This document shows positions 1 through 64,000 of a stretch of DNA of 64,000 nucleotides, in pieces (within the stretch, counting starts at the first letter, position 1; every line of letters starts with the position of its first letter). The notes under the pieces were generated by a model. The model made no database searches. It was not told where the DNA came from and saw only the letters and a list, made by a program, of their open reading frames with translations. This DNA comes from Microbacterium sp. lyk4-40-TSB-66 (GTDB taxonomy: Bacteria > Actinomycetota > Actinomycetes > Actinomycetales > Microbacteriaceae): assembly GCF_030209475.1 (NCBI RefSeq), contig NZ_JARVRW010000003.1:248001-312000 (forward strand). Direction: 5' to 3'. Made by a program: the position numbers and the translations under genes.

Positions 1-150
1 CCGGCGTGGGCTCGAGCGTCGGGGCGACCGTGGGCTCGGGCGTCGGGGCGACCGTCGGCTCCGGGGTCGGGGCGACCGTCGGCTCGGGCGTCGGGGCGAC
101 CGTCGGCGCCACGGTCGGTTCCGGCGTCGGAGTCGGGGTCGGTTCCACGA
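1..150 (-). repeat. In-frame tandem repeat coding for PEPTVAPT units
   Basis: A roughly 24-bp unit is repeated about four to five times, with one shorter copy. Read on the minus strand it encodes the eight-residue unit PEPTVAPT, making a Pro/Thr-rich stalk at the end of the M14 peptidase. Such repeats slip easily, so copy number may differ between strains. Confidence 0.8.
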
Positions 151-2695
151 CCACCGGCTCGTCTGCGGCCCAGAACACCGCGCGGGCGATGTCGCTGAAG
201 GCGCCGACCGGGTGCGCGCGGAAGGTCGGCGACGTGCCGAAGACGAAGGCGCGCGTTCCGGACGGGCCCGTCAGCGAGACCGCCGACGCCTGGCCCGCGG
301 CATCCTGAATCGACTGGCCGGGAGTGCTGCGCCAGTGGCCCGAGATGAAGGTGTCGGAGCCGGCGTAGCGTTGCTCGATCGTCACCCCGGCGGACGGGGC
401 GGGGAACCACGCGAACGGGTACCCGAAAGCGGTGTCCTGCGGGTAGTCACCCAGCACGCCGTCGGCGGGCGTCTCGACCCGGGCGATGCCGTTCGATCCG
501 CGCGTGCCGGTCACCGCGGTGAGCGGCGCAACGTAGGTGTTCACGAAGGCGGCACCGCCGGCGCCGCGCCCCACGACGGGCTTGCCGGCCGCGATGAACG
601 CCGTCACCCGGTCGGCCCCTGCCTGCTGCTCGGGTGTGAAGCTGAGCCCGGTGCCGACGTAGAGGACGTCGACGGTGGAGAGGTCGACTTCACCCACGGC
701 CAGGGCGGCGGCGGTGACCGGTACGAGTCCGGTGAAGCCGAGCTTGGTCAGGGCATCGCGGTCCCCCGCGTCGCCGACGTAGCCGATGCGCACGCTGCGC
801 AGCTCGGTGGCGTCGGTGGCCGCCGGTTCACCGAGCTCGAAGTCGACACCGAACAGCTCCGCCGCCAGCTCGGCAGCCGCGCGGGACGCGGCTCCGGAGC
901 CGAGCACGATGGTGCCGTCGGACTGCTGCGACAGGGGCACGCCGTAGGCCAGCAGCCCGTTGACCGCCTGCCAGTCGGCCACGCCCCGCGGCTCGAACGT
1001 CAGCGACCCGGCCCCCGCGGGAACCGAACCCGTCAGCGGTGCCTCGGTAACGGGCTCGGTCGCGGTGGTCGGCGCCGAGTCGGTCGTCTCGCCGATGCGT
1101 GCGACATCCGCACCCCAGAGCAGCGAGAGGCTCCACGCCGAGATGTCGTACATGTCGGGCACGCGGTCGGAGATGTCGGAACCGTCGGCCAGCAGTACGT
1201 TCGCGAGACCGCGGAGCGGCTGGTGCATGTCGACGTAGTACGACCCCGCCGGGTAGTCGACGCCGTCCACGCGCGCGGCGGCGGTGAGACGGTCGACCCG
1301 GATGCCGTTCACGAGCAGTTGCTGCACGAGCGTCTGCGCGTCGGAGTCCGACCGCTGACCGGGACCGATGGGAATGACGTACGCGCGCGGGAAGTCGGCG
1401 TTGTAGATGTCGGTCTCGTCCCAGATGTCCGTCCACTCCGCGGGCACGCCCGTAGCGAGGTCCTCGGGGGCGACATCGGCCGGGATCTCGCGGCTGGGCT
1501 CGCCGGCCTCGCCGCGGCGGAAGATCTCGATCTGGTTGTCGAGCAGCGCGTCGCTGTGCTCATCGACGTAGTCCACGACGGTGTCGATGACGACCTCGGC
1601 GACCTCGATGTTCACCTTCGCGCGCGCGGGCTGGTCGCCCGAGCGCCCGAGCGGCAATTCGACGGTGTTGGTGATGGCGCCCTGGTACGCCACGTACTGC
1701 GGCGCGAAGATCGGGGGCCAGTCGTCCCAGCCCGACCGCTGGTCGCGGTACGGGATGTTGATGAAGCCGGTGTTGGTCTCGGTCACGCTGTCGGTCGCCG
1801 GGTCGTAGTAGGTGTTCCCGGGGATGTTCGCCGCGGTCACGGCATCCTCGATCTCCAACGCCGTGGCGTACGCGTGCGGCACGAAGAGGTCGTACTCGTA
1901 GTTCTCACCGTGCGGGGGACCGCAGGGCTCGACCTGGAGCACGCTGGTGTAGCCGTGCAGGTCGATGAAGTACGTCGGCTGGATGACGCTCGCCAGGTCG
2001 CGGACGATGGATGCCTCGGCGGTGGCGCCCGTGATGAAGTCGCGGTTCGGGTCGTAGCCGTTCGCGGTCCCGCGCTGCCCGAGGGCACGGCCGTCGGGGT
2101 TGTTGGTGACCGTGAAGTAGACGCGGTGGTCGTCGAGCATCTCGGTCGTGGCCGGGTCGGTGGAGGTGGCGAGGTCCTCGATGTAGTTGAGGGTCGCGTC
2201 GGTGCCCTCCCACTCGTTGCCGTGAATGTTGCCGTTGAACCACATCGGCACCTTGTACTCGCTCTGCAGCGTCGCATCCGCCGCGGCGGCCGTCGGATCG
2301 GCCTTGACGAGGTCGCGCCAGTCCGACTGCTGAGCCGTCTGCGCGGTGGTCTCGGGGGCCGTGACGGTCACGAGGTAGATGTCGCGGCCCTGCGCCGAGG
2401 TGCCGACGACCTGAGCCGAGACCCGGTCGCTGGCGTCCATGAGGGTGTTCAGGAACGGTGCGATCTCGTCGTACGGACGCACACCGCGCGCGATCGATGC
2501 GTCTTCGGGGAGGTCGGGGAACACCTTCAGCTCGGGCTGAGCCGGGTAGCTGGTCGGCATGTCGATCAGCGGCGACACGGGTCGCACCACAGTCAACGAG
2601 GGGGGAACCATCGCGGCCGAAGCCGGGAGGGCGGCGAACACGGTCGTCGCGGCGAAGCCGCAGACGACGGTGCCCGCGAGGATGCGTCTCTGCAC
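1..2695 (-). CDS. Secreted M14-family zinc carboxypeptidase, C-terminus cut by the window edge
   Basis: Reads leftward from GTG 2695 (GGAG about 6 nt upstream) and stays open to base 1, giving about 898 residues without a stop. The N-terminus is a signal peptide (two Arg, hydrophobic core, AFA-type Ala-rich end), so the enzyme is exported. M14 zinc ligands are visible: HGNE near residues 156-159 and the second His in DLHGY near 246. The catalytic Glu is probably in NTVELP near 344. The domain should hydrolyse C-terminal residues of peptides or cell-wall peptides. The region after about residue 400 is less clear; it has a GATase-like or lectin-like look but no firm assignment. The last visible residues are PEPTVAPT repeats, which usually act as a wall-spanning linker; any anchor lies outside the window. 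A long antisense ORF on the plus strand is a GC-driven shadow. Confidence 0.88.
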   Translation of the reverse strand, partial: MQRRILAGTVVCGFAATTVFAALPASAAMVPPSLTVVRPVSPLIDMPTSYPAQPELKVFPDLPEDASIARGVRPYDEIAPFLNTLMDASDRVSAQVVGTSAQGRDIYLVTVTAPETTAQTAQQSDWRDLVKADPTAAAADATLQSEYKVPMWFNGNIHGNEWEGTDATLNYIEDLATSTDPATTEMLDDHRVYFTVTNNPDGRALGQRGTANGYDPNRDFITGATAEASIVRDLASVIQPTYFIDLHGYTSVLQVEPCGPPHGENYEYDLFVPHAYATALEIEDAVTAANIPGNTYYDPATDSVTETNTGFINIPYRDQRSGWDDWPPIFAPQYVAYQGAITNTVELPLGRSGDQPARAKVNIEVAEVVIDTVVDYVDEHSDALLDNQIEIFRRGEAGEPSREIPADVAPEDLATGVPAEWTDIWDETDIYNADFPRAYVIPIGPGQRSDSDAQTLVQQLLVNGIRVDRLTAAARVDGVDYPAGSYYVDMHQPLRGLANVLLADGSDISDRVPDMYDISAWSLSLLWGADVARIGETTDSAPTTATEPVTEAPLTGSVPAGAGSLTFEPRGVADWQAVNGLLAYGVPLSQQSDGTIVLGSGAASRAAAELAAELFGVDFELGEPAATDATELRSVRIGYVGDAGDRDALTKLGFTGLVPVTAAALAVGEVDLSTVDVLYVGTGLSFTPEQQAGADRVTAFIAAGKPVVGRGAGGAAFVNTYVAPLTAVTGTRGSNGIARVETPADGVLGDYPQDTAFGYPFAWFPAPSAGVTIEQRYAGSDTFISGHWRSTPGQSIQDAAGQASAVSLTGPSGTRAFVFGTSPTFRAHPVGAFSDIARAVFWAADEPVVVEPTPTPTPEPTVAPTVAPTPEPTVAPTPEPTVAPTPEPTVAPTLEPTP

Positions 2696-2923
2696 GGGGT
2701 CTCCATGGGGGTTGCGGCCGCGCGACGTGGAGCTTCTCGCGCGGCAGGGGGGACGGTCCGGTGAGCCGAACCTGAAAGAAATCTATGGATGCCGTGTTAC
2801 GCGGCTGTGACAGACCCCGATCGTCGTGTTACCGCCGCCGCAGAACGCAGCGTTCGACGGCCGACGTGACCGCGCGTGTCGGGCCCGGCGCCACGCCCCC
2901 GCAGACCCGGAAGGATGGATGTC
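2696..2923. promoter_or_regulatory. Divergent intergenic region between the M14 peptidase and the LLM monooxygenase
   Basis: This 228-nt gap separates divergent genes and must hold both promoters. On the minus strand a TAGATT-like -10 is visible around 2783-2788, before the M14 gene. No clear operator was found. Confidence 0.4.
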
Positions 2924-3985
2924 ATGACTTCCCCCCAGCGCGTGCGTTTCGGCTACTGGACCCCGATCTTCGGCGGCTGGCTGCGCAACGTCGACGACGA
3001 ACAGACCCCCGTCTCGTTCGCCCACATCGCCGAGATCGCCCGCGCCGCGGAAGAGGGCGGGTTCGACCTCACGCTCATCCCCGAGCTGAACCTCAACGAC
3101 ATCAAGGGCGTCGACGCTCCCTCCCTCGACGCCTGGGCGGTGACCGCGGCGCTCGCGGCGGTCACGACGTCGCTCGAGCTGATGACCGCGGTGCGTCCGG
3201 GCTTCCACAACCCATTCCACACCGCCAAACAGGCCGCGACCATCGACGAGATCAGCGGCGGCCGGTTCACCCTCAACGTGGTCTCGGCGTGGTGGGCCGA
3301 GGAGGCGAAACAGTACGACGGCCTCTTCAGCGCGCACGACGACCGGTACGCCCGCACCATCGAGTGGGTCGAGGTGCTGCGCGGGCTGTGGTCCGAGACG
3401 CCTTTCGCCTACGACGGCGAGTACTACCGCACGGAGGGCACGTTCACCGAGCCCAAGCCGCGCGTCATCCCGCGTCTGTACGCCGGCGGCGAGAGCGAGG
3501 CCGGACGCACCGCGATCACGAGCTTCGCCGACGCGTATCTGACCCACGGCGGCACGCTCGACGAGCTGTCGACGAAGGTCGACGACATGCGACGGCGACG
3601 GGCGCTCTCGGGGGCGACGCCGTTCGAGGCGTTCGGAATGGCGGCGTACGCCGTGGTGCGCGACACCGAAGCCGAGGCGCAGGCCGAGATCGAGCGGATC
3701 ACCGATGTGCGCGGGGGAGCGGCGTACGGCTCGTATCAAGACTTCGTGAGCAAGTCGAAGCTCGACACCCCGGTCGATCTGAAGGAGTACTCGGTGTCGA
3801 ACCGCGGCCTGCGGCCGAACCTCGTCGGCACGCCCGACCAGGTCGCCGAGCGGATCGTGGAATTCGCGAACGTCGGCGTCTCGACGCTGCTGCTGCAGTT
3901 CTCGCCCCACCTGCCCGAGATGCAGCGGTTCGCCGCCGAGGTGATCCCGCGCGTGCGGCGTCTGGAGGCGCAGCGCGACGCGTGA
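2924..3985 (+). CDS. LLM-class flavin-dependent monooxygenase (SsuD/SfnG-like)
   Basis: A 353-residue protein with the luciferase-like TIM-barrel pattern: FGYWTPIFGGW at the start, VSAWW in the middle and a GTPDQVAERI helix near the C-terminus. Family members use FMNH2 and O2 to oxidise substrates such as alkanesulfonates, dimethyl sulfone or other small organics. The sequence alone does not fix the substrate. ATG 2924 is preferred to the upstream in-frame starts because GGAAGGA lies 8 nt before it. It stands alone, with no SsuE-type reductase or ABC transporter alongside, so the flavin reductase must be encoded elsewhere. Confidence 0.85.
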   Translation: MTSPQRVRFGYWTPIFGGWLRNVDDEQTPVSFAHIAEIARAAEEGGFDLTLIPELNLNDIKGVDAPSLDAWAVTAALAAVTTSLELMTAVRPGFHNPFHTAKQAATIDEISGGRFTLNVVSAWWAEEAKQYDGLFSAHDDRYARTIEWVEVLRGLWSETPFAYDGEYYRTEGTFTEPKPRVIPRLYAGGESEAGRTAITSFADAYLTHGGTLDELSTKVDDMRRRRALSGATPFEAFGMAAYAVVRDTEAEAQAEIERITDVRGGAAYGSYQDFVSKSKLDTPVDLKEYSVSNRGLRPNLVGTPDQVAERIVEFANVGVSTLLLQFSPHLPEMQRFAAEVIPRVRRLEAQRDA

Positions 3986-3987
3986 CC

Positions 3988-4082
3988 GTCGCGTTCCGCG
4001 AGCGCGGTCGCGTTCCCCGAGCTCCGTCGCGTTTCCCGAGCTCGGTCGCGTTCCCCGAGCTCGGTCGCGGGCCGCGAGCTCA
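3988..4082. repeat. Five 19-bp tandem repeats at a convergent gene junction
   Basis: Five head-to-tail copies of a 19-bp unit, consensus GTCGCGTTCCCCGAGCTCG, start at 3988, 4007, 4026, 4045 and 4064. The last copy runs into the 3' end of the ATP-grasp gene. Each copy carries a short GAGCTC palindrome. It lies between convergent genes, where it could act as a weak bidirectional terminator. Confidence 0.8.
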
Positions 4083-5021
4083 GCCGCGGGCGACCGCCAC
4101 CTCGCGTGGCAGCAGGGAGCCGAGCCAGCGGGCGATCTCACGCGGTCCCGAACGCGGAGCGGATGCCTCGACGTCGGGGTTGTAGTTGGTGTTGGTGTTG
4201 ACGTCGTAGGTCACGGTGCGACCGTCGATCGTCTCGATGAACTCGATGCCGGCGATACCCACGCCCTCGGCCGCGAGGAAGGCGAGGTAACGGTCGATGA
4301 GCGCCGGGTCGACGTCGTCGCGCAGCCGGAACATCGGCTCGGGCTCGACCCCGTCGGCATCCGGGATCGCGCAGGCCTCCGCGGGGCAGAGCTCGAAGCT
4401 TCCGGCGCTGGTGTCGACGCGCACGGCGTACACGAATTCGCCCGCGACGAACTCGGCCCGGGTGATGAACGCACCACGACCGACGAGAAGCTCCTGCAGA
4501 AGGGTGATGCCGTCGGGCGACGGTTCGAAGTCAGGACCGGTGACCCAGGCCGAGAAGTCGTCGACCGAGTCCCACCGGCGCACGCCCAGACCCTTGCCAC
4601 CCTGGTTGTGCTTGCTGATGAACGGCGCGCCGAAGCGCTCGGCCGATGCCACGAGATCGTCGGAGCCGAAGACGGCGAGTGTGCGGGGGACCTCGACGCC
4701 CGCGTGCCGCAGCGCCGCATGCTGCGCGACCTTGCTCACCTCGAGCTCGAGCACGTCGGCGCCGTTGATGACGGTGCGACCCCACGAGGCGAGCCAGCGC
4801 AGCACAGCGCGGCCGAACTCCTTGCTGTGCGCATGGTCACGCGTATGCGCGGAGGCGCTCAGACGCGACCAGAAGACACCGTCGGGCGGTTCGACCGCGA
4901 GATCGATGGATCCGTCGGTGAGCAGCCACTCTTCGAACGGCACCCCTTCGGCATCGAACGCCGCCGCGAACGGCGGAATCCACTGGGGGTTCTCGTGGAT
5001 GACGTAGACCTTGCCCGACAT
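4080..5021 (-). CDS. ATP-grasp domain protein (RimK-like ligase)
   Basis: 313 residues. The ATP-grasp core is visible: SKHNQGGKGLG near residues 136-146 is the glycine-rich nucleotide loop with its Lys, and GIEFIE plus DVNTNTNYNP near 255-285 supplies the Mg-binding acidic and Asn residues. The family joins a carboxylate to an amine or thiol through an acyl-phosphate, as in RimK-type glutamate ligases. Substrate is unknown. The predicted mRNA is leaderless: -10 TAGCCT is 6 nt before ATG 5021, and TGTCGG sits 10 nt before that -10, as in PafBC-type promoters. It has no operon partner. Confidence 0.8.
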   Translation of the reverse strand: MSGKVYVIHENPQWIPPFAAAFDAEGVPFEEWLLTDGSIDLAVEPPDGVFWSRLSASAHTRDHAHSKEFGRAVLRWLASWGRTVINGADVLELEVSKVAQHAALRHAGVEVPRTLAVFGSDDLVASAERFGAPFISKHNQGGKGLGVRRWDSVDDFSAWVTGPDFEPSPDGITLLQELLVGRGAFITRAEFVAGEFVYAVRVDTSAGSFELCPAEACAIPDADGVEPEPMFRLRDDVDPALIDRYLAFLAAEGVGIAGIEFIETIDGRTVTYDVNTNTNYNPDVEASAPRSGPREIARWLGSLLPREVAVARG

Positions 5022-5027
5022 TCCGCC

Positions 5028-5049
5028 AGGCTAACGCGCCCCTCCGACA
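5028..5049 (-). promoter_or_regulatory. RecA-NDp/PafBC-like promoter of the ATP-grasp gene
   Basis: On the minus strand TGTCGG (5049-5044), 10 nt, then TAGCCT (5033-5028), followed after 6 nt by the ATG at 5021. The order and spacing match the mycobacterial RecA-NDp promoter class. Confidence 0.65.
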
Positions 5050-5117
5050 TCGGGCCCGCCAGCTCGTCACGCGACGACACCGGCGCCCCGGCGGGGGCGC
5101 GTGGCATCCGAACTCTG

Positions 5118-5186
5118 TATTGTTGCGAAGCTGTGCCGGCGGAAAGGGATGCCATGACCTCCGACCCATATCGCGGCGGCGGGTGA
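5118..5186 (+). other. Possible 10-codon leader ORF with its own -10 and ribosome site
   Basis: A TATTGT -10 element lies at 5118-5123. GGAAAGG then precedes ATG 5154, which opens a 10-codon frame (MTSDPYRGGG) ending at TGA 5184-5186. It sits 88 nt before the small membrane protein gene and could be a translated leader. Ten codons are too few to be sure. Confidence 0.35.
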
Positions 5187-5274
5187 AGTTCATCCCGTCG
5201 GCAGGTGACGACATCGATGCCCTACGAGCGGATCGTGGCAGCCTGAACCTTTGTCGGCATCGAGGGGGCACGCC

Positions 5275-5583
5275 GTGTGGGAGACAGTCGATTCAGCGAT
5301 CACCGTCGCGGTGTGCGTCGCCATCATCGGCACCGGGTGGGGACTGCTCATCGACCCGGTACGCCCTGCGACCTGGTGGGTGGCCGTCACCTCGGTCGTG
5401 CTGACGGGTTTGCTCGTGGCGGGCCTGGCCCCCGACGCCGTGTTCTCGGCGCCGGTGCTCGTGATGGCATTCACCATCACCTCATGGGCACGCGAGAAGG
5501 TGTGGCGTGCCGGGCTCATTCGGAACGAACGCCCACCCCGAACGCCTCCGCCTCCTCCTCCGTCAGCATCCGCGACCGGATGA
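5275..5583 (+). CDS. Small two-helix membrane protein, function unknown
   Basis: 102 residues. GTG 5275 is chosen because GAGGGGG lies 6 nt upstream; a TTG 24 nt earlier is possible. Two hydrophobic segments (about residues 7-25 and 33-60) are followed by a basic stretch and a Pro-rich tail. The family is not recognised. The 3' end overlaps the convergent DUF779 gene by 68 nt, so the Pro-rich tail may partly reflect that overlap. Confidence 0.6.
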   Translation: MWETVDSAITVAVCVAIIGTGWGLLIDPVRPATWWVAVTSVVLTGLLVAGLAPDAVFSAPVLVMAFTITSWAREKVWRAGLIRNERPPRTPPPPPPSASATG

Positions 5584-5908
5584 GGAACCGCATCCCCACG
5601 GGACCCTCGACCGAGAAACCGGCCCCGCGGCCCGGGACGACGTCGATCGTCAGGTGCGTGAACTTCCAGTACTCGAACTGCGACTCCGACATGTACACCT
5701 CGATGGGGTCGTCGAGACCGACCTCGACGTCTCCGAGATGCACGTCGCTCGGGCCGGTGATGAACATTCCCACGGGATAGCACATGGGCGAACTGCCGTC
5801 GCAGCAGCCGCCGGACTGATGGAACATCAGCGGCCCGTGCTTCGTCGTCAACTCTCGCAGCAGCGCGGCCGCGGCATCCGTCACGTCGACGCGGGAGAGT
5901 CCTCGCAT
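5516..5908 (-). CDS. DUF779 family protein, partner of acetaldehyde dehydrogenase
   Basis: 130 residues, with ATG 5908 preceded by GGAAGGA. The Cys-rich motif GGCCDGSSPMCYP near residues 33-45 is the hallmark of DUF779. This small family is repeatedly found beside ExaC/AcoD-type aldehyde dehydrogenases, as here: it lies 110 nt downstream of the dehydrogenase on the same strand. The biochemical role is not established; the clustered Cys residues suggest metal or redox chemistry, or an accessory role for the dehydrogenase. Confidence 0.88.
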   Translation of the reverse strand: MRGLSRVDVTDAAAALLRELTTKHGPLMFHQSGGCCDGSSPMCYPVGMFITGPSDVHLGDVEVGLDDPIEVYMSESQFEYWKFTHLTIDVVPGRGAGFSVEGPVGMRFLIRSRMLTEEEAEAFGVGVRSE

Positions 5909-6018
5909 GTTCCATTCCTTCCGAAGGATGTCTCCCTCCGGCTGCCGGAGTGTTCCCCAGGCGACCGAGGGTGGCATGGCGGGAAGGCGGCGCCGGGCGG
6001 TCCCGGAGCCGCCACGAC

Positions 6019-7569
6019 TCAGAAGAAGCCCATTGCTCCGTCGGCATATGACACGAGCAGGTTCTTCGTCTGCTGGTAGTGGTCGAGCATCTTCAGGTGG
6101 TTCTCGCGACCGATGCCCGACTGCTTGTAGCCACCGAATGCCGCGTGCGCGGGGTACTGGTGATACGTGTTCGTCCACACGCGGCCCGCCTCGATCGCGC
6201 GACCAGCGCGGTAGGCGGTGTCGCCGCTGCGTGCCCAGACACCCGCCCCGAGGCCGTAGAGGGTGTCGTTGGCGATCGCGATGGCGTCGTCGAAATCGTC
6301 GAACGACGTGACAGACAGCACGGGACCGAAGATCTCCTCCTGGAAGATGCGCATGTCGTTCGTGCCCTCGAAGACCGTCGGCGCGACGTAATAGCCGTCG
6401 GACAGCTCGCCACCGAGATCGACCCGCTCGCCGCCCGTGAGGAGCTTCGCGCCGCCCTGCTTGCCGATGTCGATGTACGACAGGATCTTCTCGAGCTGGT
6501 CGTTCGAGGCTTGCGCGCCGATCATCGTCTCGGGGTCGAGCGGATTGCCCTGACGCACCTTCTTCACCCGCTGGAGGCCGTCCCCGAGGAACTGGTCGTA
6601 GATCGACCGCTGGATGAGCGACCGGGACGGGCACGTGCACACCTCGCCTTGGTTCAGCGCGAACATCGTGAAGCCCTCGAGTGCCTTGTCGTAATAGGCG
6701 TCGTCGCTGCGCAGCGCCACGTCTTCGAAGAACACGTTGGGGCTCTTGCCACCGAGCTCGAGTGTCACCGGAATGAGGTTCTGCGAGGCGTACTGCATGA
6801 TCAGGCGGCCCGTGGTGGTCTCACCGGTGAAGGCGATCTTGCGGATCCGCTTGTGCTGAGCCAGTGGAGCGCCCGCCTCGATGCCGAAGCCGTTGACGAT
6901 GTTGACGACACCAGCCGGAAGGAGGTCGCCGATGATGTCGAACAGGAAGAGAAGGGATGCCGGGGTCTGCTCGGCCGGCTTGATCACGACGCAGTTGCCC
7001 GCAGCGAGAGCGGGTGCGAGCTTCCATGCCGCCATGAGGATGGGGAAGTTCCACGGGATGATCTGGCCGACCACTCCGAGCGGCTCGTTGAAGTGGTAGG
7101 CGACGGTGTTCTCGTCGAGCTGGCTGAGGGAGCCTTCCTGTGCGCGAAGTACGCCGGCGAAGTAGCGGAAATGGTCGACGGTCAGTGGAATGTCGGCGGC
7201 GAGCGTCTCGCGCACCGGCTTACCGTTCTCCCACGTCTCCGCGACGGCGATCTTCTCGAGGTTCTCCTCGATCCGGTCGGCGATCTTGTTCAGGATGACG
7301 CTGCGCTGGGCGGGCGTGGTCTTCTTCCACGACGCGAACGCCTTCCACCCGGCCTCGACCGCGCGGTCGATGTCGTGCGCGTCGCCGCGGGCGACCTCGC
7401 AGAACGGCTTGCCGGTGACGGGGGTGATGTTCTCGAAGTACTCACCGCTGTGCGGTGCGACCCACTCGCCGCCGATGTAGTGCCCGTACCGCGAACGGTA
7501 TTCGGCGACGGCTCCGCGGGATCCGGGAGCGGCGTAGACGCTCGAGACGCCTTCTTCGACGATGGTCAT
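6019..7569 (-). CDS. NAD-dependent (acet)aldehyde dehydrogenase, ExaC/AcoD type
   Basis: 516 residues, a normal length for the family. The Rossmann and catalytic signatures are present: PWNFP near residue 165, [14 protein letters not shown] near 268-281, and the nucleophile Cys311 in [11 protein letters not shown]. It oxidises aldehydes, probably acetaldehyde formed from ethanol or acetoin, to the acid with NAD+ in the cytoplasm. ATG 7569 follows AAGGAG. The DUF779 gene downstream and a GAF-domain regulator about 1 kb upstream, beyond one unrelated gene, form the usual genomic setting of ExaC enzymes. Confidence 0.93.
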
Positions 7570-7954
7570 GCGTGTCTCCTTCGACGGTCATGAGTCGCCG
7601 CGTCTGCTTCGGGCGGCGATGCGCCGACGGTACGCCGGAGGAGGTTGCATCGAGTTGCGCCGGGGTGAGCCGTCGGCGGCGCCGGGGGGCGACATCGGCA
7701 CCAGCCGCCCGACCTGTCGTGACGACGGCGGTGGCGGATTCCTCGGCCGGCCCGCCGCGGCATCCGATCTCCGCAGATCTGCGCGATTCACGCAGCTCGT
7801 GGCCGAGATTCTCCGAGGAAGAGGTTGCTCTCCGGGCATGCAGATCGTGCACGCCCACCGCGCGGACCGCGCGCCCGCACCCCGCGGGACCCGCACCCCC
7901 CGACACGACGGATGCCACGACCCTGAAGCCGTGGCATCCGTTCTGCGTTCGCGA
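7570..7954. promoter_or_regulatory. 385-nt gap upstream of the aldehyde dehydrogenase
   Basis: No ORF here is convincing. The dehydrogenase promoter must lie in it; a TACCGT -10 candidate is visible on the minus strand near 7630. No sigma-54 type GG-N10-GC element was recognised. No terminator hairpin was evident for the upstream hypothetical gene. Confidence 0.4.
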
Positions 7955-8479
7955 CTACACGTCGGCGTCGGCCAGCACCGATCGCAGCGGCGGGACGTTG
8001 ACCTCGTGCAGGTCGACGTCGTCGAGGCGCTCGATGCTCTGCACGCGCGGGGCGATCACACGGTCGTCGGCGACGATCCAGCTGCCGACGAGGAGGAAAC
8101 GGTCGTTGCCGGCCGTGATCGGGCCGGTGAGGGCGAAGGTCTGGTGCGTCGGCGTGAGAAACGTCACGCGCACGGGCGTGCCGTGGGGCAGGGTCGACGG
8201 GTCGACCACATCGGCCTCGAGCGCCGGCTGCGGAGGCTCGATCCCGAGGTCGATGCGCTGGATCTCGGAGCTCGTCGCGAGGATCACGTCGCCGACCAGG
8301 GGCTGGCCGCCCACGCCGATGCGGACGGTGCCCTCGAGGGCGTAGAGGCCGTAGCGCGGCGAACGGACGATGACGCGGGCGACGTCGCCCGCCTTGACCT
8401 CGGCGAGCGCCTCGCGGATGCGCGCGACGTCGCGACGGGCACGGGCTGTCGAGAAGATGTCGAGCGCGTTTTCGTCCAT
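7955..8479 (-). CDS. Hypothetical protein with a DNA-damage-type promoter
   Basis: 174 residues; no family recognised. It is acidic, soluble and without a signal peptide or membrane segment. The N-terminal 45 residues look helical (MDENALDIFSTARARR...), followed by alternating beta-type segments (VGDVILATSSEIQRIDLG, FALTGPITAGNDRFLLVGSW) that suggest a small beta-barrel fold. The frame extends further upstream, but ATG 8479 is chosen because -10 TACGCT lies 6 nt before it, giving a leaderless mRNA. TGTCGG at the PafBC spacing precedes the -10. Neighbours give no functional clue. Confidence 0.7.
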   Translation of the reverse strand: MDENALDIFSTARARRDVARIREALAEVKAGDVARVIVRSPRYGLYALEGTVRIGVGGQPLVGDVILATSSEIQRIDLGIEPPQPALEADVVDPSTLPHGTPVRVTFLTPTHQTFALTGPITAGNDRFLLVGSWIVADDRVIAPRVQSIERLDDVDLHEVNVPPLRSVLADADV

Positions 8480-8485
8480 ATGTTC

Positions 8486-8507
8486 AGCGTAACGAGGGCC
8501 TCCGACA
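8486..8507 (-). promoter_or_regulatory. RecA-NDp/PafBC-like promoter of the hypothetical gene at 8.5 kb
   Basis: Minus strand TGTCGG (8507-8502), 10 nt, TACGCT (8491-8486), then 6 nt to ATG 8479. The upstream sequence GGGCCCGATGTCGGAGG is identical to that of the ATP-grasp promoter. Confidence 0.68.
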
Positions 8508-8561
8508 TCGGGCCCACCGAAGAGTGAACGCGCCCGAAAGCATGGTCGCCTCAGCGGGGAT

Positions 8562-9848
8562 TCACTCGCGCTCGAGTCGCTCGACCCGCGCGACGAGGCC
8601 GGCACGCTTGGGCGAACGCGGAGGGAGCATCGACAGACACAGCCGCAGCACCTCCTCGTCGTCGCGCCCGTCGGCGGTGTCGGCGTAGGCGAGGAGCACG
8701 TCGACGCGAGCCTCGGCGATCAGCGCCTCCCGCAGCGTCGAGCGCACGGACTCGCGCACCTCCACCACTCCCGGCGCGTCGGACTCGGGCAGCACCGGAC
8801 CCGCGTATGCGGCGACGGCCACCCGGTGCGCGCCGCGGTCGAGGAGCGACAGCACGTGCTGGGCATCGGTCTCGAGTCCGTCGACGAGTCGGTAGGGCCG
8901 GGATGCCGGGACCACCCGCGGGGCGACGGGGACGAGGGCGCGGCGCAGGCGCACCATCTCGGGCCGCAGCGTCTCCACTGCGGCGTGGCCGTACACGGCC
9001 TCGCTCAATGCCTCCGCCGAGAGCCCCTCGCGGTGCACGGCGAGCAGCAGCAGGATCTCCGCGTGGCGTGCGCTGAGTTCGAGCGTCGAGCCGCCGACCT
9101 CCAGCATCGCGCGGTCACGTCCGAGGATGCGCAGCAGGGCGCGCGCGGGCGCCGCGCGTCGCGGGGGAGGAGCCTGCTGGGAACGCAGACGCGCGACGAG
9201 GATCTCGCTCTCGATGGCCCGCGCTGTGGCATCCACCAGCAATTGGGCCTGGGGTGTCACGGCCTCGGGCCCTCCCGTGACGTCGATGACGCCGAGCAGG
9301 CGATGCGTCTCCGGGTCGTGCACGGGCGCCGCGGTGCACGACCAGGGCTGCACGAGTCGGTTGAAATGCTCGGCGCCGCGGATCTGCACCGATCGGTCGA
9401 GGGTCAACGCCGTTCCCGGGGCCGAGGTTCCGACGGCGTCTTCTGCCCAGTTCGCTCCCGCCACGAAGCCCATCTCACCGGTCAGCGTACGGATGTGGCG
9501 GTCCCCCTCGACCCACAGCAGCCGCCCCGCGGCATCGCCGACGGCGACGATGACGCCCGACTCCTCGGCGGTACCCGGCAGCAGGAGCCCCCTCACCATG
9601 TCCATCACCCCGGCGAGCGGATGCGCGCGGCGATAGGCGTCGAGCTCGTCGCTCGCGAGGTCGAGTGCGGGAAGACCCTCCGGTCCCACGAGGGATGCCA
9701 GTGACCGTCGCCACGAATCCTTGACCAGCGACCGGACGTCGTCGAGCCGCCGGTCCTCGTTGCCCGCGATCAACTCCTCGTGGGCGCGCGCGATCAGCAG
9801 CCCCGATGTCTCGGGGGAGATCGCGGGTCGCGACCAGGCGGATGGCAC
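8562..9848 (-). CDS. GAF-domain transcriptional regulator with a C-terminal winged-helix-like domain
   Basis: 428 residues from GTG 9848 (GGGAG 4-5 nt upstream; -10 TACACT at 9888-9883). Residues 1-60 and the GAF domain (about 90-230, with GANWAEDAVGTSAPGTAL) closely resemble AcoR-type activators of acetoin and aldehyde metabolism. The AAA+ sigma-54 domain and Fis-type helix-turn-helix expected after the GAF domain are missing. Instead residues about 255-330 (LRILGRDRAMLEVGGSTLEL...ILLLLAVH) look like an OmpR/BTAD winged helix. It probably senses a small molecule and controls the nearby aldehyde dehydrogenase-DUF779 pair through the main sigma factor. Target and ligand are inferred. Confidence 0.8.
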   Translation of the reverse strand: MPSAWSRPAISPETSGLLIARAHEELIAGNEDRRLDDVRSLVKDSWRRSLASLVGPEGLPALDLASDELDAYRRAHPLAGVMDMVRGLLLPGTAEESGVIVAVGDAAGRLLWVEGDRHIRTLTGEMGFVAGANWAEDAVGTSAPGTALTLDRSVQIRGAEHFNRLVQPWSCTAAPVHDPETHRLLGVIDVTGGPEAVTPQAQLLVDATARAIESEILVARLRSQQAPPPRRAAPARALLRILGRDRAMLEVGGSTLELSARHAEILLLLAVHREGLSAEALSEAVYGHAAVETLRPEMVRLRRALVPVAPRVVPASRPYRLVDGLETDAQHVLSLLDRGAHRVAVAAYAGPVLPESDAPGVVEVRESVRSTLREALIAEARVDVLLAYADTADGRDDEEVLRLCLSMLPPRSPKRAGLVARVERLERE

Positions 9849-10023
9849 GGGACTCCCATCGACGGTGACGGCAGGGGGTCTCAGTGTAGGTCGGCCGGTA
9901 CGGCCGTGGTGCGCTTTCGCAGGCCGCTCGCAGGCACCCCGCCGATCACCCCGGCAGGGCCCGGCGCGCTCGGGGCCGCGAACAGGCTCCCGAGCACGAC
10001 TCGCCGCCGCACCCCCGTCGAGC

Positions 10024-11451
10024 TCAGCCCCGCGCCGCCCACCACTCCCGCAGGCGCTTCTCGGCCTCGTCCTCGCCGACCACGCCCTCATCGAGCCGCA
10101 GATCGAGCAGGAAACGGTAGGCCTCGCCCACCTCGCGCCCCGGCTTCAGCCCGAGCACCTCCTGGATGCGATTGCCGTCGAGCTCGGGGCGGATCGAGTC
10201 GATCTCCTCCTGCTCGCGGAGGGCGGAGATGCGCGCCTCGATGTCGTCGTAGGCGGATGCCAGTCGCTGCGCCTTGCGCTTGTTGCGGGTGGTCACATCG
10301 GCCCGGGTGAGGATGTGCAGGCGCTCCAGCTCGGCCCCGGCGTCGCGGACGTACCGGCGCACCGCGGCATCCGTCCACGCCCCCTCGGCGTAGCCGAAGA
10401 ACCGCAGGTGCAGCTCGATGAGACGCGTGACGACGGTGGTGGTCGCCGCGTCGAAACGTAGAGCCTGCAGGCGCTTGCGGGCCAGGCGCGCACCCTTGAC
10501 GTCGTGGTGGTGGAAGGTCACGCCCCCGCCCGGCTCGAGGCGTCGCGTGGCGGGCTTGCCGATGTCGTGCAGGAGGGCGGCGAGGCGCAGGGGCACATCG
10601 GGGACGGCATCCGGATGCCGGATCTTCTCGAGCGCGATGGCCTGACGCAACACGGTGAGGGAGTGCTCGTAGACGTCTTTGTGGTGATGGTGCTCGTCGA
10701 TCTCGAGGCGCAACGCCGGCACCTCGGGCAGGAACTCCTCGATCAGTCCGGTCTCGACGAGCACGCGGATCCCGCGGACGGGGTCATCGGTCTGGAGCAG
10801 GCGCACGAGCTCGGCCTGCACGCGCTCGGGACTGACGATCCCGAGCGACGCCCGCAATTCGGCGATCGCGTCGAAGGTCACCCCGTCGACGGTGAAGTCG
10901 AGCTGCGACGAGAACCTCGCCGCGCGCAGCATGCGCAGGGGGTCGTCGCCGAAGCTCACGGCCGGATCGATGGGGGTGCGGAGGCGCCCGGCGATCAGGT
11001 CTTCGACGCCGCCGGTCGGGTCGACGAGCGTGCGTGCGGGCACGCGGAGCGCCATCGCGTTGACGGTGAAGTCGCGACGGGTGAGGTCGGCCTCGAGGGT
11101 GTCGCCGAACTCCACCGTGGGCTTGCGGGTGACCCCGTCGTAGCTGTCGGCGCGATAGGTGGTGATCTCGACCTGCTCGCCCTTGACGCGTGCGCCGATG
11201 GTTCCGAAGGCGCGGCCGACGTCCCACTGCACGGAGGAGACGGGCTTGATCAGCGCGAGGATCTCGTCGGGGCGGGCGTCGGTGGTGAAGTCGAAGTCGT
11301 GCGTGGTGCGGCCCAGCAGCGCGTCGCGGACGGGGCCGCCGACGATCGCGAGATCACGGCCGGCGTCGGCGAAGGCACGGGCGACGGTGGCGACGACGGG
11401 GTGCGCGGCGAGCTCCTTGAGGCGCGCGAGACCCTCGGCCATGTTCAGCAT
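10024..11451 (-). CDS. cca: CCA tRNA nucleotidyltransferase
   Basis: 475 residues. Adds or repairs the 3' CCA of tRNAs with CTP and ATP. The nucleotidyltransferase head carries GGPVRDALLGR (residues 38-48) and the metal-binding DFDF (52-55), followed by RRDFTVNAMA. A C-terminal HD domain (LLHDIGKPATR, near 293) suggests a 2',3'-cyclic phosphatase or phosphodiesterase activity as in other actinobacterial enzymes. ATG 11451 is favoured over ATG 11442 because -10 TAGGCT lies 7 nt upstream, giving a leaderless mRNA. TGTCGG lies 10 nt before that -10. This matters because the tRNA genes seen here do not encode CCA. Confidence 0.93.
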   Translation of the reverse strand: MLNMAEGLARLKELAAHPVVATVARAFADAGRDLAIVGGPVRDALLGRTTHDFDFTTDARPDEILALIKPVSSVQWDVGRAFGTIGARVKGEQVEITTYRADSYDGVTRKPTVEFGDTLEADLTRRDFTVNAMALRVPARTLVDPTGGVEDLIAGRLRTPIDPAVSFGDDPLRMLRAARFSSQLDFTVDGVTFDAIAELRASLGIVSPERVQAELVRLLQTDDPVRGIRVLVETGLIEEFLPEVPALRLEIDEHHHHKDVYEHSLTVLRQAIALEKIRHPDAVPDVPLRLAALLHDIGKPATRRLEPGGGVTFHHHDVKGARLARKRLQALRFDAATTTVVTRLIELHLRFFGYAEGAWTDAAVRRYVRDAGAELERLHILTRADVTTRNKRKAQRLASAYDDIEARISALREQEEIDSIRPELDGNRIQEVLGLKPGREVGEAYRFLLDLRLDEGVVGEDEAEKRLREWWAARG

Positions 11452-11458
11452 GTCTTCG

Positions 11459-11480
11459 AGCCTATCCGGGGGCGCCGACA
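11459..11480 (-). promoter_or_regulatory. RecA-NDp/PafBC-like promoter of cca
   Basis: Minus strand TGTCGG (11480-11475), 10 nt, TAGGCT (11464-11459), then 7 nt to ATG 11451. Confidence 0.62.
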
Positions 11481-11509
11481 GCGACCTTGCGCCTCTCGGC
11501 AGCTTCATC

Positions 11510-11565
11510 GAGTGTCCGGAACACCCGGATGCCACGGCATCCACGTCCGGGTTTCATGGACACTC
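11510..11565 (-). terminator. Nested inverted repeat downstream of the methyltransferase gene
   Basis: Outer arms GAGTGTCC/GGACACTC (11510-11517 and 11558-11565) enclose ACCCGGA/TCCGGGT and GGATGCC/GGCATCC arms. It lies 3' of the leftward methyltransferase gene and before cca. There is no clean U-tract, so termination is only likely. Confidence 0.45.
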
Positions 11566-11623
11566 GCCTGGCTCGCACCCCCGGCGGAGCAGCCCCGGCC
11601 CCGGCCTGCCCCGACCGCGCACC

Positions 11624-13147
11624 TCAGTCGGCGAACGAGACGAACCCGGTCACCAGCAGCTCGCGCACGCGCGGCAGCAGGTCGGCGCGGAGGTGCGCGG
11701 CATCCACCTCCATCAACTGCGCGATGGCGTCGATCAGCACGCCGACGGCCAGATCGCCGTCGCACGCGCCCACCAGCGCCGCGAGAGCCGGGTCGACCTC
11801 CATCCGCCGCGCGAAGCCTCCGCCCTGGTGCAGCTCGATGACCGACGGGTCCCCCTCACCCGGACGGTAGTGGCGCGCCTCGGTGACGTCGGGCGCCACT
11901 TGCAGCACGCTCGCCGCGAGGTCGTCGTGGTCGAGCAGGGCCGCGCGGTCGTGCGCGGCGAGGCAGGCTGCGAGGTGCGGACCGAACGCGGATTCCCCGC
12001 CCCCCGCGACGCGCTCGTATCGCGCCAGCGTGGGGCCACCGGCGAGGGGCTTCCGCAGCAGCAGATACCCGAAGCCCACGCCCGTCACACCGCGGCGGGC
12101 GAAATCGTCGAGCCAGGCGTCGATGAGACGTCCGTGGGCCGCCGTTCCCGGAACCGTGCCGCCGTCACGCACCCACAGCTCCGCGTAGGCGAGCGGATCG
12201 AGCACCTCGCGCTCGATCACCCAGGCATCCATCTCCTCGCCCACCCACGAGCGGACGCGATCGAGTCCCGCTTCACCCTCGCGGTACTCCCAGTTGCCCA
12301 ACGACTGCGCGACGCCGCCGGGGGAGAGGTGCGAACCGACCCCCGCGACGACGGCCTCCACCAGCGAATCGCCCTCCATCCCCCCGTCGCGGTACTCGTA
12401 GGCCGGAACCCCCTCGACGCGGGGTGTGATGACGAACGGGGGATTGGATGCCACCCGGTCGAACGTCTCACTCGCGACCGGGTCGAAGAGCGAGCCGTGC
12501 CGCGTCTCGATGCCGTCGACGCCGTTGAGCAGGGCGTTCAGCCGCGTGAACCGCAGCGCCCGCTCGGAGATGTCGGTCGCGACGACGTGATCCACGAGCC
12601 GGCGCAGGCGCAGAGCCTGGATGCCGCACCCCGTGCCGACGTCGAGGGCGGTCCGCGCGCCGCGGGTCAGTTGGAGGCGGGCGAGGGTCTGCGAGGCCCC
12701 GCCGACCCCCAGGACGTGGTCTTCGGGGAGAGGTCCCTGCAGCGCCGCCTCGTCGAGGTCGCTGGCGATCCACCATTCGACCTCCCCCGCGTCGTCCGAG
12801 AACGCCTGCGGGCGCACCACCACCGCGGGGCGCACGTAATCTCCCTCGACATGCACGAGCCCCAGCGCGGCTGCACCGTCGACGCCCAGCGACCGTAGGG
12901 CCGTATCAAGTCGCTCGCGATCCACGGTGAGACCGAGCCCCCACAGGCGCCCCAGCACGGCGAGGGCGTCGTCGCGGCTGCCGAGCGCACGCTCGGCCGG
13001 ACGGCGGAGGCCCCGCGCCACGGCGTCGTCCGCGTGCGCGCCCCACGCCTCTCGGAGCGTCACGCTCACATAGTCGGCGGCGCTGAGATCGGCGGCGAGC
13101 GCCTGGCAGAGGCGGGGGTCGGGTTCGGGGAGCACCGGTCCATTCAA
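11624..13147 (-). CDS. Class I SAM-dependent methyltransferase with an N-terminal extension
   Basis: 507 residues. Motif I ALDVGTGCGIQAL near residue 167 and the catalytic NPPF (ASNPPFVI, near 234) place it among N-methyltransferases that act on adenine, guanine or glutamine amide, like HemK, RsmC or RlmG. The first 150 residues and the last 180 are actinobacterial extensions, matching proteins usually labelled DUF7059/DUF7782 methyltransferases. Substrate, probably rRNA or a protein, is inferred. The start is uncertain: TTG 13147 is the first in-frame start after a TAGCCT -10 (13164-13159), with GTG 13135 as the alternative. No ribosome site is visible for either. Confidence 0.8.
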   Translation of the reverse strand: MNGPVLPEPDPRLCQALAADLSAADYVSVTLREAWGAHADDAVARGLRRPAERALGSRDDALAVLGRLWGLGLTVDRERLDTALRSLGVDGAAALGLVHVEGDYVRPAVVVRPQAFSDDAGEVEWWIASDLDEAALQGPLPEDHVLGVGGASQTLARLQLTRGARTALDVGTGCGIQALRLRRLVDHVVATDISERALRFTRLNALLNGVDGIETRHGSLFDPVASETFDRVASNPPFVITPRVEGVPAYEYRDGGMEGDSLVEAVVAGVGSHLSPGGVAQSLGNWEYREGEAGLDRVRSWVGEEMDAWVIEREVLDPLAYAELWVRDGGTVPGTAAHGRLIDAWLDDFARRGVTGVGFGYLLLRKPLAGGPTLARYERVAGGGESAFGPHLAACLAAHDRAALLDHDDLAASVLQVAPDVTEARHYRPGEGDPSVIELHQGGGFARRMEVDPALAALVGACDGDLAVGVLIDAIAQLMEVDAAHLRADLLPRVRELLVTGFVSFAD

Positions 13148-13190
13148 GCGTCTGCGCGAGGCTATCGGGGGGCTTCAAGGCACGCGGGCC

Positions 13191-13239
13191 TAGACTCATC
13201 GCGATGCGAGGCCCCCTCGTGCCACCGACGCTCGTATGA
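13191..13239 (+). promoter_or_regulatory. Promoter and leaderless 11-codon upstream ORF of the DUF6049 gene
   Basis: -10 TAGACT (13191-13196) is followed after 7 nt by ATG 13204. This opens MRGPLVPPTLV and stops at TGA 13237-13239. The stop overlaps ATG 13236 of the DUF6049 gene as ATGA, in a different frame. The DUF6049 ATG has no Shine-Dalgarno sequence of its own, so ribosomes probably enter at the leaderless ATG and reinitiate. Confidence 0.6.
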
Positions 13240-15452
13240 CCGTGACCTCCCCGCCTTCGGGCTCTCCCGTGCTACGGCGCCCCCTCGCGCGCCGGCTGCT
13301 GGCGACCCTTGCCGCCGGCGCGCTCGCACTCGGTGTGACGCTTCCGTCGGCCGCCGCGTGGGCAGCGTCCCCTGAGCCTTCTCCCTCGCCCTCGACGGTC
13401 GCCTCCGCGCTGTCGGCGGCCCCCGCGGCGAACGGCATCCTGCGTCCCGGCGACCCCCTGTCGGTCGTGGTCACGGTGTCGGCGGGATCCCTCTCCTCCC
13501 CCGCGACACCCGTCGCCCTCTCGATCGGCTCGACTTCCCTGGGCGACGACGCCTCGCTCGACCGCTGGCTCGGGGGCGACTCGTCGGGACAGACCCTGCA
13601 GCAGGTCGCGACGGGAACAGTGGATGCCACCGCCTCCGGCGCCCAGAGCTCGGTCACGCTGAGCGTCCCCGCGACCGATCCGGCCCTCGCCGGGCGCGGT
13701 GCGGGGGTCTACCCGGTGCTCGTGTCGGCGGCGGGCCTGACGGCACCGAGCGTCGTCGTCGTCCCGACCGACGGTCCCTCCACCCCGATCGCGCTCGTGG
13801 TGCCCATCACCGCGGCCCCCCTGACGCGGGGTCTGCTGACCGGAAACGAACTGGCGGAGCTGACGGCGGTCGACGGAGCACTGTCGGCCCAGCTCGACGC
13901 CGTCGACGGCACCGCCGCGACCCTCGCCATCGACCCGGCCATACCGGCCGCGATCCGGGTCCTCGGCTCCGCCGCACCGCCCACCGCGGTGGCCTGGCTG
14001 CAGCGACTGCTCGCGCTGCCGAACGACAGGTTCGCGCTGCAGTTCGGCGATGCCGACATCGCCGCGCAGCTGCAGGCCGGGCTGAGCGCCCCGCTGGGCC
14101 CGACGTCACTGCAGTCCTACATGACGGGATCGGATTTCACCGGCCCGGCGCCCGCGGTGTCGGCAGTCTCGAGTCCCGCGCCCGCCCCTTCCGCGAGCCC
14201 AGGACAGCCGAGTTTTCCGACGCTCGAGACATTGCTCGACATCGGCTCGGCGACGTCGAACGTCTTCTGGCCGGCCACGGGGTCGGCCGGGCCCGAGACG
14301 GTGGCGGCTCTCGGCGCCCAGGGAACCCCCGAGGAACCCACCCGCGTCCTGACCGCGTCGACGAGCGTGGCCGGCGGTTCCCGCGTCGCCGCCGCCTCCG
14401 TCGCGGGCGTTTCGACCCCGGTGTACGACGCCGAGGTCTCTCGGGTGCTCGCCGCCGCCGCCGGTCAGAACGACGCCACGCGCCGCAGCGCGTCGCTGGC
14501 CGCCGCGCAGGGGTACCTGGCGGTCGCGCGCAGCTCCGCCGGCGACCAGCCCGTCCTCGCCGTGCTCGACCGTGGCACCGACCGCTCGCGCGTGAGTCTG
14601 CGCGCGACGCTCGGCCTGCTCTCGACTGCGCCGGGGTTCGCGACGTCCACGCTCGCGGAGGTCTCGGACCGACCGGCATCCGAGATCTCGCTCGTCGCTC
14701 CCACGGTCGATCCGACACGGGCGACCGAGGTGGGCGACCTGCTCGCCGACGAGCAGTCCGTCGACCGTTTCGCGACGATCCTGGATGAACCCGAGTTGCT
14801 CACCGGCCGCGAACGCGCCGAGATGCTGCAGGTCATCAGCGTCTCGTGGACGGGCGACCCCGCCCGACAAGCCGTCGCCGACCACCGTGCCGGTACGCAG
14901 ACGACGCTCGACTCCGTCGGCATCCTCTCCTCCGACTTCCGCCTCGTCAGCTCCAGCGCTCCGCTGCGGCCCTGGGTGCGCAACGACCTCCCGTGGCCCG
15001 TCACGGTGGTGCTCGACGTCAGCCCGAACGACGCGCGTCTGCGCGTGCAGGACCGCACGACGGTGGAGGCGCAGGCCGCGGCCAACACCCGCGTCGAGGT
15101 GCCCGTCGAGGCACGTATCGCCAACGGCGAGGTCAGCGTCGATCTGCAGCTCTACAGCCCCACCGACCAGCCGGTCGGGACCCCGCAGCGGGTCGACGTC
15201 GAGGTGCGCGCCGAGTGGGAGAGCATCGGACTGATCGTCATCGTCGTACTCGTGGTGGGCTTCCTCGGTCTCGGTGTCGTGCGGACCATCGCGCGTCGCC
15301 GTCGAACGCGCGCAGAAGACGAGTCGACCCCGGCTCTGGATGCCGACACCCCCGTCGACGGCATCGGCGTGAAGGGTCCGGATGACGACGGGCGCAGCCC
15401 CGCCGAGTCCGCGGACGAGACCGCACCCGACGAACAGGAGATCCGCCCGTGA
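13236..15452 (+). CDS. DUF6049 family envelope protein
   Basis: 738 residues. A long signal peptide (Arg-rich start, LLATLAAGALALG core, AWAAS cleavage) is followed by a large extracellular beta-rich region. One membrane helix near residues 667-690 (LIVIVVLVVGFLGLGVV) and an RRRRTR stop-transfer end the anchor, leaving an acidic cytoplasmic tail. The family lies next to MurJ across Actinobacteria, as here with a 4-nt overlap, so a role in peptidoglycan or envelope assembly is inferred. No catalytic motif is apparent. Translation is probably coupled to the 11-codon upstream ORF. Confidence 0.85.
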   Translation: MTVTSPPSGSPVLRRPLARRLLATLAAGALALGVTLPSAAAWAASPEPSPSPSTVASALSAAPAANGILRPGDPLSVVVTVSAGSLSSPATPVALSIGSTSLGDDASLDRWLGGDSSGQTLQQVATGTVDATASGAQSSVTLSVPATDPALAGRGAGVYPVLVSAAGLTAPSVVVVPTDGPSTPIALVVPITAAPLTRGLLTGNELAELTAVDGALSAQLDAVDGTAATLAIDPAIPAAIRVLGSAAPPTAVAWLQRLLALPNDRFALQFGDADIAAQLQAGLSAPLGPTSLQSYMTGSDFTGPAPAVSAVSSPAPAPSASPGQPSFPTLETLLDIGSATSNVFWPATGSAGPETVAALGAQGTPEEPTRVLTASTSVAGGSRVAAASVAGVSTPVYDAEVSRVLAAAAGQNDATRRSASLAAAQGYLAVARSSAGDQPVLAVLDRGTDRSRVSLRATLGLLSTAPGFATSTLAEVSDRPASEISLVAPTVDPTRATEVGDLLADEQSVDRFATILDEPELLTGRERAEMLQVISVSWTGDPARQAVADHRAGTQTTLDSVGILSSDFRLVSSSAPLRPWVRNDLPWPVTVVLDVSPNDARLRVQDRTTVEAQAAANTRVEVPVEARIANGEVSVDLQLYSPTDQPVGTPQRVDVEVRAEWESIGLIVIVVLVVGFLGLGVVRTIARRRRTRAEDESTPALDADTPVDGIGVKGPDDDGRSPAESADETAPDEQEIRP

Positions 15453-17047
15453 GCAGTATCGGACGGGCGAGTGTGCTCATCGGAGCGGGGACGATCGTCT
15501 CCCGCGTGAGCGGGCTGCTGCGCACCATCGTGCTCGTCGCCGCGATCGGATCGTTCAGCGGAGCCGGTGATGCCTTCGCCGTGGCGAACCAGCTGCCGAA
15601 CAACATCTTCGCGATCATCTCGACCGGTCTGCTGACCGCCGTCGTCGTGCCGCAGATCGTCAAGGCCGCCGCCCATGCCGACGGTGGTCAGGCCTTCATC
15701 TCGAAGCTGTTCACCCTCGGCACCGCGGGGCTGCTGGGTGCCACGGCTCTGGCGATGATCGCGGCCCCTCTGCTCGTGCAGGTGTACGCCAGCAAGTTCG
15801 CGCCCGACCAGCTGGCGCTGTCGACGGCGTTCGCGTACTGGTGCCTGCCTCAGATCTTCTTCTACGGCCTCTACGCGTTGCTGGGCGAGATCTTGAACGC
15901 GCGGCGGGTGTTCGGTCCCTACACCTGGGCACCGATCGTCAACAACGTCGTGTCGATTGCGGGCTTCGGGCTCTTCATCCTCGTCTTCAACGGTCCCCAG
16001 GGCGCCGTCTCCGCGTGGACACCGAGCATGATCGCCCTCCTGGCGGGAACGGCGACCGCCGGCATCGTGGTGCAGACGCTCGTGCTGCTGTTCTTCTGGC
16101 GACGCGCGGGCCTGGCTCTTCGTCCCGACTTCCAGTGGAAGGGTGTCGGACTCCGCCACATCGGGCGTCTGGCGGGGTGGACGTTCCTGATGGTCGTGGC
16201 GGGACAGCTGGCCGGCATCGTGCAGTCCAACGTCCTGTCAGGCGCCTCGGGGAACGACCCGGCCATCTTCGCCACGCAGAACGCGTGGCTGCTCTTCATG
16301 CTGCCGTACTCGATCATCGTGATGTCGATCGGCACCCCGTACTTCACGCAGCTCAGCGAGCACGCCGCCGCCGGCCGCGACGGCGAGGTGCGCCGCGACA
16401 TCGCGAGCAGCATCCGCACGCTCGGCTTCTTCATCGTCGCCTCGACGGCTGCCCTCGCCGTCGCCGCCGTGCCGGCCACCCGCATCTTCACCAACAGCGC
16501 CGAGGAGGCGGCTGCCGCCGCTCCTGTGCTGCTGTGCTTCCTGCTGTGTCTGGTGCCCCTCGCCGTGCTATTCGTCGTGCAGCGCACGTTCTACGCGTAC
16601 AACGACACGAAGACGCCCTTCTACTTCACGCTCGTGCAGTGCGCCCTCGTCGCCGCGGGCGCTCTCCTGGCGGGCGCCGCCTTCGAACGCAGTGAGCTCG
16701 CGGCCGGGGTCGCGCTGACACAGTCGGTGGCCAGCATCGTCCAGGTCGTCATCGCGACCGTCCTCCTCCATCGCCGCCTGGACGGCATCGGCACCGCCTC
16801 GTGGCTGCTCGCGCTCGGCCGCTTCACGCTCGCGGCGATCCCCTCCGCCGCGGCCGGCTACGGGGTCTGGCTGCTGTTGGGCGGCGTCGACGGATGGACG
16901 ACCGGCAGCGCCCTGACCGGTGCCCTCGGAGCCGCCGTCCTGGGCTCGGTCGTGCTGGCCGTGTACGTCGGCATCCTCGCCGCGTTCCGCACGCCCGAAC
17001 TCGCCCCCGCGCTCACACTCGCCCGGCGACTCCTCCCCAAGCGCTAG
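15449..17047 (+). CDS. murJ: Lipid II flippase MurJ
   Basis: 532 residues, nearly all hydrophobic, with about 13-14 membrane helices of the MviN/MATE type. The N-terminal GTIVSRVSGLLRTIVL segment is typical of MurJ. It moves lipid-linked peptidoglycan precursor across the cytoplasmic membrane. It lacks the extra C-terminal pseudokinase and extracellular domain known from mycobacterial MviN. GTG 15449 overlaps the DUF6049 stop (GTGA), so the two are translationally coupled. Confidence 0.92.
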   Translation: MSSIGRASVLIGAGTIVSRVSGLLRTIVLVAAIGSFSGAGDAFAVANQLPNNIFAIISTGLLTAVVVPQIVKAAAHADGGQAFISKLFTLGTAGLLGATALAMIAAPLLVQVYASKFAPDQLALSTAFAYWCLPQIFFYGLYALLGEILNARRVFGPYTWAPIVNNVVSIAGFGLFILVFNGPQGAVSAWTPSMIALLAGTATAGIVVQTLVLLFFWRRAGLALRPDFQWKGVGLRHIGRLAGWTFLMVVAGQLAGIVQSNVLSGASGNDPAIFATQNAWLLFMLPYSIIVMSIGTPYFTQLSEHAAAGRDGEVRRDIASSIRTLGFFIVASTAALAVAAVPATRIFTNSAEEAAAAAPVLLCFLLCLVPLAVLFVVQRTFYAYNDTKTPFYFTLVQCALVAAGALLAGAAFERSELAAGVALTQSVASIVQVVIATVLLHRRLDGIGTASWLLALGRFTLAAIPSAAAGYGVWLLLGGVDGWTTGSALTGALGAAVLGSVVLAVYVGILAAFRTPELAPALTLARRLLPKR

Positions 17048-17120
17048 CCCTGCGGTCGTGGAATACCCCGCGGCTAGCATGGGTTTCATCCGACGGAATC
17101 AACGAGAGGAAGGCGCAAAC

Positions 17121-18107
17121 GTGCGTCACGTCATCATCATCGGATCGGGCCCGGCCGGCTACACCGCCGCCATCTACGCTGCCCGAGCCAACCTCGAACC
17201 CCTCGTCGTCGCGAGCTCCGTCGAAGCCGGCGGCGATCTCATGAACACGACCGAGGTCGAGAATTTCCCCGGTTTCCCCGACGGCATCCAGGGTCCCGAC
17301 CTCATGGCCAAGATGCAGGCGCAGGCCGAGCGCTTCGGCGCCCAGGTGCTCTACGACGACGTCGTGTCGCTCGACCTCGAGGGCCCCGTCAAGACGATCA
17401 CGCTGGGCAGCGGCAAGGTGGAAGAGGCCGTGACGGTCATCTACGCCACGGGATCGGCCTACCGCAAGCTGGGCCTCGAGGGTGAAGAGCGCCTCTCCGG
17501 GCGCGGCGTCTCATGGTGCGCCACGTGCGACGGTTTCTTCTTCCGCGACCGCACCATCGCTGTCGTGGGCGGTGGTGACTCGGCGATGGAAGAGGCGAAC
17601 TTCCTCACCAAGTTCGCGTCCAAGGTCTACGTGATCCACCGCAAGGACTCCTTGCGCGCCTCCAAGATCATGCAGGAGCGCGCGTTCGCGAACCCCAAGA
17701 TCGAGTTCATCTGGAACAGCGCCGTCGACGAGATCCTCGGTGACGACGCCGTCAACGGCGTACGTCTGCGTTCGACCGTCGATGACACGACGCACGAGTT
17801 GCCCCTCGACGGTCTGTTCGTCGCGATCGGCAACGACCCGCGCACGCACCTGGTGCACGACAAGCTGCAGCTCACCGACCAGGGCACCATCTGGGTCGAC
17901 GGACGCTCGTCGCGTACCTCCGTCCCGGGCGTGTTCGCCGCCGGCGACGTCATCGACCCCACCTACCGCCAGGCGATCACCGCTGCGGGCAGTGGCACCG
18001 TCGCCGCCCTCGACGTGGAGCACTTCCTCGCCGCGCGCGGCGAGGCGGGCGAACCCGCCGTCTCGGAGAGCCCCATCGAGGGTCTCCCCGACGTCGCGGT
18101 CGTCTGA
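17121..18107 (+). CDS. trxB: Thioredoxin reductase
   Basis: 328 residues. GSGPAGYTAA (9-18) binds FAD, SWCATCDG (Cys about 133 and 136) is the redox-active CxxC, and GGGDSAMEEA binds NADPH. It passes electrons from NADPH to thioredoxin. GTG 17121 is chosen because GAGAGGAAGG lies just upstream and a TAGCAT -10 stands at 17073-17078. The open frame extends further upstream into murJ but that is not coding. It forms an operon with trxA, 62 nt downstream. Confidence 0.95.
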   Translation: MRHVIIIGSGPAGYTAAIYAARANLEPLVVASSVEAGGDLMNTTEVENFPGFPDGIQGPDLMAKMQAQAERFGAQVLYDDVVSLDLEGPVKTITLGSGKVEEAVTVIYATGSAYRKLGLEGEERLSGRGVSWCATCDGFFFRDRTIAVVGGGDSAMEEANFLTKFASKVYVIHRKDSLRASKIMQERAFANPKIEFIWNSAVDEILGDDAVNGVRLRSTVDDTTHELPLDGLFVAIGNDPRTHLVHDKLQLTDQGTIWVDGRSSRTSVPGVFAAGDVIDPTYRQAITAAGSGTVAALDVEHFLAARGEAGEPAVSESPIEGLPDVAVV

Positions 18108-18169
18108 GGAACAAATCGAGGCTCACCGGCGTTTTCACCCACTGAAGCTTTCATCTAAGGAGATATGCA

Positions 18170-18493
18170 ATGACTGCCAAGGCGACGACCTCTGCCACGT
18201 TCGAGCAGGACGTCCTGCAGGCCGACGGACCCGTGCTCGTGGACTTCTGGGCCGAGTGGTGCGGACCGTGTCGCATGGTCGCGCCCGTCCTCGATGAGAT
18301 CCAGAACGAGAACGCGGGCAAGATCACGGTCCTCAAGCTCAACGTCGACGAGAACCCCGACCTCGCGATGAAGTACCAGATCACCTCGATCCCCGCCATG
18401 AAGGTGTTCCAGGGCGGCGAGGTCAAGACCACGATCATCGGCGCGAAGCCAAAGTTCGCGCTGGAGCAGGATCTCGCTCCGTTCCTCGGCTGA
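18170..18493 (+). CDS. trxA: Thioredoxin
   Basis: 107 residues, the standard length. The active site is WCGPC (Cys31 and Cys34), with the cis-Pro in SIPAM. It reduces protein disulfides in the cytoplasm and is itself recycled by TrxB, encoded just upstream. AAGGAG precedes ATG 18170. A strong terminator follows. Confidence 0.96.
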   Translation: MTAKATTSATFEQDVLQADGPVLVDFWAEWCGPCRMVAPVLDEIQNENAGKITVLKLNVDENPDLAMKYQITSIPAMKVFQGGEVKTTIIGAKPKFALEQDLAPFLG

Positions 18494-18503
18494 GACATCC
18501 TCA

Positions 18504-18540
18504 CGAAAGCCCCGCGTCCTCACGGACCGGGGCTTTCGTC
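18504..18540 (+). terminator. Rho-independent terminator after trxA
   Basis: Perfect arms CGAAAGCCCCG and CGGGGCTTTCG (18504-18514 and 18528-18538), with the TTTCGTCGTT run at its end. Confidence 0.88.
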
Positions 18541-18700
18541 GTTCTCGGGGCTTCGGCGCCGCCCTGCGTCTCCGGTCGGGTCGCATCGGCGACGGGATCT
18601 GGCTCCGGATGCCGAGGCTCGGCGCCACCGCACCGTGCCGGACCCTCGCACCGGCCGACCGTGACGTCACGCCAGACGCTCGCAGCGCGCTGAGCGGCCG

Positions 18701-19048
18701 TCAGGACGCGTCGAGCCGCACGCTGGCGTCCCAGCGGCGGTGCGGCTCTTCGTCGCCCAGAATGCGCCACACAGCGCGTGTGAGGGGCGGGTAGTCGAGG
18801 GAGATCTGCCGTAGCACGCGGTAGTTGCGCGACCGGTTGGGGCGCTGGCCCCCGTTCTCGGCGATGTTCTCGGCGCGCAGAGTGAGTACCACGAGCTCGT
18901 CGACACTCGGCAGGTCTTCCATGAAGTCCCAGGGGTCTTCGCCACCGCGCAGACGCTCGTGGATGAGCACGGCCAGCTCGTCGGACGCCTCCGCGCGCAG
19001 CAGCTCGAGGCTGGCGCGGCGGCGCAGGGTGTCGTCGTTCGCTGTCAC
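18701..19048 (-). CDS. Hypothetical protein with a DNA-damage-type promoter
   Basis: 115 residues; no family recognised. It is acidic and predicted largely helical, without membrane segments: LELLRAEASDELAVLIHERL, then DPWDFMEDLPSVDELVVLTLRAENI. The upstream -10 TACGCT is 6 nt before GTG 19048, so a leaderless start there is favoured over ATG 19051. TGTCGG precedes the -10 at the PafBC spacing. It is transcribed away from trxA and lies just downstream of parB, but has its own promoter. Confidence 0.7.
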   Translation of the reverse strand: MTANDDTLRRRASLELLRAEASDELAVLIHERLRGGEDPWDFMEDLPSVDELVVLTLRAENIAENGGQRPNRSRNYRVLRQISLDYPPLTRAVWRILGDEEPHRRWDASVRLDAS

Positions 19049-19054
19049 CATTCC

Positions 19055-19076
19055 AGCGTACGTCGGGCCGCCGACA
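19055..19076 (-). promoter_or_regulatory. RecA-NDp/PafBC-like promoter of the hypothetical gene at 19.0 kb
   Basis: Minus strand TGTCGG (19076-19071), 10 nt, TACGCT (19060-19055), then 6 nt to GTG 19048. Confidence 0.65.
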
Positions 19077-19130
19077 CCGAGGTCCACGATCGGACGCGCC
19101 ACGGCGACAACGACCCGTGTCGGAGTGTGA

Positions 19131-20105
19131 TCAGCCGGTGTAGCCGTCTTCTCCCAGGGTCGACAGGATGCGATTGAGATCCTGAATCGAGGCGAAATCA
19201 ATGCTGATCTGGCCTTTTTTTGCACTGAGAGACACGCGGACCTTCGTGTCGAACCGATCTCCGAGTCGATCGGCGATCTGGTCGAGGCCCGCTTGACGAG
19301 CACCGGACCTCGGCTTCTGGCGAACGGGCACCACCCCGGGCATCTTCGCCGCCGCCTCGGCGGCGCGCACCGACAGATCTTCGTTCACGATCTTGTCCGC
19401 GAGCTTCTGCATCTCACGGGGGTCGTCGAGCGACAGAATGGCGCGAGCGTGACCCGCGCTCAAGACACCGGCGGCAACGCGCTGCTGCACCGGCACTGGC
19501 AGCTTCAAAAGACGGATGGTGTTGCTGATCTGGGGACGCGAGCGTCCGATCCGCGTCGCCAGTTCCTCCTGCGTGATGCCGAAGTCCTCGAGGAGCTGTT
19601 GATACGCGGAAGCCTCTTCGAGAGGGTTGAGCTGAGACCGGTGCAGGTTCTCGAGGAGTGCGTCACGAAGGAGGTACTCGTCTTCGGTCTCCCGGACGAC
19701 CGCGGGAATCGTGGCGAGGCCGGCTTCGCGAGCCGCGCGCGTGCGACGCTCGCCCATGATGAGCTCATACGTCCCGTCGCCCTTGTCGCGAACGACCACG
19801 GGTTGGAGCACGCCGAACTCACGGACGGAGTGCACCAGCTCGGCAAGGTCGTCAGAATCGAAGTGCGTGCGCGGCTGACGCGGATTGGGCACGATCGCTG
19901 CGGGGTCGACATGCACGAGGCGTGCGCCCGGGACGGAGACGAGCTGAGCGTCAGCGTCTGGTGCGGCGTCGGCGGTCGCCGACGCCTTCTCCTTCTCGGA
20001 TGCCGACGCACCCGGGAAGAACACGTCGACGGGGCGCGCCTCCGACGGTTCGGCGGTGGGGATCAGCGCACCGATACCACGACCCAGTCCGGTCCTCTTA
20101 GCCAT
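19131..20105 (-). CDS. parB: Chromosome-partitioning protein ParB
   Basis: 324 residues. It starts with RTGLGRGIGALIP, the N-terminal segment that contacts ParA. The CTPase domain carries GERRTRAAREAG, ENLHRSQLNPLEEA follows, and a helix-turn-helix (ITQEELATRIGRSRPQISN) reads parS. The C-terminal segment should dimerise. ParB loads at parS, slides as a CTP clamp and organises the origin for segregation. ATG 20105 overlaps the parA stop (TGATG). Seven parS-like sites lie within 4 kb. Confidence 0.95.
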   Translation of the reverse strand: MAKRTGLGRGIGALIPTAEPSEARPVDVFFPGASASEKEKASATADAAPDADAQLVSVPGARLVHVDPAAIVPNPRQPRTHFDSDDLAELVHSVREFGVLQPVVVRDKGDGTYELIMGERRTRAAREAGLATIPAVVRETEDEYLLRDALLENLHRSQLNPLEEASAYQQLLEDFGITQEELATRIGRSRPQISNTIRLLKLPVPVQQRVAAGVLSAGHARAILSLDDPREMQKLADKIVNEDLSVRAAEAAAKMPGVVPVRQKPRSGARQAGLDQIADRLGDRFDTKVRVSLSAKKGQISIDFASIQDLNRILSTLGEDGYTG

Positions 20106-21031
20106 CAGGAATCCTTTTCGGTGGTGTCGCGAGCGACGATTTCGACAGCGGCTTCGCGGTAGGCGATGGCGCCCGCCGACTGGCCATCGTAGGCGATGAC
20201 CGTCTGCCCGAAGCTCGGCGCTTCAGAGACACGGACGGAGCGGGGGATGACGGTGTTCAGCACCTCGTGGGAGAAATGCGAGCGAACCTCTTCAGCCACC
20301 TGCTGCGCAAGCCGCGTGCGACCGTCGTACATCGTCAGCAGAATGGTCGAGACATGAAGCTTCGGGTTGAGGTGCTTCTGAATCATCTGCACGCTGCCGA
20401 GCAACTGGCTGAGCCCCTCGAGCGCGTAATACTCGCACTGGATGGGAATCATGACTTCATCGGCAGCCGTGAAGGCGTTGATCGTGAGAAGACCGAGCGA
20501 CGGCGGGCAGTCGATGATCACGAAGTCCAGGTGGTTGTCTTCGATCTCCAGGTATTCACGGAGGGCGCCCCGTAGGCGGTGCTCACGGGCCACCTGAGAG
20601 ACGAGTTCGATTTCGGCGCCGGCGAGATGGATCGTACTGGGTGCGCACAGCAGCGCGGGGGACTCAGGGCTCGTCTGGATGATGTCGACAAGCGGAACGT
20701 CGTTGATGAGAACGTCATAGACGCTCGGCGTCTCGGCGTTGTGAGCCACACCGAGGGCGGTGGAGGCATTGCCCTGGGGGTCGAGGTCGATGACCAGGAC
20801 GCGCGCGCCCACCGATACCAGAGCGGCCGCCATGTTGACCGCGGTCGTCGTCTTGCCGACTCCACCTTTCTGGTTCGACACCGTGAACACGCGGGTACGA
20901 CCAGAGAGTTTGACGTCCTTAACTTCGAGCGCACGCCGTCGCGCGGACAGATCGGCAATCTCACGAGCGATCGGGGAGTCGTCGAGCGAGAAGGACGAAG
21001 ATGCCTCACCGGATTGTTTCACGTGAAACAC
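20105..21031 (-). CDS. parA: Chromosome-partitioning ATPase ParA (Soj)
   Basis: 308 residues. The deviant Walker A motif KGGVGKTT (about 54-61), Walker A' DLDPQGN and Walker B FVIIDCPPS define a ParA/MinD ATPase. It forms a DNA-bound gradient that moves ParB-parS complexes. The start codon GTG 21031 and codons 2-5 (FHVK) lie inside a perfect parS site, with AAAGGTGAG just upstream. ParB bound there would cover the translation start region, suggesting autoregulation. Its -10 TAGACT is preceded by TGTCAG at the PafBC spacing. Confidence 0.95.
   Translation of the reverse strand: MFHVKQSGEASSSFSLDDSPIAREIADLSARRRALEVKDVKLSGRTRVFTVSNQKGGVGKTTTAVNMAAALVSVGARVLVIDLDPQGNASTALGVAHNAETPSVYDVLINDVPLVDIIQTSPESPALLCAPSTIHLAGAEIELVSQVAREHRLRGALREYLEIEDNHLDFVIIDCPPSLGLLTINAFTAADEVMIPIQCEYYALEGLSQLLGSVQMIQKHLNPKLHVSTILLTMYDGRTRLAQQVAEEVRSHFSHEVLNTVIPRSVRVSEAPSFGQTVIAYDGQSAGAIAYREAAVEIVARDTTEKDS
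21015..21030. promoter_or_regulatory. parS site 1, perfect, inside the parA start
   Basis: TGTTTCACGTGAAACA, a perfect 16-bp palindrome equal to the bacterial parS consensus. It encodes most of the first codons of parA. Confidence 0.95.
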
Positions 21032-21055
21032 CTCTCACCTTTGGCGGACGTGCCC

Positions 21056-21077
21056 AGTCTACCCGTGCCGTCTGACA
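21056..21077 (-). promoter_or_regulatory. RecA-NDp/PafBC-like promoter of parAB
   Basis: Minus strand TGTCAG (21077-21072), 10 nt, TAGACT (21061-21056). Here the mRNA has a short leader with a ribosome site before GTG 21031. Confidence 0.6.
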
Positions 21078-21356
21078 TCGCTTGCGGCGGTCCGGCCTGC
21101 GCACGGACGGATGCTGAGCTCATGGAAATCGTGCCATGTCGTGGGTCAGTTCAGCAGAGGCGCAGTACTCGCGGATGCGGTAGGGATGTACAGAGATGGC
21201 GAATGGGTGGGCGCCGAGCTCAGTTCGGTTCGGGCGAGATGATCCTGTCGGCGCTGAGATCGAGTGTCAGTCCGCGCAACACCTGTCTAACCGGACAGGG
21301 GTTGCTTATCGGCCGCTTCACGTTCTGGGCGCATCGCCACCTCGACTGCCGCGCGC

Positions 21357-21372
21357 CGTTTCACGTGAAACA
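21357..21372. promoter_or_regulatory. parS site 2, one mismatch
   Basis: CGTTTCACGTGAAACA differs from the consensus only in the first base. Confidence 0.9.
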
Positions 21373-21856
21373 TTGCCGGCGCGCGCGAGCCTTGACCTTG
21401 GCTCGGTCACCTTCATCCGGAAGCTCGCGTGAGGCCCGCTTCGACAGATTGACGGCGCTTTGCCAGAGTGTGGGCACATCGCCCCACGGCAACTTTGGGT
21501 CCCCATGACCACCAACGACCGCCTCTCATCCGACGCGGGATAGTCCCGGGATCCGCTGAACCACCGGCAAGTTGATGAGGCTCTCTACCCCGTCGTCCTA
21601 CCCATTGCGGCCTCGCATCCTTGCCAGGAGCGGAGGTCCTGATTCGCTCCAGTTCATGTACGCCATTCAGGACGGCCGCCTGAACGCCGGAAGTCCTCAG
21701 GCGCAGACGTAAGCGCCCGCCCAGATGGCAACCATGTGGGTCCTGAAGATCGACGAGCAACAATGAGACGAGTTGTGTACACGAGCACGGTTGGGAGGCG
21801 GACCCGAGGAGCGGGACTTGAATTGCACTCACTCCCACTCACGGGAGACCTTGCGA

Positions 21857-21872
21857 TGTTTCACGTGAAACA
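21857..21872. promoter_or_regulatory. parS site 3, perfect
   Basis: TGTTTCACGTGAAACA, identical to site 1. Confidence 0.95.
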
Positions 21873-22111
21873 CTGCGGGCTCCGCGTCCCGAATGACGGG
21901 CCGAGAGGTCTCCTCGAGAGGGCGACTCCGCCGGGCATGCGGTGAGAACTGCCTCCGGCTGCGTAGGTCTCCTCAACGTCTGTAGCAACCGCTCCGCGGG
22001 CGGGCAACGCTGCCCCTCGGGAGTCGATACCGAGAGGACGGCTATCGACTGCCGCACGCTGTGCGGGTCCGGTATGAGGTGTCCGTACGCGCCGGGTGAG
22101 CGGACGGCGTC

Positions 22112-22127
22112 CGTTTCACGTGAAACA
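22112..22127. promoter_or_regulatory. parS site 4, one mismatch
   Basis: CGTTTCACGTGAAACA, the same variant as site 2. Confidence 0.9.
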
Positions 22128-22677
22128 CCGAACGCGCGGAATCTCGCACCTATCTAGTTCGATCGGGTGAGCACGGCTGGCCCGGATCAGACCCGGAGCA
22201 CCGCCCGGCCTCTCGGCCAGCGGAAGCATCGCGGTGTTCCGGGGCAAGCCCTGTCGCCGATGCGCGATCGTCCTGCGCGAGAGGCGACTTCCGCATTGGG
22301 GGTGATGCAGCGCAAACGGACGACGGCGCCGGCGTACATCTGCCACACCTCAGCCTCACTGACAATGACAGCGCCCAGCGTCATTTGCAGCCCGAGTGTC
22401 GATGGCGTCCACTAGCTGCGCGAAAGGGTCTGGGGCGCCTCACACCTTCCTCGAATGTGTCGATTCGGCCTGTGATGTGGTCAAGGATCACGACGGATCC
22501 TGCACACCCGCACCCCCGCTTCGAATCGCGAGCCACCCGTGCCATCCCGGATCCGCGCCATTAACCGCCAACGCAGATCGGGAAACCCGATCATCCGTCG
22601 AACTGACCGCGAGCGTCGTCCATCTTCGCGGAGATTGCCGCCGTAGCCCGCCGCCTCGTAGCGGCGCGGACGAGGCA

Positions 22678-22693
22678 TGTTTCACGTGAAACA
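22678..22693. promoter_or_regulatory. parS site 5, perfect
   Basis: TGTTTCACGTGAAACA, identical to site 1. Confidence 0.95.
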
Positions 22694-23497
22694 TGATCCG
22701 TTCATCTCCCGAAAGTGATCCATCGGGCCAGGCAGCTGCGCGAACCGACAGCGTGTACCCGATGACTAGATGCTAGAGCCGGCGACGACGTCGTCGCGAG
22801 TCGTCGCTCGAGGCGAGGATTGAGATGCGCCTCTTCGCGGACAGCCGTGAGCGAGCGCCTCGGAGACGCCCCCGAGGCAGGGGAGCGCCGTGGCGTCTCC
22901 GCTCGCGGAGTTAGCCGTCATGCACCCACCCTCAGGCAAGCCGAGTGTCGAGGTACAGCCCTACCTCTCAAAGGTCGGCTGCCATCGAGTAGCCCACTGC
23001 GAGGCCGGCTGATTGGCTGCAGGTTCTCCGTCCGCGTCGACATTCGGCGTATTCAACCCGTACTTTGCGCGCGCATCCCACGCGCCCGGCAGCGGCGGAG
23101 CACAATCGACCGCTAGCTGTTCGACTCGCATCCCCAGGTCCACTCATGCCCAACAGGACGAGATGGAAGTAGGCGCGACACCTCGGCGGATCGTATGGAG
23201 CAGCTTGCCCGGCGGGATCTGCACTCGCTCGCGCCTGCGCAACCGCGTCAGCAGCGGAGGACGCCATGTGAGACGCCGACACCCCACGGATCCCGAGGCG
23301 CGAGCTCAGTCGCACCTCGACATCGCGCCCCATCGCTTCGGTGACGCCCCTTTCGCCCGGCGCGAGCATGGGTGAATGCTTACACGCGACGGGAACGTTT
23401 AGGGAACCCTTCTGACTCACCGACCTAGGACAGTCCGTACCCCGCGACCTGACCGCGAACGGATCTGCGAGATCAGTCGACCCCGTCTCAGCGGCCA

Positions 23498-23513
23498 TGT
23501 TTCACGTTAAACG
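23498..23513. promoter_or_regulatory. parS-like site 6, degenerate
   Basis: TGTTTCACGTTAAACG has two mismatches, both in the right half. ParB binding would probably be weaker. Confidence 0.65.
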
Positions 23514-23554
23514 CTAGACCGACTAAAAATGCACGGCGATGGCCCCTCTGGGAC

Positions 23555-23700
23555 GCGCGGGCACTTCCGCATCGCATTCGCTGCCGTACGGGGTCGCTTC
23601 ATCCCGCGCCTCAGGTCCGGGATCCGAGCGCGGGCACTTCCGCATCGCAATAGCTGCCGTGCGGTGTCGCCTCGTCCCGGACCTCCGGTCCAGGATCCGA
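23555..23700. repeat. Two tandem copies of a 73-bp imperfect repeat
   Basis: Copies start at 23555 and 23628 and share GCGCGGGCACTTCCGCATCG at the start and GATCCGAG at the end, with scattered differences between. It lies between parS-like sites 6 and 7 and has no coding sense. Confidence 0.8.
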
Positions 23701-23860
23701 GCGGGGACCCCTTGTCACGGTGAACCACGGATAGAAACCACGCAGAGCGATTCCGCAAACCCAAGTGCCCCTCCGCCTCACCCTTGGTTATCAGGGCCGG
23801 CAGCGCGTGTCGACCAGTCCAGTACCGTCCCGATACAAGGACGTGCCGTACCCGGTCAGG

Positions 23861-23876
23861 CGTTCCACGTGAAACA
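23861..23876. promoter_or_regulatory. parS-like site 7, degenerate
   Basis: CGTTCCACGTGAAACA has two mismatches, both in the left half. Confidence 0.65.
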
Positions 23877-24609
23877 TGAGGCGCGAGAAATAGAGGCCGT
23901 GAAGACGAGGAGCCCGACGCCACACTCACCGCCCTTCCCCGTCACGGGCCACGGTGGCGTGCGGCCACTGTGCGTACCCGACGAGAGGCGAACCTCGAGC
24001 ATGGAGACGTTCCCGCACACCTTGCCGGCACGCAGACGCGCGACCACCGCGGCACCTCAAGCGGGGGTTCGAAGTGGACCACCTGCCGCGGACGGTGGGG
24101 GACCGGCCGGCGCGGAGGCCTCGCCCCCTTGCCGGCGTCCACTCCGCGACCAAGCCGAGGCGCCCAACACCGCCGCTATGGGAATCCAGCACCATGGCGT
24201 GATCAAACGCGCACCTCCGAACACCGGTGTGCCACACCTGAACCGCAAGTAACGCCCGCCTTACGCACGCACGGAAGTACGTACCGACTACGCGCAATCG
24301 ATCCCCAGCGGCCGGGATCATCACCGATGACAACCGGACCGCTGTTGCCGGCGTCGCAGTGGCAACCTCCGTACATCAGCTGAGGGCGCGGCATCCATCA
24401 ACGAAGAGCTTCTGCGCCCACCCGCACCTCCGCAACCCGCGGCCGGTTCAGGGGAGCGGCGCGGGACGTCGTGAACACCACACGGCACAAGGGTCCAGTC
24501 TTTCGCGAGACAAAGGCAAAGAGTGAACTTCATCCGTCACGCCCGAATGCGGGAAAACGCCACGACGCTGAGGTCGACGGGGGCATCGCATGTTTACATG
24601 CGCGACGAC

Positions 24610-25239
24610 CTACCGGCTGACGGTAGCGAGGAACACCCGCGTCGGTTCCTCTAAAACACCCTCTCCGACGACCTCTACCGACACGTCCTGCAGTCCGTAC
24701 TGCCGGATCTGCTTGGCAGCGGCATCGATCTCTCGACCCACATTCGCGCCCTTCAGGAAGACGAGTCGTCCGCCAGGACGCACCAGGGGAGCGGTGTACG
24801 CAAAGAGAGTACGCAACGCGCTCACCGCGCGCGCCGTGGCGACGTCGAAGACGCGCCCTCGAGCCCACTCCTCACCGCGCATGCGCTCGACGCTCACGTT
24901 GTCGAGTTCGAGCTCGGCGACCTGCTCCGACAACCAGGCGGTCCGGCGCTCCATCGGCTCGATGAGCGTCCACTCGACGTCAGGTCTCGCGATCGCCAGC
25001 ACGAGCCCGGGCAACCCCGCTCCCGATCCGACGTCGACCGCAGCTCCCTTGAAGAACGGTGCCGTGATCGCGCTGTTGAGGATGTGTCGCGTCCACAGAC
25101 GTGGCACTTCCAGCGGACCGATCAGTCCCCGTTCTTCGCCGTGCGCCGCCAGGTTCGCCGTGAACCTCCGCGCGACATCGATGCGGTCACCGAAGATCTC
25201 CGCGGCAGTGACGGGCTCGGCCTCGAGCTGTTCCGGCAT
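24610..25239 (-). CDS. rsmG: 16S rRNA (guanine-527-N7) methyltransferase RsmG
   Basis: 209 residues. The SAM-binding motif VDVGSGAGLPGLVLA (68-82) and the RHILNS segment (about 51-56) identify GidB/RsmG, which methylates G527 in the 530 loop of 16S rRNA. Loss of this enzyme is known to give low-level streptomycin resistance. ATG 25239 starts 7 nt after the khpB stop; the longer frame upstream belongs to khpB read out of frame. It is the last gene of the leftward rpmH-rnpA-yidD-yidC-khpB-rsmG cluster. Confidence 0.94.
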   Translation of the reverse strand: MPEQLEAEPVTAAEIFGDRIDVARRFTANLAAHGEERGLIGPLEVPRLWTRHILNSAITAPFFKGAAVDVGSGAGLPGLVLAIARPDVEWTLIEPMERRTAWLSEQVAELELDNVSVERMRGEEWARGRVFDVATARAVSALRTLFAYTAPLVRPGGRLVFLKGANVGREIDAAAKQIRQYGLQDVSVEVVGEGVLEEPTRVFLATVSR

Positions 25240-25246
25240 CCGGTGA

Positions 25247-25750
25247 TCAGCCCCGACGCAAGACGGTGTGCCTGTCCGCACCCTCGCCGAACGACTCGGA
25301 ATCGTAACCGCGGTCCGCCGCGATGTCATGCACGAGCTTGCGCTCGTAGCTCGACATCGCGGGCAGCGATGCCTGAGACGCACCCTCGACGAGACGCTCG
25401 ATGGCGCGGTCGACGAGCATCTCGAGCTGACGCTGACGCGCGTCACGCGACCCTCCGATGTCGAGGATGAGTCGCGAGAATCGGCCGGTCGCGTTCTGAA
25501 CGGCGAGGCGGGTGAGCTCCTGCAGCGCCTGCACCGTGTCGGGGTGCGAGAGGCTCGAGAGCGAGTCGGCGTCGTCGGCCTCAACCGACACGTAGGCGCG
25601 GCCGGCACGCACATCCATGGCGAGATCGCCGTCGATGTCGGCGATGTCGAGCAGACCCTCGAGGTAGTCGGCGGCGATGTCGCCTTCTTGCTCGAGCTGC
25701 TCTTCGGTGGCGGCGGTCTGCTCGGGGGCAATCTGATCGGACGTCGTCAT
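25247..25750 (-). CDS. RNA-binding protein KhpB/Jag (KH and R3H domains)
   Basis: 167 residues, without the N-terminal Jag domain found in Firmicutes. A KH domain (about 60-100) is followed by an R3H domain at 115-165 (LPAMSSYERKLVHDIAADRG). It binds small RNAs and mRNAs, and in other Gram-positives is linked to cell length and division. ATG 25750 is chosen over the adjacent ATG 25753 because it places GGAG at a 6-nt spacing. Its place between yidC and rsmG is conserved. Confidence 0.9.
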   Translation of the reverse strand: MTTSDQIAPEQTAATEEQLEQEGDIAADYLEGLLDIADIDGDLAMDVRAGRAYVSVEADDADSLSSLSHPDTVQALQELTRLAVQNATGRFSRLILDIGGSRDARQRQLEMLVDRAIERLVEGASQASLPAMSSYERKLVHDIAADRGYDSESFGEGADRHTVLRRG

Positions 25751-25764
25751 CATGATCTCCGGGG

Positions 25765-26838
25765 TCAGGAAGCGGGTGCGGATCCGGAACCGCCGGCGGC
25801 TCCGCCCGCAGCGCCGGTGTTCTTGGTGGTCTGTTGCTTCTTGGCGCGCTGCTTGCCCACGGGCTGCTGACGCTTCGGAGCCGCGGCGCGCGCGCGCTCG
25901 GCCTCCTCGAGAAGACGCTGCTGCTCGGCCTGGTACTTCTCCATCGGCACGACCTTGCCTGCGGCGTCGATGGCCTTGCCCTTGCGGGCCAGGCGCTCTT
26001 CACGCGCCTTCGCCGCGTCGGAACCGGGTGTCGGCATCTCGCGGATGACGATGAACTGCTGCACCATCGTCCACAGGTTGCTGACGAACCAGTAGATGAC
26101 GACGCCGAGCGGGAAGAAGACACCGGAGAAGATGAAGGCCAGCGGCAGGATGTAGAGCATGATCTTCTGCATCTGGTACGCCTGACCGGTCTTGGCCTCG
26201 GGCGACAGGTTCTTCGAGATGATCTGCAACTGCGTGAAGAACTGCGACGCGATCATCAGCACGACCAGGGTCAGAAGGATCGCGACAGTCACCTGACCGT
26301 CGGGCTGGCCCCACGCGGTCACCAGATTCACGTGCATCGAAGCCACGTCGAACAGGCGCGCGTCGTAGAACTCGCGCGTGAGTTCGGGCGTCAGCAGGCC
26401 CACGCCACCCTGGTTGCTGGTCGCGTGCTTCGCGACGTCGTTCAGCACGCTGAACAACGCGAAGAAGATCGGCATCTGCACGAGCAACGGCAGGCAGCTC
26501 GAGACCGGCGTGGTGCCGTGCTTCTTGTACAGCGCCATGGTCTCGCGGCTCATGGCCTCACGGGAGAGCTGGTCTTTCTTCCCGCGGTACTTCTCCTGGA
26601 CCTTGCGCAGCTCCGGAGCGATCTCCATCATCTTGCGCTGGCTCTTGATCTGCTTCACGAAGAGCGGGATCAGGGCGGCGCGGACGATGAGGACGAGGCC
26701 GACGATCGAGAGCACCCACGTCAGACCTGCTGCCGGCGGCATTCCCATCGCGGTGAAGAGGGAGTGCCACCCCACCAGCACGAGCTCGACCGCCCATTTC
26801 AGCGGCCAGAGGATGGTCCCAATGAGATCGAATTGCAC
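25765..26838 (-). CDS. yidC: Membrane protein insertase YidC
   Basis: 357 residues. It starts at GTG 26838, with AAGGA 6 nt upstream. Five hydrophobic helices are visible, and the Arg in the first conserved helix (LVLIVRAALIPLFVKQ) matches the hydrophilic-groove Arg of YidC/Oxa1. A cytoplasmic hairpin rich in Lys and Glu follows. The C-terminal basic tail (ERLARKGKAID...KRQQPVGKQRAKK) can contact ribosomes. It inserts membrane proteins alone or with SecYEG. Confidence 0.95.
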   Translation of the reverse strand: MQFDLIGTILWPLKWAVELVLVGWHSLFTAMGMPPAAGLTWVLSIVGLVLIVRAALIPLFVKQIKSQRKMMEIAPELRKVQEKYRGKKDQLSREAMSRETMALYKKHGTTPVSSCLPLLVQMPIFFALFSVLNDVAKHATSNQGGVGLLTPELTREFYDARLFDVASMHVNLVTAWGQPDGQVTVAILLTLVVLMIASQFFTQLQIISKNLSPEAKTGQAYQMQKIMLYILPLAFIFSGVFFPLGVVIYWFVSNLWTMVQQFIVIREMPTPGSDAAKAREERLARKGKAIDAAGKVVPMEKYQAEQQRLLEEAERARAAAPKRQQPVGKQRAKKQQTTKNTGAAGGAAGGSGSAPAS

Positions 26839-26840
26839 GA

Positions 26841-27197
26841 TCAGTCCTTTCGGGCGGGCACGACGAATCCGTGCCGAGTGAGTTCGTGACGGAAGGCCCG
26901 ATGAGGACGGACGTCGTCGATGCCACCCTGAGCCCAGGGATGACACCGTGCGAGACGGGCGGCGGTGAACGCGACGCCCTTCACGAGTCCGTGCTGCTGC
27001 ACGGCGCCCACCGAATAGGCGGAGCACGAGGGGTAGTACTTGCACACGTCGCCGTAGACGTGCGAGATCGTCGACCGGTACGCGTGCAGAAGCGCGAGGC
27101 AGGCGTTCCGAGGAAGGAGCGGGACGGATGCCAGGACGGCCCCGGGCGTGAGCTGACCGGAACCCGTGGCCGATGTGGGAAGAGTCGAGGCGCTCAT
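26841..27197 (-). CDS. yidD: Membrane protein insertion efficiency factor YidD
   Basis: 118 residues. The DUF37 core CKYYPSCSAYSVGAVQQHG with its paired Cys residues is intact, followed by RLARCHPWAQGGID. The N-terminus is about 35 residues longer than in E. coli. It aids YidC-dependent insertion. ATG 27197 overlaps the rnpA stop (ATGA), and yidC starts 2 nt after its stop. Confidence 0.92.
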   Translation of the reverse strand: MSASTLPTSATGSGQLTPGAVLASVPLLPRNACLALLHAYRSTISHVYGDVCKYYPSCSAYSVGAVQQHGLVKGVAFTAARLARCHPWAQGGIDDVRPHRAFRHELTRHGFVVPARKD

Positions 27198-27532
27198 GCC
27201 GACGCTTTCCGTTCCAGGCACCGCACCACGTCGGCGCGGAGCGTCGCGTAGTCGGTCGCCGCCGCCGAGGGGAGGACGCGGATGACGATCGAGGCGCCCC
27301 CGCGGATGGACGGGAGCGCCTCGGCGCACACCGCTTTGAGGCGGCGGCGAATGGTGTTGCGTGTGACGGCCGAGCCGACCTGGCGGCTCACGATGAAGCC
27401 GAAACGCGGTGCATCGGTCTCAGCCGACGTTCCGACGTAGGTGACGGTGTGCGCTCCGGCACAACGAGAACCCCGTCGGACTGTGGCTTTGTAGTCCGAT
27501 CCGCGGGTGAGTCGGTTCGGCTTCGCGAGCAC
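27194..27532 (-). CDS. rnpA: Ribonuclease P protein component
   Basis: 112 residues from GTG 27532. The RNP motif VTRNTIRRRLKAV and an N-terminal LAKPNRLTRGSDYK are typical. With the RNase P RNA, not encoded here, it removes tRNA 5' leaders. The frame extends upstream through rpmH out of frame, so the start is set by homology. A clear ribosome site is not visible, and only 8 nt separate it from the rpmH stop, suggesting coupling to rpmH. Confidence 0.93.
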   Translation of the reverse strand: MLAKPNRLTRGSDYKATVRRGSRCAGAHTVTYVGTSAETDAPRFGFIVSRQVGSAVTRNTIRRRLKAVCAEALPSIRGGASIVIRVLPSAAATDYATLRADVVRCLERKASA

Positions 27533-27540
27533 CGGGTCTG

Positions 27541-27678
27541 TCAGGCCGAGAGCTCGGTGCGGCCCTTGGCGCGACGCGCCGAAAGGATGCCGCGGCCGGC
27601 ACGCGTGCGCATGCGGGCACGGAAGCCGTGCTTCTTGGCACGGCGACGGTTGTTGGGCTGGAAGGTGCGCTTGCTCAT
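27541..27678 (-). CDS. rpmH: 50S ribosomal protein L34
   Basis: 45 residues, full length for L34: [19 protein letters not shown] at the start, then [19 protein letters not shown]. It is highly basic and binds 23S rRNA. CGGAG lies 7 nt before ATG 27678. It is the first gene of the leftward cluster and is divergent from dnaA. Confidence 0.97.
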
Positions 27679-27972
27679 GGGTCACTCCGGAGGTGGTGTC
27701 GCCCGATGCTCTTCTGCCGGGGACGGGGTCGGGACTGCCTTATAGGCATAAGTCAACCGACTAAGGCTACGTCGTGAGGGGCGTTAACTCAAACCGAGAA
27801 CGCGACCGCCCATTATCCCCAGGCGTTGTCCACAAGCGTGGCAAAGACACGCGGCCGGGTCCTACAGTGGATTTTGCTCCGCAGGAGCCGCGAACTAGCG
27901 TGGCCCCGGAAGTTATCCACAGGTTCGACGCGACTCGTCGATCGCCCGTCGCGTCTAGATCCCGGAGGGGAT
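27679..27972. promoter_or_regulatory. rpmH-dnaA intergenic region with DnaA boxes
   Basis: 294 nt between divergent genes hold both promoters. DnaA-box matches are TTATCCACA at 27913-27921 (perfect), TTGTCCACA at 27826-27834 and TTATCCCCA at 27813-27821 (one mismatch each). DnaA autoregulation is the usual reason for boxes here, and the region may also form part of a bipartite origin. Confidence 0.75.
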
Positions 27973-29400
27973 ATGTCTCTGCACGAAGTACCGGATGTCC
28001 CCGTCTGGTCAGCCGTGCTGGACCATCTTCTCACCGACGACCGGGTCACTCCGCAGCTGCACGGGTTCCTCAATCTGGCCGTTCCGCAGGGTGTGATGGG
28101 CGGCACGCTCTACCTCGACGTCCCCAACGACCTCACCGCGGCGCAGTTCAACAAGCGCATGCGAGCGCCCATCCTGGAGGCCCTCGCGCAGGTGCAGGGG
28201 AGCGACCCCGACGTCGGAACCTTCCGGGTCGTGGTCAACCCCGACATCGTCGAGTCCCACCGGACCGGCGGACCGGGGGGCGGCGACCGCAACGCCTCCT
28301 CACCGACCATCGCCGTGCATTCGAACGTCATCGACCAGGCCCCGGAGCCGATCGTTCCGGCGTCGCGCAACGACACGCGTCTGAACCCCAAGTACACCTT
28401 CGATAACTTCGTCATCGGCCAGTCCAACCGATTCGCCCACGCGGCGGCGGTGGCTGTGGCCGAAGCTCCCGCGAAGGCGTACAACCCGCTGTTCATCTAC
28501 GGTGACTCGGGTCTCGGCAAGACGCACCTCCTCCATGCCATCGGCGACTACGCCGCGAGCATGTACGCCGGCATCCGCGTGCGATACGTCTCGAGCGAGG
28601 AGTTCACGAACGACTTCATCAACTCGATCGCGAACAACCGCGGTTCGGCCTTCCAGGCGCGCTATCGCGACGTCGACATCTTGCTCATCGACGACATCCA
28701 GTTCCTGCAGGGTCGCGCCGAGACGCAAGAGGCCTTCTTCCACACCTTCAACACCCTGCACGATCACGACAAGCAGGTCGTGATCACCAGTGATCTGCCA
28801 CCGAAGCAGCTCACGGGTTTCGAAGACCGGATGCGCAGCCGCTTCGAGTGGGGTCTGATCACCGACGTCCAAGCGCCCGACCTCGAGACCCGCATCGCGA
28901 TCCTCCGCAAGAAGGCGCAGAGCGAGCGACTACTGATCCCCGACGACGTACTCGAATACATCGCGACGGTCGTCTCGTCGAACATCCGTGAGCTCGAGGG
29001 CGCGCTCATCCGGGTTTCGGCCTTCGCCAGCCTCAACCGGTCGACACTCGACATGTCGCTCGCGCAGACGGTCTTGCGCGACATCATCGATCAGGATGAC
29101 GCCAACGTCATCTCGCCGACCGACATCATCACGGCGACGGCGCAGTACTTCAAGCTGTCGGTCGACGACCTCTACGGTTCCAGCCGTTCGCAGGCCGTGG
29201 CCACGGCGCGCCAGATCGCCATGTACCTCTGCCGTGAACGCACGAGCCTGTCGCTGCCGAAGATCGGTCAGCTGTTCGGCAATCGCGATCACACCACGGT
29301 CATGTACGCCTACAAGAAGATCAGCGACCTGATGAAGGAACGCCGATCGATCTTCAACCAGGTCTCGGAGATCACGAGCCAGCTCGGACGTATGCGCTGA
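27973..29400 (+). CDS. dnaA: Chromosomal replication initiator DnaA
   Basis: 475 residues. Domain I (1-90) is followed by a short linker. The AAA+ domain has Walker [10 protein letters not shown] (about 176-184) and Walker [10 protein letters not shown] (about 237). The C-terminal DnaA-box binding domain carries the signature [13 protein letters not shown] (about 437-449). It binds boxes at oriC, melts the origin and recruits the replicative helicase. ATG 27973 follows GGAGGGG closely; the longer frame upstream lies in the regulatory region. Domain II is shorter than in Streptomyces. Confidence 0.97.
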
Positions 29401-29417
29401 GCGCCGCTCTTACGGAG

Positions 29418-29450
29418 GGGTCCGTCCACAATCGTGGATCGGACCCTTTC
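29418..29450 (+). terminator. Rho-independent terminator of dnaA
   Basis: GGGTCCG and CGGACCC arms (29418-29424, 29440-29446) enclose TCCAC/GTGGA arms, followed by TTTC and later TTTTT. The loop side also contains a GTCCACA sequence similar to a DnaA box. Confidence 0.8.
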
Positions 29451-29529
29451 ATGTTTTTCGGCCTCTGATCAGGCATACAAGCCTGCACGCAGGGGGTTTC
29501 CCACGAGGTTCTTCACAGTGTGGAAAACC

Positions 29530-29538
29530 TGTGGATAA
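29530..29538 (-). promoter_or_regulatory. DnaA box, perfect
   Basis: TTATCCACA on the minus strand. Confidence 0.9.
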
Positions 29539-29697
29539 CTCGACTTTCCTGCGGATGACGTGTGCACGAATGCCTTAACCCTGTGGACGGCTGACCCTCG
29601 CCCACCACGTCCGGCTCTGTTAACAGCACAGGTTCACCGCCGTCCGTCCACAACGACGAACCCCCTCGTTCCCTGGTGTTAACACGCATGTCGGAAG

Positions 29698-29706
29698 TTA
29701 TCCACA
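29698..29706 (+). promoter_or_regulatory. DnaA box, perfect
   Basis: TTATCCACA on the plus strand, beside the AT-rich candidate unwinding element. Confidence 0.9.
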
Positions 29707-29851
29707 GAGTCCACAGCGGTTAACAAGATGAAGACTCCATCTCTTAGTTAAGGCAGATTCGATGACCTTGCCGTGCCGGCAGCGCTCGGCGTGCCCGTCG
29801 CAGAGGGGGCACTAGCATGGGAAAGCCATACCCGCCGTCAAGGGAGCACCC

Positions 29852-31003
29852 GTGAAGTTCCACGTCAATCGCGATGTGTTCAGCGAAGCCGTCTCGTTCG
29901 TGGTCAAGCTCCTGCCCCAGCGCAATCCGCAGCCGATCCTGGCCGGTGTGCTCATCGAAGCCGGTGAGCAGGGACTCACCCTCGCGGCATTCGACTACGA
30001 GGCCTCCGCGCGCACGACCATCGAGGCCACCGTCGACGAACCGGGCACGATCCTCGTCCACGGTCGTCTGCTCAGCGATATCGCGAGCCGTCTCCCCAAC
30101 GCGCCGATCCAGATCGCCGTCGACGACGACGGAGGGATTCTGCTGACCTGTGGTTCGGCGCGATTCACCCTGGCCTCCATGCCCGTGCAGGAATACCCCG
30201 CGATCCCCGAGGTCTCCGGTGAGTCCGGCCTCGTGCCCGCCGACGAATTCGCCACGGCCATCGCCCAGGTCGCCTTCGCGGCCTCGCGCGACGACGTGAC
30301 TCCGGTGCTGACCGGTGTGCAGCTCGAAGTCACCGGGACGCAGCTCAGCCTCGTCGCCACCGACCGTTACCGCGTCGCGCTCCGCGAGATCCCCTGGGAC
30401 GGCGGCGCCGCGGCATCCGACGAGCCGACGTCGGCTCTGGTGCCCGCCCGCACCCTCCAGGAGGTCGGCAAGACCTTCGCACACGGCGGCGATATCTCGA
30501 TCGCGTTCTCGGGCTCCGGTGACCGCGAGATCATCGCCTTCTCGTCGGGCAACAAGACGGTGACTTCGCTGCTCATCAAGGGCAACTTCCCGCCGGTTCG
30601 TCGACTCTTCCCCGCTCAGACGGAACACCACAGCGTCGTGAACACCGCCGATCTCGCCGAGGCGGTGCGCCGTGTCGCGCTCGTGCTCGACCGATCGGCG
30701 CCGTTGCGGTTCACGTTCGGCCCTGACGGTGTCTCGATGGACGCATCCGGCACCGAGCAGGCCCGGGCGACCGAATCCGTCGACGCGACTCTCGTGGGCG
30801 ACGAGGTCACGCTCGGTCTCAACCCGCAGTACCTGCTCGAGTCGCTCGGCGCGGTGCGGAGCGAGTTCGCCCGCATCACGTTCACCTCGAGTGACAACGC
30901 CAACAAGCTCAGCCCTGTTCTGGTCACGCCCCAGACGTCGATCGACAAGGGTGGCGAGGGATCGTTCAAGTACCTGCTGCAGCCCAACCTGCTGTTGCGC
31001 TGA
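29852..31003 (+). CDS. dnaN: DNA polymerase III beta sliding clamp
   Basis: 383 residues forming three repeated clamp folds (about 1-120, 130-255, 256-383). VATDRYRVAL near residue 170 is a conserved landmark. The ring-shaped dimer tethers polymerase III and other partners, including NucS encoded in this window. GTG 29852 follows AAGGGAG, with a TAGCAT -10 at 29814-29819. It is probably transcribed with recF, although recF also has its own promoter. Confidence 0.97.
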   Translation: MKFHVNRDVFSEAVSFVVKLLPQRNPQPILAGVLIEAGEQGLTLAAFDYEASARTTIEATVDEPGTILVHGRLLSDIASRLPNAPIQIAVDDDGGILLTCGSARFTLASMPVQEYPAIPEVSGESGLVPADEFATAIAQVAFAASRDDVTPVLTGVQLEVTGTQLSLVATDRYRVALREIPWDGGAAASDEPTSALVPARTLQEVGKTFAHGGDISIAFSGSGDREIIAFSSGNKTVTSLLIKGNFPPVRRLFPAQTEHHSVVNTADLAEAVRRVALVLDRSAPLRFTFGPDGVSMDASGTEQARATESVDATLVGDEVTLGLNPQYLLESLGAVRSEFARITFTSSDNANKLSPVLVTPQTSIDKGGEGSFKYLLQPNLLLR

Positions 31004-31021
31004 GCCGGTGTCCTCCGGCCG

Positions 31022-31043
31022 TGTCGGAGGGGGCGGGTAGTCT
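31022..31043 (+). promoter_or_regulatory. RecA-NDp/PafBC-like promoter of recF
   Basis: TGTCGG (31022-31027), 10 nt, TAGTCT (31038-31043), then 6 nt to GTG 31050. It lies in the short dnaN-recF gap. Confidence 0.7.
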
Positions 31044-31049
31044 GACCCG

Positions 31050-32204
31050 GTGATCGTGGAGCAACTCGGACTGAAGGACTTCCGCAATTACGCGGAAGCC
31101 GATGTCCCGCTCTCGTCCGGGGCGAACGTCTTCGTCGGCCGGAACGGTCAGGGCAAGACAAACCTCGTCGAAGCCGTCGCCTATCTGGCCACCCTCGGTT
31201 CGCACCGGGTGTCCAACGATGCCCCCCTCGTGCGCGATGGGACGGATGCCGCCATCGTCCGAGCGCGGCTCGGGCACGGAGAACGTACCGTGCTGCTCGA
31301 ACTGCAGGTCAACCGGCAGGGGGCGAACAAGGCCCGGGTCAACGGCGTGAACGTGCGCACCTCCGAACTCCCGCGATATGCGCAGGTCGTGCTCTTCGCT
31401 CCGGAAGACCTCCAGATCGTCCGCGGCGACCCGTCGGCTCGGCGCCGCTTCGCCGATCAGCTGATCGTGCAGCGCACGCCGCGGATGGCGGCCGTGTTGG
31501 GTGACTACGACCGGGTCCTGCGGCAGCGCAGCGCATTACTGAAATCCGCCCGGGCTCGGGGGCTCCGCGGTGACGCACTCAGCACACTCGACGTCTGGGA
31601 CGACAAGCTCATCACCCTCGGCACCGAGGTGATCGAGGCGCGTCTGGCGCTGGCATCCGATCTCTCCGACCCCGTGGCCCGCTCCTACGCGGCGATCGCG
31701 GGTGCCGATCACGAACCGCGTCTGTCGTGGGCGTTGTCGGTGGGCGGGGGCGACCCCGAAGAAGGGAGTCCCGCGGCCGCGGATCGTTCGTCGGGGCCGC
31801 TCGCCGAGCAGTTCCGGGCGGCACTCGTCGCCCGGCGCTCGGCGGAGCTCGAACGCGGGCTCACCCTCGTCGGTCCTCACCGCGACGATCTTGTGCTCCA
31901 GGTTCGCGGCCTCCCCGTGAAGGGGTACGCCTCCCACGGAGAGTCGTGGTCGGTCGCCCTGGCGCTGCGATTGGCATCCGCAGAACTCCTGCGCGCCGAG
32001 TCTCGGCTGGGCGATCCGGTGCTCATCCTCGACGACGTGTTCGCCGAGCTAGACGTCGGACGCCGAACCCGCCTGGCGGAACTCGCGGGCGGCTACGAGC
32101 AGGTCATCGTCACCGCAGCCGTCGAAGAAGACGTACCCGACGCCCTCCGGGCGCATGTCGTGCGGGTCGACGCCGGCCGCATCATGGAGCCCGGCGATGA
32201 GTGA
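31050..32204 (+). CDS. recF: DNA replication and repair protein RecF
   Basis: 384 residues of the SMC-like ABC ATPase family. Walker A is GRNGQGKTN (about 30-38); Walker B and the signature region are near the C-terminus (LILDDVFAELD). It helps load RecA on gapped DNA at stalled forks. GTG 31050 lies 6 nt after a TAGTCT -10, so a leaderless mRNA is expected besides dnaN read-through. The -10 is preceded by TGTCGG at the PafBC spacing, which fits a repair gene. It overlaps the next gene by 8 nt. Confidence 0.95.
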   Translation: MIVEQLGLKDFRNYAEADVPLSSGANVFVGRNGQGKTNLVEAVAYLATLGSHRVSNDAPLVRDGTDAAIVRARLGHGERTVLLELQVNRQGANKARVNGVNVRTSELPRYAQVVLFAPEDLQIVRGDPSARRRFADQLIVQRTPRMAAVLGDYDRVLRQRSALLKSARARGLRGDALSTLDVWDDKLITLGTEVIEARLALASDLSDPVARSYAAIAGADHEPRLSWALSVGGGDPEEGSPAAADRSSGPLAEQFRAALVARRSAELERGLTLVGPHRDDLVLQVRGLPVKGYASHGESWSVALALRLASAELLRAESRLGDPVLILDDVFAELDVGRRTRLAELAGGYEQVIVTAAVEEDVPDALRAHVVRVDAGRIMEPGDE

Positions 32205-32685
32205 CGAACCCGAACTGCCCGAGACGATGTCGACCTACCTGCGTCTCCGGGGCCTCGAACCGACGCCCTATCGCAAGAAGAAGCGTCGACGACGTACGGA
32301 TGACGGAGAGAACGCCCCCTTCACACCCGGCCGCGATCCGCGCGGCCTCGGCGACGTCCTCTCCGCGCTCACCCATTCGGCCGGGTGGGAGGCCCAGCTC
32401 TCGCGCGAGGACCTCGTGCGCACGTGGGACGAAGTGGCGGGAGCCGATACGGCCGCGCACACCCGGCCGGTGGCACTGGATGCCGGAACGCTCACCGTCC
32501 AGGCCGACTCCACCGCCTGGGCGAAACAGCTGCAGCTCATGCGCGCGCACATCCTGTCGGAGATCCTCCGACGTTTCCCTGAGGCAGGGGTCGAGGCGAT
32601 CCGCTTCGTAGGGCCGGACGTCCCCTCCTGGAAATGGGGGCCCAGAGCCGTTCCAGGCCGCGGTCCGCGCGATACCTACGGCTAG
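32197..32685 (+). CDS. DciA-like protein (DUF721)
   Basis: 162 residues. The basic linker KKKRRRR (about 26-32) is followed by the DUF721 domain ([18 protein letters not shown]...[16 protein letters not shown]). DciA proteins help load the replicative helicase DnaB in bacteria without DnaC. Its place between recF and gyrB is standard in Actinobacteria. ATG 32197 lies within the end of recF, so translation is coupled. Confidence 0.88.
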
Positions 32686-32761
32686 GCCATGGTCGATCCC
32701 GACTCGACGTGATTTATCCCCGCGTAGGGGCGTACACGCCATTTCGAGGACGGGCGCGCGG

Positions 32762-32767
32762 TAAGAT
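32762..32767 (+). promoter_or_regulatory. -10 element of gyrB
   Basis: TAAGAT at 32762-32767. A start near 32774 would leave about 30 nt of leader before ATG 32805 and rules out the in-frame ATG 32766. Confidence 0.6.
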
Positions 32768-32804
32768 GGAGGTTCCGACGAATCGATCTGGAGCGCGTTC
32801 ACTC

Positions 32805-34841
32805 ATGACGTCCGAAAACCCCGACAGCGTTTCCGAGGAACCCGTAGCGACCACCCCCGCGAAGGTTCCCAACGAGTACGGGGCAGACGCCATCCAGGTG
32901 CTCGAAGGGCTCGAAGCCGTTCGCAAGCGTCCCGGCATGTACATCGGTTCCACCGGTGAGCGCGGGCTCCACCACCTCGTGCAGGAGATCGTCGACAACT
33001 CCGTCGACGAAGCCCTCGCCGGCTACTGCGACACGATCGACGTCACGATCCTCAGCGACGGTGCCGTCCGTGTGATCGACAACGGTCGTGGCATCCCGGT
33101 CGACATGCACCGCACGGAGGGCAAGTCCACCGTCGAGGTCGTGCTGACCGTGCTGCACGCCGGCGGCAAGTTCGGCGGCGGCGGCTACGCGGTGTCGGGC
33201 GGTCTGCACGGCGTCGGTTCGTCCGTCGTCAACGCCCTGTCGACGCGCCTCGAGGTCGAGGTGCAGCGTCAGGGTCACGTGTGGCGCCAGTCGTTCCGCG
33301 ACGGCGGTGTGCCGCTCGCCCCTCTCGCGAAAGAGGAGGAGAGCGACAAGACGGGTACCACCATCACCTTCTGGCCGGATGCCACCATCTTCGACACCGT
33401 CGACTTCGACTACGACACGCTGCGTACGCGCTTCCAGCAGATGGCGTTCCTCAACAAGGGGCTCCGCATCAGCCTGCGAGACGAGCGCCCCCAGTCGATC
33501 GTGACCGAGGGCGAGCCCGGTGAAGAAGTGACGGCGCCGCGGCACGACTCGTTCCTGTACGAGCGCGGGCTGGTCGACTACGTCGAGCACCTCAATCGCG
33601 TGCGCAAGGCCGACGTCGTCAACGACGAGATCATCGAGGTCGAGTCCGAGGACACCGATCGCAAGATCGCGCTCGAGCTGGCGATGCAGTGGACGACGGC
33701 GTACACCGAGAACGTCTTCACCTACGCCAACACCATCAACACCCACGAGGGCGGCACGCACGAAGAGGGCTTCCGCGCTGCGCTGACGACGCTCGTCAAC
33801 CGCTACGCGCGCGCGAACAACCTCCTCAAGGAGAAGGACGACAACCTCACCGGTGACGACATCCGCGAGGGTCTGACCGCGGTCATCTCGGTGAAGCTCT
33901 CCGAGCCGCAGTTCGAGGGCCAGACCAAGACCAAGCTCGGCAACACCGAGGCCCGCGCGTACGTGCAGAAGGTCGTCGGCGACAAGCTCGGCGACTGGTT
34001 CGACCGCAACCCGGGCCAGGCGAAGAACATCATCCGCAAGGCCATCGACGCCGCGACCGCCCGCCTCGCCGCCCGCAAGGCGCGCGAGACCGCGCGTCGC
34101 AAGAGCGTGTTCGAGTCGGCCGCGATGCCCGACAAGCTCAAGGACTGCACGTCGAAGGATCCCTCGATCAGCGAGATCTTCCTCGTCGAGGGTGACTCCG
34201 CCGGTGGCTCGGCGGTGCAGGGTCGCGACCCGCACACCCAGGCGATCCTGGCGCTGCGCGGCAAGATCCTCAACGTCGAGCGCGCCCGTCTCGACCGCGC
34301 CCTCGGCAACAAAGAGGTGCAGGCGATGATCCAGGCCTTCGGCACGGGCATCGGCGAAGACTTCGACATGGCCAAGGCGCGGTATCACAAGATCGTGCTC
34401 ATGGCCGATGCCGACGTCGACGGCCAGCACATCACCACCCTGCTGCTGACGCTGCTGTTCCGCTACATGCGCGGCCTCATCGAGGCGGGTTACGTCTACC
34501 TCGCTCAGCCGCCGCTCTACCGCCTGAAGTGGTCGAACCACCCGCACGAGTACGCCTACAGCGACCGCGAGCGCGACGCGATGCTCGTGGACGGACAGGC
34601 CTCCGGTCGCCGCATCCCCAAGGACAACGGCATCCAGCGCTACAAGGGTCTCGGCGAGATGAACGACCACGAGTTGTGGGAGACCACGATGGACCCCGAG
34701 ACGCGCACGCTCAAGCAGGTCACGATCGACGACGCGGCCTCGGCCGACGAGATCTTCTCGGTGCTCATGGGTGAAGACGTCGAGTCGCGTCGTACCTTCA
34801 TCCAGCGAAACGCCAAAGACGTCCGCTTCCTCGACATCTGA
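32805..34841 (+). CDS. gyrB: DNA gyrase subunit B
   Basis: 678 residues. The GHKL ATPase starts at [20 protein letters not shown] and continues with [19 protein letters not shown]. The Toprim domain has EGDSAGGSA and the DADVDG metal site. Together with GyrA it introduces negative supercoils. ATG 32805 is preferred because a TAAGAT -10 at 32762 puts the transcript start after the upstream ATG 32766. The subunit is short, lacking the proteobacterial insertion, as is normal for Gram-positives. Confidence 0.97.
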
Positions 34842-34900
34842 TCGCGCCGGCGCGACCCCGGCACCGACAGACGACGCACGCACTACGGAACTGAGAAGAC

Positions 34901-37531
34901 ATGGCTGACGACATCACTCCCGAGCCCCCCCGAGCGCCCGAAGAAGCCGCTCACAATCACGGCAAGATCGACCAGGTCGATCTGCAGCTCGAGATGCAGC
35001 GGAGCTACCTCGACTACGCGATGAGCGTCATCGTCGGGCGTGCCCTGCCCGACGTGCGCGACGGTCTCAAGCCCGTGCACCGCCGCGTCATCTACGGCAT
35101 GTACGACGGCGGCTTCCGCCCCGACAAGTCGTTCTCGAAGTGTGCTCGCGTCGTCGGCGAGGTCATGGGTCACTACCACCCGCACGGTGACGCCCCCATC
35201 TACGACGCCCTCGTGCGCCTCGTCCAGCCGTGGTCGCTGCGCTACCCGCTCGCGCTGGGCCAGGGCAACTTCGGCTCCCCGGGCAACCAGGGTGCCGCCG
35301 CGCCGCGTTACACCGAGACCAAGATGGCTCCTCTCGCGCTCGAGATGGTGCGTGACATCGAAGAGGAGACCGTCGACTTCGAGGACAACTACGACGGTCA
35401 GACGCAGGAGCCGACGGTCCTTCCGGCGCGCTTCCCCAATCTGCTCGTCAACGGCTCGGTCGGCATCGCCGTCGGCATGGCGACGAACATCCCGCCGCAC
35501 AATCTGCGCGAGGTCTCATCGGGCGCGCTCTGGGCTCTGGAAAACCCGGATGCCACGCGCGAGGAACTCCTCGAGGCGCTCATGCAGCGCATTCCGGGTC
35601 CCGACTTCCCGACGCGTGCGCAGATCCTCGGAACGCGCGGGATCAAAGACGCGTACCGCACGGGTCGCGGCTCGATCACGATGCGCGCGGTGGTCAACAT
35701 CGAAGAGATCCAGGGCCGCACGTGCCTGGTGATCACCGAACTCCCCTACCAGGTCAACCCCGACAACGTCGCGGTCAAGATCGGTGACCTCGCCCGCGAG
35801 GGCAAGATCACCGGCGTCGCCGACATCCGCGACGAGAGCTCGGGTCGTACCGGTCAGCGCCTCGTCGTCGTGCTCAAGCGCGACGCCGTGGCCAAGGTCG
35901 TGCTGAACAACCTCTACAAGCACACCCAGCTGCAGGAGAATTTCGGCGCCAACATGCTGGCGATCGTCGACGGCGTACCGCGCACGCTGTCTCTCGACGG
36001 GTTCATCAGCCTGTGGATCGACCACCAGGTCGAGGTCATCGTGCGCCGCACGCGGTACCGCCTGCGCAAGGCCGAAGAGCGCATGCACATCCTGCGCGGA
36101 TACCTCAAGGCGCTCGACGCCCTCGACGACGTCATCGCGTTGATCCGCCGCTCGCCGACGGCCCAGGATGCCAACGAGGGCCTGCAGAAGCTCCTCGACA
36201 TCGACGACATCCAGGCGCAGGCGATCCTCGACATGCAGCTGCGACGTCTGGCGGCTCTCGAGCGCCAGAAGATCGTCGACGAGGCGACCGAGCTCGAAGC
36301 GCGCATCGCCGACTACAACGACATCCTCGCCACCCCCGGCCGCCAGCGCACGATCATCCGCGACGAGCTCACGGCGATCACCGACCGGTTCGGCGACGAC
36401 CGTCGCACCGAGATCTTGCACGGCTTCGACGGCGACGTTTCCATCGAAGACCTCATCGCCGAAGAAGAGATGGTCGTCACCGTCACGCGTGACGGCTACA
36501 TCAAGCGCACACGCAGCGACAACTACCGGTCACAGCATCGCGGCGGCAAGGGTGTGAAGGGTGCGCAGCTGCGTGCCGACGACGTCGTCGAACACTTCTT
36601 CGTGACCACGACGCACCACTGGCTGCTGTTCTTCACCAACAAGGGCCGGGTCTACCGCTCCAAGGCGTACGAGGTTCCCGAAGCCGGACGGGATGCCAAG
36701 GGCCAGCACGTCGCGAACCTGCTGGCACTGCAGCCCGACGAAGAGATCGCACAGATCCTCGACATCCGCGACTACGAGGTCTCGACCTACCTGGTCCTCG
36801 CCACGCGCGCCGGCCTGGTGAAGAAGACGCGCCTCTCCGAATACGACACCAACCGTCAGGGCGGCGTGATCGCCATCAAGCTGCGCGGTCAGGTCTCGGA
36901 AGACGGGGACGACACCGAGCAGGGCAGCGCCGACGAGCTGGTCAGCGCCATGCTGGTCGACGAGGGCGATGACATCCTCCTCATCAGCCGCCTCGGGATG
37001 TCCCTGCGCTTCTCCGCGACCGACAATGCGCTCCGCCCCATGGGTCGGTCGACCTCGGGTGTGAAGGGCATGGACTTCCGTGAGGGGGACAGTCTGCTCT
37101 CGGCATCCGTCGCCAAGGATGACGAGTTCGTCTTCGTCGTGACCGAGGGGGGCTACGCCAAGCGCACCGCCGTCACCGAGTACCGCATGCAGAACCGCGG
37201 CGGACTGGGCATCAAGGTGGCCCGTCTGACCGACGATCGCGGCGTGCTCGCGGGCGGGATGATGGTCTCCGAGGGCGATGAGGTCCTCGTGGTTCTTGCC
37301 AGCGGCAAGGTGGTACGCTCCTCCGTGGCCGAGGTGCCCGCCAAGGGACGCGACACGATGGGTGTCGTTTTCGCCCGGGCCGGTGGCGACGATCGCATCA
37401 TCGCGATCGCCCGCAACGCCGAGCGGAACCTGGCCGAGACGACGGAGACGACCACGGAGCCCCCCGCATCCCCTGCGGATGGGGCCGACGACTCCGCTCC
37501 CGAGACCCCTGAGGAAAGTACTGACGCATGA
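34901..37531 (+). CDS. gyrA: DNA gyrase subunit A
   Basis: 876 residues. The catalytic Tyr is in APRYTE near residue 137. The quinolone-determining region reads [14 protein letters not shown], with Ala at the E. coli Ser83 position, as in wild-type mycobacteria, so this is not evidence of acquired resistance. The GyrA-box QHRGGKG lies in the C-terminal beta-pinwheel. An acidic, Thr/Glu/Ser-rich tail ends the protein. ATG 34901 lies 59 nt after gyrB. Confidence 0.97.
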
Positions 37532-37929
37532 GCACGGTAGCTGACAAGCTTGCGAAGAAGTCGACTCACAAGACCCCGGCCAAGCAGGTGCGACTGCGCC
37601 TGGTCTACATCGACTTCTGGTCGGCCGTGAAGCTCTCGTTCCTTGCGGCGGTGGCGCTCGCCATCGTCACCGTGGTCTCGTACTTCCTCCTGTATCTGGT
37701 CGTCCAGGCCACCCTGCTGCCTCGTCTCGACGAGTTCTTCACCAGCTTCACCGACGGCGGGGCGACGCTGTCGCAGTACGTCGGGCTGCCCCAGGTGATG
37801 GCGTTCGCGGCGATCATCGCCATCCTGAACCTGGTCGTCGTCACGGTGCTCGGCGCCGTGATGGCGGGGATCTACAACCTCGCGGTGAAGGTGACGGGCG
37901 GCCTGCTCGTCGGGTTCACCTCGAACTGA
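37528..37929 (+). CDS. DUF3566 membrane protein
   Basis: 133 residues. A basic N-terminus ([26 protein letters not shown] in two parts) precedes two strong membrane helices, at about residues 33-60 and 88-120. The family sits directly after gyrA throughout Actinobacteria (Rv0007 in M. tuberculosis). Function is unknown; the location hints at cell-cycle or envelope roles. ATG 37528 overlaps the gyrA stop (ATGA). Confidence 0.9.
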
Positions 37930-37935
37930 CGTCGA

Positions 37936-37990
37936 TTCGTGAAAACCTCGGGATTCCGGTAAAGTCTTCGAGGTTGACGTGATCACGTCA
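37936..37990 (+). promoter_or_regulatory. Promoter and perfect palindrome in front of tRNA-Ile
   Basis: -35 TTCGTG (37936-37941) and -10 TAAAGT (37960-37965), 18 nt apart, put the start near 37972. A perfect 16-bp palindrome TGACGTGATCACGTCA (37975-37990) then covers the first transcribed bases and ends 7 nt before the tRNA. It may be an operator or a hairpin in the RNase P leader. Confidence 0.6.
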
Positions 37991-37997
37991 GCGAGAC

Positions 37998-38071
37998 GGG
38001 GCTATAGCTCAGGCGGTTAGAGCGCTTCACTGATAATGAAGAGGTCCCAGGTTCAAGTCCTGGTAGCCCCA
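37998..38071 (+). tRNA. tRNA-Ile (anticodon GAT)
   Basis: 74 nt with a full cloverleaf: acceptor GGGGCTA/TAGCCCC, anticodon arm CTTCACTGATAATGAAG, T-arm GGTTCAAGTCC. Discriminator is A; CCA is not encoded. Confidence 0.96.
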
Positions 38072-38085
38072 CCCCTTTCCCTCGC

Positions 38086-38158
38086 GGGGCCTTAGCTCAG
38101 CTGGTAGAGCGCCTGCTTTGCAAGCAGGATGTCAGGAGTTCGAATCTCCTAGGCTCCA
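38086..38158 (+). tRNA. tRNA-Ala (anticodon TGC)
   Basis: 73 nt. Acceptor GGGGCCT pairs with AGGCTCC, including the G3:U70 wobble that AlaRS recognises. Anticodon arm CCTGCTTTGCAAGCAGG. CCA is not encoded. Together with tRNA-Ile it forms the conserved pair after gyrA. Confidence 0.96.
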
Positions 38159-38165
38159 CAACATC

Positions 38166-38202
38166 GAAGAGCCGGTCCTCTGGGACCGGCTCTTCGCTTT
38201 CC
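38166..38202 (+). terminator. Terminator of the Ile-Ala tRNA unit
   Basis: Perfect 13-bp arms GAAGAGCCGGTCC and GGACCGGCTCTTC with a 4-nt loop, followed by GCTTTCCT. Confidence 0.88.
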
Positions 38203-38221
38203 TCTTCGCTAGAGTCTGGTC

Positions 38222-38650
38222 ATGGACATGCGGGTCGCCGCGTACGCCGTCGTCACCGACGCCGACGATCGCGTGCTGCTCGCCCATTGGGTCGACGGAC
38301 GACGGGCGGCATGGACGCTGCCCGGTGGCGGGCTCGAGGCGGGGGAGGACCCCGTGCAGGCCGTACGTCGCGAGGTGCGCGAAGAGACCGGGTTCCGGGT
38401 CTCGGTGGGTGACCTGCTCGGCATCCATTCCCGGGTCATCCCCGCCGAAGCGCGTCTCGCCGACGACTCGACCGGTCCGCTGCACACCCTGCGCATCGTC
38501 TATCGCGCGCGGATCGTGGGAGGCCGCCTCCGCAACGAGACCGACGGCTCGACGGACCGGGCGGAGTGGTTCACGCTGGGGGCGGCGAGGAAGCTCCGCC
38601 GGGTGCAGTTGGTCGACATCGCACTGCGGATGGCCGGCCTCCGGACCTGA
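38222..38650 (+). CDS. NUDIX hydrolase
   Basis: 142 residues. The Nudix box GX5EX7REUXEEXGU is complete at about 37-59 (GLEAGEDPVQAVRREVREET). It hydrolyses a nucleoside diphosphate linked to another group; substrate unknown. The mRNA is leaderless: TAGAGT (38210-38215) is 6 nt before ATG 38222, just after the tRNA terminator. Confidence 0.9.
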   Translation: MDMRVAAYAVVTDADDRVLLAHWVDGRRAAWTLPGGGLEAGEDPVQAVRREVREETGFRVSVGDLLGIHSRVIPAEARLADDSTGPLHTLRIVYRARIVGGRLRNETDGSTDRAEWFTLGAARKLRRVQLVDIALRMAGLRT

Positions 38651-38656
38651 CGCGTC

Positions 38657-39130
38657 TCAGGCGCGGTCGGAGGTGATGTCGGCGACCACCGCGTCGTAGG
38701 CGGCGATCAGTTCATCGGCGTCGACGAACAGGCTGTAGCCGTGGGCACCGGCGCCCATGGCGATCCGTGCGCCCACGATGCGTTCATCGGCGTAGACGGG
38801 CCAGGCGGTGGAGCTGCCGATCGGCACGATGGTGCCGCGTTCGTATCCCGTCGCCGCGAGTGCCAGCTCGGGCTCGGGGAGCCGGAGCTTGTTCACGCCC
38901 ACCACGGCACGCAGCTTGGGCCAGGAGATGGCGCGATCACCGGGGACGAGGGCGAAGAGGTAGGTGTCGTCGGACCGCTTGACGACGAGCGTCTTGACGA
39001 TGGAGGCGGAGGGGATCCCGAGCAGCTCGGCCGCCTCGTCGAGACTCGATGCCGGGGGACGTTCCCTGACATCGACAGAGAGGCCGCGCTCGCGCGCGGC
39101 CTCTCGGACTCTGATGGTGGGATCGCTCAC
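38657..39130 (-). CDS. YbaK/EbsC-type aminoacyl-tRNA deacylase
   Basis: 157 residues of the prolyl-tRNA editing superfamily: SIVKTLVVKRSDDTYLFALV with the conserved Lys, then a C-terminal GAHGYSLFVD. These free-standing domains clear mischarged tRNA, such as Cys-tRNA-Pro, or related substrates. GTG 39130 overlaps the stop of the upstream gene (GTGA), so they form an operon. A start further upstream would overlap more and lacks a ribosome site. Confidence 0.85.
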   Translation of the reverse strand: MSDPTIRVREAARERGLSVDVRERPPASSLDEAAELLGIPSASIVKTLVVKRSDDTYLFALVPGDRAISWPKLRAVVGVNKLRLPEPELALAATGYERGTIVPIGSSTAWPVYADERIVGARIAMGAGAHGYSLFVDADELIAAYDAVVADITSDRA

Positions 39131-39699
39131 GCGTCCGGCGCGCGCAGCGGGTCGTCCGCCACCCACAGCTCGTCATCGGCTCGCAGTGTCTGCCAGGCCG
39201 CGTACGCGACGCCCGCAGCGGCCACGACGCCGAGGATGATGGCGATGACGCCACCGGCACCGATGCCGTCGTGCTGCGACGGCAGCTTCTTGGCGAGACG
39301 CTTCGACGTCTGCTTGCTGTACTTCTCGGCCCGCTTGGCGTACTTGTGGGCGTCGAGCTCGAAGCCCTTGCCCTTCGCGAGACGGTCGCGGGTATCGCCC
39401 GCGGCGTCCCACACCGACAACGCGCCGCCCACGACGGCACCCGCAGCGGGCACGACCTTGTTGCTGAGGAAGCGGTTGCTGTACTTCACGCTCTTGTCGA
39501 CGTACGGTGCGGCGTACTTGCTGTAGCCGTCCTGTACGGCGGGGACGAGATCTTCGCGGCTGAAGCGACCGAGCTGGTGGCCGGCTTCACGAGCGACCTT
39601 CCCGCTCTCGCCCAGCAGCACCTGCTGCGACTCCCACACCTTGGCGGCGTGCTTCTGGAGCTTGCGCAGTTCCTTCTTGCTCTTGCGGCTGAGGCCCAC
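39127..39699 (-). CDS. Conserved hypothetical protein, basic, with a C-terminal membrane helix
   Basis: 190 residues. The N-terminal half is basic and helical (SRKSKKELRKLQKHAAKVW), followed by SKYAAPYVDKSVKYSN. A glycine-rich hydrophobic patch lies near 85-95 and one clear membrane helix near 147-168 (GGVIAIILGVVAAAGVAYAAW). Similar actinobacterial proteins are often mislabelled as DNA helicase, but no helicase motif is present. GTG 39699 follows AGGGAGG. Confidence 0.75.
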   Translation of the reverse strand: MGLSRKSKKELRKLQKHAAKVWESQQVLLGESGKVAREAGHQLGRFSREDLVPAVQDGYSKYAAPYVDKSVKYSNRFLSNKVVPAAGAVVGGALSVWDAAGDTRDRLAKGKGFELDAHKYAKRAEKYSKQTSKRLAKKLPSQHDGIGAGGVIAIILGVVAAAGVAYAAWQTLRADDELWVADDPLRAPDA

Positions 39700-39799
39700 G
39701 GCTCATCCTCCCTGTCGATGGGATGTACGTCCGATCATCTTGCCAGACCGGGCCGCTCGGCCCGCCGACCCTTGCAGATAACTCTGAGAGAATGTACCC

Positions 39800-40357
39800 A
39801 TGGCCAACCACACCGCCGTCGCGACCCTGCACACCAACCACGGCGACATCGTCGTCAACCTGTTCGGAGACCACGCTCCCCGGACCGTCCGCAACTTCAT
39901 CGGTCTGTCCGATGGCTCGCAGGAGTGGACGAACCCGGCGACGGGCGCCAAGGGCGACGGTCCCCTGTACAAGGACGTCATCTTCCACCGCATCATCCCC
40001 AACTTCATGATCCAGGGCGGCGACCCGCTCGGTCAGGGCGTGGGCGGACCCGGCTACAACTTCAACGACGAGATCAGCCCCGAGCTCGACTTCACCCAGC
40101 CCTACAAGCTGGCCATGGCGAACGCCGGTCTCCGCCGCAACGCCATCACCGGTCAGCCCGAGGGCACCAACGGCTCGCAGTTCTTCATCACCACCGACCC
40201 GACTCCGTGGCTCCAGGGCAAGCACACCATCTTCGGTGAGGTGGCGGACGACGCCTCGAAGGCCGTCGTCGACGCGATCGCCGCCGTCCCCACCGCCGCC
40301 GGCGACCGTCCGATCGAGCCCGTCGTGCTCACCTCGGTCGACGTCGTCTCGGTCTGA
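39800..40357 (+). CDS. Cyclophilin-type peptidyl-prolyl isomerase
   Basis: 185 residues. Catalytic-site residues are present: FHRIIPNFMIQGGDP, then NGSQFFITT and the W of PTPWLQGKHTIFGEV. It speeds cis-trans isomerisation of X-Pro bonds in the cytoplasm. ATG 39800 follows a GAGAAT -10 (39788-39793) by 6 nt, pointing to a leaderless mRNA. Its place upstream of a rhomboid gene is common in Actinobacteria. Confidence 0.94.
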   Translation: MANHTAVATLHTNHGDIVVNLFGDHAPRTVRNFIGLSDGSQEWTNPATGAKGDGPLYKDVIFHRIIPNFMIQGGDPLGQGVGGPGYNFNDEISPELDFTQPYKLAMANAGLRRNAITGQPEGTNGSQFFITTDPTPWLQGKHTIFGEVADDASKAVVDAIAAVPTAAGDRPIEPVVLTSVDVVSV

Positions 40358-40375
40358 CCTCACGGGCGGCGGCGG

Positions 40376-41305
40376 GTGTCCACCACCGAGGAGTTCCGTC
40401 GCAACAGCGACAACTTCTGTTACCGGCATCCTGACCGGCAGAGCTTCGTGCTGTGCCAGCGGTGCATGCGCACCGTGTGTTCGGAGTGCCGCACCCCCGC
40501 CGCCGTCGGCGTCATCTGCCCGGAGTGCATGGCTCAGCAGCAGGCGGCTCAGACGCCCGCTCAGAAGAAGGCCGAGCGACGCTGGGGCGCACGCTCACGT
40601 CCGCTGACCGTCGTCGCTTCCGGTCGTCCGCGCGTGACGCTCGCCATCGTCGCCGTGACCGGGCTCGTGTACATCATCGGTCTGATCCCGGGTGTCGGCG
40701 GGCTCGTGTCCAATCTCCTCGCCTTCAACAGCTACTTCGTGCTGCCCCAGGCGGGTTTGTTCCAGCCGTGGCGACTGATCACCGTCGCGCTCGTGCACGA
40801 CGGCTTCTTCCACGTCGGCCTCAACATGCTGGCGTTGTGGTTCATCGGGCGCAGCCTCGAGCCGATGCTCGGCCGCGCGCGCTTCCTCGCGCTCTACCTT
40901 CTGGGAGCGCTGGGCGGGTCGGTGGCCGTTGCTCTGCTGGCTCCCGGTGTCTGGACGGTCGGGGCGTCGGGGGCGATCTTCGCACTCTTCGGGGCGTTGC
41001 TCGTCATCGGGCGGCAGATCGGCGCCGACATCCGCGTGATCGGCATCCTGATCGCCATCAACTTCGCCTGGCCGTTCGTTCTCGCGGCCATCAACGCCAT
41101 CGGGTCGGGCGACTTCATCGGCTCGCTGAGCGCCGTGGGCATCTCGTGGCAGGCCCACCTGGGCGGCCTCGTCACCGGGGCGCTGATCGGTCTGATCTAC
41201 GGCAGGACCCGGACCGCATCGCGGCGCCGTCTTCAGATCGGTTCGCTGGTCGGGCTCGGCGTTGTGCTGCTCGCGCTTCTCGCGATCCCGGTCGTCACGT
41301 TCTGA
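40376..41305 (+). CDS. Rhomboid intramembrane serine protease with an N-terminal zinc ribbon
   Basis: 309 residues. Residues 15-51 hold seven Cys and a His (C15, H18, C27, C30, C35, C38, C48, C51), a B-box-like zinc-binding region in the cytoplasm. Six membrane helices follow. The catalytic Ser198 sits in GASG and the partner His261 in QAHLGG; the oxyanion segment HVGLNM is also present. It cuts membrane proteins within the bilayer; substrates unknown. GTG 40376 lies 18 nt after the cyclophilin gene. Confidence 0.92.
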   Translation: MSTTEEFRRNSDNFCYRHPDRQSFVLCQRCMRTVCSECRTPAAVGVICPECMAQQQAAQTPAQKKAERRWGARSRPLTVVASGRPRVTLAIVAVTGLVYIIGLIPGVGGLVSNLLAFNSYFVLPQAGLFQPWRLITVALVHDGFFHVGLNMLALWFIGRSLEPMLGRARFLALYLLGALGGSVAVALLAPGVWTVGASGAIFALFGALLVIGRQIGADIRVIGILIAINFAWPFVLAAINAIGSGDFIGSLSAVGISWQAHLGGLVTGALIGLIYGRTRTASRRRLQIGSLVGLGVVLLALLAIPVVTF

Positions 41306-41311
41306 CCGGAG

Positions 41312-41332
41312 TTATCCACAGGCTCATCCACA
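41312..41332 (+). promoter_or_regulatory. Two DnaA boxes away from oriC
   Basis: TTATCCACA at 41312-41320 is perfect and TCATCCACA at 41324-41332 has one mismatch, 12 nt apart in the same orientation. They lie between the convergent rhomboid and crgA genes. Confidence 0.75.
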
Positions 41333-41344
41333 GGTGGGGATGAA

Positions 41345-41358
41345 TTACACGCGTGTAA
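41345..41358. promoter_or_regulatory. Perfect 14-bp palindrome
   Basis: TTACACGCGTGTAA without a loop, 1 nt from the crgA stop and 12 nt from the DnaA-box pair. It looks like a dimeric protein-binding site rather than a terminator. Confidence 0.6.
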
Positions 41359-41359
41359 G

Positions 41360-41599
41360 TCAGCGCCACCGAGTGGTCATGAGGAAGCCCACGAAGGCGA
41401 TGCCGAAGCCGATGACGAGATTCCACGCGCCGATGCCGGGGATCGGGAACGTCGAGTTGCTGAGGTAGAACACCAGCACCCAGACGAGGCCGACCAGCAT
41501 GAGACCGATCATGATGGGAAGGAACCACACCGGATTCGGAGCCGAGCTACCGTCGGTGCGTTCTGCGATCGGGTCGTCGCCATTGCCAGTTCGAGCCAT
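41360..41599 (-). CDS. crgA: Cell division protein CrgA
   Basis: 79 residues with two membrane helices, about 24-46 and 55-75, and the PVWFLPIMIGLMLVGLVWVLV signature (split here over the first helix). CrgA recruits septal synthases and helps stabilise the divisome in Actinobacteria. ATG 41599 is preferred because -10 TAGACT (41612-41607) stands 7 nt before it, indicating a leaderless mRNA. It is divergent from the sortase gene, with the two -10 boxes only 30 nt apart. Confidence 0.9.
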   Translation of the reverse strand: MARTGNGDDPIAERTDGSSAPNPVWFLPIMIGLMLVGLVWVLVFYLSNSTFPIPGIGAWNLVIGFGIAFVGFLMTTRWR

Positions 41600-41653
41600 G
41601 GGCAAGAGTCTAATGCTCAGCGGTCACCGAACCCACGGAACTAGACTCGCCCC

Positions 41654-42475
41654 GTGCAGACCGACACGCAGCCGCTGACCCGCCGTGATCGGCGTGCGGC
41701 GTCGACGCCTCCGCCCGCACCCGCCCCCCGTCGACGACGCGTCTCGATCATCGGTGTGATCGGCGATCTTCTCGTCACGGCCGGAGTCCTCGTCCTGCTC
41801 TTCGTGGTCTGGCAGCTGTGGATCGGCGACGCGATCATCGGTGCCCAGTTCAAGGACGAGGGCAAGCAACTCAGTCAGCAGTGGGCCGCCGATCCCCAGC
41901 TTCCGGCGCCGAGCGCATCGGTCACGCCCGCCGCCCCCGACCAGCCGGCCGGGCCCCCGACGGCGGAGCCCCCCGCGCTCGCGCAGCCGGGCGACGCCGA
42001 GCGATTCGGCGTGATTCACATCCCCCGGTTCGGTCCCGACTACTCCTTCACGGTCGCGGGCGGTGTGAGCGCGTCGCGCACCCTCGACCCGATCGGCCTC
42101 GGACACTACCCTGACACCGCCATGCCGGGTGCCGTCGGCAACTTCGCCATCGCCGGGCACCGGGGCAGCCACGGTGCCCCGTTCGCTGATCTTCCGTCGC
42201 TCCGCGTGGGGGATGCGGTCGTCGTAGAGACCGAGCAGGGGTGGTTCACCTACCGCTACCGCAACCTCGAGTACGTCCGGCCTGACGGCGTCGATGTTCT
42301 GCTTCCTCTGCCGCAGCAGCCGGAGGTGCAGGCGACCGACCGCGTCATCACCATGACCACCTGCAGCCCGCGCTACGGCTTCTCGGAGCGCGCGATCGCG
42401 TACGGCGTCTTCGAGTCGTTCACACCTCGCACCGATGCCGGTCCGCCCCTTTCCCTCACCACTGGAGCAGCCTGA
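41654..42475 (+). CDS. Class E sortase
   Basis: 273 residues. A signal-anchor helix (about 35-58) leads to a Pro/Ala-rich linker and the sortase beta-barrel. Catalytic residues are the His in IAGHRGSHGAPF, Cys237 in TMTTCSPR and Arg about 246. Class E sortases link LAXTG-type proteins to the wall. GTG 41654 lies 6 nt after TAGACT, so the mRNA is leaderless. The next small membrane gene overlaps its stop. Confidence 0.92.
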   Translation: MQTDTQPLTRRDRRAASTPPPAPAPRRRRVSIIGVIGDLLVTAGVLVLLFVVWQLWIGDAIIGAQFKDEGKQLSQQWAADPQLPAPSASVTPAAPDQPAGPPTAEPPALAQPGDAERFGVIHIPRFGPDYSFTVAGGVSASRTLDPIGLGHYPDTAMPGAVGNFAIAGHRGSHGAPFADLPSLRVGDAVVVETEQGWFTYRYRNLEYVRPDGVDVLLPLPQQPEVQATDRVITMTTCSPRYGFSERAIAYGVFESFTPRTDAGPPLSLTTGAA

Positions 42476-42630
42476 TGTACGGAGCACTCTGGCGGGTCCT
42501 GCCCGGTCCCTGGTGGATCCGCCTCCTGATCGTCCTCGTGCTGCTCGCGGCGGTGCTGTACGGACTCTTCTTCTACGTCTTCCCCTGGGTGAGCGACATC
42601 GTCTATCCCCAGGAGGTCACGGTCGAGTGA
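42475..42630 (+). CDS. Small single-helix membrane protein in the sortase operon
   Basis: 51 residues: MYGALWRVLPGPWW, then a strong helix (IRLLIVLVLLAAVLYGLFFY) and a short outer tail ending in EVTVE. Its ATG 42475 overlaps the sortase stop (TGATG), and its own stop overlaps the start of the amidotransferase gene (GTGA). This tight coupling supports a real gene. Similar short proteins are found at this spot in related genomes; function is unknown. Confidence 0.82.
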   Translation: MYGALWRVLPGPWWIRLLIVLVLLAAVLYGLFFYVFPWVSDIVYPQEVTVE

Positions 42631-43283
42631 CCGCGTGGCGCGTCGTGGTCGTCGACAACCGCGACAGCTTCGTCCACACCCTCGCCGGCTACGTGCGCGA
42701 CCTCGGCGCGGAGACCGTCATGAGAGCGGCGGGTGACCCGGCACTCCCCGAGCGGATCGTGCGCGATGCCGACGCGATCCTCATCTCGCCCGGTCCAGGT
42801 CACCCGGATGACGCCGGCTCATCGGTCGACGTGGTGCGCGCGGCCTATGGGGAGGGCATCCCGGTCCTGGGCGTCTGCCTCGGCCATCAGGCGATCGCGA
42901 CGGCCTTCGGCGCTCGCGTGGGACACGCTCCCGAACTGCTGCACGGGATAACCAGCGTCATCCGGCACGAAGGGGCGGGGGTGTTCCGCGACCTCCCGGA
43001 CGGGTTCGTCGCGACCCGGTACCACTCTCTCGCCGTCGAGGCCGGTACGCTTCCCACCGACCTGGAGGTGACGGCACGCACCGAGGGGGGCGTGATCATG
43101 GGCCTCCGGCACCGCCGCGCGCCGATCGAGGGAGTGCAGTTCCACCCGGAGAGCGTGCTCACCGAGGGCGGCCACGTTCTGCTCGGGCGGTGGCTCGAGG
43201 ACGCAGGGCTCCATGGTGCGGCAGTGCGCGGCCGCCGGCTTCACCCCCGCGGGGTCAGGAGCCCGAGCACACCGTCAGCGTGA
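42627..43283 (+). CDS. Anthranilate/aminodeoxychorismate synthase component II (glutamine amidotransferase)
   Basis: 218 residues. Class I amidotransferase triad: Cys in VLGVCLGHQAI (about 82), His and Glu in GVQFHPES (about 172-175). It supplies ammonia from glutamine to chorismate for tryptophan or folate synthesis. No component I gene is adjacent, so the pathway cannot be fixed. GTG 42627 overlaps the preceding stop. The 3' end overlaps the convergent pknB gene by 29 nt. Confidence 0.9.
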   Translation: MTAWRVVVVDNRDSFVHTLAGYVRDLGAETVMRAAGDPALPERIVRDADAILISPGPGHPDDAGSSVDVVRAAYGEGIPVLGVCLGHQAIATAFGARVGHAPELLHGITSVIRHEGAGVFRDLPDGFVATRYHSLAVEAGTLPTDLEVTARTEGGVIMGLRHRRAPIEGVQFHPESVLTEGGHVLLGRWLEDAGLHGAAVRGRRLHPRGVRSPSTPSA

Positions 43284-44955
43284 TCTCGCTGTGCACGGGA
43301 ACCTCGCCCGGCGCCAGCGACTGCGTCGCCACCGTCGGCGGGGTGGCCGCCCGGCATCCGGGGTCGTCCTGCCGCTTGACGGTCAGCTGCTTCTCTTCCG
43401 ACTCGAGCTCGCGCTGCGCCGCCTCGAGGGTGTACCCGGTGTAGTCGACGATCACGACCTGACCGCTCGCGATGACGAGGTTGACCGTCGTGCCCTTGGC
43501 CACGGCGGCGCCGGACTCGAGGTTCGAGGAGATGACCGTCCCCTCGGCCAGGGCGGGATCGTTCTGGCGGCGGATGGATCCGACCGACAGACCCGCCGCC
43601 TCGATGGAGGAGCGTGCCTCGTTCTCGTTGATGCCTTCCAGCGTGGGAACGGTGGCGGTATCGGGACCGGTCGAGACGTACAAGGTGATCTTCTGGCCCG
43701 CGGCCACGTTCGTACCCGCTTCGGGAACGGTGCTCACCACGTTGCCCGCCGCGATCTCTTCGTCGGATTCGTTCACGCGGGCCGTGGTCAGCTGCTGTCC
43801 GGTCAGGGTCTCGGCGGCACGCTCGTACGACATGTCGACGACGTTCGGCACCGTGAGCGAGGTCGTCGGCACCTCGTCGTTCGGCTGGATCTGCATCACC
43901 CAGATCAGCACGGCGACCAGGAGCACCGCGAGCACGCTGACTCCGGCCCAGATCCACGCCACCGGAGGACCGGCCTGCGTGCGCCGCATCGTCGTGTCGG
44001 TGCTCAGCTGACGCAGGGAGCGGGCGGTCTCAGCCGCCTGCCGCGGGTTCGGTCCGTACAACTCGTTGGAGAGCGCCGACATCTGGCGCTTGGTGGGCAC
44101 CTTTCCGTCGGCTGTCTCATCGAGCGCCTCGCGGAAGCTGGCGGCATCCTGCGGACGCTGGAACGGGTCCTTCGCGAGGGCACGGAGCACGATGGCATCC
44201 AGGGCGCGCGGAATGGACTCGTCGATCTCGCTGGGCGGGAGGGGGGCTTCGCTCACGTGCTGATAGGCCACGGCGACGGGCGTGTCACCGCGGAACGGCG
44301 TACGCCCGGTGAGCAGCTCGTAGAGCACGACGCCCGTGGAGTACAGGTCGGCGCGCGCGTCGACCGACTCGCCCTTGGCCTGCTCGGGTGAGAAGTATGC
44401 GGCGGTGCCGACGATCGCCGTGGTCTCGGCCACGGTCGACGAGGAATCGGACACCGCGCGGGCGATGCCGAAGTCCATGACCTTCACGCGGCCGGACTCG
44501 GTGATCATGACGTTGCCCGGCTTGATGTCGCGGTGCACGACACCCGCGCGGTGGGAGTACTCGAGCGCCTCGAGGATGCCGTCGACGTAGCGCAGCGCCT
44601 CGTCGGTCGGCACCTTGCCCTGTCCGATGACGTCTTTCAACAGGCGCCCGTGCACGAGTTCCATCACGATGTACGGGACGGGGCGCTCGACGCCGTCGAC
44701 ACCGGTCTCGGCGTCTTCGCCCGCATCGAAGACCCGCACGATGGTCGGGTGCGCCATGCGAGACGCCGCCTGCGCCTCGAGCCGGAAGCGCGTGCGGAAA
44801 GCCGCGTCGCCGGCCAGGTCGGACTTCAGGATCTTGATGGCGACCGTGCGGCCGAGAGTCTGGTCGTACCCGCGGTAGACGCTCGCCATCCCGCCGCGAC
44901 CGATGAGGTCGTCGACACGATAGCGCCCGGAGAGGACGCGCGTCTCAGTGGTCAC
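43255..44955 (-). CDS. pknB: PASTA-domain Ser/Thr kinase PknB
   Basis: 566 residues. The cytoplasmic kinase domain (about 10-275) has GRGGMASVY, VAIKILK, the catalytic HRDIKPGN and DFG. One membrane helix (about 335-357) leads to three extracellular PASTA repeats that bind peptidoglycan fragments or lipid II. It controls cell-wall growth and division by phosphorylation. Mycobacterial PknB has four PASTA repeats, so this one is shorter. It starts 30 nt after pknA and is the last gene of the fhaA-pknB operon. Confidence 0.95.
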   Translation of the reverse strand: MTTETRVLSGRYRVDDLIGRGGMASVYRGYDQTLGRTVAIKILKSDLAGDAAFRTRFRLEAQAASRMAHPTIVRVFDAGEDAETGVDGVERPVPYIVMELVHGRLLKDVIGQGKVPTDEALRYVDGILEALEYSHRAGVVHRDIKPGNVMITESGRVKVMDFGIARAVSDSSSTVAETTAIVGTAAYFSPEQAKGESVDARADLYSTGVVLYELLTGRTPFRGDTPVAVAYQHVSEAPLPPSEIDESIPRALDAIVLRALAKDPFQRPQDAASFREALDETADGKVPTKRQMSALSNELYGPNPRQAAETARSLRQLSTDTTMRRTQAGPPVAWIWAGVSVLAVLLVAVLIWVMQIQPNDEVPTTSLTVPNVVDMSYERAAETLTGQQLTTARVNESDEEIAAGNVVSTVPEAGTNVAAGQKITLYVSTGPDTATVPTLEGINENEARSSIEAAGLSVGSIRRQNDPALAEGTVISSNLESGAAVAKGTTVNLVIASGQVVIVDYTGYTLEAAQRELESEEKQLTVKRQDDPGCRAATPPTVATQSLAPGEVPVHSEITLTVCSGS

Positions 44956-44985
44956 GAATGGAGCTCCTGGCGTAAAGCGGGTCGG

Positions 44986-46743
44986 TCAGTTGGTCGTCGC
45001 GCTGGGGGACGGCGTGGGCGTGCTGTTTCCGCCCGTGATCGATGCCGACGCCTCGCCCGAGGGACCCGCCTGACGGTCGGGGCTGCCCGAGCAGCTGACC
45101 GTGTAGGTGACCCGCAGGGTCTGGCCGGCGGAGTTGCTGACCTTCAGAGCGGCGTTGCGTGCGTCGGGCGGGAACGCCGACGTCGACTGTCCGTTCGCGT
45201 CGAACGTGCCGTTGGTCGCCGTGAAGTTGTACGAGGTCACCGATCCGGTGCCCGACGGGCAGGTGTACTGCTGCCAGGCGACCTGGATGTCGCTGCCGGC
45301 CGAGACCGACGCGCTCGGGAGGGTGGGGGTGCCGGGCGTCTCGAGCGGGGTCTGCTCCGCGTAGAAGCGCACCGTGATGGTGGTGCCCGCTTCGACTCCA
45401 CCGGTCGGGTTGACGTTGTAGATGAGCCCGACGTCGCTCGCCTGGGTCGCGGCGTTGCCCACCTGGCAATCGGCGACGAGGTCGTTCTCCTCGAGGATGG
45501 CGCGGGCCTCGTCGCACGTCTTGCCCTCGAGCCCGAGGGACGACACCTCGATGCGCTGCGAGCTGGGCGTGGGTGTCGGCGTCGCCGACGTCTGCGACGG
45601 GGTGGGGGTCGGCGAGGGAGCGGCGCTCGTGGGGGCGGGCTCGGGCTCGCTCTGGTTCGAGATGACGTTGAAGAGCGTGACGCCCAAGACGAGGGCGAGC
45701 AGCGCGATCAGGGCGATCAGCGGCCACGTCCACCGCGAGCGCTTCTTCTGCGGGGCGGGGTCCTCCTCGATGTGCTCCTCGGTCAGGAGCGAGGTCGAGG
45801 CCGCCGGCGTCGGCATGAGTCGCGTCGCAGCGGACGTCTGACCGGCGGTCAACAGCTGCGTGGCCTCGTCGGCGACCGCGGCACCCGCGGCGACGGCCGG
45901 CACGGCGGCGGCCGCCGCGGTGAGGTCTCCGCGGCGGAGGGCAGTGGCCGCGCGCGACACGGCGGCCGAGGACGCCGGGCGGTCTTCCGGCTTTTTGGCG
46001 ATCATCGCCATGACGAGGTTCTGCACCGGCACCGGCACGGTGGGGGGCAGCGGCGCGGGCTGCTCGTTGATCTGCGCCATCGCGATGGCGACCTGCGACT
46101 CGCCCGTGAAGGGGCGCTTGCCGGCCAGGCTCTCGTACGCGACGATGCCGAGCGAGTAGGTGTCGGTGGCGGGCGACGCGGGGTGACCCGACGCCTGCTC
46201 GGGCGAGAGGTACTGCACCGTGCCCATGACCTGGCCGGTGGCCGTCAGCGGCACCTGGTCGGCGATGCGGGCGATGCCGAAGTCGGTGATCTTGACCCGG
46301 CCGTCGGGCGTGATGAGCAGGTTCCCCGGCTTGATGTCGCGGTGCACCAGACCGGCGGCGTGCGCGGCCTGGAGGGCCGCGGCCGTCTGGGCGACGATGT
46401 CGAGGGTCTTGTCGGTCGACAGCGACCCCTCGCGCTCGAGGATCGTGGAGAGCGCCTCACCGGGCACGAGTTCCATGACCAGGAAGGCGCTGCCGTCTTC
46501 CTCGCCGTAGTCGAACACGCTCGCGATGCCCTCGTGGTTGACGAGGGCCGCGTGCCGGGCCTCGGCGCGGAAGCGCTCGAGGAACCCGGGGTCGCCCATG
46601 TACTCGTCTTTGAGGATCTTGATCGCGACGGTACGTCCGATGACGTGGTCGGTCGCTTCCCAGACCTCGCCCATGCCGCCGATCGCGATCCGCGACTCGA
46701 GCTCGTACCGCCCGCCGAAGGTCACACCCTGTGTCGGTCTCAT
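44986..46743 (-). CDS. pknA: Ser/Thr kinase PknA
   Basis: 585 residues. The kinase domain (about 10-270) shows GGMGEVWEA, VAIKILK, HRDIKPGN and DFGIAR. An Ala/Thr-rich linker leads to a membrane helix (about 335-357), a Pro/Thr/Ser stretch and one PASTA-like domain (SSLGLEGKTCDEARAILEE). Mycobacterial PknA lacks such a domain. The C-terminal region is another beta-type segment. ATG 46743 overlaps the pbpA stop (ATGA). Confidence 0.92.
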   Translation of the reverse strand: MRPTQGVTFGGRYELESRIAIGGMGEVWEATDHVIGRTVAIKILKDEYMGDPGFLERFRAEARHAALVNHEGIASVFDYGEEDGSAFLVMELVPGEALSTILEREGSLSTDKTLDIVAQTAAALQAAHAAGLVHRDIKPGNLLITPDGRVKITDFGIARIADQVPLTATGQVMGTVQYLSPEQASGHPASPATDTYSLGIVAYESLAGKRPFTGESQVAIAMAQINEQPAPLPPTVPVPVQNLVMAMIAKKPEDRPASSAAVSRAATALRRGDLTAAAAAVPAVAAGAAVADEATQLLTAGQTSAATRLMPTPAASTSLLTEEHIEEDPAPQKKRSRWTWPLIALIALLALVLGVTLFNVISNQSEPEPAPTSAAPSPTPTPSQTSATPTPTPSSQRIEVSSLGLEGKTCDEARAILEENDLVADCQVGNAATQASDVGLIYNVNPTGGVEAGTTITVRFYAEQTPLETPGTPTLPSASVSAGSDIQVAWQQYTCPSGTGSVTSYNFTATNGTFDANGQSTSAFPPDARNAALKVSNSAGQTLRVTYTVSCSGSPDRQAGPSGEASASITGGNSTPTPSPSATTN

Positions 46744-48194
46744 GTACCCAGCACCGCCTCCATGACCTTCTTCGCTATCGGGGCGGCGATCTCATTGCCG
46801 CTCCCGCTCTGCCCCTGGCCTCCGCCGTTCTCGACGACCACAGCGACGGCGACCCGGGGGTCGTCCGCCGGCGCGAAGCCGGTGAACCAGAGAGTGTAGG
46901 GGCGGGAATCGTTCTCCGCGGTGCCGGTCTTACCCGCCACCTGGACCCCTTCTATTCTTGCATTCGAAGCCGCGCCGTCCTGGACGTTCGCCGTCATCAT
47001 CGACACCATCTGCGCCGCGATGTCGGTATCGAGGGCCCGGCCGAACTCGCTGCCGGTTCCCTCGCTGGCGACCGACAGGTCGGGTCGGATGACGCGATCG
47101 ATCATGCGCGGGTTCATCACCACACCGCCGTTCGCGATGCCCGCCGACACCATCGCCATCTGCAGCGGTGTCGCCCGCACGTCGCCCTGACCGAAGCCGC
47201 TGAGGGCGGTCTGGGGAGCGTTCGGGGAGTCGGGATAGGTGGATGCCGTGGACTGCAGCGGCATCGAGAACTGGGTGTTGAACCCGTACTTTTCGGCCTC
47301 GGCGCGGATGGCGTCGTCACCGAGGTCGACCGCCAGTTCGGCGAACGGGATGTTGCAGCTCAGTCGCAGGGCCGTCGCGATGGTGACCGTGTCGCCTTCG
47401 CCGCAGGTGCCGCCGCCGGCGTTGCTCACGACGTTCGTCGACTGGGGGAGCGTGTACGCGGCGAGGTTCGGGAAGGCGGAGTCGGGGGTGTACCGACCGG
47501 ATGCCAGCGCTGCCGAGGCCACGACGAGCTTGAACGTCGAGCCCGGGGGGTTCAGATCGCCCTCGATGGCCCGGTTGTCGAGCGGCTTGGACGCATCGGC
47601 GACGAGCTGGTCGTATGCCGCGTTCACGGCATCCGTGTCGTGCGATGCGAGGGTGTTCGTGTCGAAGCTGGGCTTGGAGACCATGGCGAGGATGCGGCCG
47701 GTCGAGGGTTCGATCGCCACGACCGCACCCTGCTGGTCGCCGAGTGCGTCCCAGGCCGCCTTCTGCACGTTCGCGTCGACGGAGAGTTCGACGTTGGCGC
47801 CGCGCGGCAGCTGGCCGGTGGCCGCTCGCTCGATGCGGGAGAAGTAGTCGGCGTTGTCGGAGCCGCTGAGCACGCCGTTCTCGGTGGCCTCGATCCGGGT
47901 CTTCGAGTCGAGCACCGGGTTCATGTAGCCGGTCACGGGTGCCCACATCGCGGCATCCGTGTACTGGCGCTGCCAGCTGTAGACGTCATCCGAGGGGACG
48001 GAGGAGGCGATCGCGGTGCCGCTGGCGATGATCGACCCGCGCTGGACCTCGTACGAGTCGTAGAGGGCGCGGGTGTTGCCCGCGGTGTTCGTCAGGTTGG
48101 CGGCCTGCACCACCTGGATGATGCTCGTCGAGGTGAACAGCGCCAGGAACATCGCGAGCATGACGATGCTGAGGCGTCGGAGCTCTTTGGTCAC
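46740..48194 (-). CDS. pbpA: Penicillin-binding protein PbpA (transpeptidase)
   Basis: 484 residues. A membrane anchor (about 9-30) and a dimerisation domain precede the transpeptidase domain with SxxK in PGSTFK (about 216), SxN in SCN (about 281) and KTG in AGKTGTAE (about 420). It crosslinks peptidoglycan and works with the RodA/FtsW-type polymerase encoded next to it. The start ATG lies 50 nt after rodA and has GGAGG upstream. Confidence 0.95.
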   Translation of the reverse strand: MTKELRRLSIVMLAMFLALFTSTSIIQVVQAANLTNTAGNTRALYDSYEVQRGSIIASGTAIASSVPSDDVYSWQRQYTDAAMWAPVTGYMNPVLDSKTRIEATENGVLSGSDNADYFSRIERAATGQLPRGANVELSVDANVQKAAWDALGDQQGAVVAIEPSTGRILAMVSKPSFDTNTLASHDTDAVNAAYDQLVADASKPLDNRAIEGDLNPPGSTFKLVVASAALASGRYTPDSAFPNLAAYTLPQSTNVVSNAGGGTCGEGDTVTIATALRLSCNIPFAELAVDLGDDAIRAEAEKYGFNTQFSMPLQSTASTYPDSPNAPQTALSGFGQGDVRATPLQMAMVSAGIANGGVVMNPRMIDRVIRPDLSVASEGTGSEFGRALDTDIAAQMVSMMTANVQDGAASNARIEGVQVAGKTGTAENDSRPYTLWFTGFAPADDPRVAVAVVVENGGGQGQSGSGNEIAAPIAKKVMEAVLGT

Positions 48195-48243
48195 GGTGCC
48201 TCCTTCGTCGTCGGGTCGTCTGCGGGCGGAAGAGCGTGTGTCA

Positions 48244-49647
48244 TCAGCCGATCACCACCCGGGGGCGGCTGCGGACGGCATCGGAGATGCGCAGCAGGAA
48301 CGCCACGATGATCCAGTTCGCGATGAGCGAGGATCCGCCGGCGGCCAGGAACGGCGTGGTCAGACCAGTCAGGGGGATCACGCGGGTGACACCGCCCACC
48401 ATGATGAACACCTGCAGGGCGATGGTGAACGAGAAGCCCGTTGCGAGGAGTTTGCCGAAGTCGTCTTGACCGGCGAGCCCGATCCGGATGCCGCGGCTGG
48501 TGAACACCATGTACAGCGCCAGGATCGCGAACAGACCGACGAGCCCGAGCTCCTCGCCGAGGCTCGGCACGATGTAGTCGCTCTGCGACAGCGGCGTGAT
48601 GTACGGACGCCCCTGCCCGAGCCCGGTGCCGAACAGCCCGCCGTGCGAAAGGCCGAAGATGCCCTGCACGAGCTGGTAGCTGCCGCCGTCGCGATCGATG
48701 ACCTCGGGGTCGAAGGCGCTCAACCAGTTCGCGAAGCGGCCGTTGACGTAGGGGAGGACACGGGATGCCAGGAACGCGCCGCTCGCGACGAGCACGAGGC
48801 CGATGACCACCCAGCTCGTCTTACCGGTGGCGACGTAGAGCATCGCCACGAACATGCCGAAGATGAGCAGACCGGTGCCGAGGTCGCGCTGGAGGACGAT
48901 GATGCCGAGCGAGACGAGCCAGATGATGAGCACGGGACCGAGCTCGCGAGCGCGCGGCCACGTCATGAACAGGAACCGCGTACCGGTGGAGGTGAGGCTC
49001 TCGCGCGTGCGCACGAGGTACCCGGCGAAGAAGATCGCCAGGCAGATCTTCGCCAGCTCGCCCGGCTGGAACGACACGAAGCCCAGCGAGACCCACACGT
49101 CGGCGTTCTGGTCGGTGCCCAGGCCCGGCACGAACGGCAGGAGCAGCAGCAGGATGCCGACGAGGCCGAACAGATAGGTGTAGCGGAAGAGCACCCGGTA
49201 GTTGCGCACGAAGATCAGCACGGTGAGGGCGGCGATCATCGCGATGACGGCCCAGGCGATCTGGCGGTGGCCCGTGGCATCCCATCCGCTGGCCTGATCG
49301 GCCAGGTCGATGCGGTAGATCATCGCGATGCCGAGACCGGTGAGGACGGTCGCGATGGGCAGCACGAACGGGTCGGCGTCGCGGGCGCGCAGGCGCAGCA
49401 CGACGTGCGTGATGAGCGCGAGGACCGCGGGGATGGCCGCGAGGATCAGGAAGCCGGTCTCGACGACACCGGTGGCCCCGAGCTGAACGAGCACGACCGC
49501 CGCGCCGTAGACGGCTATGGCGAAGACGAGCAGCCCGAGTTCGCGGTTGCGCTGCGTCGCGGGCACGCGGATCTTCTTGAGGGCGCGCATCACGGCAGTG
49601 TCGGTGGACACGGCATCCGTCGAGCGGGTGAGCTTCTGGTCGGTCAT
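48244..49647 (-). CDS. rodA: SEDS-family peptidoglycan glycosyltransferase (RodA/FtsW)
   Basis: 467 residues, about ten to twelve membrane helices. SEDS signatures are present: SFQPGELAKICLAIF, then LQRDLGTGLLIF and GLSHGGLFGTGLGQGRP with the C-terminal SLGEELGL. It polymerises glycan strands from lipid II with PbpA as partner. ATG 49647 overlaps the pstP stop (ATGA). The N-terminal frame extends far upstream through pstP but is not coding there. Confidence 0.94.
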   Translation of the reverse strand: MTDQKLTRSTDAVSTDTAVMRALKKIRVPATQRNRELGLLVFAIAVYGAAVVLVQLGATGVVETGFLILAAIPAVLALITHVVLRLRARDADPFVLPIATVLTGLGIAMIYRIDLADQASGWDATGHRQIAWAVIAMIAALTVLIFVRNYRVLFRYTYLFGLVGILLLLLPFVPGLGTDQNADVWVSLGFVSFQPGELAKICLAIFFAGYLVRTRESLTSTGTRFLFMTWPRARELGPVLIIWLVSLGIIVLQRDLGTGLLIFGMFVAMLYVATGKTSWVVIGLVLVASGAFLASRVLPYVNGRFANWLSAFDPEVIDRDGGSYQLVQGIFGLSHGGLFGTGLGQGRPYITPLSQSDYIVPSLGEELGLVGLFAILALYMVFTSRGIRIGLAGQDDFGKLLATGFSFTIALQVFIMVGGVTRVIPLTGLTTPFLAAGGSSLIANWIIVAFLLRISDAVRSRPRVVIG

Positions 49648-50882
49648 CCGCTTGCCTCCTGGGCCGGGCGCAGGCGGTCGACGATGCTCTGGGCATCGGC
49701 GAGCGAACCGGCCGAGATCGTGGTCTCCACCGTCTGCCGGTCGAACTCCGACAGCTCGTCCAGCGCGACGTCGGTGTCTTCGTAGACCGTCGAGAGCGTG
49801 AGGGGGCCGATGGACTGCTGGATGCCGCGGTAGATGACGACCGTGTTCTCGTCGGCGCCGACGTAATAGCGCGTCTGGGTCCAGTTGTAGCCGGCGTACA
49901 GGCCGAACCCGAGGCCGGCCAGCACGATGAGCAGTGCCGCGAGCCAGCCGAACCGCCGCCGGCGCGCGCGGCGACGGTCTTCTTCGATGAGCTCCTCGAG
50001 GAACTCGGCCGCGGGTTCGAAGTGCGTGGGCTCGTTCGCGACCTGCCGGGCGTGGTGCAACCAGCCGCCGCGTCCGGGCCGCGCGGCGGGGACCACCACA
50101 CCGCTCGGGTTCGACGCCGAACCGACGACGGTCGGGGTGCCGATGAAGACGGGGTGCTGACCGCCCACGTCGACCAGCACGACGGTGACGTTGTCGGGAG
50201 CACCGCCGTCGAGCGCCTGCTTCAGCAGAGCGTCCGCCGTGCGTGCCGGTGGCATGCCCAGCGCGAGGGTCTTGGCGGTGTGGTCGTCGTCGACGACCCC
50301 CGAGAGTCCGTCGGAGCACAGCAGCCAGCGGTCGCCGTCCTGCGTCGGCATGATGAAGCTGTCGACCTCGGGGTCGGGGTCCATGTCGCCGAGGACGCGC
50401 ATGAGCACCGAGCGCCGCGGGTGATAGCGGGCCTCTTCGGGAGTGATGCGGCCCGAGTCGACGAGGCGCTGGACGAAGGTGTGGTCAGCGGTGATCTGGG
50501 TGAGCGTGTCGTCGCGGTAGAGATAGATGCGCGAGTCGCCGATGTGACCGATGACGGCGTAGTCGTCGACCATGACCAGCGCGCTCACGGTGGTGCCCAT
50601 GCCCGCGAGCTCGGGGCGGCGTCCGACGGTGTCGATCAGCTCGGTCGCCGTGTCGGCCAGGGCGTCGCGGATGGCGTGCTCTGCGTCGGTCGGCGATCGG
50701 AACGGCTGGTCCAGCTCGGTGAGGCGACCGATGGCCAGGCTCGAGGCCACGTCGCCGCCCGCGTGTCCGCCCATGCCGTCGGCGACCACGAAGAGGTTCG
50801 ACCCGGCGTAACCGGAGTCCTGGTTGTTGGAGCGCACCTTGCCCGTGTGGGAGATGGCGGCGCTCGAGCCCTGGAAGACCAT
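49644..50882 (-). CDS. pstP: PP2C-type Ser/Thr phosphatase PstP
   Basis: 412 residues. The PP2C domain (about 1-240) has NNQDSGY, VADGMGGHAGGD and LLCSDGLSG metal-site motifs. A membrane helix near 320-340 and a short extracellular tail follow. It removes phosphates from PknA/PknB substrates and from the kinases. ATG 50882 lies 9 nt after fhaB. Confidence 0.94.
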   Translation of the reverse strand: MVFQGSSAAISHTGKVRSNNQDSGYAGSNLFVVADGMGGHAGGDVASSLAIGRLTELDQPFRSPTDAEHAIRDALADTATELIDTVGRRPELAGMGTTVSALVMVDDYAVIGHIGDSRIYLYRDDTLTQITADHTFVQRLVDSGRITPEEARYHPRRSVLMRVLGDMDPDPEVDSFIMPTQDGDRWLLCSDGLSGVVDDDHTAKTLALGMPPARTADALLKQALDGGAPDNVTVVLVDVGGQHPVFIGTPTVVGSASNPSGVVVPAARPGRGGWLHHARQVANEPTHFEPAAEFLEELIEEDRRRARRRRFGWLAALLIVLAGLGFGLYAGYNWTQTRYYVGADENTVVIYRGIQQSIGPLTLSTVYEDTDVALDELSEFDRQTVETTISAGSLADAQSIVDRLRPAQEASG

Positions 50883-50891
50883 GGAGGTGGC

Positions 50892-51431
50892 TTACGTCCT
50901 CAACTCGAACGTCGTCGCGCCGACCTTGATCGGCGCGCCCACCTTCACCTGGACAGGAGCGGCCACGCGTGCGCCGTCGTGGGAGGTTCCGTTCGTGGAG
51001 TCGAGGTCTTGCAGCATCCACTGCTCACCCCACAGCACCAGGCGCGCGTGGTGGCTGGAGGTGTAGTCGTCGCGGATGACGAGGCCGGACTCGCTCGAAC
51101 GCCCGATCGTGAGCGGCTCGGTGCCGAGCGGGAGTTCGAGCCCGGCCTTGGGCCCGCTCGTGATGACGATGCGCGAGACGGTCGAGGTGGTGGCGAGTCC
51201 ACCCGCGCGAGCGGGGGCCGGGGCGGCGGGACGCTTGACCTGGGTGGTCACGGCATCGGGCGAGGCCACGGGGGCCGCAGCCGCCGCTGCGGGGGATGCC
51301 ACGGGCTCGGGGAGCTTGCGCACCTTCACACCGAAGAGGTCGGCGCGCAGGGAGTAGACGACGCCGAACACGAAGAACCACAGAAGGACGAGGAAACCGC
51401 CCTGCAGAAGAAGAAGAGTCAGTTGACTCAT
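50892..51431 (-). CDS. fhaB: FHA-domain protein FhaB/FipA
   Basis: 179 residues. An N-terminal membrane helix (about 8-28) and an Ala/Pro-rich linker lead to a C-terminal FHA domain with IGRSSESG, SHHARL and DSTNGT. FHA domains bind phosphothreonine, here on PknA/PknB targets or division proteins. ATG 51431 overlaps the fhaA stop (ATGA). Confidence 0.92.
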   Translation of the reverse strand: MSQLTLLLLQGGFLVLLWFFVFGVVYSLRADLFGVKVRKLPEPVASPAAAAAAPVASPDAVTTQVKRPAAPAPARAGGLATTSTVSRIVITSGPKAGLELPLGTEPLTIGRSSESGLVIRDDYTSSHHARLVLWGEQWMLQDLDSTNGTSHDGARVAAPVQVKVGAPIKVGATTFELRT

Positions 51432-52165
51432 GACTGGGTTCCCCGTTCCCGGACGTCGAAGATGCTCGTGGCGTCGGGCGCCTGCGGGCGCCGCGGCGGC
51501 TGCGCCTGCGCGACCACACGGAACACGATATTGGTGCGGCCGATCGAGATCGTCGAATCGGGCGGAAGCGCGGCCTCGGACACCTTGTGGCCGTTGAGGG
51601 TCGTGCCGTTGGTCGACCCGAGGTCTCGGACCATCGCGCGCTCGCCGTCCCACAGGATCTCGACGTGCTTGCGGCTCGTGCCGGCGTCGGGGATGGTGAT
51701 GTCGGCATCGCTGCCACGGCCGATCACCGTGCGCGATCCCGTGAGCGGATGCCGCGTGCCATCGATGTCGACGACGCCGCGCCAGGCGATGCGGCCTTCG
51801 GTGGTCTGGGAATCGACGCGCAGCGTTCCGGTCGACAGGGAGCCGTCGCGCTCGATGGAGATGGCGACGGGTCCGGCGAACGAGTAACCCTGTGTGCGAG
51901 CGTGCTTCTTGACGAGGGTGTCGAGCTCGGAGACGAGGGTCGAGCCGAGGGCGCTCATCTTCTCGTCATCGGCGGGCGACAGGCGCACGGCGAACGTGTT
52001 GGGGGCCAGGATGCGGTCGCGCGTGACGACCACGGCTTTCTTGTCGAGTTCGCTGCGCAGGGCCGAGGCGATCTCCACCGGCTGGATGCCACTGCGGAAG
52101 GTCTTCGCGAACGCACCATTGACGGCGCGTTCGAGACCTTTCTCGAAACTGTCGAGTAGTCCCAC
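51428..52165 (-). CDS. fhaA: DUF3662 and FHA-domain protein FhaA
   Basis: 245 residues. An N-terminal DUF3662 domain (LLDSFEKGLERAVNGAFAK at the start) is followed by a short linker and an FHA domain with IGRGSDADI, TSRKHVE and GSTNGTTLNG. In mycobacteria FhaA recruits MviN/MurJ-type and wall-synthesis proteins after phosphorylation. GTG 52165 is chosen over the 33-nt longer frame because AAGGAG lies 5 nt before it. It is the first gene of the operon; TACGAT near 52200 on the minus strand may be its -10. Confidence 0.92.
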   Translation of the reverse strand: MGLLDSFEKGLERAVNGAFAKTFRSGIQPVEIASALRSELDKKAVVVTRDRILAPNTFAVRLSPADDEKMSALGSTLVSELDTLVKKHARTQGYSFAGPVAISIERDGSLSTGTLRVDSQTTEGRIAWRGVVDIDGTRHPLTGSRTVIGRGSDADITIPDAGTSRKHVEILWDGERAMVRDLGSTNGTTLNGHKVSEAALPPDSTISIGRTNIVFRVVAQAQPPRRPQAPDATSIFDVRERGTQS

Positions 52166-52318
52166 GAGACTCCTTCGGGCAGGCAGACCAGTAGGCACAT
52201 CGTAGTCAGCGCGGCTGGGCAGGTGATGGATGCCGTCTGCGCGGACCGCGTTTCGTCACGCGGTCGCGGCCGTGATATTCTCGGGAAGTTGGTCGCGTGG
52301 CATCTCGGTGCCGCGCAT

Positions 52319-52402
52319 GCGCGAGTGGCGGAATAGGTAGACGCGCTGGCTTCAGGTGCCAGTGCCTTCACGGGCGTGGGGGTTCAAGTCCCCCCTCGCG
52401 CA
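52319..52402 (+). tRNA. tRNA-Leu (anticodon CAG)
   Basis: 84 nt with the long variable arm of a class II tRNA. Acceptor GCGCGAG/CTCGCGC; anticodon arm CTGGCTTCAGGTGCCAG; T-arm GGGGGTTCAAGTCCCCC. CCA is not encoded. M. tuberculosis also has a Leu tRNA beside fhaA. Confidence 0.95.
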
Positions 52403-52407
52403 CAGAT

Positions 52408-52448
52408 GAGAAAGGCCCCCGGGTTCATCCCGGGGGCCTTTCTCGTGT
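52408..52448 (+). terminator. Terminator of tRNA-Leu
   Basis: Perfect 16-bp arms GAGAAAGGCCCCCGGG and CCCGGGGGCCTTTCTC with a 5-nt loop, 5 nt after the tRNA. Confidence 0.9.
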
Positions 52449-52889
52449 CTGCGGACGGGTCGGTCCTGCAACCCTTTCCGAGTTGGGCCCACGCCGCCGG
52501 AGGCTCCGCGCGCTGCGCAGCGGCGCGTGGAGGGGCGGTGGGGAAAGTTCCCTCTCGAGCGCACAGCGGAAAAGGCCCCGGGTTGATCCCGGGGCCACCT
52601 CCATCGTCTGCGGGGGCAACGAACCCGTTCCGGGTCGCCCTCACGCCGTTCGCCAGGCTCCGCGCGCAGCGACGGGGAGCGCTCTCGGGTCCGACCCGGA
52701 ACGCTCCTCTTCATCGGTGGCTCGGATGACGCCGAGACGCGGCGCTGACGAGCGATGCCCCTCATTGGGGACATCTTCCCGCCCATGCGCGCGCAGACGT
52801 GGCTGTCATCCGCACACGCGACGTCGAGGACCCACCGTCTTGCGGCGGGCTCTCGACGTCGGCGCGTGCGGAACGCCGACCGCGAGCGG
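52445..52889. other. Non-coding stretch between tRNA-Leu and lsr2
   Basis: 445 nt. Apart from the decayed duplicate above, no gene was recognised. Several short frames read as CAR-G-type peptides, which are typical translation artefacts around tRNA terminators. The last 100 nt contain GTCGACG-rich inverted segments near 52825-52865 that could end lsr2 transcription. Confidence 0.5.
52538..52680. repeat. Degenerate copy of the tRNA-Leu 3' end and terminator region
   Basis: A second copy of the stretch starting at 52371 is recognisable: a decayed T-arm and acceptor end (GTGGGGAAAGTTCCC, CTCGAGCGCACAG), a hairpin GGCCCCGGG/CCCGGGGCC, GTCTGCGG, CCGTTCC, CACGCCG and GGCTCCGCGCGC in the same order. 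It suggests an old tandem duplication whose tRNA copy was lost. Confidence 0.55.
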
Positions 52890-53252
52890 TCAGGCGGCGC
52901 CGTAGTGCTGCTGTCGCGAGTTCGTCCCCTGCGACGCGTACGCGTCGAGCACGGCGTCACTGATACGACCGCGATCGGACACCTCGAGGTTGTTCGCCCG
53001 TGCCCATTCCCGGATCGCGCGACGCTTCATCGTGCGCTGCGACCGCGTCAGGTGATGAGCGTGTTCGAACCCCTCGGTCCTGGCGGCGGCGATGAACGGT
53101 GCCAGCGCCTCGCGGAGCTTCTCGGTGTTGCCTCGCGTCAAGTCGATGGAGTACTGAACCCCTTCGAGAGCAAATGACACCGGGGTGGAATCCAAGTCCA
53201 GTTCGGATCCGTCCAAGTCGTCGAGTCGACGAAAAATCTGCTCGAGTGCCAC
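52890..53252 (-). CDS. Lsr2-family nucleoid-associated protein
   Basis: 120 residues. The N-terminal dimerisation part reads LDDLDGSELD, close to Lsr2 VDDLDGS, with VSFALEGVQYSIDL after it. The C-terminal DNA-binding part is IREWARANNLEVSDRGRI, with the RGR hook that reads AT-rich minor grooves. Lsr2 silences horizontally acquired and AT-rich DNA, like H-NS. GTG 53252 is chosen because GGGAGGGGAG lies just upstream; -10 TATGAT stands at 53294-53289. The N-terminal leader MALEQIFRR differs from canonical Lsr2. Confidence 0.92.
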   Translation of the reverse strand: MALEQIFRRLDDLDGSELDLDSTPVSFALEGVQYSIDLTRGNTEKLREALAPFIAAARTEGFEHAHHLTRSQRTMKRRAIREWARANNLEVSDRGRISDAVLDAYASQGTNSRQQHYGAA

Positions 53253-53573
53253 AGCACTCCCCTCCCATTGTGCCCCCACACAAGATCAATCATAGCGTCC
53301 GTCTCTTCGATTTCCAGGGGACGTTGATCGAACGCGGATCATGTGCATGAATCGACTTCTCGTGCCGCACGCGGCCCGAGACCGGGGGAAAAGGTTGACC
53401 CTCAGCGCGAGTTCCCCCGTCTTCTCGCGCCTGCGCGGTCGCGTGCCCGCGCGACAGACAGAATTCGAGGCGCCGCGCAACCCACCCCCAAAAATCGCTT
53501 CCTGGGAGGAACCTGGAAACACGAGAACCCGCCCTCGAGCGGGCATCGGTTCACACTCGCGAAAGGAACAACA
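53253..53573. promoter_or_regulatory. Divergent region between lsr2 and the GlsB-like gene
   Basis: 321 nt without a recognisable gene. It holds the lsr2 -10 (TATGAT, 53294-53289 on the minus strand). A small hairpin ACCCGCCCTCGAGCGGG stands near 53527-53543 in the leader of the GlsB-like gene. A TTGACC at about 53395 may be a -35 for the rightward gene, but no matching -10 is clear. Confidence 0.45.
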
Positions 53574-53840
53574 ATGGGATTCTTCGGATTTCTTCTCCTC
53601 GGACTCATCGCCGGCGCCATCGCCAAGCTGATCCTCCCCGGTAAGCAGGGCGGCGGCTGGCTCATCACGCTTCTGCTCGGCGTCGTCGGCGCTCTGCTCG
53701 GCGGCTTCCTGGGTAGCGTCCTCTTCAACGCCCCCCTGGAAAACTTCTTCTCCATCCAGACCTGGCTCCTGGCCATCGGCGGCTCGATCATCGTCCTGCT
53801 GATCTACGGCCTCATCGTGGGACGTCGCGCCGCGCGCTGA
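53574..53840 (+). CDS. GlsB/YeaQ/YmgE family stress-related membrane protein
   Basis: 88 residues with three membrane helices: MGFFGFLLLGLIAGAIAKLI, then WLITLLLGVVGALLGGFLG, and WLLAIGGSIIVLLIYGLIV. This transglycosylase-associated family is induced by stress or stationary phase in several bacteria; the biochemical role is unknown. ATG 53574 follows AAAGGA. The frame extends upstream but without family similarity. A strong terminator follows. Confidence 0.92.
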   Translation: MGFFGFLLLGLIAGAIAKLILPGKQGGGWLITLLLGVVGALLGGFLGSVLFNAPLENFFSIQTWLLAIGGSIIVLLIYGLIVGRRAAR

Positions 53841-53848
53841 CGATCCGA

Positions 53849-53888
53849 GGAAGGCCCGGGGCGGTGGGACCGCGCCCCGGGCCTTTTC
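53849..53888 (+). terminator. Terminator of the GlsB-like gene
   Basis: AAGGCCCGGGGCG and CGCCCCGGGCCTT arms (53849-53861, 53871-53883) with a 9-nt loop and TTTCCTTTT. Confidence 0.88.
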
Positions 53889-53949
53889 CTTTTCCCGACC
53901 GCTCGTCAACCGGCCCCCTCCGACCAGCGCCCGTCAATACCGTGGGCTC

Positions 53950-54819
53950 ATGCCCCGTGACATCCCCTCCGCCCAGACGATCGCCCGCCGCATCGTGCAG
54001 ACCGCGTCGGCGGACGTCGAATCCACGGAAGCCGCCGCCCTTGCCGATGCGCCCGACGGGTTGCACGAGCACCGCACCGTCGTCCGGAGGCTCCGGAGCG
54101 TCACGACCGCTCTCCGTCGGATCTCGCCGACCGCGCAGACCCGCGAGTTGAACGCGGCCCTGAAGTCGTGGGGTCAGCTCCTCGGCGAGGCGCGTGACGC
54201 CGAAGTGCGGGCGCAACGCGCCGAAGACGCCCTGTCGGAACGCGGCATCGACGACGCCGACGCCCGTCGTCGTCTCGTGGGCGACGAGCGCGCGGCCTAC
54301 CGTCATGTGCACGACCGTGTCGTCGCCGCGCACGCGACCGAGGAGTCACGCGCCCGCACCCAGCTCGTGCGCGAAGCCGGACTGCGCCTCGAACTGGACG
54401 ACGCGAAGGCGAAGAAGGTCTTCCGCCGCCTTCTCCGCAAGGAGGCGGACCGTGTCTCCCGTGCGGCACGGCGCAGCGACGGGTCGATGGAGCGGCTGCA
54501 CGACGTGCGGAAGGCCGCGCGCCGGCTGCGCTACCTCGCCGAAGCCGTCGATCGCGCCGATCCCGAGTTACTCGGCGGCGATGCCCGACGCGTGGGACGG
54601 TCCGCGAAGCGCGTCCACAAGCTTCTGGGCGACCACCGCGACGACATCCTGTTGGCGGAAAGGGCCACCGCCCTGCACCGCCGTGCCTTCACCGCGCAGG
54701 AGGACACCCGTCCCTACGACGCGGTCGCAGCGCTCGCCGCGGAGCGGGCTGAAGCGCACCTGCGAGACGTGCCGAAAGCGCTCAAGAAGGTGAAGAAGGC
54801 GGCGAAGCGCCTGGGCTGA
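53950..54819 (+). CDS. CHAD-domain protein
   Basis: 289 residues, rich in conserved His, Arg and Lys on helices: GLHEHRTVVRRLRS, LHDVRKAARRLRYLAEA and KRVHKLLGDHRDD. CHAD domains bind inorganic polyphosphate. There is no CYTH triphosphatase domain fused or next to it. ATG 53950 lies 6 nt after TACCGT, so the mRNA is leaderless. The next gene starts 17 nt downstream. Confidence 0.9.
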   Translation: MPRDIPSAQTIARRIVQTASADVESTEAAALADAPDGLHEHRTVVRRLRSVTTALRRISPTAQTRELNAALKSWGQLLGEARDAEVRAQRAEDALSERGIDDADARRRLVGDERAAYRHVHDRVVAAHATEESRARTQLVREAGLRLELDDAKAKKVFRRLLRKEADRVSRAARRSDGSMERLHDVRKAARRLRYLAEAVDRADPELLGGDARRVGRSAKRVHKLLGDHRDDILLAERATALHRRAFTAQEDTRPYDAVAALAAERAEAHLRDVPKALKKVKKAAKRLG

Positions 54820-54836
54820 CTGCCTCCACGTCGTCG

Positions 54837-55835
54837 ATGCTCCGTCGTCCCCGTCTCTCGTTCCTCGTCGTCCTGGTCATCGGCGGGGCGGTCGCGACGA
54901 TCGCGGTGTGGCCCCAGCTGGTCGGCATCCATCGTCTGCCGCTCGTCGCGAACCTGCTCTCGCTGCGCGGCGTGTCAGCGGGTGCTCTCGGGGTGCTGGC
55001 ACTGATCGTCGGCGCAGTGGCGGCGCGGCGCGGGACGTGGGGTGTGAGCGCTGCACTCGCGCTTGCGCTGGCCGCCGCCTTTCTCGGAAACGCCGGTGTG
55101 CTCGTCGTTCGCGGGTGGGGCGCGTCCGCGGTCGATGGTGATCTCACCGTCGTCGCGTGGAACGCGTACGGCGGCGGAGCATCACCGGAAAGCGTCGCGC
55201 GTCTCGTTCGCGACACCGGTGCGGATGTGGTGAGCCTGCCCGAGACCGATGCCTTCGCCGCGGCGGAGATCGTCGGCATCCTGGCCCGAGAGGGGGTGTC
55301 GATGCGACATGACACCGTCGCCGCGGCCCGGGGCGGCGAGACGATCCCGACGTCGATCCTCATCTCGACGGCGTTGGGAGCCTATGCGCGCGATGCGTCG
55401 ATCGCCTCTACGCCCGGGTTGCCCAGCGGCGTCTGGCGGCCCGTCGACGGCCGGGGGCCCACGCTCGTCGCGGCCCACCCCATGCCGCCCCTCCCCCGGG
55501 TGATGGACCAGTGGGATGCGGGGCTGCGGTGGATCGCCGAGCAGTGCGGCGACCCCGACGTGATCGTCGCGGGCGACCTGAACGCCACCGTCGACCACTT
55601 CGCCGGCCTCGGCGCCCGAGGCGGCATCATCGGCGGATGCCGCGACGCCGCGGCCGAGGTCGGCGCGGGCGCTCAGGGGACCTGGCCCGTGCGACTCCCC
55701 CTCGCGCTGGCCGCCCCCATCGACCATGTGCTGGTCGGCGCGGGATGGCGCGCGGAATCGTTCTCCGTGCTCGACGACTTCGACGACGCCGGCAGCGATC
55801 ACCGGCCGATCGTCGCCACGCTCACGCGTCGCTGA
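54837..55835 (+). CDS. Membrane-anchored endonuclease/exonuclease/phosphatase-family protein
   Basis: 332 residues. Three membrane helices (about 7-24, 44-62, 68-90) precede an outward-facing EEP domain. Motifs are WNAYGGG, SLPETD, GDLNATVDH, PIDHVL and SDHRPIV, covering the metal and catalytic His/Asp residues. The family includes DNases, phosphodiesterases and sphingomyelinases; substrate unknown. It follows the CHAD gene and may be cotranscribed with it. Confidence 0.88.
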   Translation: MLRRPRLSFLVVLVIGGAVATIAVWPQLVGIHRLPLVANLLSLRGVSAGALGVLALIVGAVAARRGTWGVSAALALALAAAFLGNAGVLVVRGWGASAVDGDLTVVAWNAYGGGASPESVARLVRDTGADVVSLPETDAFAAAEIVGILAREGVSMRHDTVAAARGGETIPTSILISTALGAYARDASIASTPGLPSGVWRPVDGRGPTLVAAHPMPPLPRVMDQWDAGLRWIAEQCGDPDVIVAGDLNATVDHFAGLGARGGIIGGCRDAAAEVGAGAQGTWPVRLPLALAAPIDHVLVGAGWRAESFSVLDDFDDAGSDHRPIVATLTRR

Positions 55836-55844
55836 GCGCCGCCG

Positions 55845-56273
55845 TCACTCCAGGGTCGGGGGCAGCACGTAGACGACATCGTCGCCGTCGCGCTGCTGCT
55901 CGACGAATCCGATGCGGGCGAGCACATCGTGCGACGGCTCGTCGCTCGCGGCGACGCACGCGTAGAGCGGGCGCTCGGCCTCGCGCGCGGTCAGAAGACG
56001 GAGCGCCTCGGTGGACGCGTCGCTGTCGGCGCCGGGTGCGACGGCGAGGAGGATCTCGCGGTCGCCCTCCACGTCCATCGCTGCAGCCAGGCCGATCACC
56101 GAAGCATCCAGGACGATGACGAGAGCGGCGACATCGGCGCGATCCGTCCACGCGTCGAACGAGGGGCGATCATCGAACGCAGCACGCTGCCACGCGGAAG
56201 CGCTGGCGTGGACGGCCGAGAACGCGGCATCCCGGTCGTCGTCGTGAAGATCGCGCAGCTCGATGTGGGGCAT
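55845..56273 (-). CDS. GNAT-family N-acetyltransferase-like protein
   Basis: 142 residues with a GNAT outline: LRDLHDDDRDAAFSAV at the start, VIGLAAAMDVEGDREILLAVAP in the middle and LARIGFVEQQRDGDDVVYVL at the end. The usual Q/RxxGxG/A acetyl-CoA loop is poorly conserved, so activity is uncertain. ATG 56273 lies 6 nt after TAACGT, giving a leaderless mRNA. Confidence 0.75.
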   Translation of the reverse strand: MPHIELRDLHDDDRDAAFSAVHASASAWQRAAFDDRPSFDAWTDRADVAALVIVLDASVIGLAAAMDVEGDREILLAVAPGADSDASTEALRLLTAREAERPLYACVAASDEPSHDVLARIGFVEQQRDGDDVVYVLPPTLE

Positions 56274-56321
56274 GCCGTCACGTTAGCGGCGGCGGGCGAC
56301 GCACCTGCCGCACTTGTGCGG

Positions 56322-56930
56322 TCAGGCGAAACCGTGCAGAGCGAGGAACGTCCAGGTGGCGCCGTTCGCATCGCGCGCGGCGACCTGGGAACGCAGGTGC
56401 TGGAAGAGCGTCGCGCGCGTTTCGTCGGAGATGCTCTGCCAGCCGTCGAGATTGCGTCGGAGGACGAGGTCGGTCTGCTCCAGCGCCCGCGAGAAGACGA
56501 TGTTGCGTGATCCGGATGCCATGTGGGCGTAGAACGTCAGGACGGCGGTGACGTACGACCGCGACGTCTCGGCGTCGCGCATGAGGTCGACGAGGTCCAC
56601 GGCGAGAACGATCTCCTCATCCGTGCACCGAGCCAGTGCCACGCGGATCGCGCCCGCGATGGTGTGGGCGGCGTACTCGCGCATGTCGGTTCGGGCTCGG
56701 TCGGTGACCTCGGACACCCGCGTGTACCGGTTGGCCGCGATCTCCACGAGGCCGATGCGCTCCAGCTTCTGCAGCGCCTCGCGCACCGGCGTGCGGGAGA
56801 TGCCCATCAGCTCCGCCAGCTCGACGTCGCGCAGTCGGTCTCCCGGCCGCAGGCGACCGTCGACGATGGCCCCGCCGAGGGCGCGATACGCCTCGTCGAC
56901 GAGGGCCGAAGCGCGGCGTCGATCATCCAT
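56322..56930 (-). CDS. GntR-family (FadR/FCD type) transcriptional regulator
   Basis: 202 residues. The winged helix (about 10-75) includes [24 protein letters not shown] (split: helix-turn-helix about 32-58). The C-terminal all-helical FCD domain is likely to bind an organic acid and a metal. ATG 56930 follows TAAACT by 7 nt, so the mRNA is leaderless. The target is unknown; the AT-rich region upstream, with two TTCTGT copies, may include its own operator. Confidence 0.9.
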
Positions 56931-57248
56931 CAGGCGGAGTTTACGGCTTTCAGATATCACAGAACATCGACAGAAGTTACTGTTTCTTCGTTTTCGTGTC
57001 GCGCGCGCGCCTCGACGCCGGTATTGTCATCTCGTCACGCCTCGCGTGACATATCCGGGGGGATCCGTCGACGCCCGGGCTTTGAGCCCTGCTCAGCCCG
57101 GGCGTCGTATGGGCTTCGGGTGCGTGGGGCCTCGTTCCGCCTCGCGCAACGTTTGTGTCACGGTGCCGTGCGCACGGGGAATCCGCCCGTTACCGTGGGG
57201 GCACAGTCCGGCGCGCTCGGTGTCGGCTCGAGCGGGAACGGCATCAGG
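56931..57248. promoter_or_regulatory. GntR-csp divergent region with a structured cold-shock leader
   Basis: 318 nt. Near the GntR start it is AT-rich and has an ACAG/CTGT inverted repeat. For the cold-shock gene a TATTGT -10 at about 57023-57028 would give a leader of about 210 nt. That leader holds TCACGC/GCGTGA arms near 57035-57049 and a 13-bp stem CGACGCCCGGGCT/AGCCCGGGCGTCG at 57069-57107. Long folded leaders are typical of cold-shock genes. Confidence 0.55.
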
Positions 57249-57455
57249 ATGAGCACGCAGGGCACGGTCAAGTGGTTCAACTCGGAGAAGGGCTTCGGCT
57301 TCATCGCCCCCGATGACGGCGGGCAGGATGTGTTCGCCCATTACAGCGCCATCCAGTCGGGCGGCTACCGCTCGCTCGAGGAGAACCAGCGCGTCGAGTT
57401 CGAGGTCGCGCAGGGCCCCAAGGGCCTGCAGGCGGAGGACATCCGCCCCCTCTGA
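57249..57455 (+). CDS. Cold-shock protein (CspA family)
   Basis: 68 residues, full length. It starts with [18 protein letters not shown]1 KGFGFI (14-19) and RNP2 VFAHY (28-32) bind single-stranded RNA. It melts RNA structures and aids translation in the cold. ATG 57249 has no good ribosome site at the usual spacing, which fits control by the folded leader. Confidence 0.94.
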
Positions 57456-57513
57456 CTCCCTCCGAGTCCGAATCGGATGCGCCCCGGCCGACGACCGCGT
57501 CGACCGGGGCGTC

Positions 57514-59577
57514 TCAGTTGTCGGACCGGACGAGGTCCACTCCGGCGGCCGCGAACTGACGGATCGTCGCGTGCGGCAGGAACGCCCGTGTGAGGGCGGC
57601 GCCGATGCGCGTGAGATCCGCCTCGTCCCGGTAGAGCAGGTACATGGTCTCGTAGCGGGGATGGAACTTCTGCTTGAAGCGGTGCAGCGAGGCGAAACCG
57701 TACACGGGCTCGAGGGCGTCGGCCATGCGCTTCTGCAGATCGGCGATGACACCGGCATCAGCGGGGTACTCGTGCGCCAGCGGTGCCCCCGACAGCGACA
57801 TGACTTCGGCGCCCTCGGTGGAGAACTGCCGGGCGGATGCCCCGATGAGGAACTCCATCACGGGACCGAAGCCGCCGTCGCGGCGCCGCATGAGGTCGAG
57901 CGTCCATCCGCGGATCGCGCCCTCTCCGTAGATGGGCAGCCACGACAGGAATCCGTCTACGTCCCCCGCGGGCGACACCGCGAGGGCGATCCGCACCTCG
58001 GGGTCGGACGCCTCGTGCAGGGTGCCGAGCGTGAAACCCATCTCGGGAAGGCCTTTGTCGCCCACCCAGCTCTCGGAGATCGCGCGCAGCTGCTGGCGGA
58101 CGCCCCAGCTCTCGTCGCTCAGCCGGGAGAGGCGGAACGTCATGCCCTCGCGCTCGGCGCGGTTCAGTGAGGTGCGCACCGCGCCCCATGCCTTGCCGGT
58201 GAACTGCAGGCCCGGCAGATCGACCACCGTGTCGTCGGCCACGACGATGCTGCGCCATCCGCTCGGCACGGCGGCCGACGTCGCCGCGCCGGCGCTGAAG
58301 AAGCACGGGGCGAGTCCCGCCGCCTCGGCGCGGTCGATGAAGGCGCGGACCGTGTCTGCTCGGACCTCGGACGGTCCGAGCGGGTCGCCGAGGGCCAACG
58401 CGACGCCGGAGCGTCGCTGGTACGCGACGATGCCGCGGCCGAAGCGAGCGTACGACATGCCGTCCCACGTCGTCATCCACGACAGGGTTCCTCCGCCGGT
58501 CGCCCGCAGCTCCTTCACGACCTCGTCGGCGGTGGGCGGCGGCGGATCACCGAGGACAGCGCGCGGACGCGCTCGGAACGCCGCCCGCACGAGCATGAAG
58601 TAGACCGACGCGACGATCCAGAGGGTCGACGAGGCCAGGACGCTGGTCACGTCGGCGTCCAGGTCGGCCTCGATACCGTTCACCCCGGACAGGAGCAGGA
58701 CGCCGACGATGAGGACGACCAGGGCGAGGTTCAGGGCGCAGTAGATCATCACGACGACCCACGCCCACCGGCGGCCGCGTCGCAACGCCGTGGCCACGAG
58801 GAGCACGATCACGGTGTTCACCGCGACGTCGATCCACGACCCCGAGGCCGCCGCGGAGGTGCCGAACGGGCCGGTCATCGGTGCGACGTACCCGAGGATC
58901 TCGATGGCTCCGAGCGCGCACAGCACGACGAAGGCCACCAGGCGCTGTTCGCGGACGCTCACGCGCTGCGGGCGCAGAGACCGGTCGACGGCCAGCACGA
59001 GCAGCACGGCGAGGACGTGCTCGAGATCGGGAAGCGACCCGTAATAGAAGAACGACACGAGCAGCACGGCAAGGAAGACCGTCCACGCGCGCAGACGCCA
59101 CGGCGAGGGGAGCAGCGCGAGCGCCGCGGCGAGGCACGCGAACAGGCCGCCCGACGGACCGATGTCGAGGGCGGTCGCCTGCTGCTGCGCCCAGGTCCAC
59201 GGCAGGAACGCGGCACCCCACAGGAAGGCGGAGGCCGCGAGGACGGAGAACAGCTGGCCTCCGGCGAAGGTGATCGCCGCGACGCGGGAGCCCCGCCGCG
59301 CTTCGAGGAACCCCATCGCCACGAGGATCGGGATGCCGGCGGCGTAGACCCAGGGGGAGTCGACGAAGAAGGTGCCGGTGACCGGCGTCCACCATCGACC
59401 CGCCGAGAGCGCGGGGAGTCCGTAGGCGACCGAGGAGAAGAGGTCGGAGTCGGCGAATGATCGCCACAGGCCGCCGGAGAACAGCCCCACGAGCAGCAGG
59501 ATGCCGGCCAGCGTCAGCGTGACCGGGACGCGCTTCGCCACCGTGAGCGAGCGAGCGACGAGGGTCTTCTGCGCCAT
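57514..59577 (-). CDS. Rhomboid-like membrane domain fused to a DUF2156 (MprF-type) acyl/aminoacyl transferase domain
   Basis: 687 residues. The N-terminal half has about ten membrane helices. Residues 60-200 look like a rhomboid core: a GPSG at 140-143 with Ser142 and a His187 in a later helix. It is followed by further helices to about 340. The C-terminal DUF2156 domain (about 350-687, starting LSWMTTWDGMSYARFG) is the GNAT-like catalytic part of phosphatidylglycerol lysyltransferases. It could modify a lipid head group with an amino acid. The usual MprF flippase part is replaced by the rhomboid-like part. ATG 59577 follows TATCGT by 7 nt (leaderless). Confidence 0.82.
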   Translation of the reverse strand: MAQKTLVARSLTVAKRVPVTLTLAGILLLVGLFSGGLWRSFADSDLFSSVAYGLPALSAGRWWTPVTGTFFVDSPWVYAAGIPILVAMGFLEARRGSRVAAITFAGGQLFSVLAASAFLWGAAFLPWTWAQQQATALDIGPSGGLFACLAAALALLPSPWRLRAWTVFLAVLLVSFFYYGSLPDLEHVLAVLLVLAVDRSLRPQRVSVREQRLVAFVVLCALGAIEILGYVAPMTGPFGTSAAASGSWIDVAVNTVIVLLVATALRRGRRWAWVVVMIYCALNLALVVLIVGVLLLSGVNGIEADLDADVTSVLASSTLWIVASVYFMLVRAAFRARPRAVLGDPPPPTADEVVKELRATGGGTLSWMTTWDGMSYARFGRGIVAYQRRSGVALALGDPLGPSEVRADTVRAFIDRAEAAGLAPCFFSAGAATSAAVPSGWRSIVVADDTVVDLPGLQFTGKAWGAVRTSLNRAEREGMTFRLSRLSDESWGVRQQLRAISESWVGDKGLPEMGFTLGTLHEASDPEVRIALAVSPAGDVDGFLSWLPIYGEGAIRGWTLDLMRRRDGGFGPVMEFLIGASARQFSTEGAEVMSLSGAPLAHEYPADAGVIADLQKRMADALEPVYGFASLHRFKQKFHPRYETMYLLYRDEADLTRIGAALTRAFLPHATIRQFAAAGVDLVRSDN

Positions 59578-59636
59578 GCCGCTCACGATAGGGCACGCGA
59601 GCGTCGCGGCGGGAGGCTACGAGGGGGCGGCGCTGG

Positions 59637-60908
59637 TCAGCGTACTTCGGTCCAGGCGGCGCGGGCGGCGGTGAGCGCCTGCGTGGCGTCGGCGGCGGCC
59701 CGGGCCTCGGCGAGGTGGCGTCGGGCGCGTTCCACCCGCAGGCGCTGGGCGATGCGGGCGGCGTCGTCGGATCCGCTCTCGCCCCGCGCCCCGTGATCCG
59801 CGCGGGTGGCCGTTACGTCGGTCATGACCGCGGCTGTCGCAGCGGTTGTCGCACCGGCTGTCTCGGCGGCGGCGAGGGCCGCGCGGGCGCAGGCCAGCGT
59901 TCCCGGGAGCGCCGTGCGAGCGGCCTCGACACGTCGGCGGAGGCTGACGGCCTCGCCGAGGAGCTCGTCGCGTTCCTCGCGCACGCGGGCGACGGTGGCG
60001 ACGGCTTCGCGCGGGCGTCGCGTGGCCGCGGCGGCAGCGTCGTCGAGTTCGACGGCCGCCGCGCGCAGGCGCTCGACCGCGCCCGGCCGGCACGCGTCGG
60101 GGCGAGAGGCGGCGACGTCGATCGCCTCACGGATCTCGGCACGTGCGGCGGCCACCTCGGCGTCGGCGTTCCCGGCGGCTTGGAGGGCGATGCGGTGCCC
60201 GTCCTCGACGTCGCGCAGATGGCGCGCGGCGAGACGCAGAGCCACCGTGGCGTGGCGGATGTAACCGCCGTCGGCATCCGCCTCCGCGCGACGGAGGGCG
60301 GCGTCGGCATCGGTCAGAGCGCTTCTCGCCCGCTCGGCCGCCACGGCGGCCTCGGACCAGTCGTCGTCGTCGAAGCGCGCTCGCAGAGCGTCGACGAGCG
60401 GCTCGGGATCACCCGAGGTCGCGACCAGATCGTCGCGGCGGCGACGCGCGGCCGCGAGCAGGTCGGCGGGTGAGCGGTGTTCGCGCTCCCACTCCGCGAG
60501 GCGGGTGCGCGCCGCGGAGACCTGCGTGCGCCGGGCATCCAGCGTCTCGCGCAGTCGCCGGGCCTGGTCGCGTCGGCGAGCGGCCACGCCCGTGTCGGCC
60601 TCGAGCGCCAGCAGGTCGCCGAAGCCGCGGTCACGGGCGCGATGCGCCGTGGTGCGGGCGCGACGCAGGTCGGTGGGGACGTCGTCGGCGTCGAGTGCGT
60701 CCGCCGCCTCGAACGCCACGTCGAGATCGTCGACGTCGTCGTCGAGTGCGAGCAGCGCGGCCGCCGCGTCGGACACCGCGTGACCGGCGGCCGCTCGGGC
60801 GCGGGGAGACCGGCGCTGCACGCGGACGGCGACCACGATGATCGCGACCACGAGGGCGGCGGCGGCAAGGGCGATCGCCGTCGGCGCCGCCCAGGCCAGA
60901 TCAGGCAT
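59637..60908 (-). CDS. Membrane-anchored coiled-coil protein, function unknown
   Basis: 423 residues. One N-terminal membrane helix (about 8-28, AAPTAIALAAAALVVAIIVV) is followed by almost 390 residues of Ala/Arg/Glu/Asp-rich helix predicted as coiled coil. No enzymatic motif was seen. Its start (ATG 60908, or ATG 60914) lies inside the end of the HAD phosphatase gene, so the two are translationally coupled. A TPM-like or EzrA-like scaffolding role is possible but only a guess. Confidence 0.72.
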   Translation of the reverse strand: MPDLAWAAPTAIALAAAALVVAIIVVAVRVQRRSPRARAAAGHAVSDAAAALLALDDDVDDLDVAFEAADALDADDVPTDLRRARTTAHRARDRGFGDLLALEADTGVAARRRDQARRLRETLDARRTQVSAARTRLAEWEREHRSPADLLAAARRRRDDLVATSGDPEPLVDALRARFDDDDWSEAAVAAERARSALTDADAALRRAEADADGGYIRHATVALRLAARHLRDVEDGHRIALQAAGNADAEVAAARAEIREAIDVAASRPDACRPGAVERLRAAAVELDDAAAAATRRPREAVATVARVREERDELLGEAVSLRRRVEAARTALPGTLACARAALAAAETAGATTAATAAVMTDVTATRADHGARGESGSDDAARIAQRLRVERARRHLAEARAAADATQALTAARAAWTEVR

Positions 60909-61593
60909 CGGCATCGGGCGCGTCGTCGACGAGGAGCAGGGCCCGGAGCTCGTCGACGTCGTCGACGGCCGCCTGCGCTCCCTCGGCCTCATGCGGCCAG
61001 CTGAAGCCCCACCTCACGAAGATCACCGGCACCCCGGCATCCTGACCGCCCTCGACGTCGTGGTGCCGATCGCCGATCAGCACGGGGCGCGACGTGTCGA
61101 CCCCGGCGGCCTCGAGCCGGCGGAGCGCTTCGCGCACGATGTCGGACTTGGCGCTCAGCGTGCGCTCGTCGAGGGTCGCGCCGACCATCGCCTCGAGGTC
61201 GGGGGCCAGGCCGAAGTGGTCCATCAGCGCGACGACCTGCACCTCGGGCTTCGAGCTCGCCGTCGACTGGGGAACGCCTGCCGCGTGGAGGTCGTGCACC
61301 AGCTCGCCCACGCCCGGGTACAGGCGCGCACTGACGGTGTAGCCCTCGCTCTTGTTCAAGCCGCGGTAGAACGCGACGGCCTCGACGGCCTGCTCGGCGG
61401 TCATGCCGACATTGACCTGGAAGGACTCGAACATGGGCGGGCCGATCCAGCGCGACAGCTCGCCCCGCGTCGGCGGCGTGCGCCCGAAATGGTCGAGCGT
61501 GGTCGTCAGGCGGCGAAGGATCCCGTCGGAGGCGTCGACGAGGGTTCCGTCGACGTCCCACAGGACGCACGAGAAGGGAGAGCGTTCGGGCAT
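60901..61593 (-). CDS. HAD-family hydrolase (phosphoglycolate-phosphatase-like)
   Basis: 230 residues. HAD motif I is WDVDGTLVD (nucleophile Asp13, Asp15), motif II STASSKP, and motif IV IGDRHHDVEGG. The helical cap and overall length match Gph/PPase subfamilies. It removes phosphate from a small metabolite. ATG 61593 follows TAGCGT by 6 nt, so the mRNA is leaderless. Confidence 0.9.
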   Translation of the reverse strand: MPERSPFSCVLWDVDGTLVDASDGILRRLTTTLDHFGRTPPTRGELSRWIGPPMFESFQVNVGMTAEQAVEAVAFYRGLNKSEGYTVSARLYPGVGELVHDLHAAGVPQSTASSKPEVQVVALMDHFGLAPDLEAMVGATLDERTLSAKSDIVREALRRLEAAGVDTSRPVLIGDRHHDVEGGQDAGVPVIFVRWGFSWPHEAEGAQAAVDDVDELRALLLVDDAPDADA

Positions 61594-61699
61594 GCGTCCA
61601 CGCTACCGGCGCGGCATCCCGATGGGTCGACGGGGATGCCGCGCCGACGACGGGACGCGAGTCCGCGCTATCGCGGTGCCGCGAGGATCCGACCTCGGG

Positions 61700-62014
61700 T
61701 CACGCGCAGAGGGGAATCCATCGGTAGTAACCCGGGGAGGTCTGCGCGACGCTCGCGCTGGCGGTCCGATTCTTCCCGAGGAAGTCACCGCCACCCTTCG
61801 TGTAGAAGCCAGTGCCGCTCACCCCGCGCTTCTTCACGACGGAACCCTCTGCGACGAGGGTCGTGAGCGCTGCCGTCGTGCAGGTGATGTAGGACGGATA
61901 TCCGTAAGACGGGCGAGCCGACGCCGCCTGCGGGACGAGCAGGCCCGCCGCCACGAGGGCGAGCGTGGCTCCACCGACGGCGACGGATCGGGGGACGCGG
62001 GACAGGAACGGCAT
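61700..62014 (-). CDS. Small secreted protein, function unknown
   Basis: 104 residues. A clear signal peptide (SVAVGGATLALVAAGLLVPQAASA) has a cleavage site near residue 33. The mature part is about 70 residues, basic, with two Cys (ITCTTAALT and the C-terminal PLCA) that could form a disulfide. It is tyrosine- and glycine-rich (YGYPSY, GTGFYTKGGG). ATG 62014 has GAGGAGG at ideal spacing, so expression may be high. No family recognised. Confidence 0.75.
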   Translation of the reverse strand: MPFLSRVPRSVAVGGATLALVAAGLLVPQAASARPSYGYPSYITCTTAALTTLVAEGSVVKKRGVSGTGFYTKGGGDFLGKNRTASASVAQTSPGYYRWIPLCA

Positions 62015-62118
62015 GGGAGCCTCCTCAGGGGGCGAGAGCGGACTGATCGTTCGAGTCTGCGCCGGAACCCGCTGTCCGTCCCCGGAATTCACCCGCCCGC
62101 GAGGCAGGATCACGAGGA

Positions 62119-62817
62119 TCAGAACAGGCGGGGTGCGCCCGACTGAACGCCCTTCATCTCGTCGTAATCGAGGGTGAGACAGCGGATGCCGCGGTCGGTC
62201 GCCAGCACGCGCGCCTGCGGCTTGATCTCTTGCGCGGCGTAGACACCCGTGACCGGCGCGAGCAAGGGGTCGCGGTTGAGCAGCTCGAGATAGCGCGTGA
62301 GCTGTTCGACGCCGTCGATGTCGCCGCGACGCTTCACCTCGATCGCGACGGTGCCGCGACCGTCGTCGTTGCGCAGGAGCAGGTCGACCGGTCCGATGGC
62401 GGTCGGGTACTCGCGACGGACGAGCGTGAGGTTCTCGCCGACCACCGACACCTGCTCCGCCAGCAGGCGCTGCAGGTCGGCCTCGACGCCGTCTTTGATG
62501 AGGCCGGGATCGACGCCCAGGTCGTGGGCGGTGTCGTGGAAGATCTCGTGGATGCGCACCAGCAGCGCGTCACCGGTCTTGGCGTGCGTGACGCGCCAGC
62601 GTTCGATCACCCCGTCTTCGAGGTCGACCTCGTCGGGCTGCTCCATCGTGAGCGCGCAGGGCGGGCTCATCCAATTGAGCGGCTTGTACGAGCCGCCGTC
62701 GGAGTGGACGAGCAGGCTCCCGTCACCCTTGTGCACGAGCAGGCGGGTGGCGAGGGGCAGATGCGCGTTGAGGCGGCCGGTGTAATCGACGGAGCAACGG
62801 GCGATGACGAGACGCAC
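62119..62817 (-). CDS. nucS: Mismatch-specific endonuclease NucS (EndoMS)
   Basis: 232 residues. The C-terminal nuclease domain has the RecB-like site (PVDLLLRN, then VAIEVKRRG with Asp-Glu-Lys). It cuts DNA at mismatches and replaces MutS/MutL repair in most Actinobacteria. The C-terminal APRLF resembles the beta-clamp-binding tail of the family. GTG 62817 follows TAGGCT by 6 nt, giving a leaderless mRNA. Confidence 0.94.
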
Positions 62818-62826
62818 CCGTCGAGC

Positions 62827-64000
62827 CTAATCGCGCCGCGCGGGTTCCCTGGCGGGCTCGGCCACCGGGAGGGGCTTGGCCGCACCCGAGAAGAGCCCGG
62901 ATGCCACGATCAGCCCGACCACGATGAGCAGTGTGTTCAGCAGGCCGATGTGGTCGCCGATCCACCCGAGGATGGGCGGGCCGCACAGGAACGCGACGTA
63001 GCCGATGGTGGCCGCCGCGGCGACGCGCGAGGCGGCCTTGGCGGGATCGTCGGCGGCGGCCGACATGCCGATGGGGAAGCCGAGCGAGGCGCCGAGACCC
63101 CACAGGGCGGCACCGACGAAGACGAGGGGTCCGAACGGGGCGAGGATGAACAGCAGCAGGCCCGCCGCCGCGGTGCCGGCCAGCACGCGCAGCACCAGCA
63201 CGCGGCCGAAACGGTCGACGACGGGGCCGCCAACGATGCGGCCCGCGGTCATGGCGACGGAGAAGACGGCGAGCACGGCCGGCCCCGCCTCTTCGGGAGC
63301 GCCGTGGCCGTAGACCACCGCCGAGGGCAGCCAGTCGTTCGCGCTCCCCTCGGCGAACGCCATGCCGAGCATGATGACGCCGAGCGTGTAGGTGCGGGGC
63401 TCGCGCCACGCCTCCAGCGACACCGCGAGGCGTTCGCGCCAGTGGGCGCGTTCTTCGGCGGCGGGGGCGTCCATCGCGACCTCCGCGCGCGGCACGTTGG
63501 CCACGGCGACGAACGCGACGACGAGGATCACCACGCCCATCGCCACGCAGTGCGCCATGACCGGGATGTCCAGGCTCACGGCGAGGAAACCGAGGCCCGC
63601 GCCGATCACGGTCCCGAAGCTGAAGAAGGCGTGCAGGAGGGGCATGATCGTGCGGCTGGTGGCCTTCTCGAGCGCGGCGCCCTCGACGTTCATCATCACG
63701 TCGACCGCGCCGTTGCCGAAACCGAAGAGGGCCAGACCCACGAGGGCGACACCGAAGAGCTGCAGCGTGTCGGCACCGAACCCGATGACCGCCAGCCCGA
63801 TGCCCACGAGCACGAGCGCGACGAGCATGCCCGAGCGCGCACCGATTCGCGCCATGACGGCGGGGGCGATGGAGAGGCCGATGATGGATGCCACGCCCAT
63901 GCCGAGCAGGAGCAGTCCCACGCCGGAGTTCTCGATGCCGAGGGACTCGCGGATGGCGGGCACGCGCGACGCCCAGGTCGAGATGCTGAGGCCGCTCGCG
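62827..64000 (-). CDS. MFS transporter, N-terminus cut by the window edge
   Basis: Reads in from the right edge; about 390 residues are visible, up to the stop at 62827. Twelve membrane helices in two halves are likely, with the N-terminal NGLSISTWASRVPAIRESLG-like motif of the fucose/YbjJ branch partly seen (SISTWASRVPAIRES). A central cytoplasmic loop (VPRAEVAMDAPAAEERAHWRE in two parts) separates the halves. Substrate unknown. Confidence 0.85.
   Translation of the reverse strand, partial: ASGLSISTWASRVPAIRESLGIENSGVGLLLLGMGVASIIGLSIAPAVMARIGARSGMLVALVLVGIGLAVIGFGADTLQLFGVALVGLALFGFGNGAVDVMMNVEGAALEKATSRTIMPLLHAFFSFGTVIGAGLGFLAVSLDIPVMAHCVAMGVVILVVAFVAVANVPRAEVAMDAPAAEERAHWRERLAVSLEAWREPRTYTLGVIMLGMAFAEGSANDWLPSAVVYGHGAPEEAGPAVLAVFSVAMTAGRIVGGPVVDRFGRVLVLRVLAGTAAAGLLLFILAPFGPLVFVGAALWGLGASLGFPIGMSAAADDPAKAASRVAAAATIGYVAFLCGPPILGWIGDHIGLLNTLLIVVGLIVASGLFSGAAKPLPVAEPAREPARRD

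Follow-up and report, generated by a model that had tools for sequence, protein, structure and literature searches.

A small acidic protein family of Microbacteriaceae, its predicted leaderless promoter and a lineage-variable damage-type element

What might a small acidic protein of no recognised family do beside parB, and how far can its promoter and its position answer the question? The gene concerned encodes 115 residues and lies in the 64,000-nucleotide stretch of Microbacterium DNA analysed here (the window), directly behind a promoter of a type associated with DNA damage. The first-pass annotation, made from the sequence alone, took this dedicated promoter to suggest a stress or repair role, and considered that the proximity of parAB, said to have the same promoter type, may be meaningful.

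The gene and the range of its family

The coding sequence, recognised from its ORF and its conservation, occupies positions 18701..19048 of the minus strand, from a GTG start codon at 19048-19046 to a stop codon that ends at 18701 and is included in these coordinates. The initial description of a 115-residue acidic protein without a recognised family holds in ORF, length, start and isoelectric point (pI 5.05), and the window protein has no match above cut-off in Pfam and no match in NCBIfam. Its small size and the lack of a known family could speak for a spurious ORF lying over an intergenic region; this is refuted by the codon-position signal and by family-wide conservation at different genomic places, and retains next to no probability. 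In a gap-free comparison of 21 relatives, differences at codon positions 1, 2 and 3 number 297, 194 and 1033, and the changed codons comprise 779 synonymous versus 405 nonsynonymous ones. Moreover, 28 columns, the start included, are invariant in an alignment of 56 members. Given the codon signal and the conservation of the family at different genomic places, the gene is real, coding and constrained.

A search of 98 genomes with the window protein gave a match in 57, which make up 57 of the 59 same-genus genomes if its own is counted (56 of 58 others); the two congeners lacking a match are 86% and 44% complete, and none of 39 genomes from other families of the order matched. With profiles, matches were obtained in at least 251 of 398 Microbacteriaceae genomes and at least 59 of 85 genera, the former being a lower bound because about 11 candidates were scored per genome, and conservation of the gene across Microbacteriaceae is thereby well supported. 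When wider profiles were applied to an order-level set (396 genomes) and a class-level set (394 genomes), strong matches were found in Microbacteriaceae alone. Outside it there are two partial matches in the order set (E 0.0087 and 0.0099) and two in the class set (E 0.0022 and 0.0035), all four of which we take as chance. As judged from these searches, the protein family is confined to Microbacteriaceae in the sampled genomes, with no convincing outside member. Horizontal transfer via phages or plasmids was also considered, and a single-sequence tblastn gave no match to either at E 0.01. These data document a family that is widespread in Microbacteriaceae and has no Pfam or NCBIfam entry.

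The predicted leaderless promoter and its damage-type element

Upstream of the gene one reads, in order, TGTCGGCG, eight bases, the -10 box TACGCT (19055..19060, minus strand), the six bases GGAATG and then GTG, which agrees with the leaderless start 6 nt past the -10 described at first pass (TACGCT 19060-19055, GTG 19048). The -10 box is near-constant in Microbacterium relatives, and the RecA-NDp-like or PafBC -26 type element TGTCGGCGG (19068..19076, minus strand) is patchily conserved. The promoter fits tTGTCRgtg-N8-TAnnnT, the RecA-NDp consensus quoted in PMC5656591 for promoters resembling the LexA-independent recA P1; the corresponding PafBC-type layout (TGTCR element, 8 nt, TAnnnT) occurs in the window genome as TGTCGGCG-GCCCGACG-TACGCT. 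The promoter had been called RecA-NDp-like, and this assignment is supported both by the fit to the consensus and by the site pattern TGTCNG-N10-TANNNT, observed 6 times in the window against 0.24 expected from shuffles. The gene appears to be transcribed from its own leaderless SigA-type promoter.

The conservation of the -10 box was followed with a script that sought TANNNT and then an in-frame start 4-8 nt downstream. Exactly one such combination is present in each of 56 Microbacterium rows, L057, whose match begins at residue 43 at a contig end, being left out of these counts. Since the start lies 6 nt past the -10 in 54 of the 56 and 7 nt past it in two, the alternative in-frame ATG at 19049..19051 of the minus strand, which sits 3 nt after the -10 where the GTG at 19048 sits 6 nt after it, is judged not to be the start. 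Box position 5 is C in 56/56 rows and CG immediately precedes the box in 55/56, all rows having been preselected for TANNNT. The best 80 of 412 confirmed loci, which overlap in genomes with the 56-row set and carry the record names Microbacterium (77), Actinomycetota bacterium (2) and Microbacteriaceae bacterium (1), have the 6-nt spacing in 79 cases and CGTA in 77. Among 71 loci of other genera (eight same-genus loci and the chance match L179 left out), 33 are leaderless, at other genomic places, and 30 of these 33 have TA[CG][CG]CT; the leaderless arrangement is missing from the other 38. Based on this pattern, we infer that the housekeeping polymerase would transcribe the gene autonomously and without a leader, an arrangement near-constant in Microbacterium.

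The extended box CGTASSCT is found in 53 of 55 family genes recovered by the script versus 1 of 29 other leaderless genes. The 115-aa gene shares CGTASSCTNGANNNRTG with other leaderless SigA-type promoters of the same genome, and differs from them in that CGTASSCT is near-constant only in its own family. Genome-wide, CGTASSCTNGANNNRTG occurs at 12 sites (L058-L069), that of the 115-aa gene included, versus 1 for the reversed pattern. These sites precede varied ORFs, one of them an HhH-GPD gene, presumably MutY-like; two open just 10-19 codons and probably do not belong to genes. TGTCGG lies upstream in 3 of the 12, and by eye no upstream element is common to all of them.

Concerning a possible activator, the genome encodes PafB-PafC: next to TatA and TatC lies a pair of adjoining WYL-WCX proteins, of which one carries the PafC HTH domain. 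The pattern TGTCRG-N10-TANNNT occurs 108 times genome-wide (56+52), versus 6 (3+3) for the reversed pattern. We sampled the genes downstream of the first sites in contig order (n=29), taking the longest ORF starting within 150 nt where no leaderless start was present, and leaving out L072, for which the script had picked the site of L071. Nine of the 29 are of repair, replication or nuclease type (UvrA, UvrB, RecQ, methyladenine glycosylase, NrdI, DnaX, a second clamp-loader type, RNase_T and RNase_H_2), 16 belong to other families (e.g. MFS, aldo-keto reductase, LuxS, seryl-tRNA synthetase), and four have no family at E 1e-5. A class in which 9/29 genes are of these types is broad, so that the site alone does not imply repair. 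Such breadth is to be expected from the M. smegmatis PafBC regulon, put at more than 150 genes, UvrABC included, in PMC8223512.

The likeness to the Mycobacterium PafBC (RecA-NDp) regulon extends to the promoter fit, to PafB and PafC encoded beside tatA-tatC, and to UvrA- and UvrB-type genes carrying the site. The differences are that the element of the 115-aa gene is patchy among relatives, being often reduced to GTC, and that the 115-aa family has no convincing member in sampled genomes outside Microbacteriaceae. Three further sites in the window deserve mention. A RecA-NDp-like site at 31022-31043 (plus strand) stands directly before a gene of RecF/SMC-N type whose GTG start is leaderless, and TGTCGGAGG sites with leaderless starts are present at 5028-5049 and 8486-8507 (both minus strand), where the genes behind them (4086-5024 and 7961-8482) have no Pfam family at E 1e-5.

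At first pass it was stated that the reading would be refuted if the promoter motif were not conserved in relatives that keep the gene; for the damage element this is largely what is observed, as many of them lack it. TGTC[ACG]G is present in 15 of the 56 Microbacterium rows, GTC only in 8 and neither in 33; for the best 80 of 412 loci the corresponding numbers are 33, 21 and 26. Of the 33 leaderless loci of other genera, two, both from one genus and both reading TGTCGG (L111 and L112), have TGTC[ACG]G, and three more have GTC. At uvrA, taken as positive control in 30 loci (those of 59 genomes whose uvrA comes closest to that of the window), TGTC[CG]G at the same spacing is found in 30/30. The 115-aa gene of these same 30 genomes shows TGTC[ACG]G in 12, GTC only in 6 and neither in 11, with one dropped. 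The uvrA comparison offers an easy measure by which core members of the Microbacterium PafBC regulon can be distinguished from variable ones; our literature search, which brought up a paper on the regulation of Corynebacterium carotenoids, found no study separating the two in this genus. As a minor point, the uvrA promoters have TGTCGG in 23 loci (by script) and TGTCCG in 7 (L311, L313-L316, L318 and L319, from the printed rows), which may reflect an activator preference that differs between lineages.

The patchiness is nevertheless structured. On a ParA-ParB-TrxA-TrxB tree of the 80 rows, TGTC[ACG]G needs 11 changes, where shuffling gives a mean of 25.5 and 0 of 500 shuffles are as low, so that the element is clade-clustered yet must have been gained or lost many times. 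As background we used 29 further leaderless genes, which a script recovered from the window and the best 80 of 412 loci; TGTC[ACG]G is present in 3 of them and GTC in 5. This background is rough, because 9 of the 29 come from the window (these hold all three TGTC[ACG]G and four of the five GTC) and the rest are partly orthologues. With TGTC[ACG]G in 33/80 of the best 80 of 412 loci versus 3/29, and GTC at the right spacing in 54/80 versus 5/29, the element is not simply a general leaderless feature. From the counts at the gene, at uvrA, on the tree and in the background, it is neither random nor fixed, and it is genuine in this genome but lineage-variable among relatives. The step from promoter to stress or repair role accordingly survives in part: the site class with its 108 members and the encoded PafBC stand behind it, whereas the breadth of the class and the patchy element do not.

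Two readings of the product bear directly on these counts. The protein could be a genuine Microbacteriaceae DNA-damage effector, induced by PafBC and acting on repair or chromosome segregation, its parAB neighbourhood being meaningful. The consensus-like site, the presence of PafBC, the repair genes in the class, the clade clustering and the occurrence of the element in another genus at another place (L111 and L112) would all agree with this, but the frequency of the element (33 of the best 80 of 412 loci; 2 of 33 leaderless loci elsewhere) compares poorly with 30/30 at uvrA, and we consider this reading unlikely. Alternatively, it could be a housekeeping, lineage-specific protein unrelated to damage, whose TGTC element would be just one instance of a large and varied promoter class and would reveal little about function. 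This would suit a promoter whose near-constant part is the -10 and the start spacing, a site class in which 20 of 29 sampled genes are not of repair, replication or nuclease types, and CGTASSCTNGANNNRTG sites that stand before varied ORFs and have TGTCGG in only 3 of 12 cases; it sits less well with the excess of TGTC[ACG]G over other leaderless genes, and we regard it as doubtful. The explanation that we favour, and to which we give an even chance of being right as a whole, is a lineage-restricted, acidic, predicted all-helical protein, probably an adaptor, for which a leaderless SigA-type promoter provides basal expression and to which PafBC input was added in some lineages. In this species and some relatives, the PafBC-type -26 element would be superimposed on the basal promoter as a variable input, and output there would probably rise when ssDNA activates PafBC; in the sigma adaptation set out in PMC11804915, PafB contacts a -26 motif, and ssDNA is the activating signal. 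The damage-type element is a variable addition, differing between lineages, to a leaderless promoter that is itself near-constant in Microbacterium.

The parAB neighbourhood

The gene is preceded on the same strand by parB (19131..20105, minus strand) and faces a convergent thioredoxin gene downstream (18170..18493, plus strand); the names parA, parB, trxA, trxB and murJ are used here from reading the sequence and not from a family search. Upstream of parA, a RecA-NDp-like site was recognised by pattern match at 21056..21077 (minus strand) as TGTCAGAC-N8-TAGACT. The first-pass statement that parAB has the same promoter type is right as to this site; however, parA is not leaderless, since 24 bases separate the site from its GTG, and the element in its TGTCNG form is retained in just 16 of 79 loci (best 80 of 412, one being without parA). 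Seven parS-like sites are also present at window positions 21016-23875 (less than 3 kb), five of them perfect GTTTCACGTGAAAC and two with one mismatch, where shuffling predicts none; the first of them is placed right where the parA ORF begins.

In the best 80 of 412 loci, the end of parB is less than 300 bases upstream of the gene in 56 and more than 1 kb away in 24. We compared this arrangement with wider loci, reaching 8 kb to each side of the gene, of which 20 come from other genera and whose neighbours were checked by tblastn (crude gene calling had flagged the family gene in 18 of 26 wider loci, and tblastn found it in all 20 of other genera). None of these 20 has parA, and parB is absent within 8 kb in 19; in the remaining one parB ends about 7.7 kb off, at the edge of the locus. 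A DUF7059-type methyltransferase gene is found within 8 kb in 6 of the 20, three of which also have trxA and murJ, including the locus with the distant parB. No parA, parB, trxA, murJ or methyltransferase gene was found in the other 14, and the neighbours met in other genera are unrelated (PrpD, CHAD, a DUF3516 helicase, SNF2). In a few other genera the gene therefore lies in the same origin-proximal cluster without adjoining parB, and adjacency to parB is a Microbacterium feature. In two Microbacterium-type loci (L219 and L234), the gene lies on the opposite strand and is flanked by a YCII-domain gene and by an ORF with a C-terminus that, in our estimation, looks like that of an ECF sigma factor.

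These observations weaken the suggestion that the parAB neighbourhood is meaningful, as parB adjoins the gene in none of the 20 wider loci from other genera and as the element at parA is itself uncommon. Both points also count against a damage effector acting on segregation, to which the site at parA in this genome would otherwise lend support. A segregation role, in support of ParB or of the origin region, could be argued from the close parB in 56 of the best 80 of 412 loci, and from the six wider loci with the methyltransferase gene, including the three with trxA and murJ and the one with parB at some distance, but with 14 of 20 wider loci showing unrelated neighbours instead, we find it very improbable. 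Roles in repair and segregation are possible, and the conservation pattern supports neither.

Predicted structure and possible function

The helical character noted at first pass is borne out by two AlphaFold2 models, both all-helical (pLDDT 83.2 and 84.9; pTM 0.77 and 0.80), which agree on helices at about residues 2-34, 39-43, 49-64, 72-85 and 87-98 and on a low-confidence C-terminal helix. Foldseek searches of PDB and of viral models, with E up to 0.001, gave no match for either model, and the best VIA-align row (Z 4.2, rmsd 2.8 over 52 residues) falls in a class that is uninformative according to the notes of the tool. The profile searches and structure prediction proposed at first pass thus yield an all-helical model with no Foldseek match at this threshold and no family match above cut-off. 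Across members, only weak family matches were obtained with Pfam (56 members), PHROGs and NCBIfam (26 members) and PDB profiles, with best E values, reached in one or some members, of 0.0029 for Pfam, 0.0064 for NCBIfam and 0.056 for PHROGs.

Several candidate relatives were rejected. DUF433 matches weakly in 19 of 56 members (best E 0.0096) and DUF6771 in 15 of 56 (best E 0.0029), the window protein being far under the cut-off for the latter; the Trp repressor (E 0.74), the Tn3 resolvase (E 0.075) and gp41-5 (E 0.0049, without any stretch passing by itself) are likewise weak matches. Nothing significant is shared with solved structures or Pfam families, as the best sequence matches do not exceed chance or contain no stretch that passes.

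Among 88 diverse members, R18, G36, P39, P87 and L89 are invariant, A21, E24, D38, P47, D50 and V53 are retained in 87, and pI is below 7 in all 88. Acidity, helicity, the lack of any match and the conserved residues lead us to propose, with low confidence, that the product is most likely a non-enzymatic adaptor binding a protein partner through its conserved parts, for which helix 1 with R18, A21 and E24, the GEDPW loop and the LPxVDE helix start would be the candidate interaction parts. An enzymatic role is also possible, because R18, E24, D38, D50 and E51 are near invariant. A more specific form of the adaptor proposal would make this small acidic protein a Microbacteriaceae damage effector that, once induced by PafBC, binds a core replication, segregation or transcription protein to pause the cell cycle, and that was recruited into the regulon more than once (in Microbacterium sub-clades and in the genus of L111 and L112); we consider this quite improbable. 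A loop near residues 63-71 measures 9, 16 or 22 residues in 80 of the 88 members.
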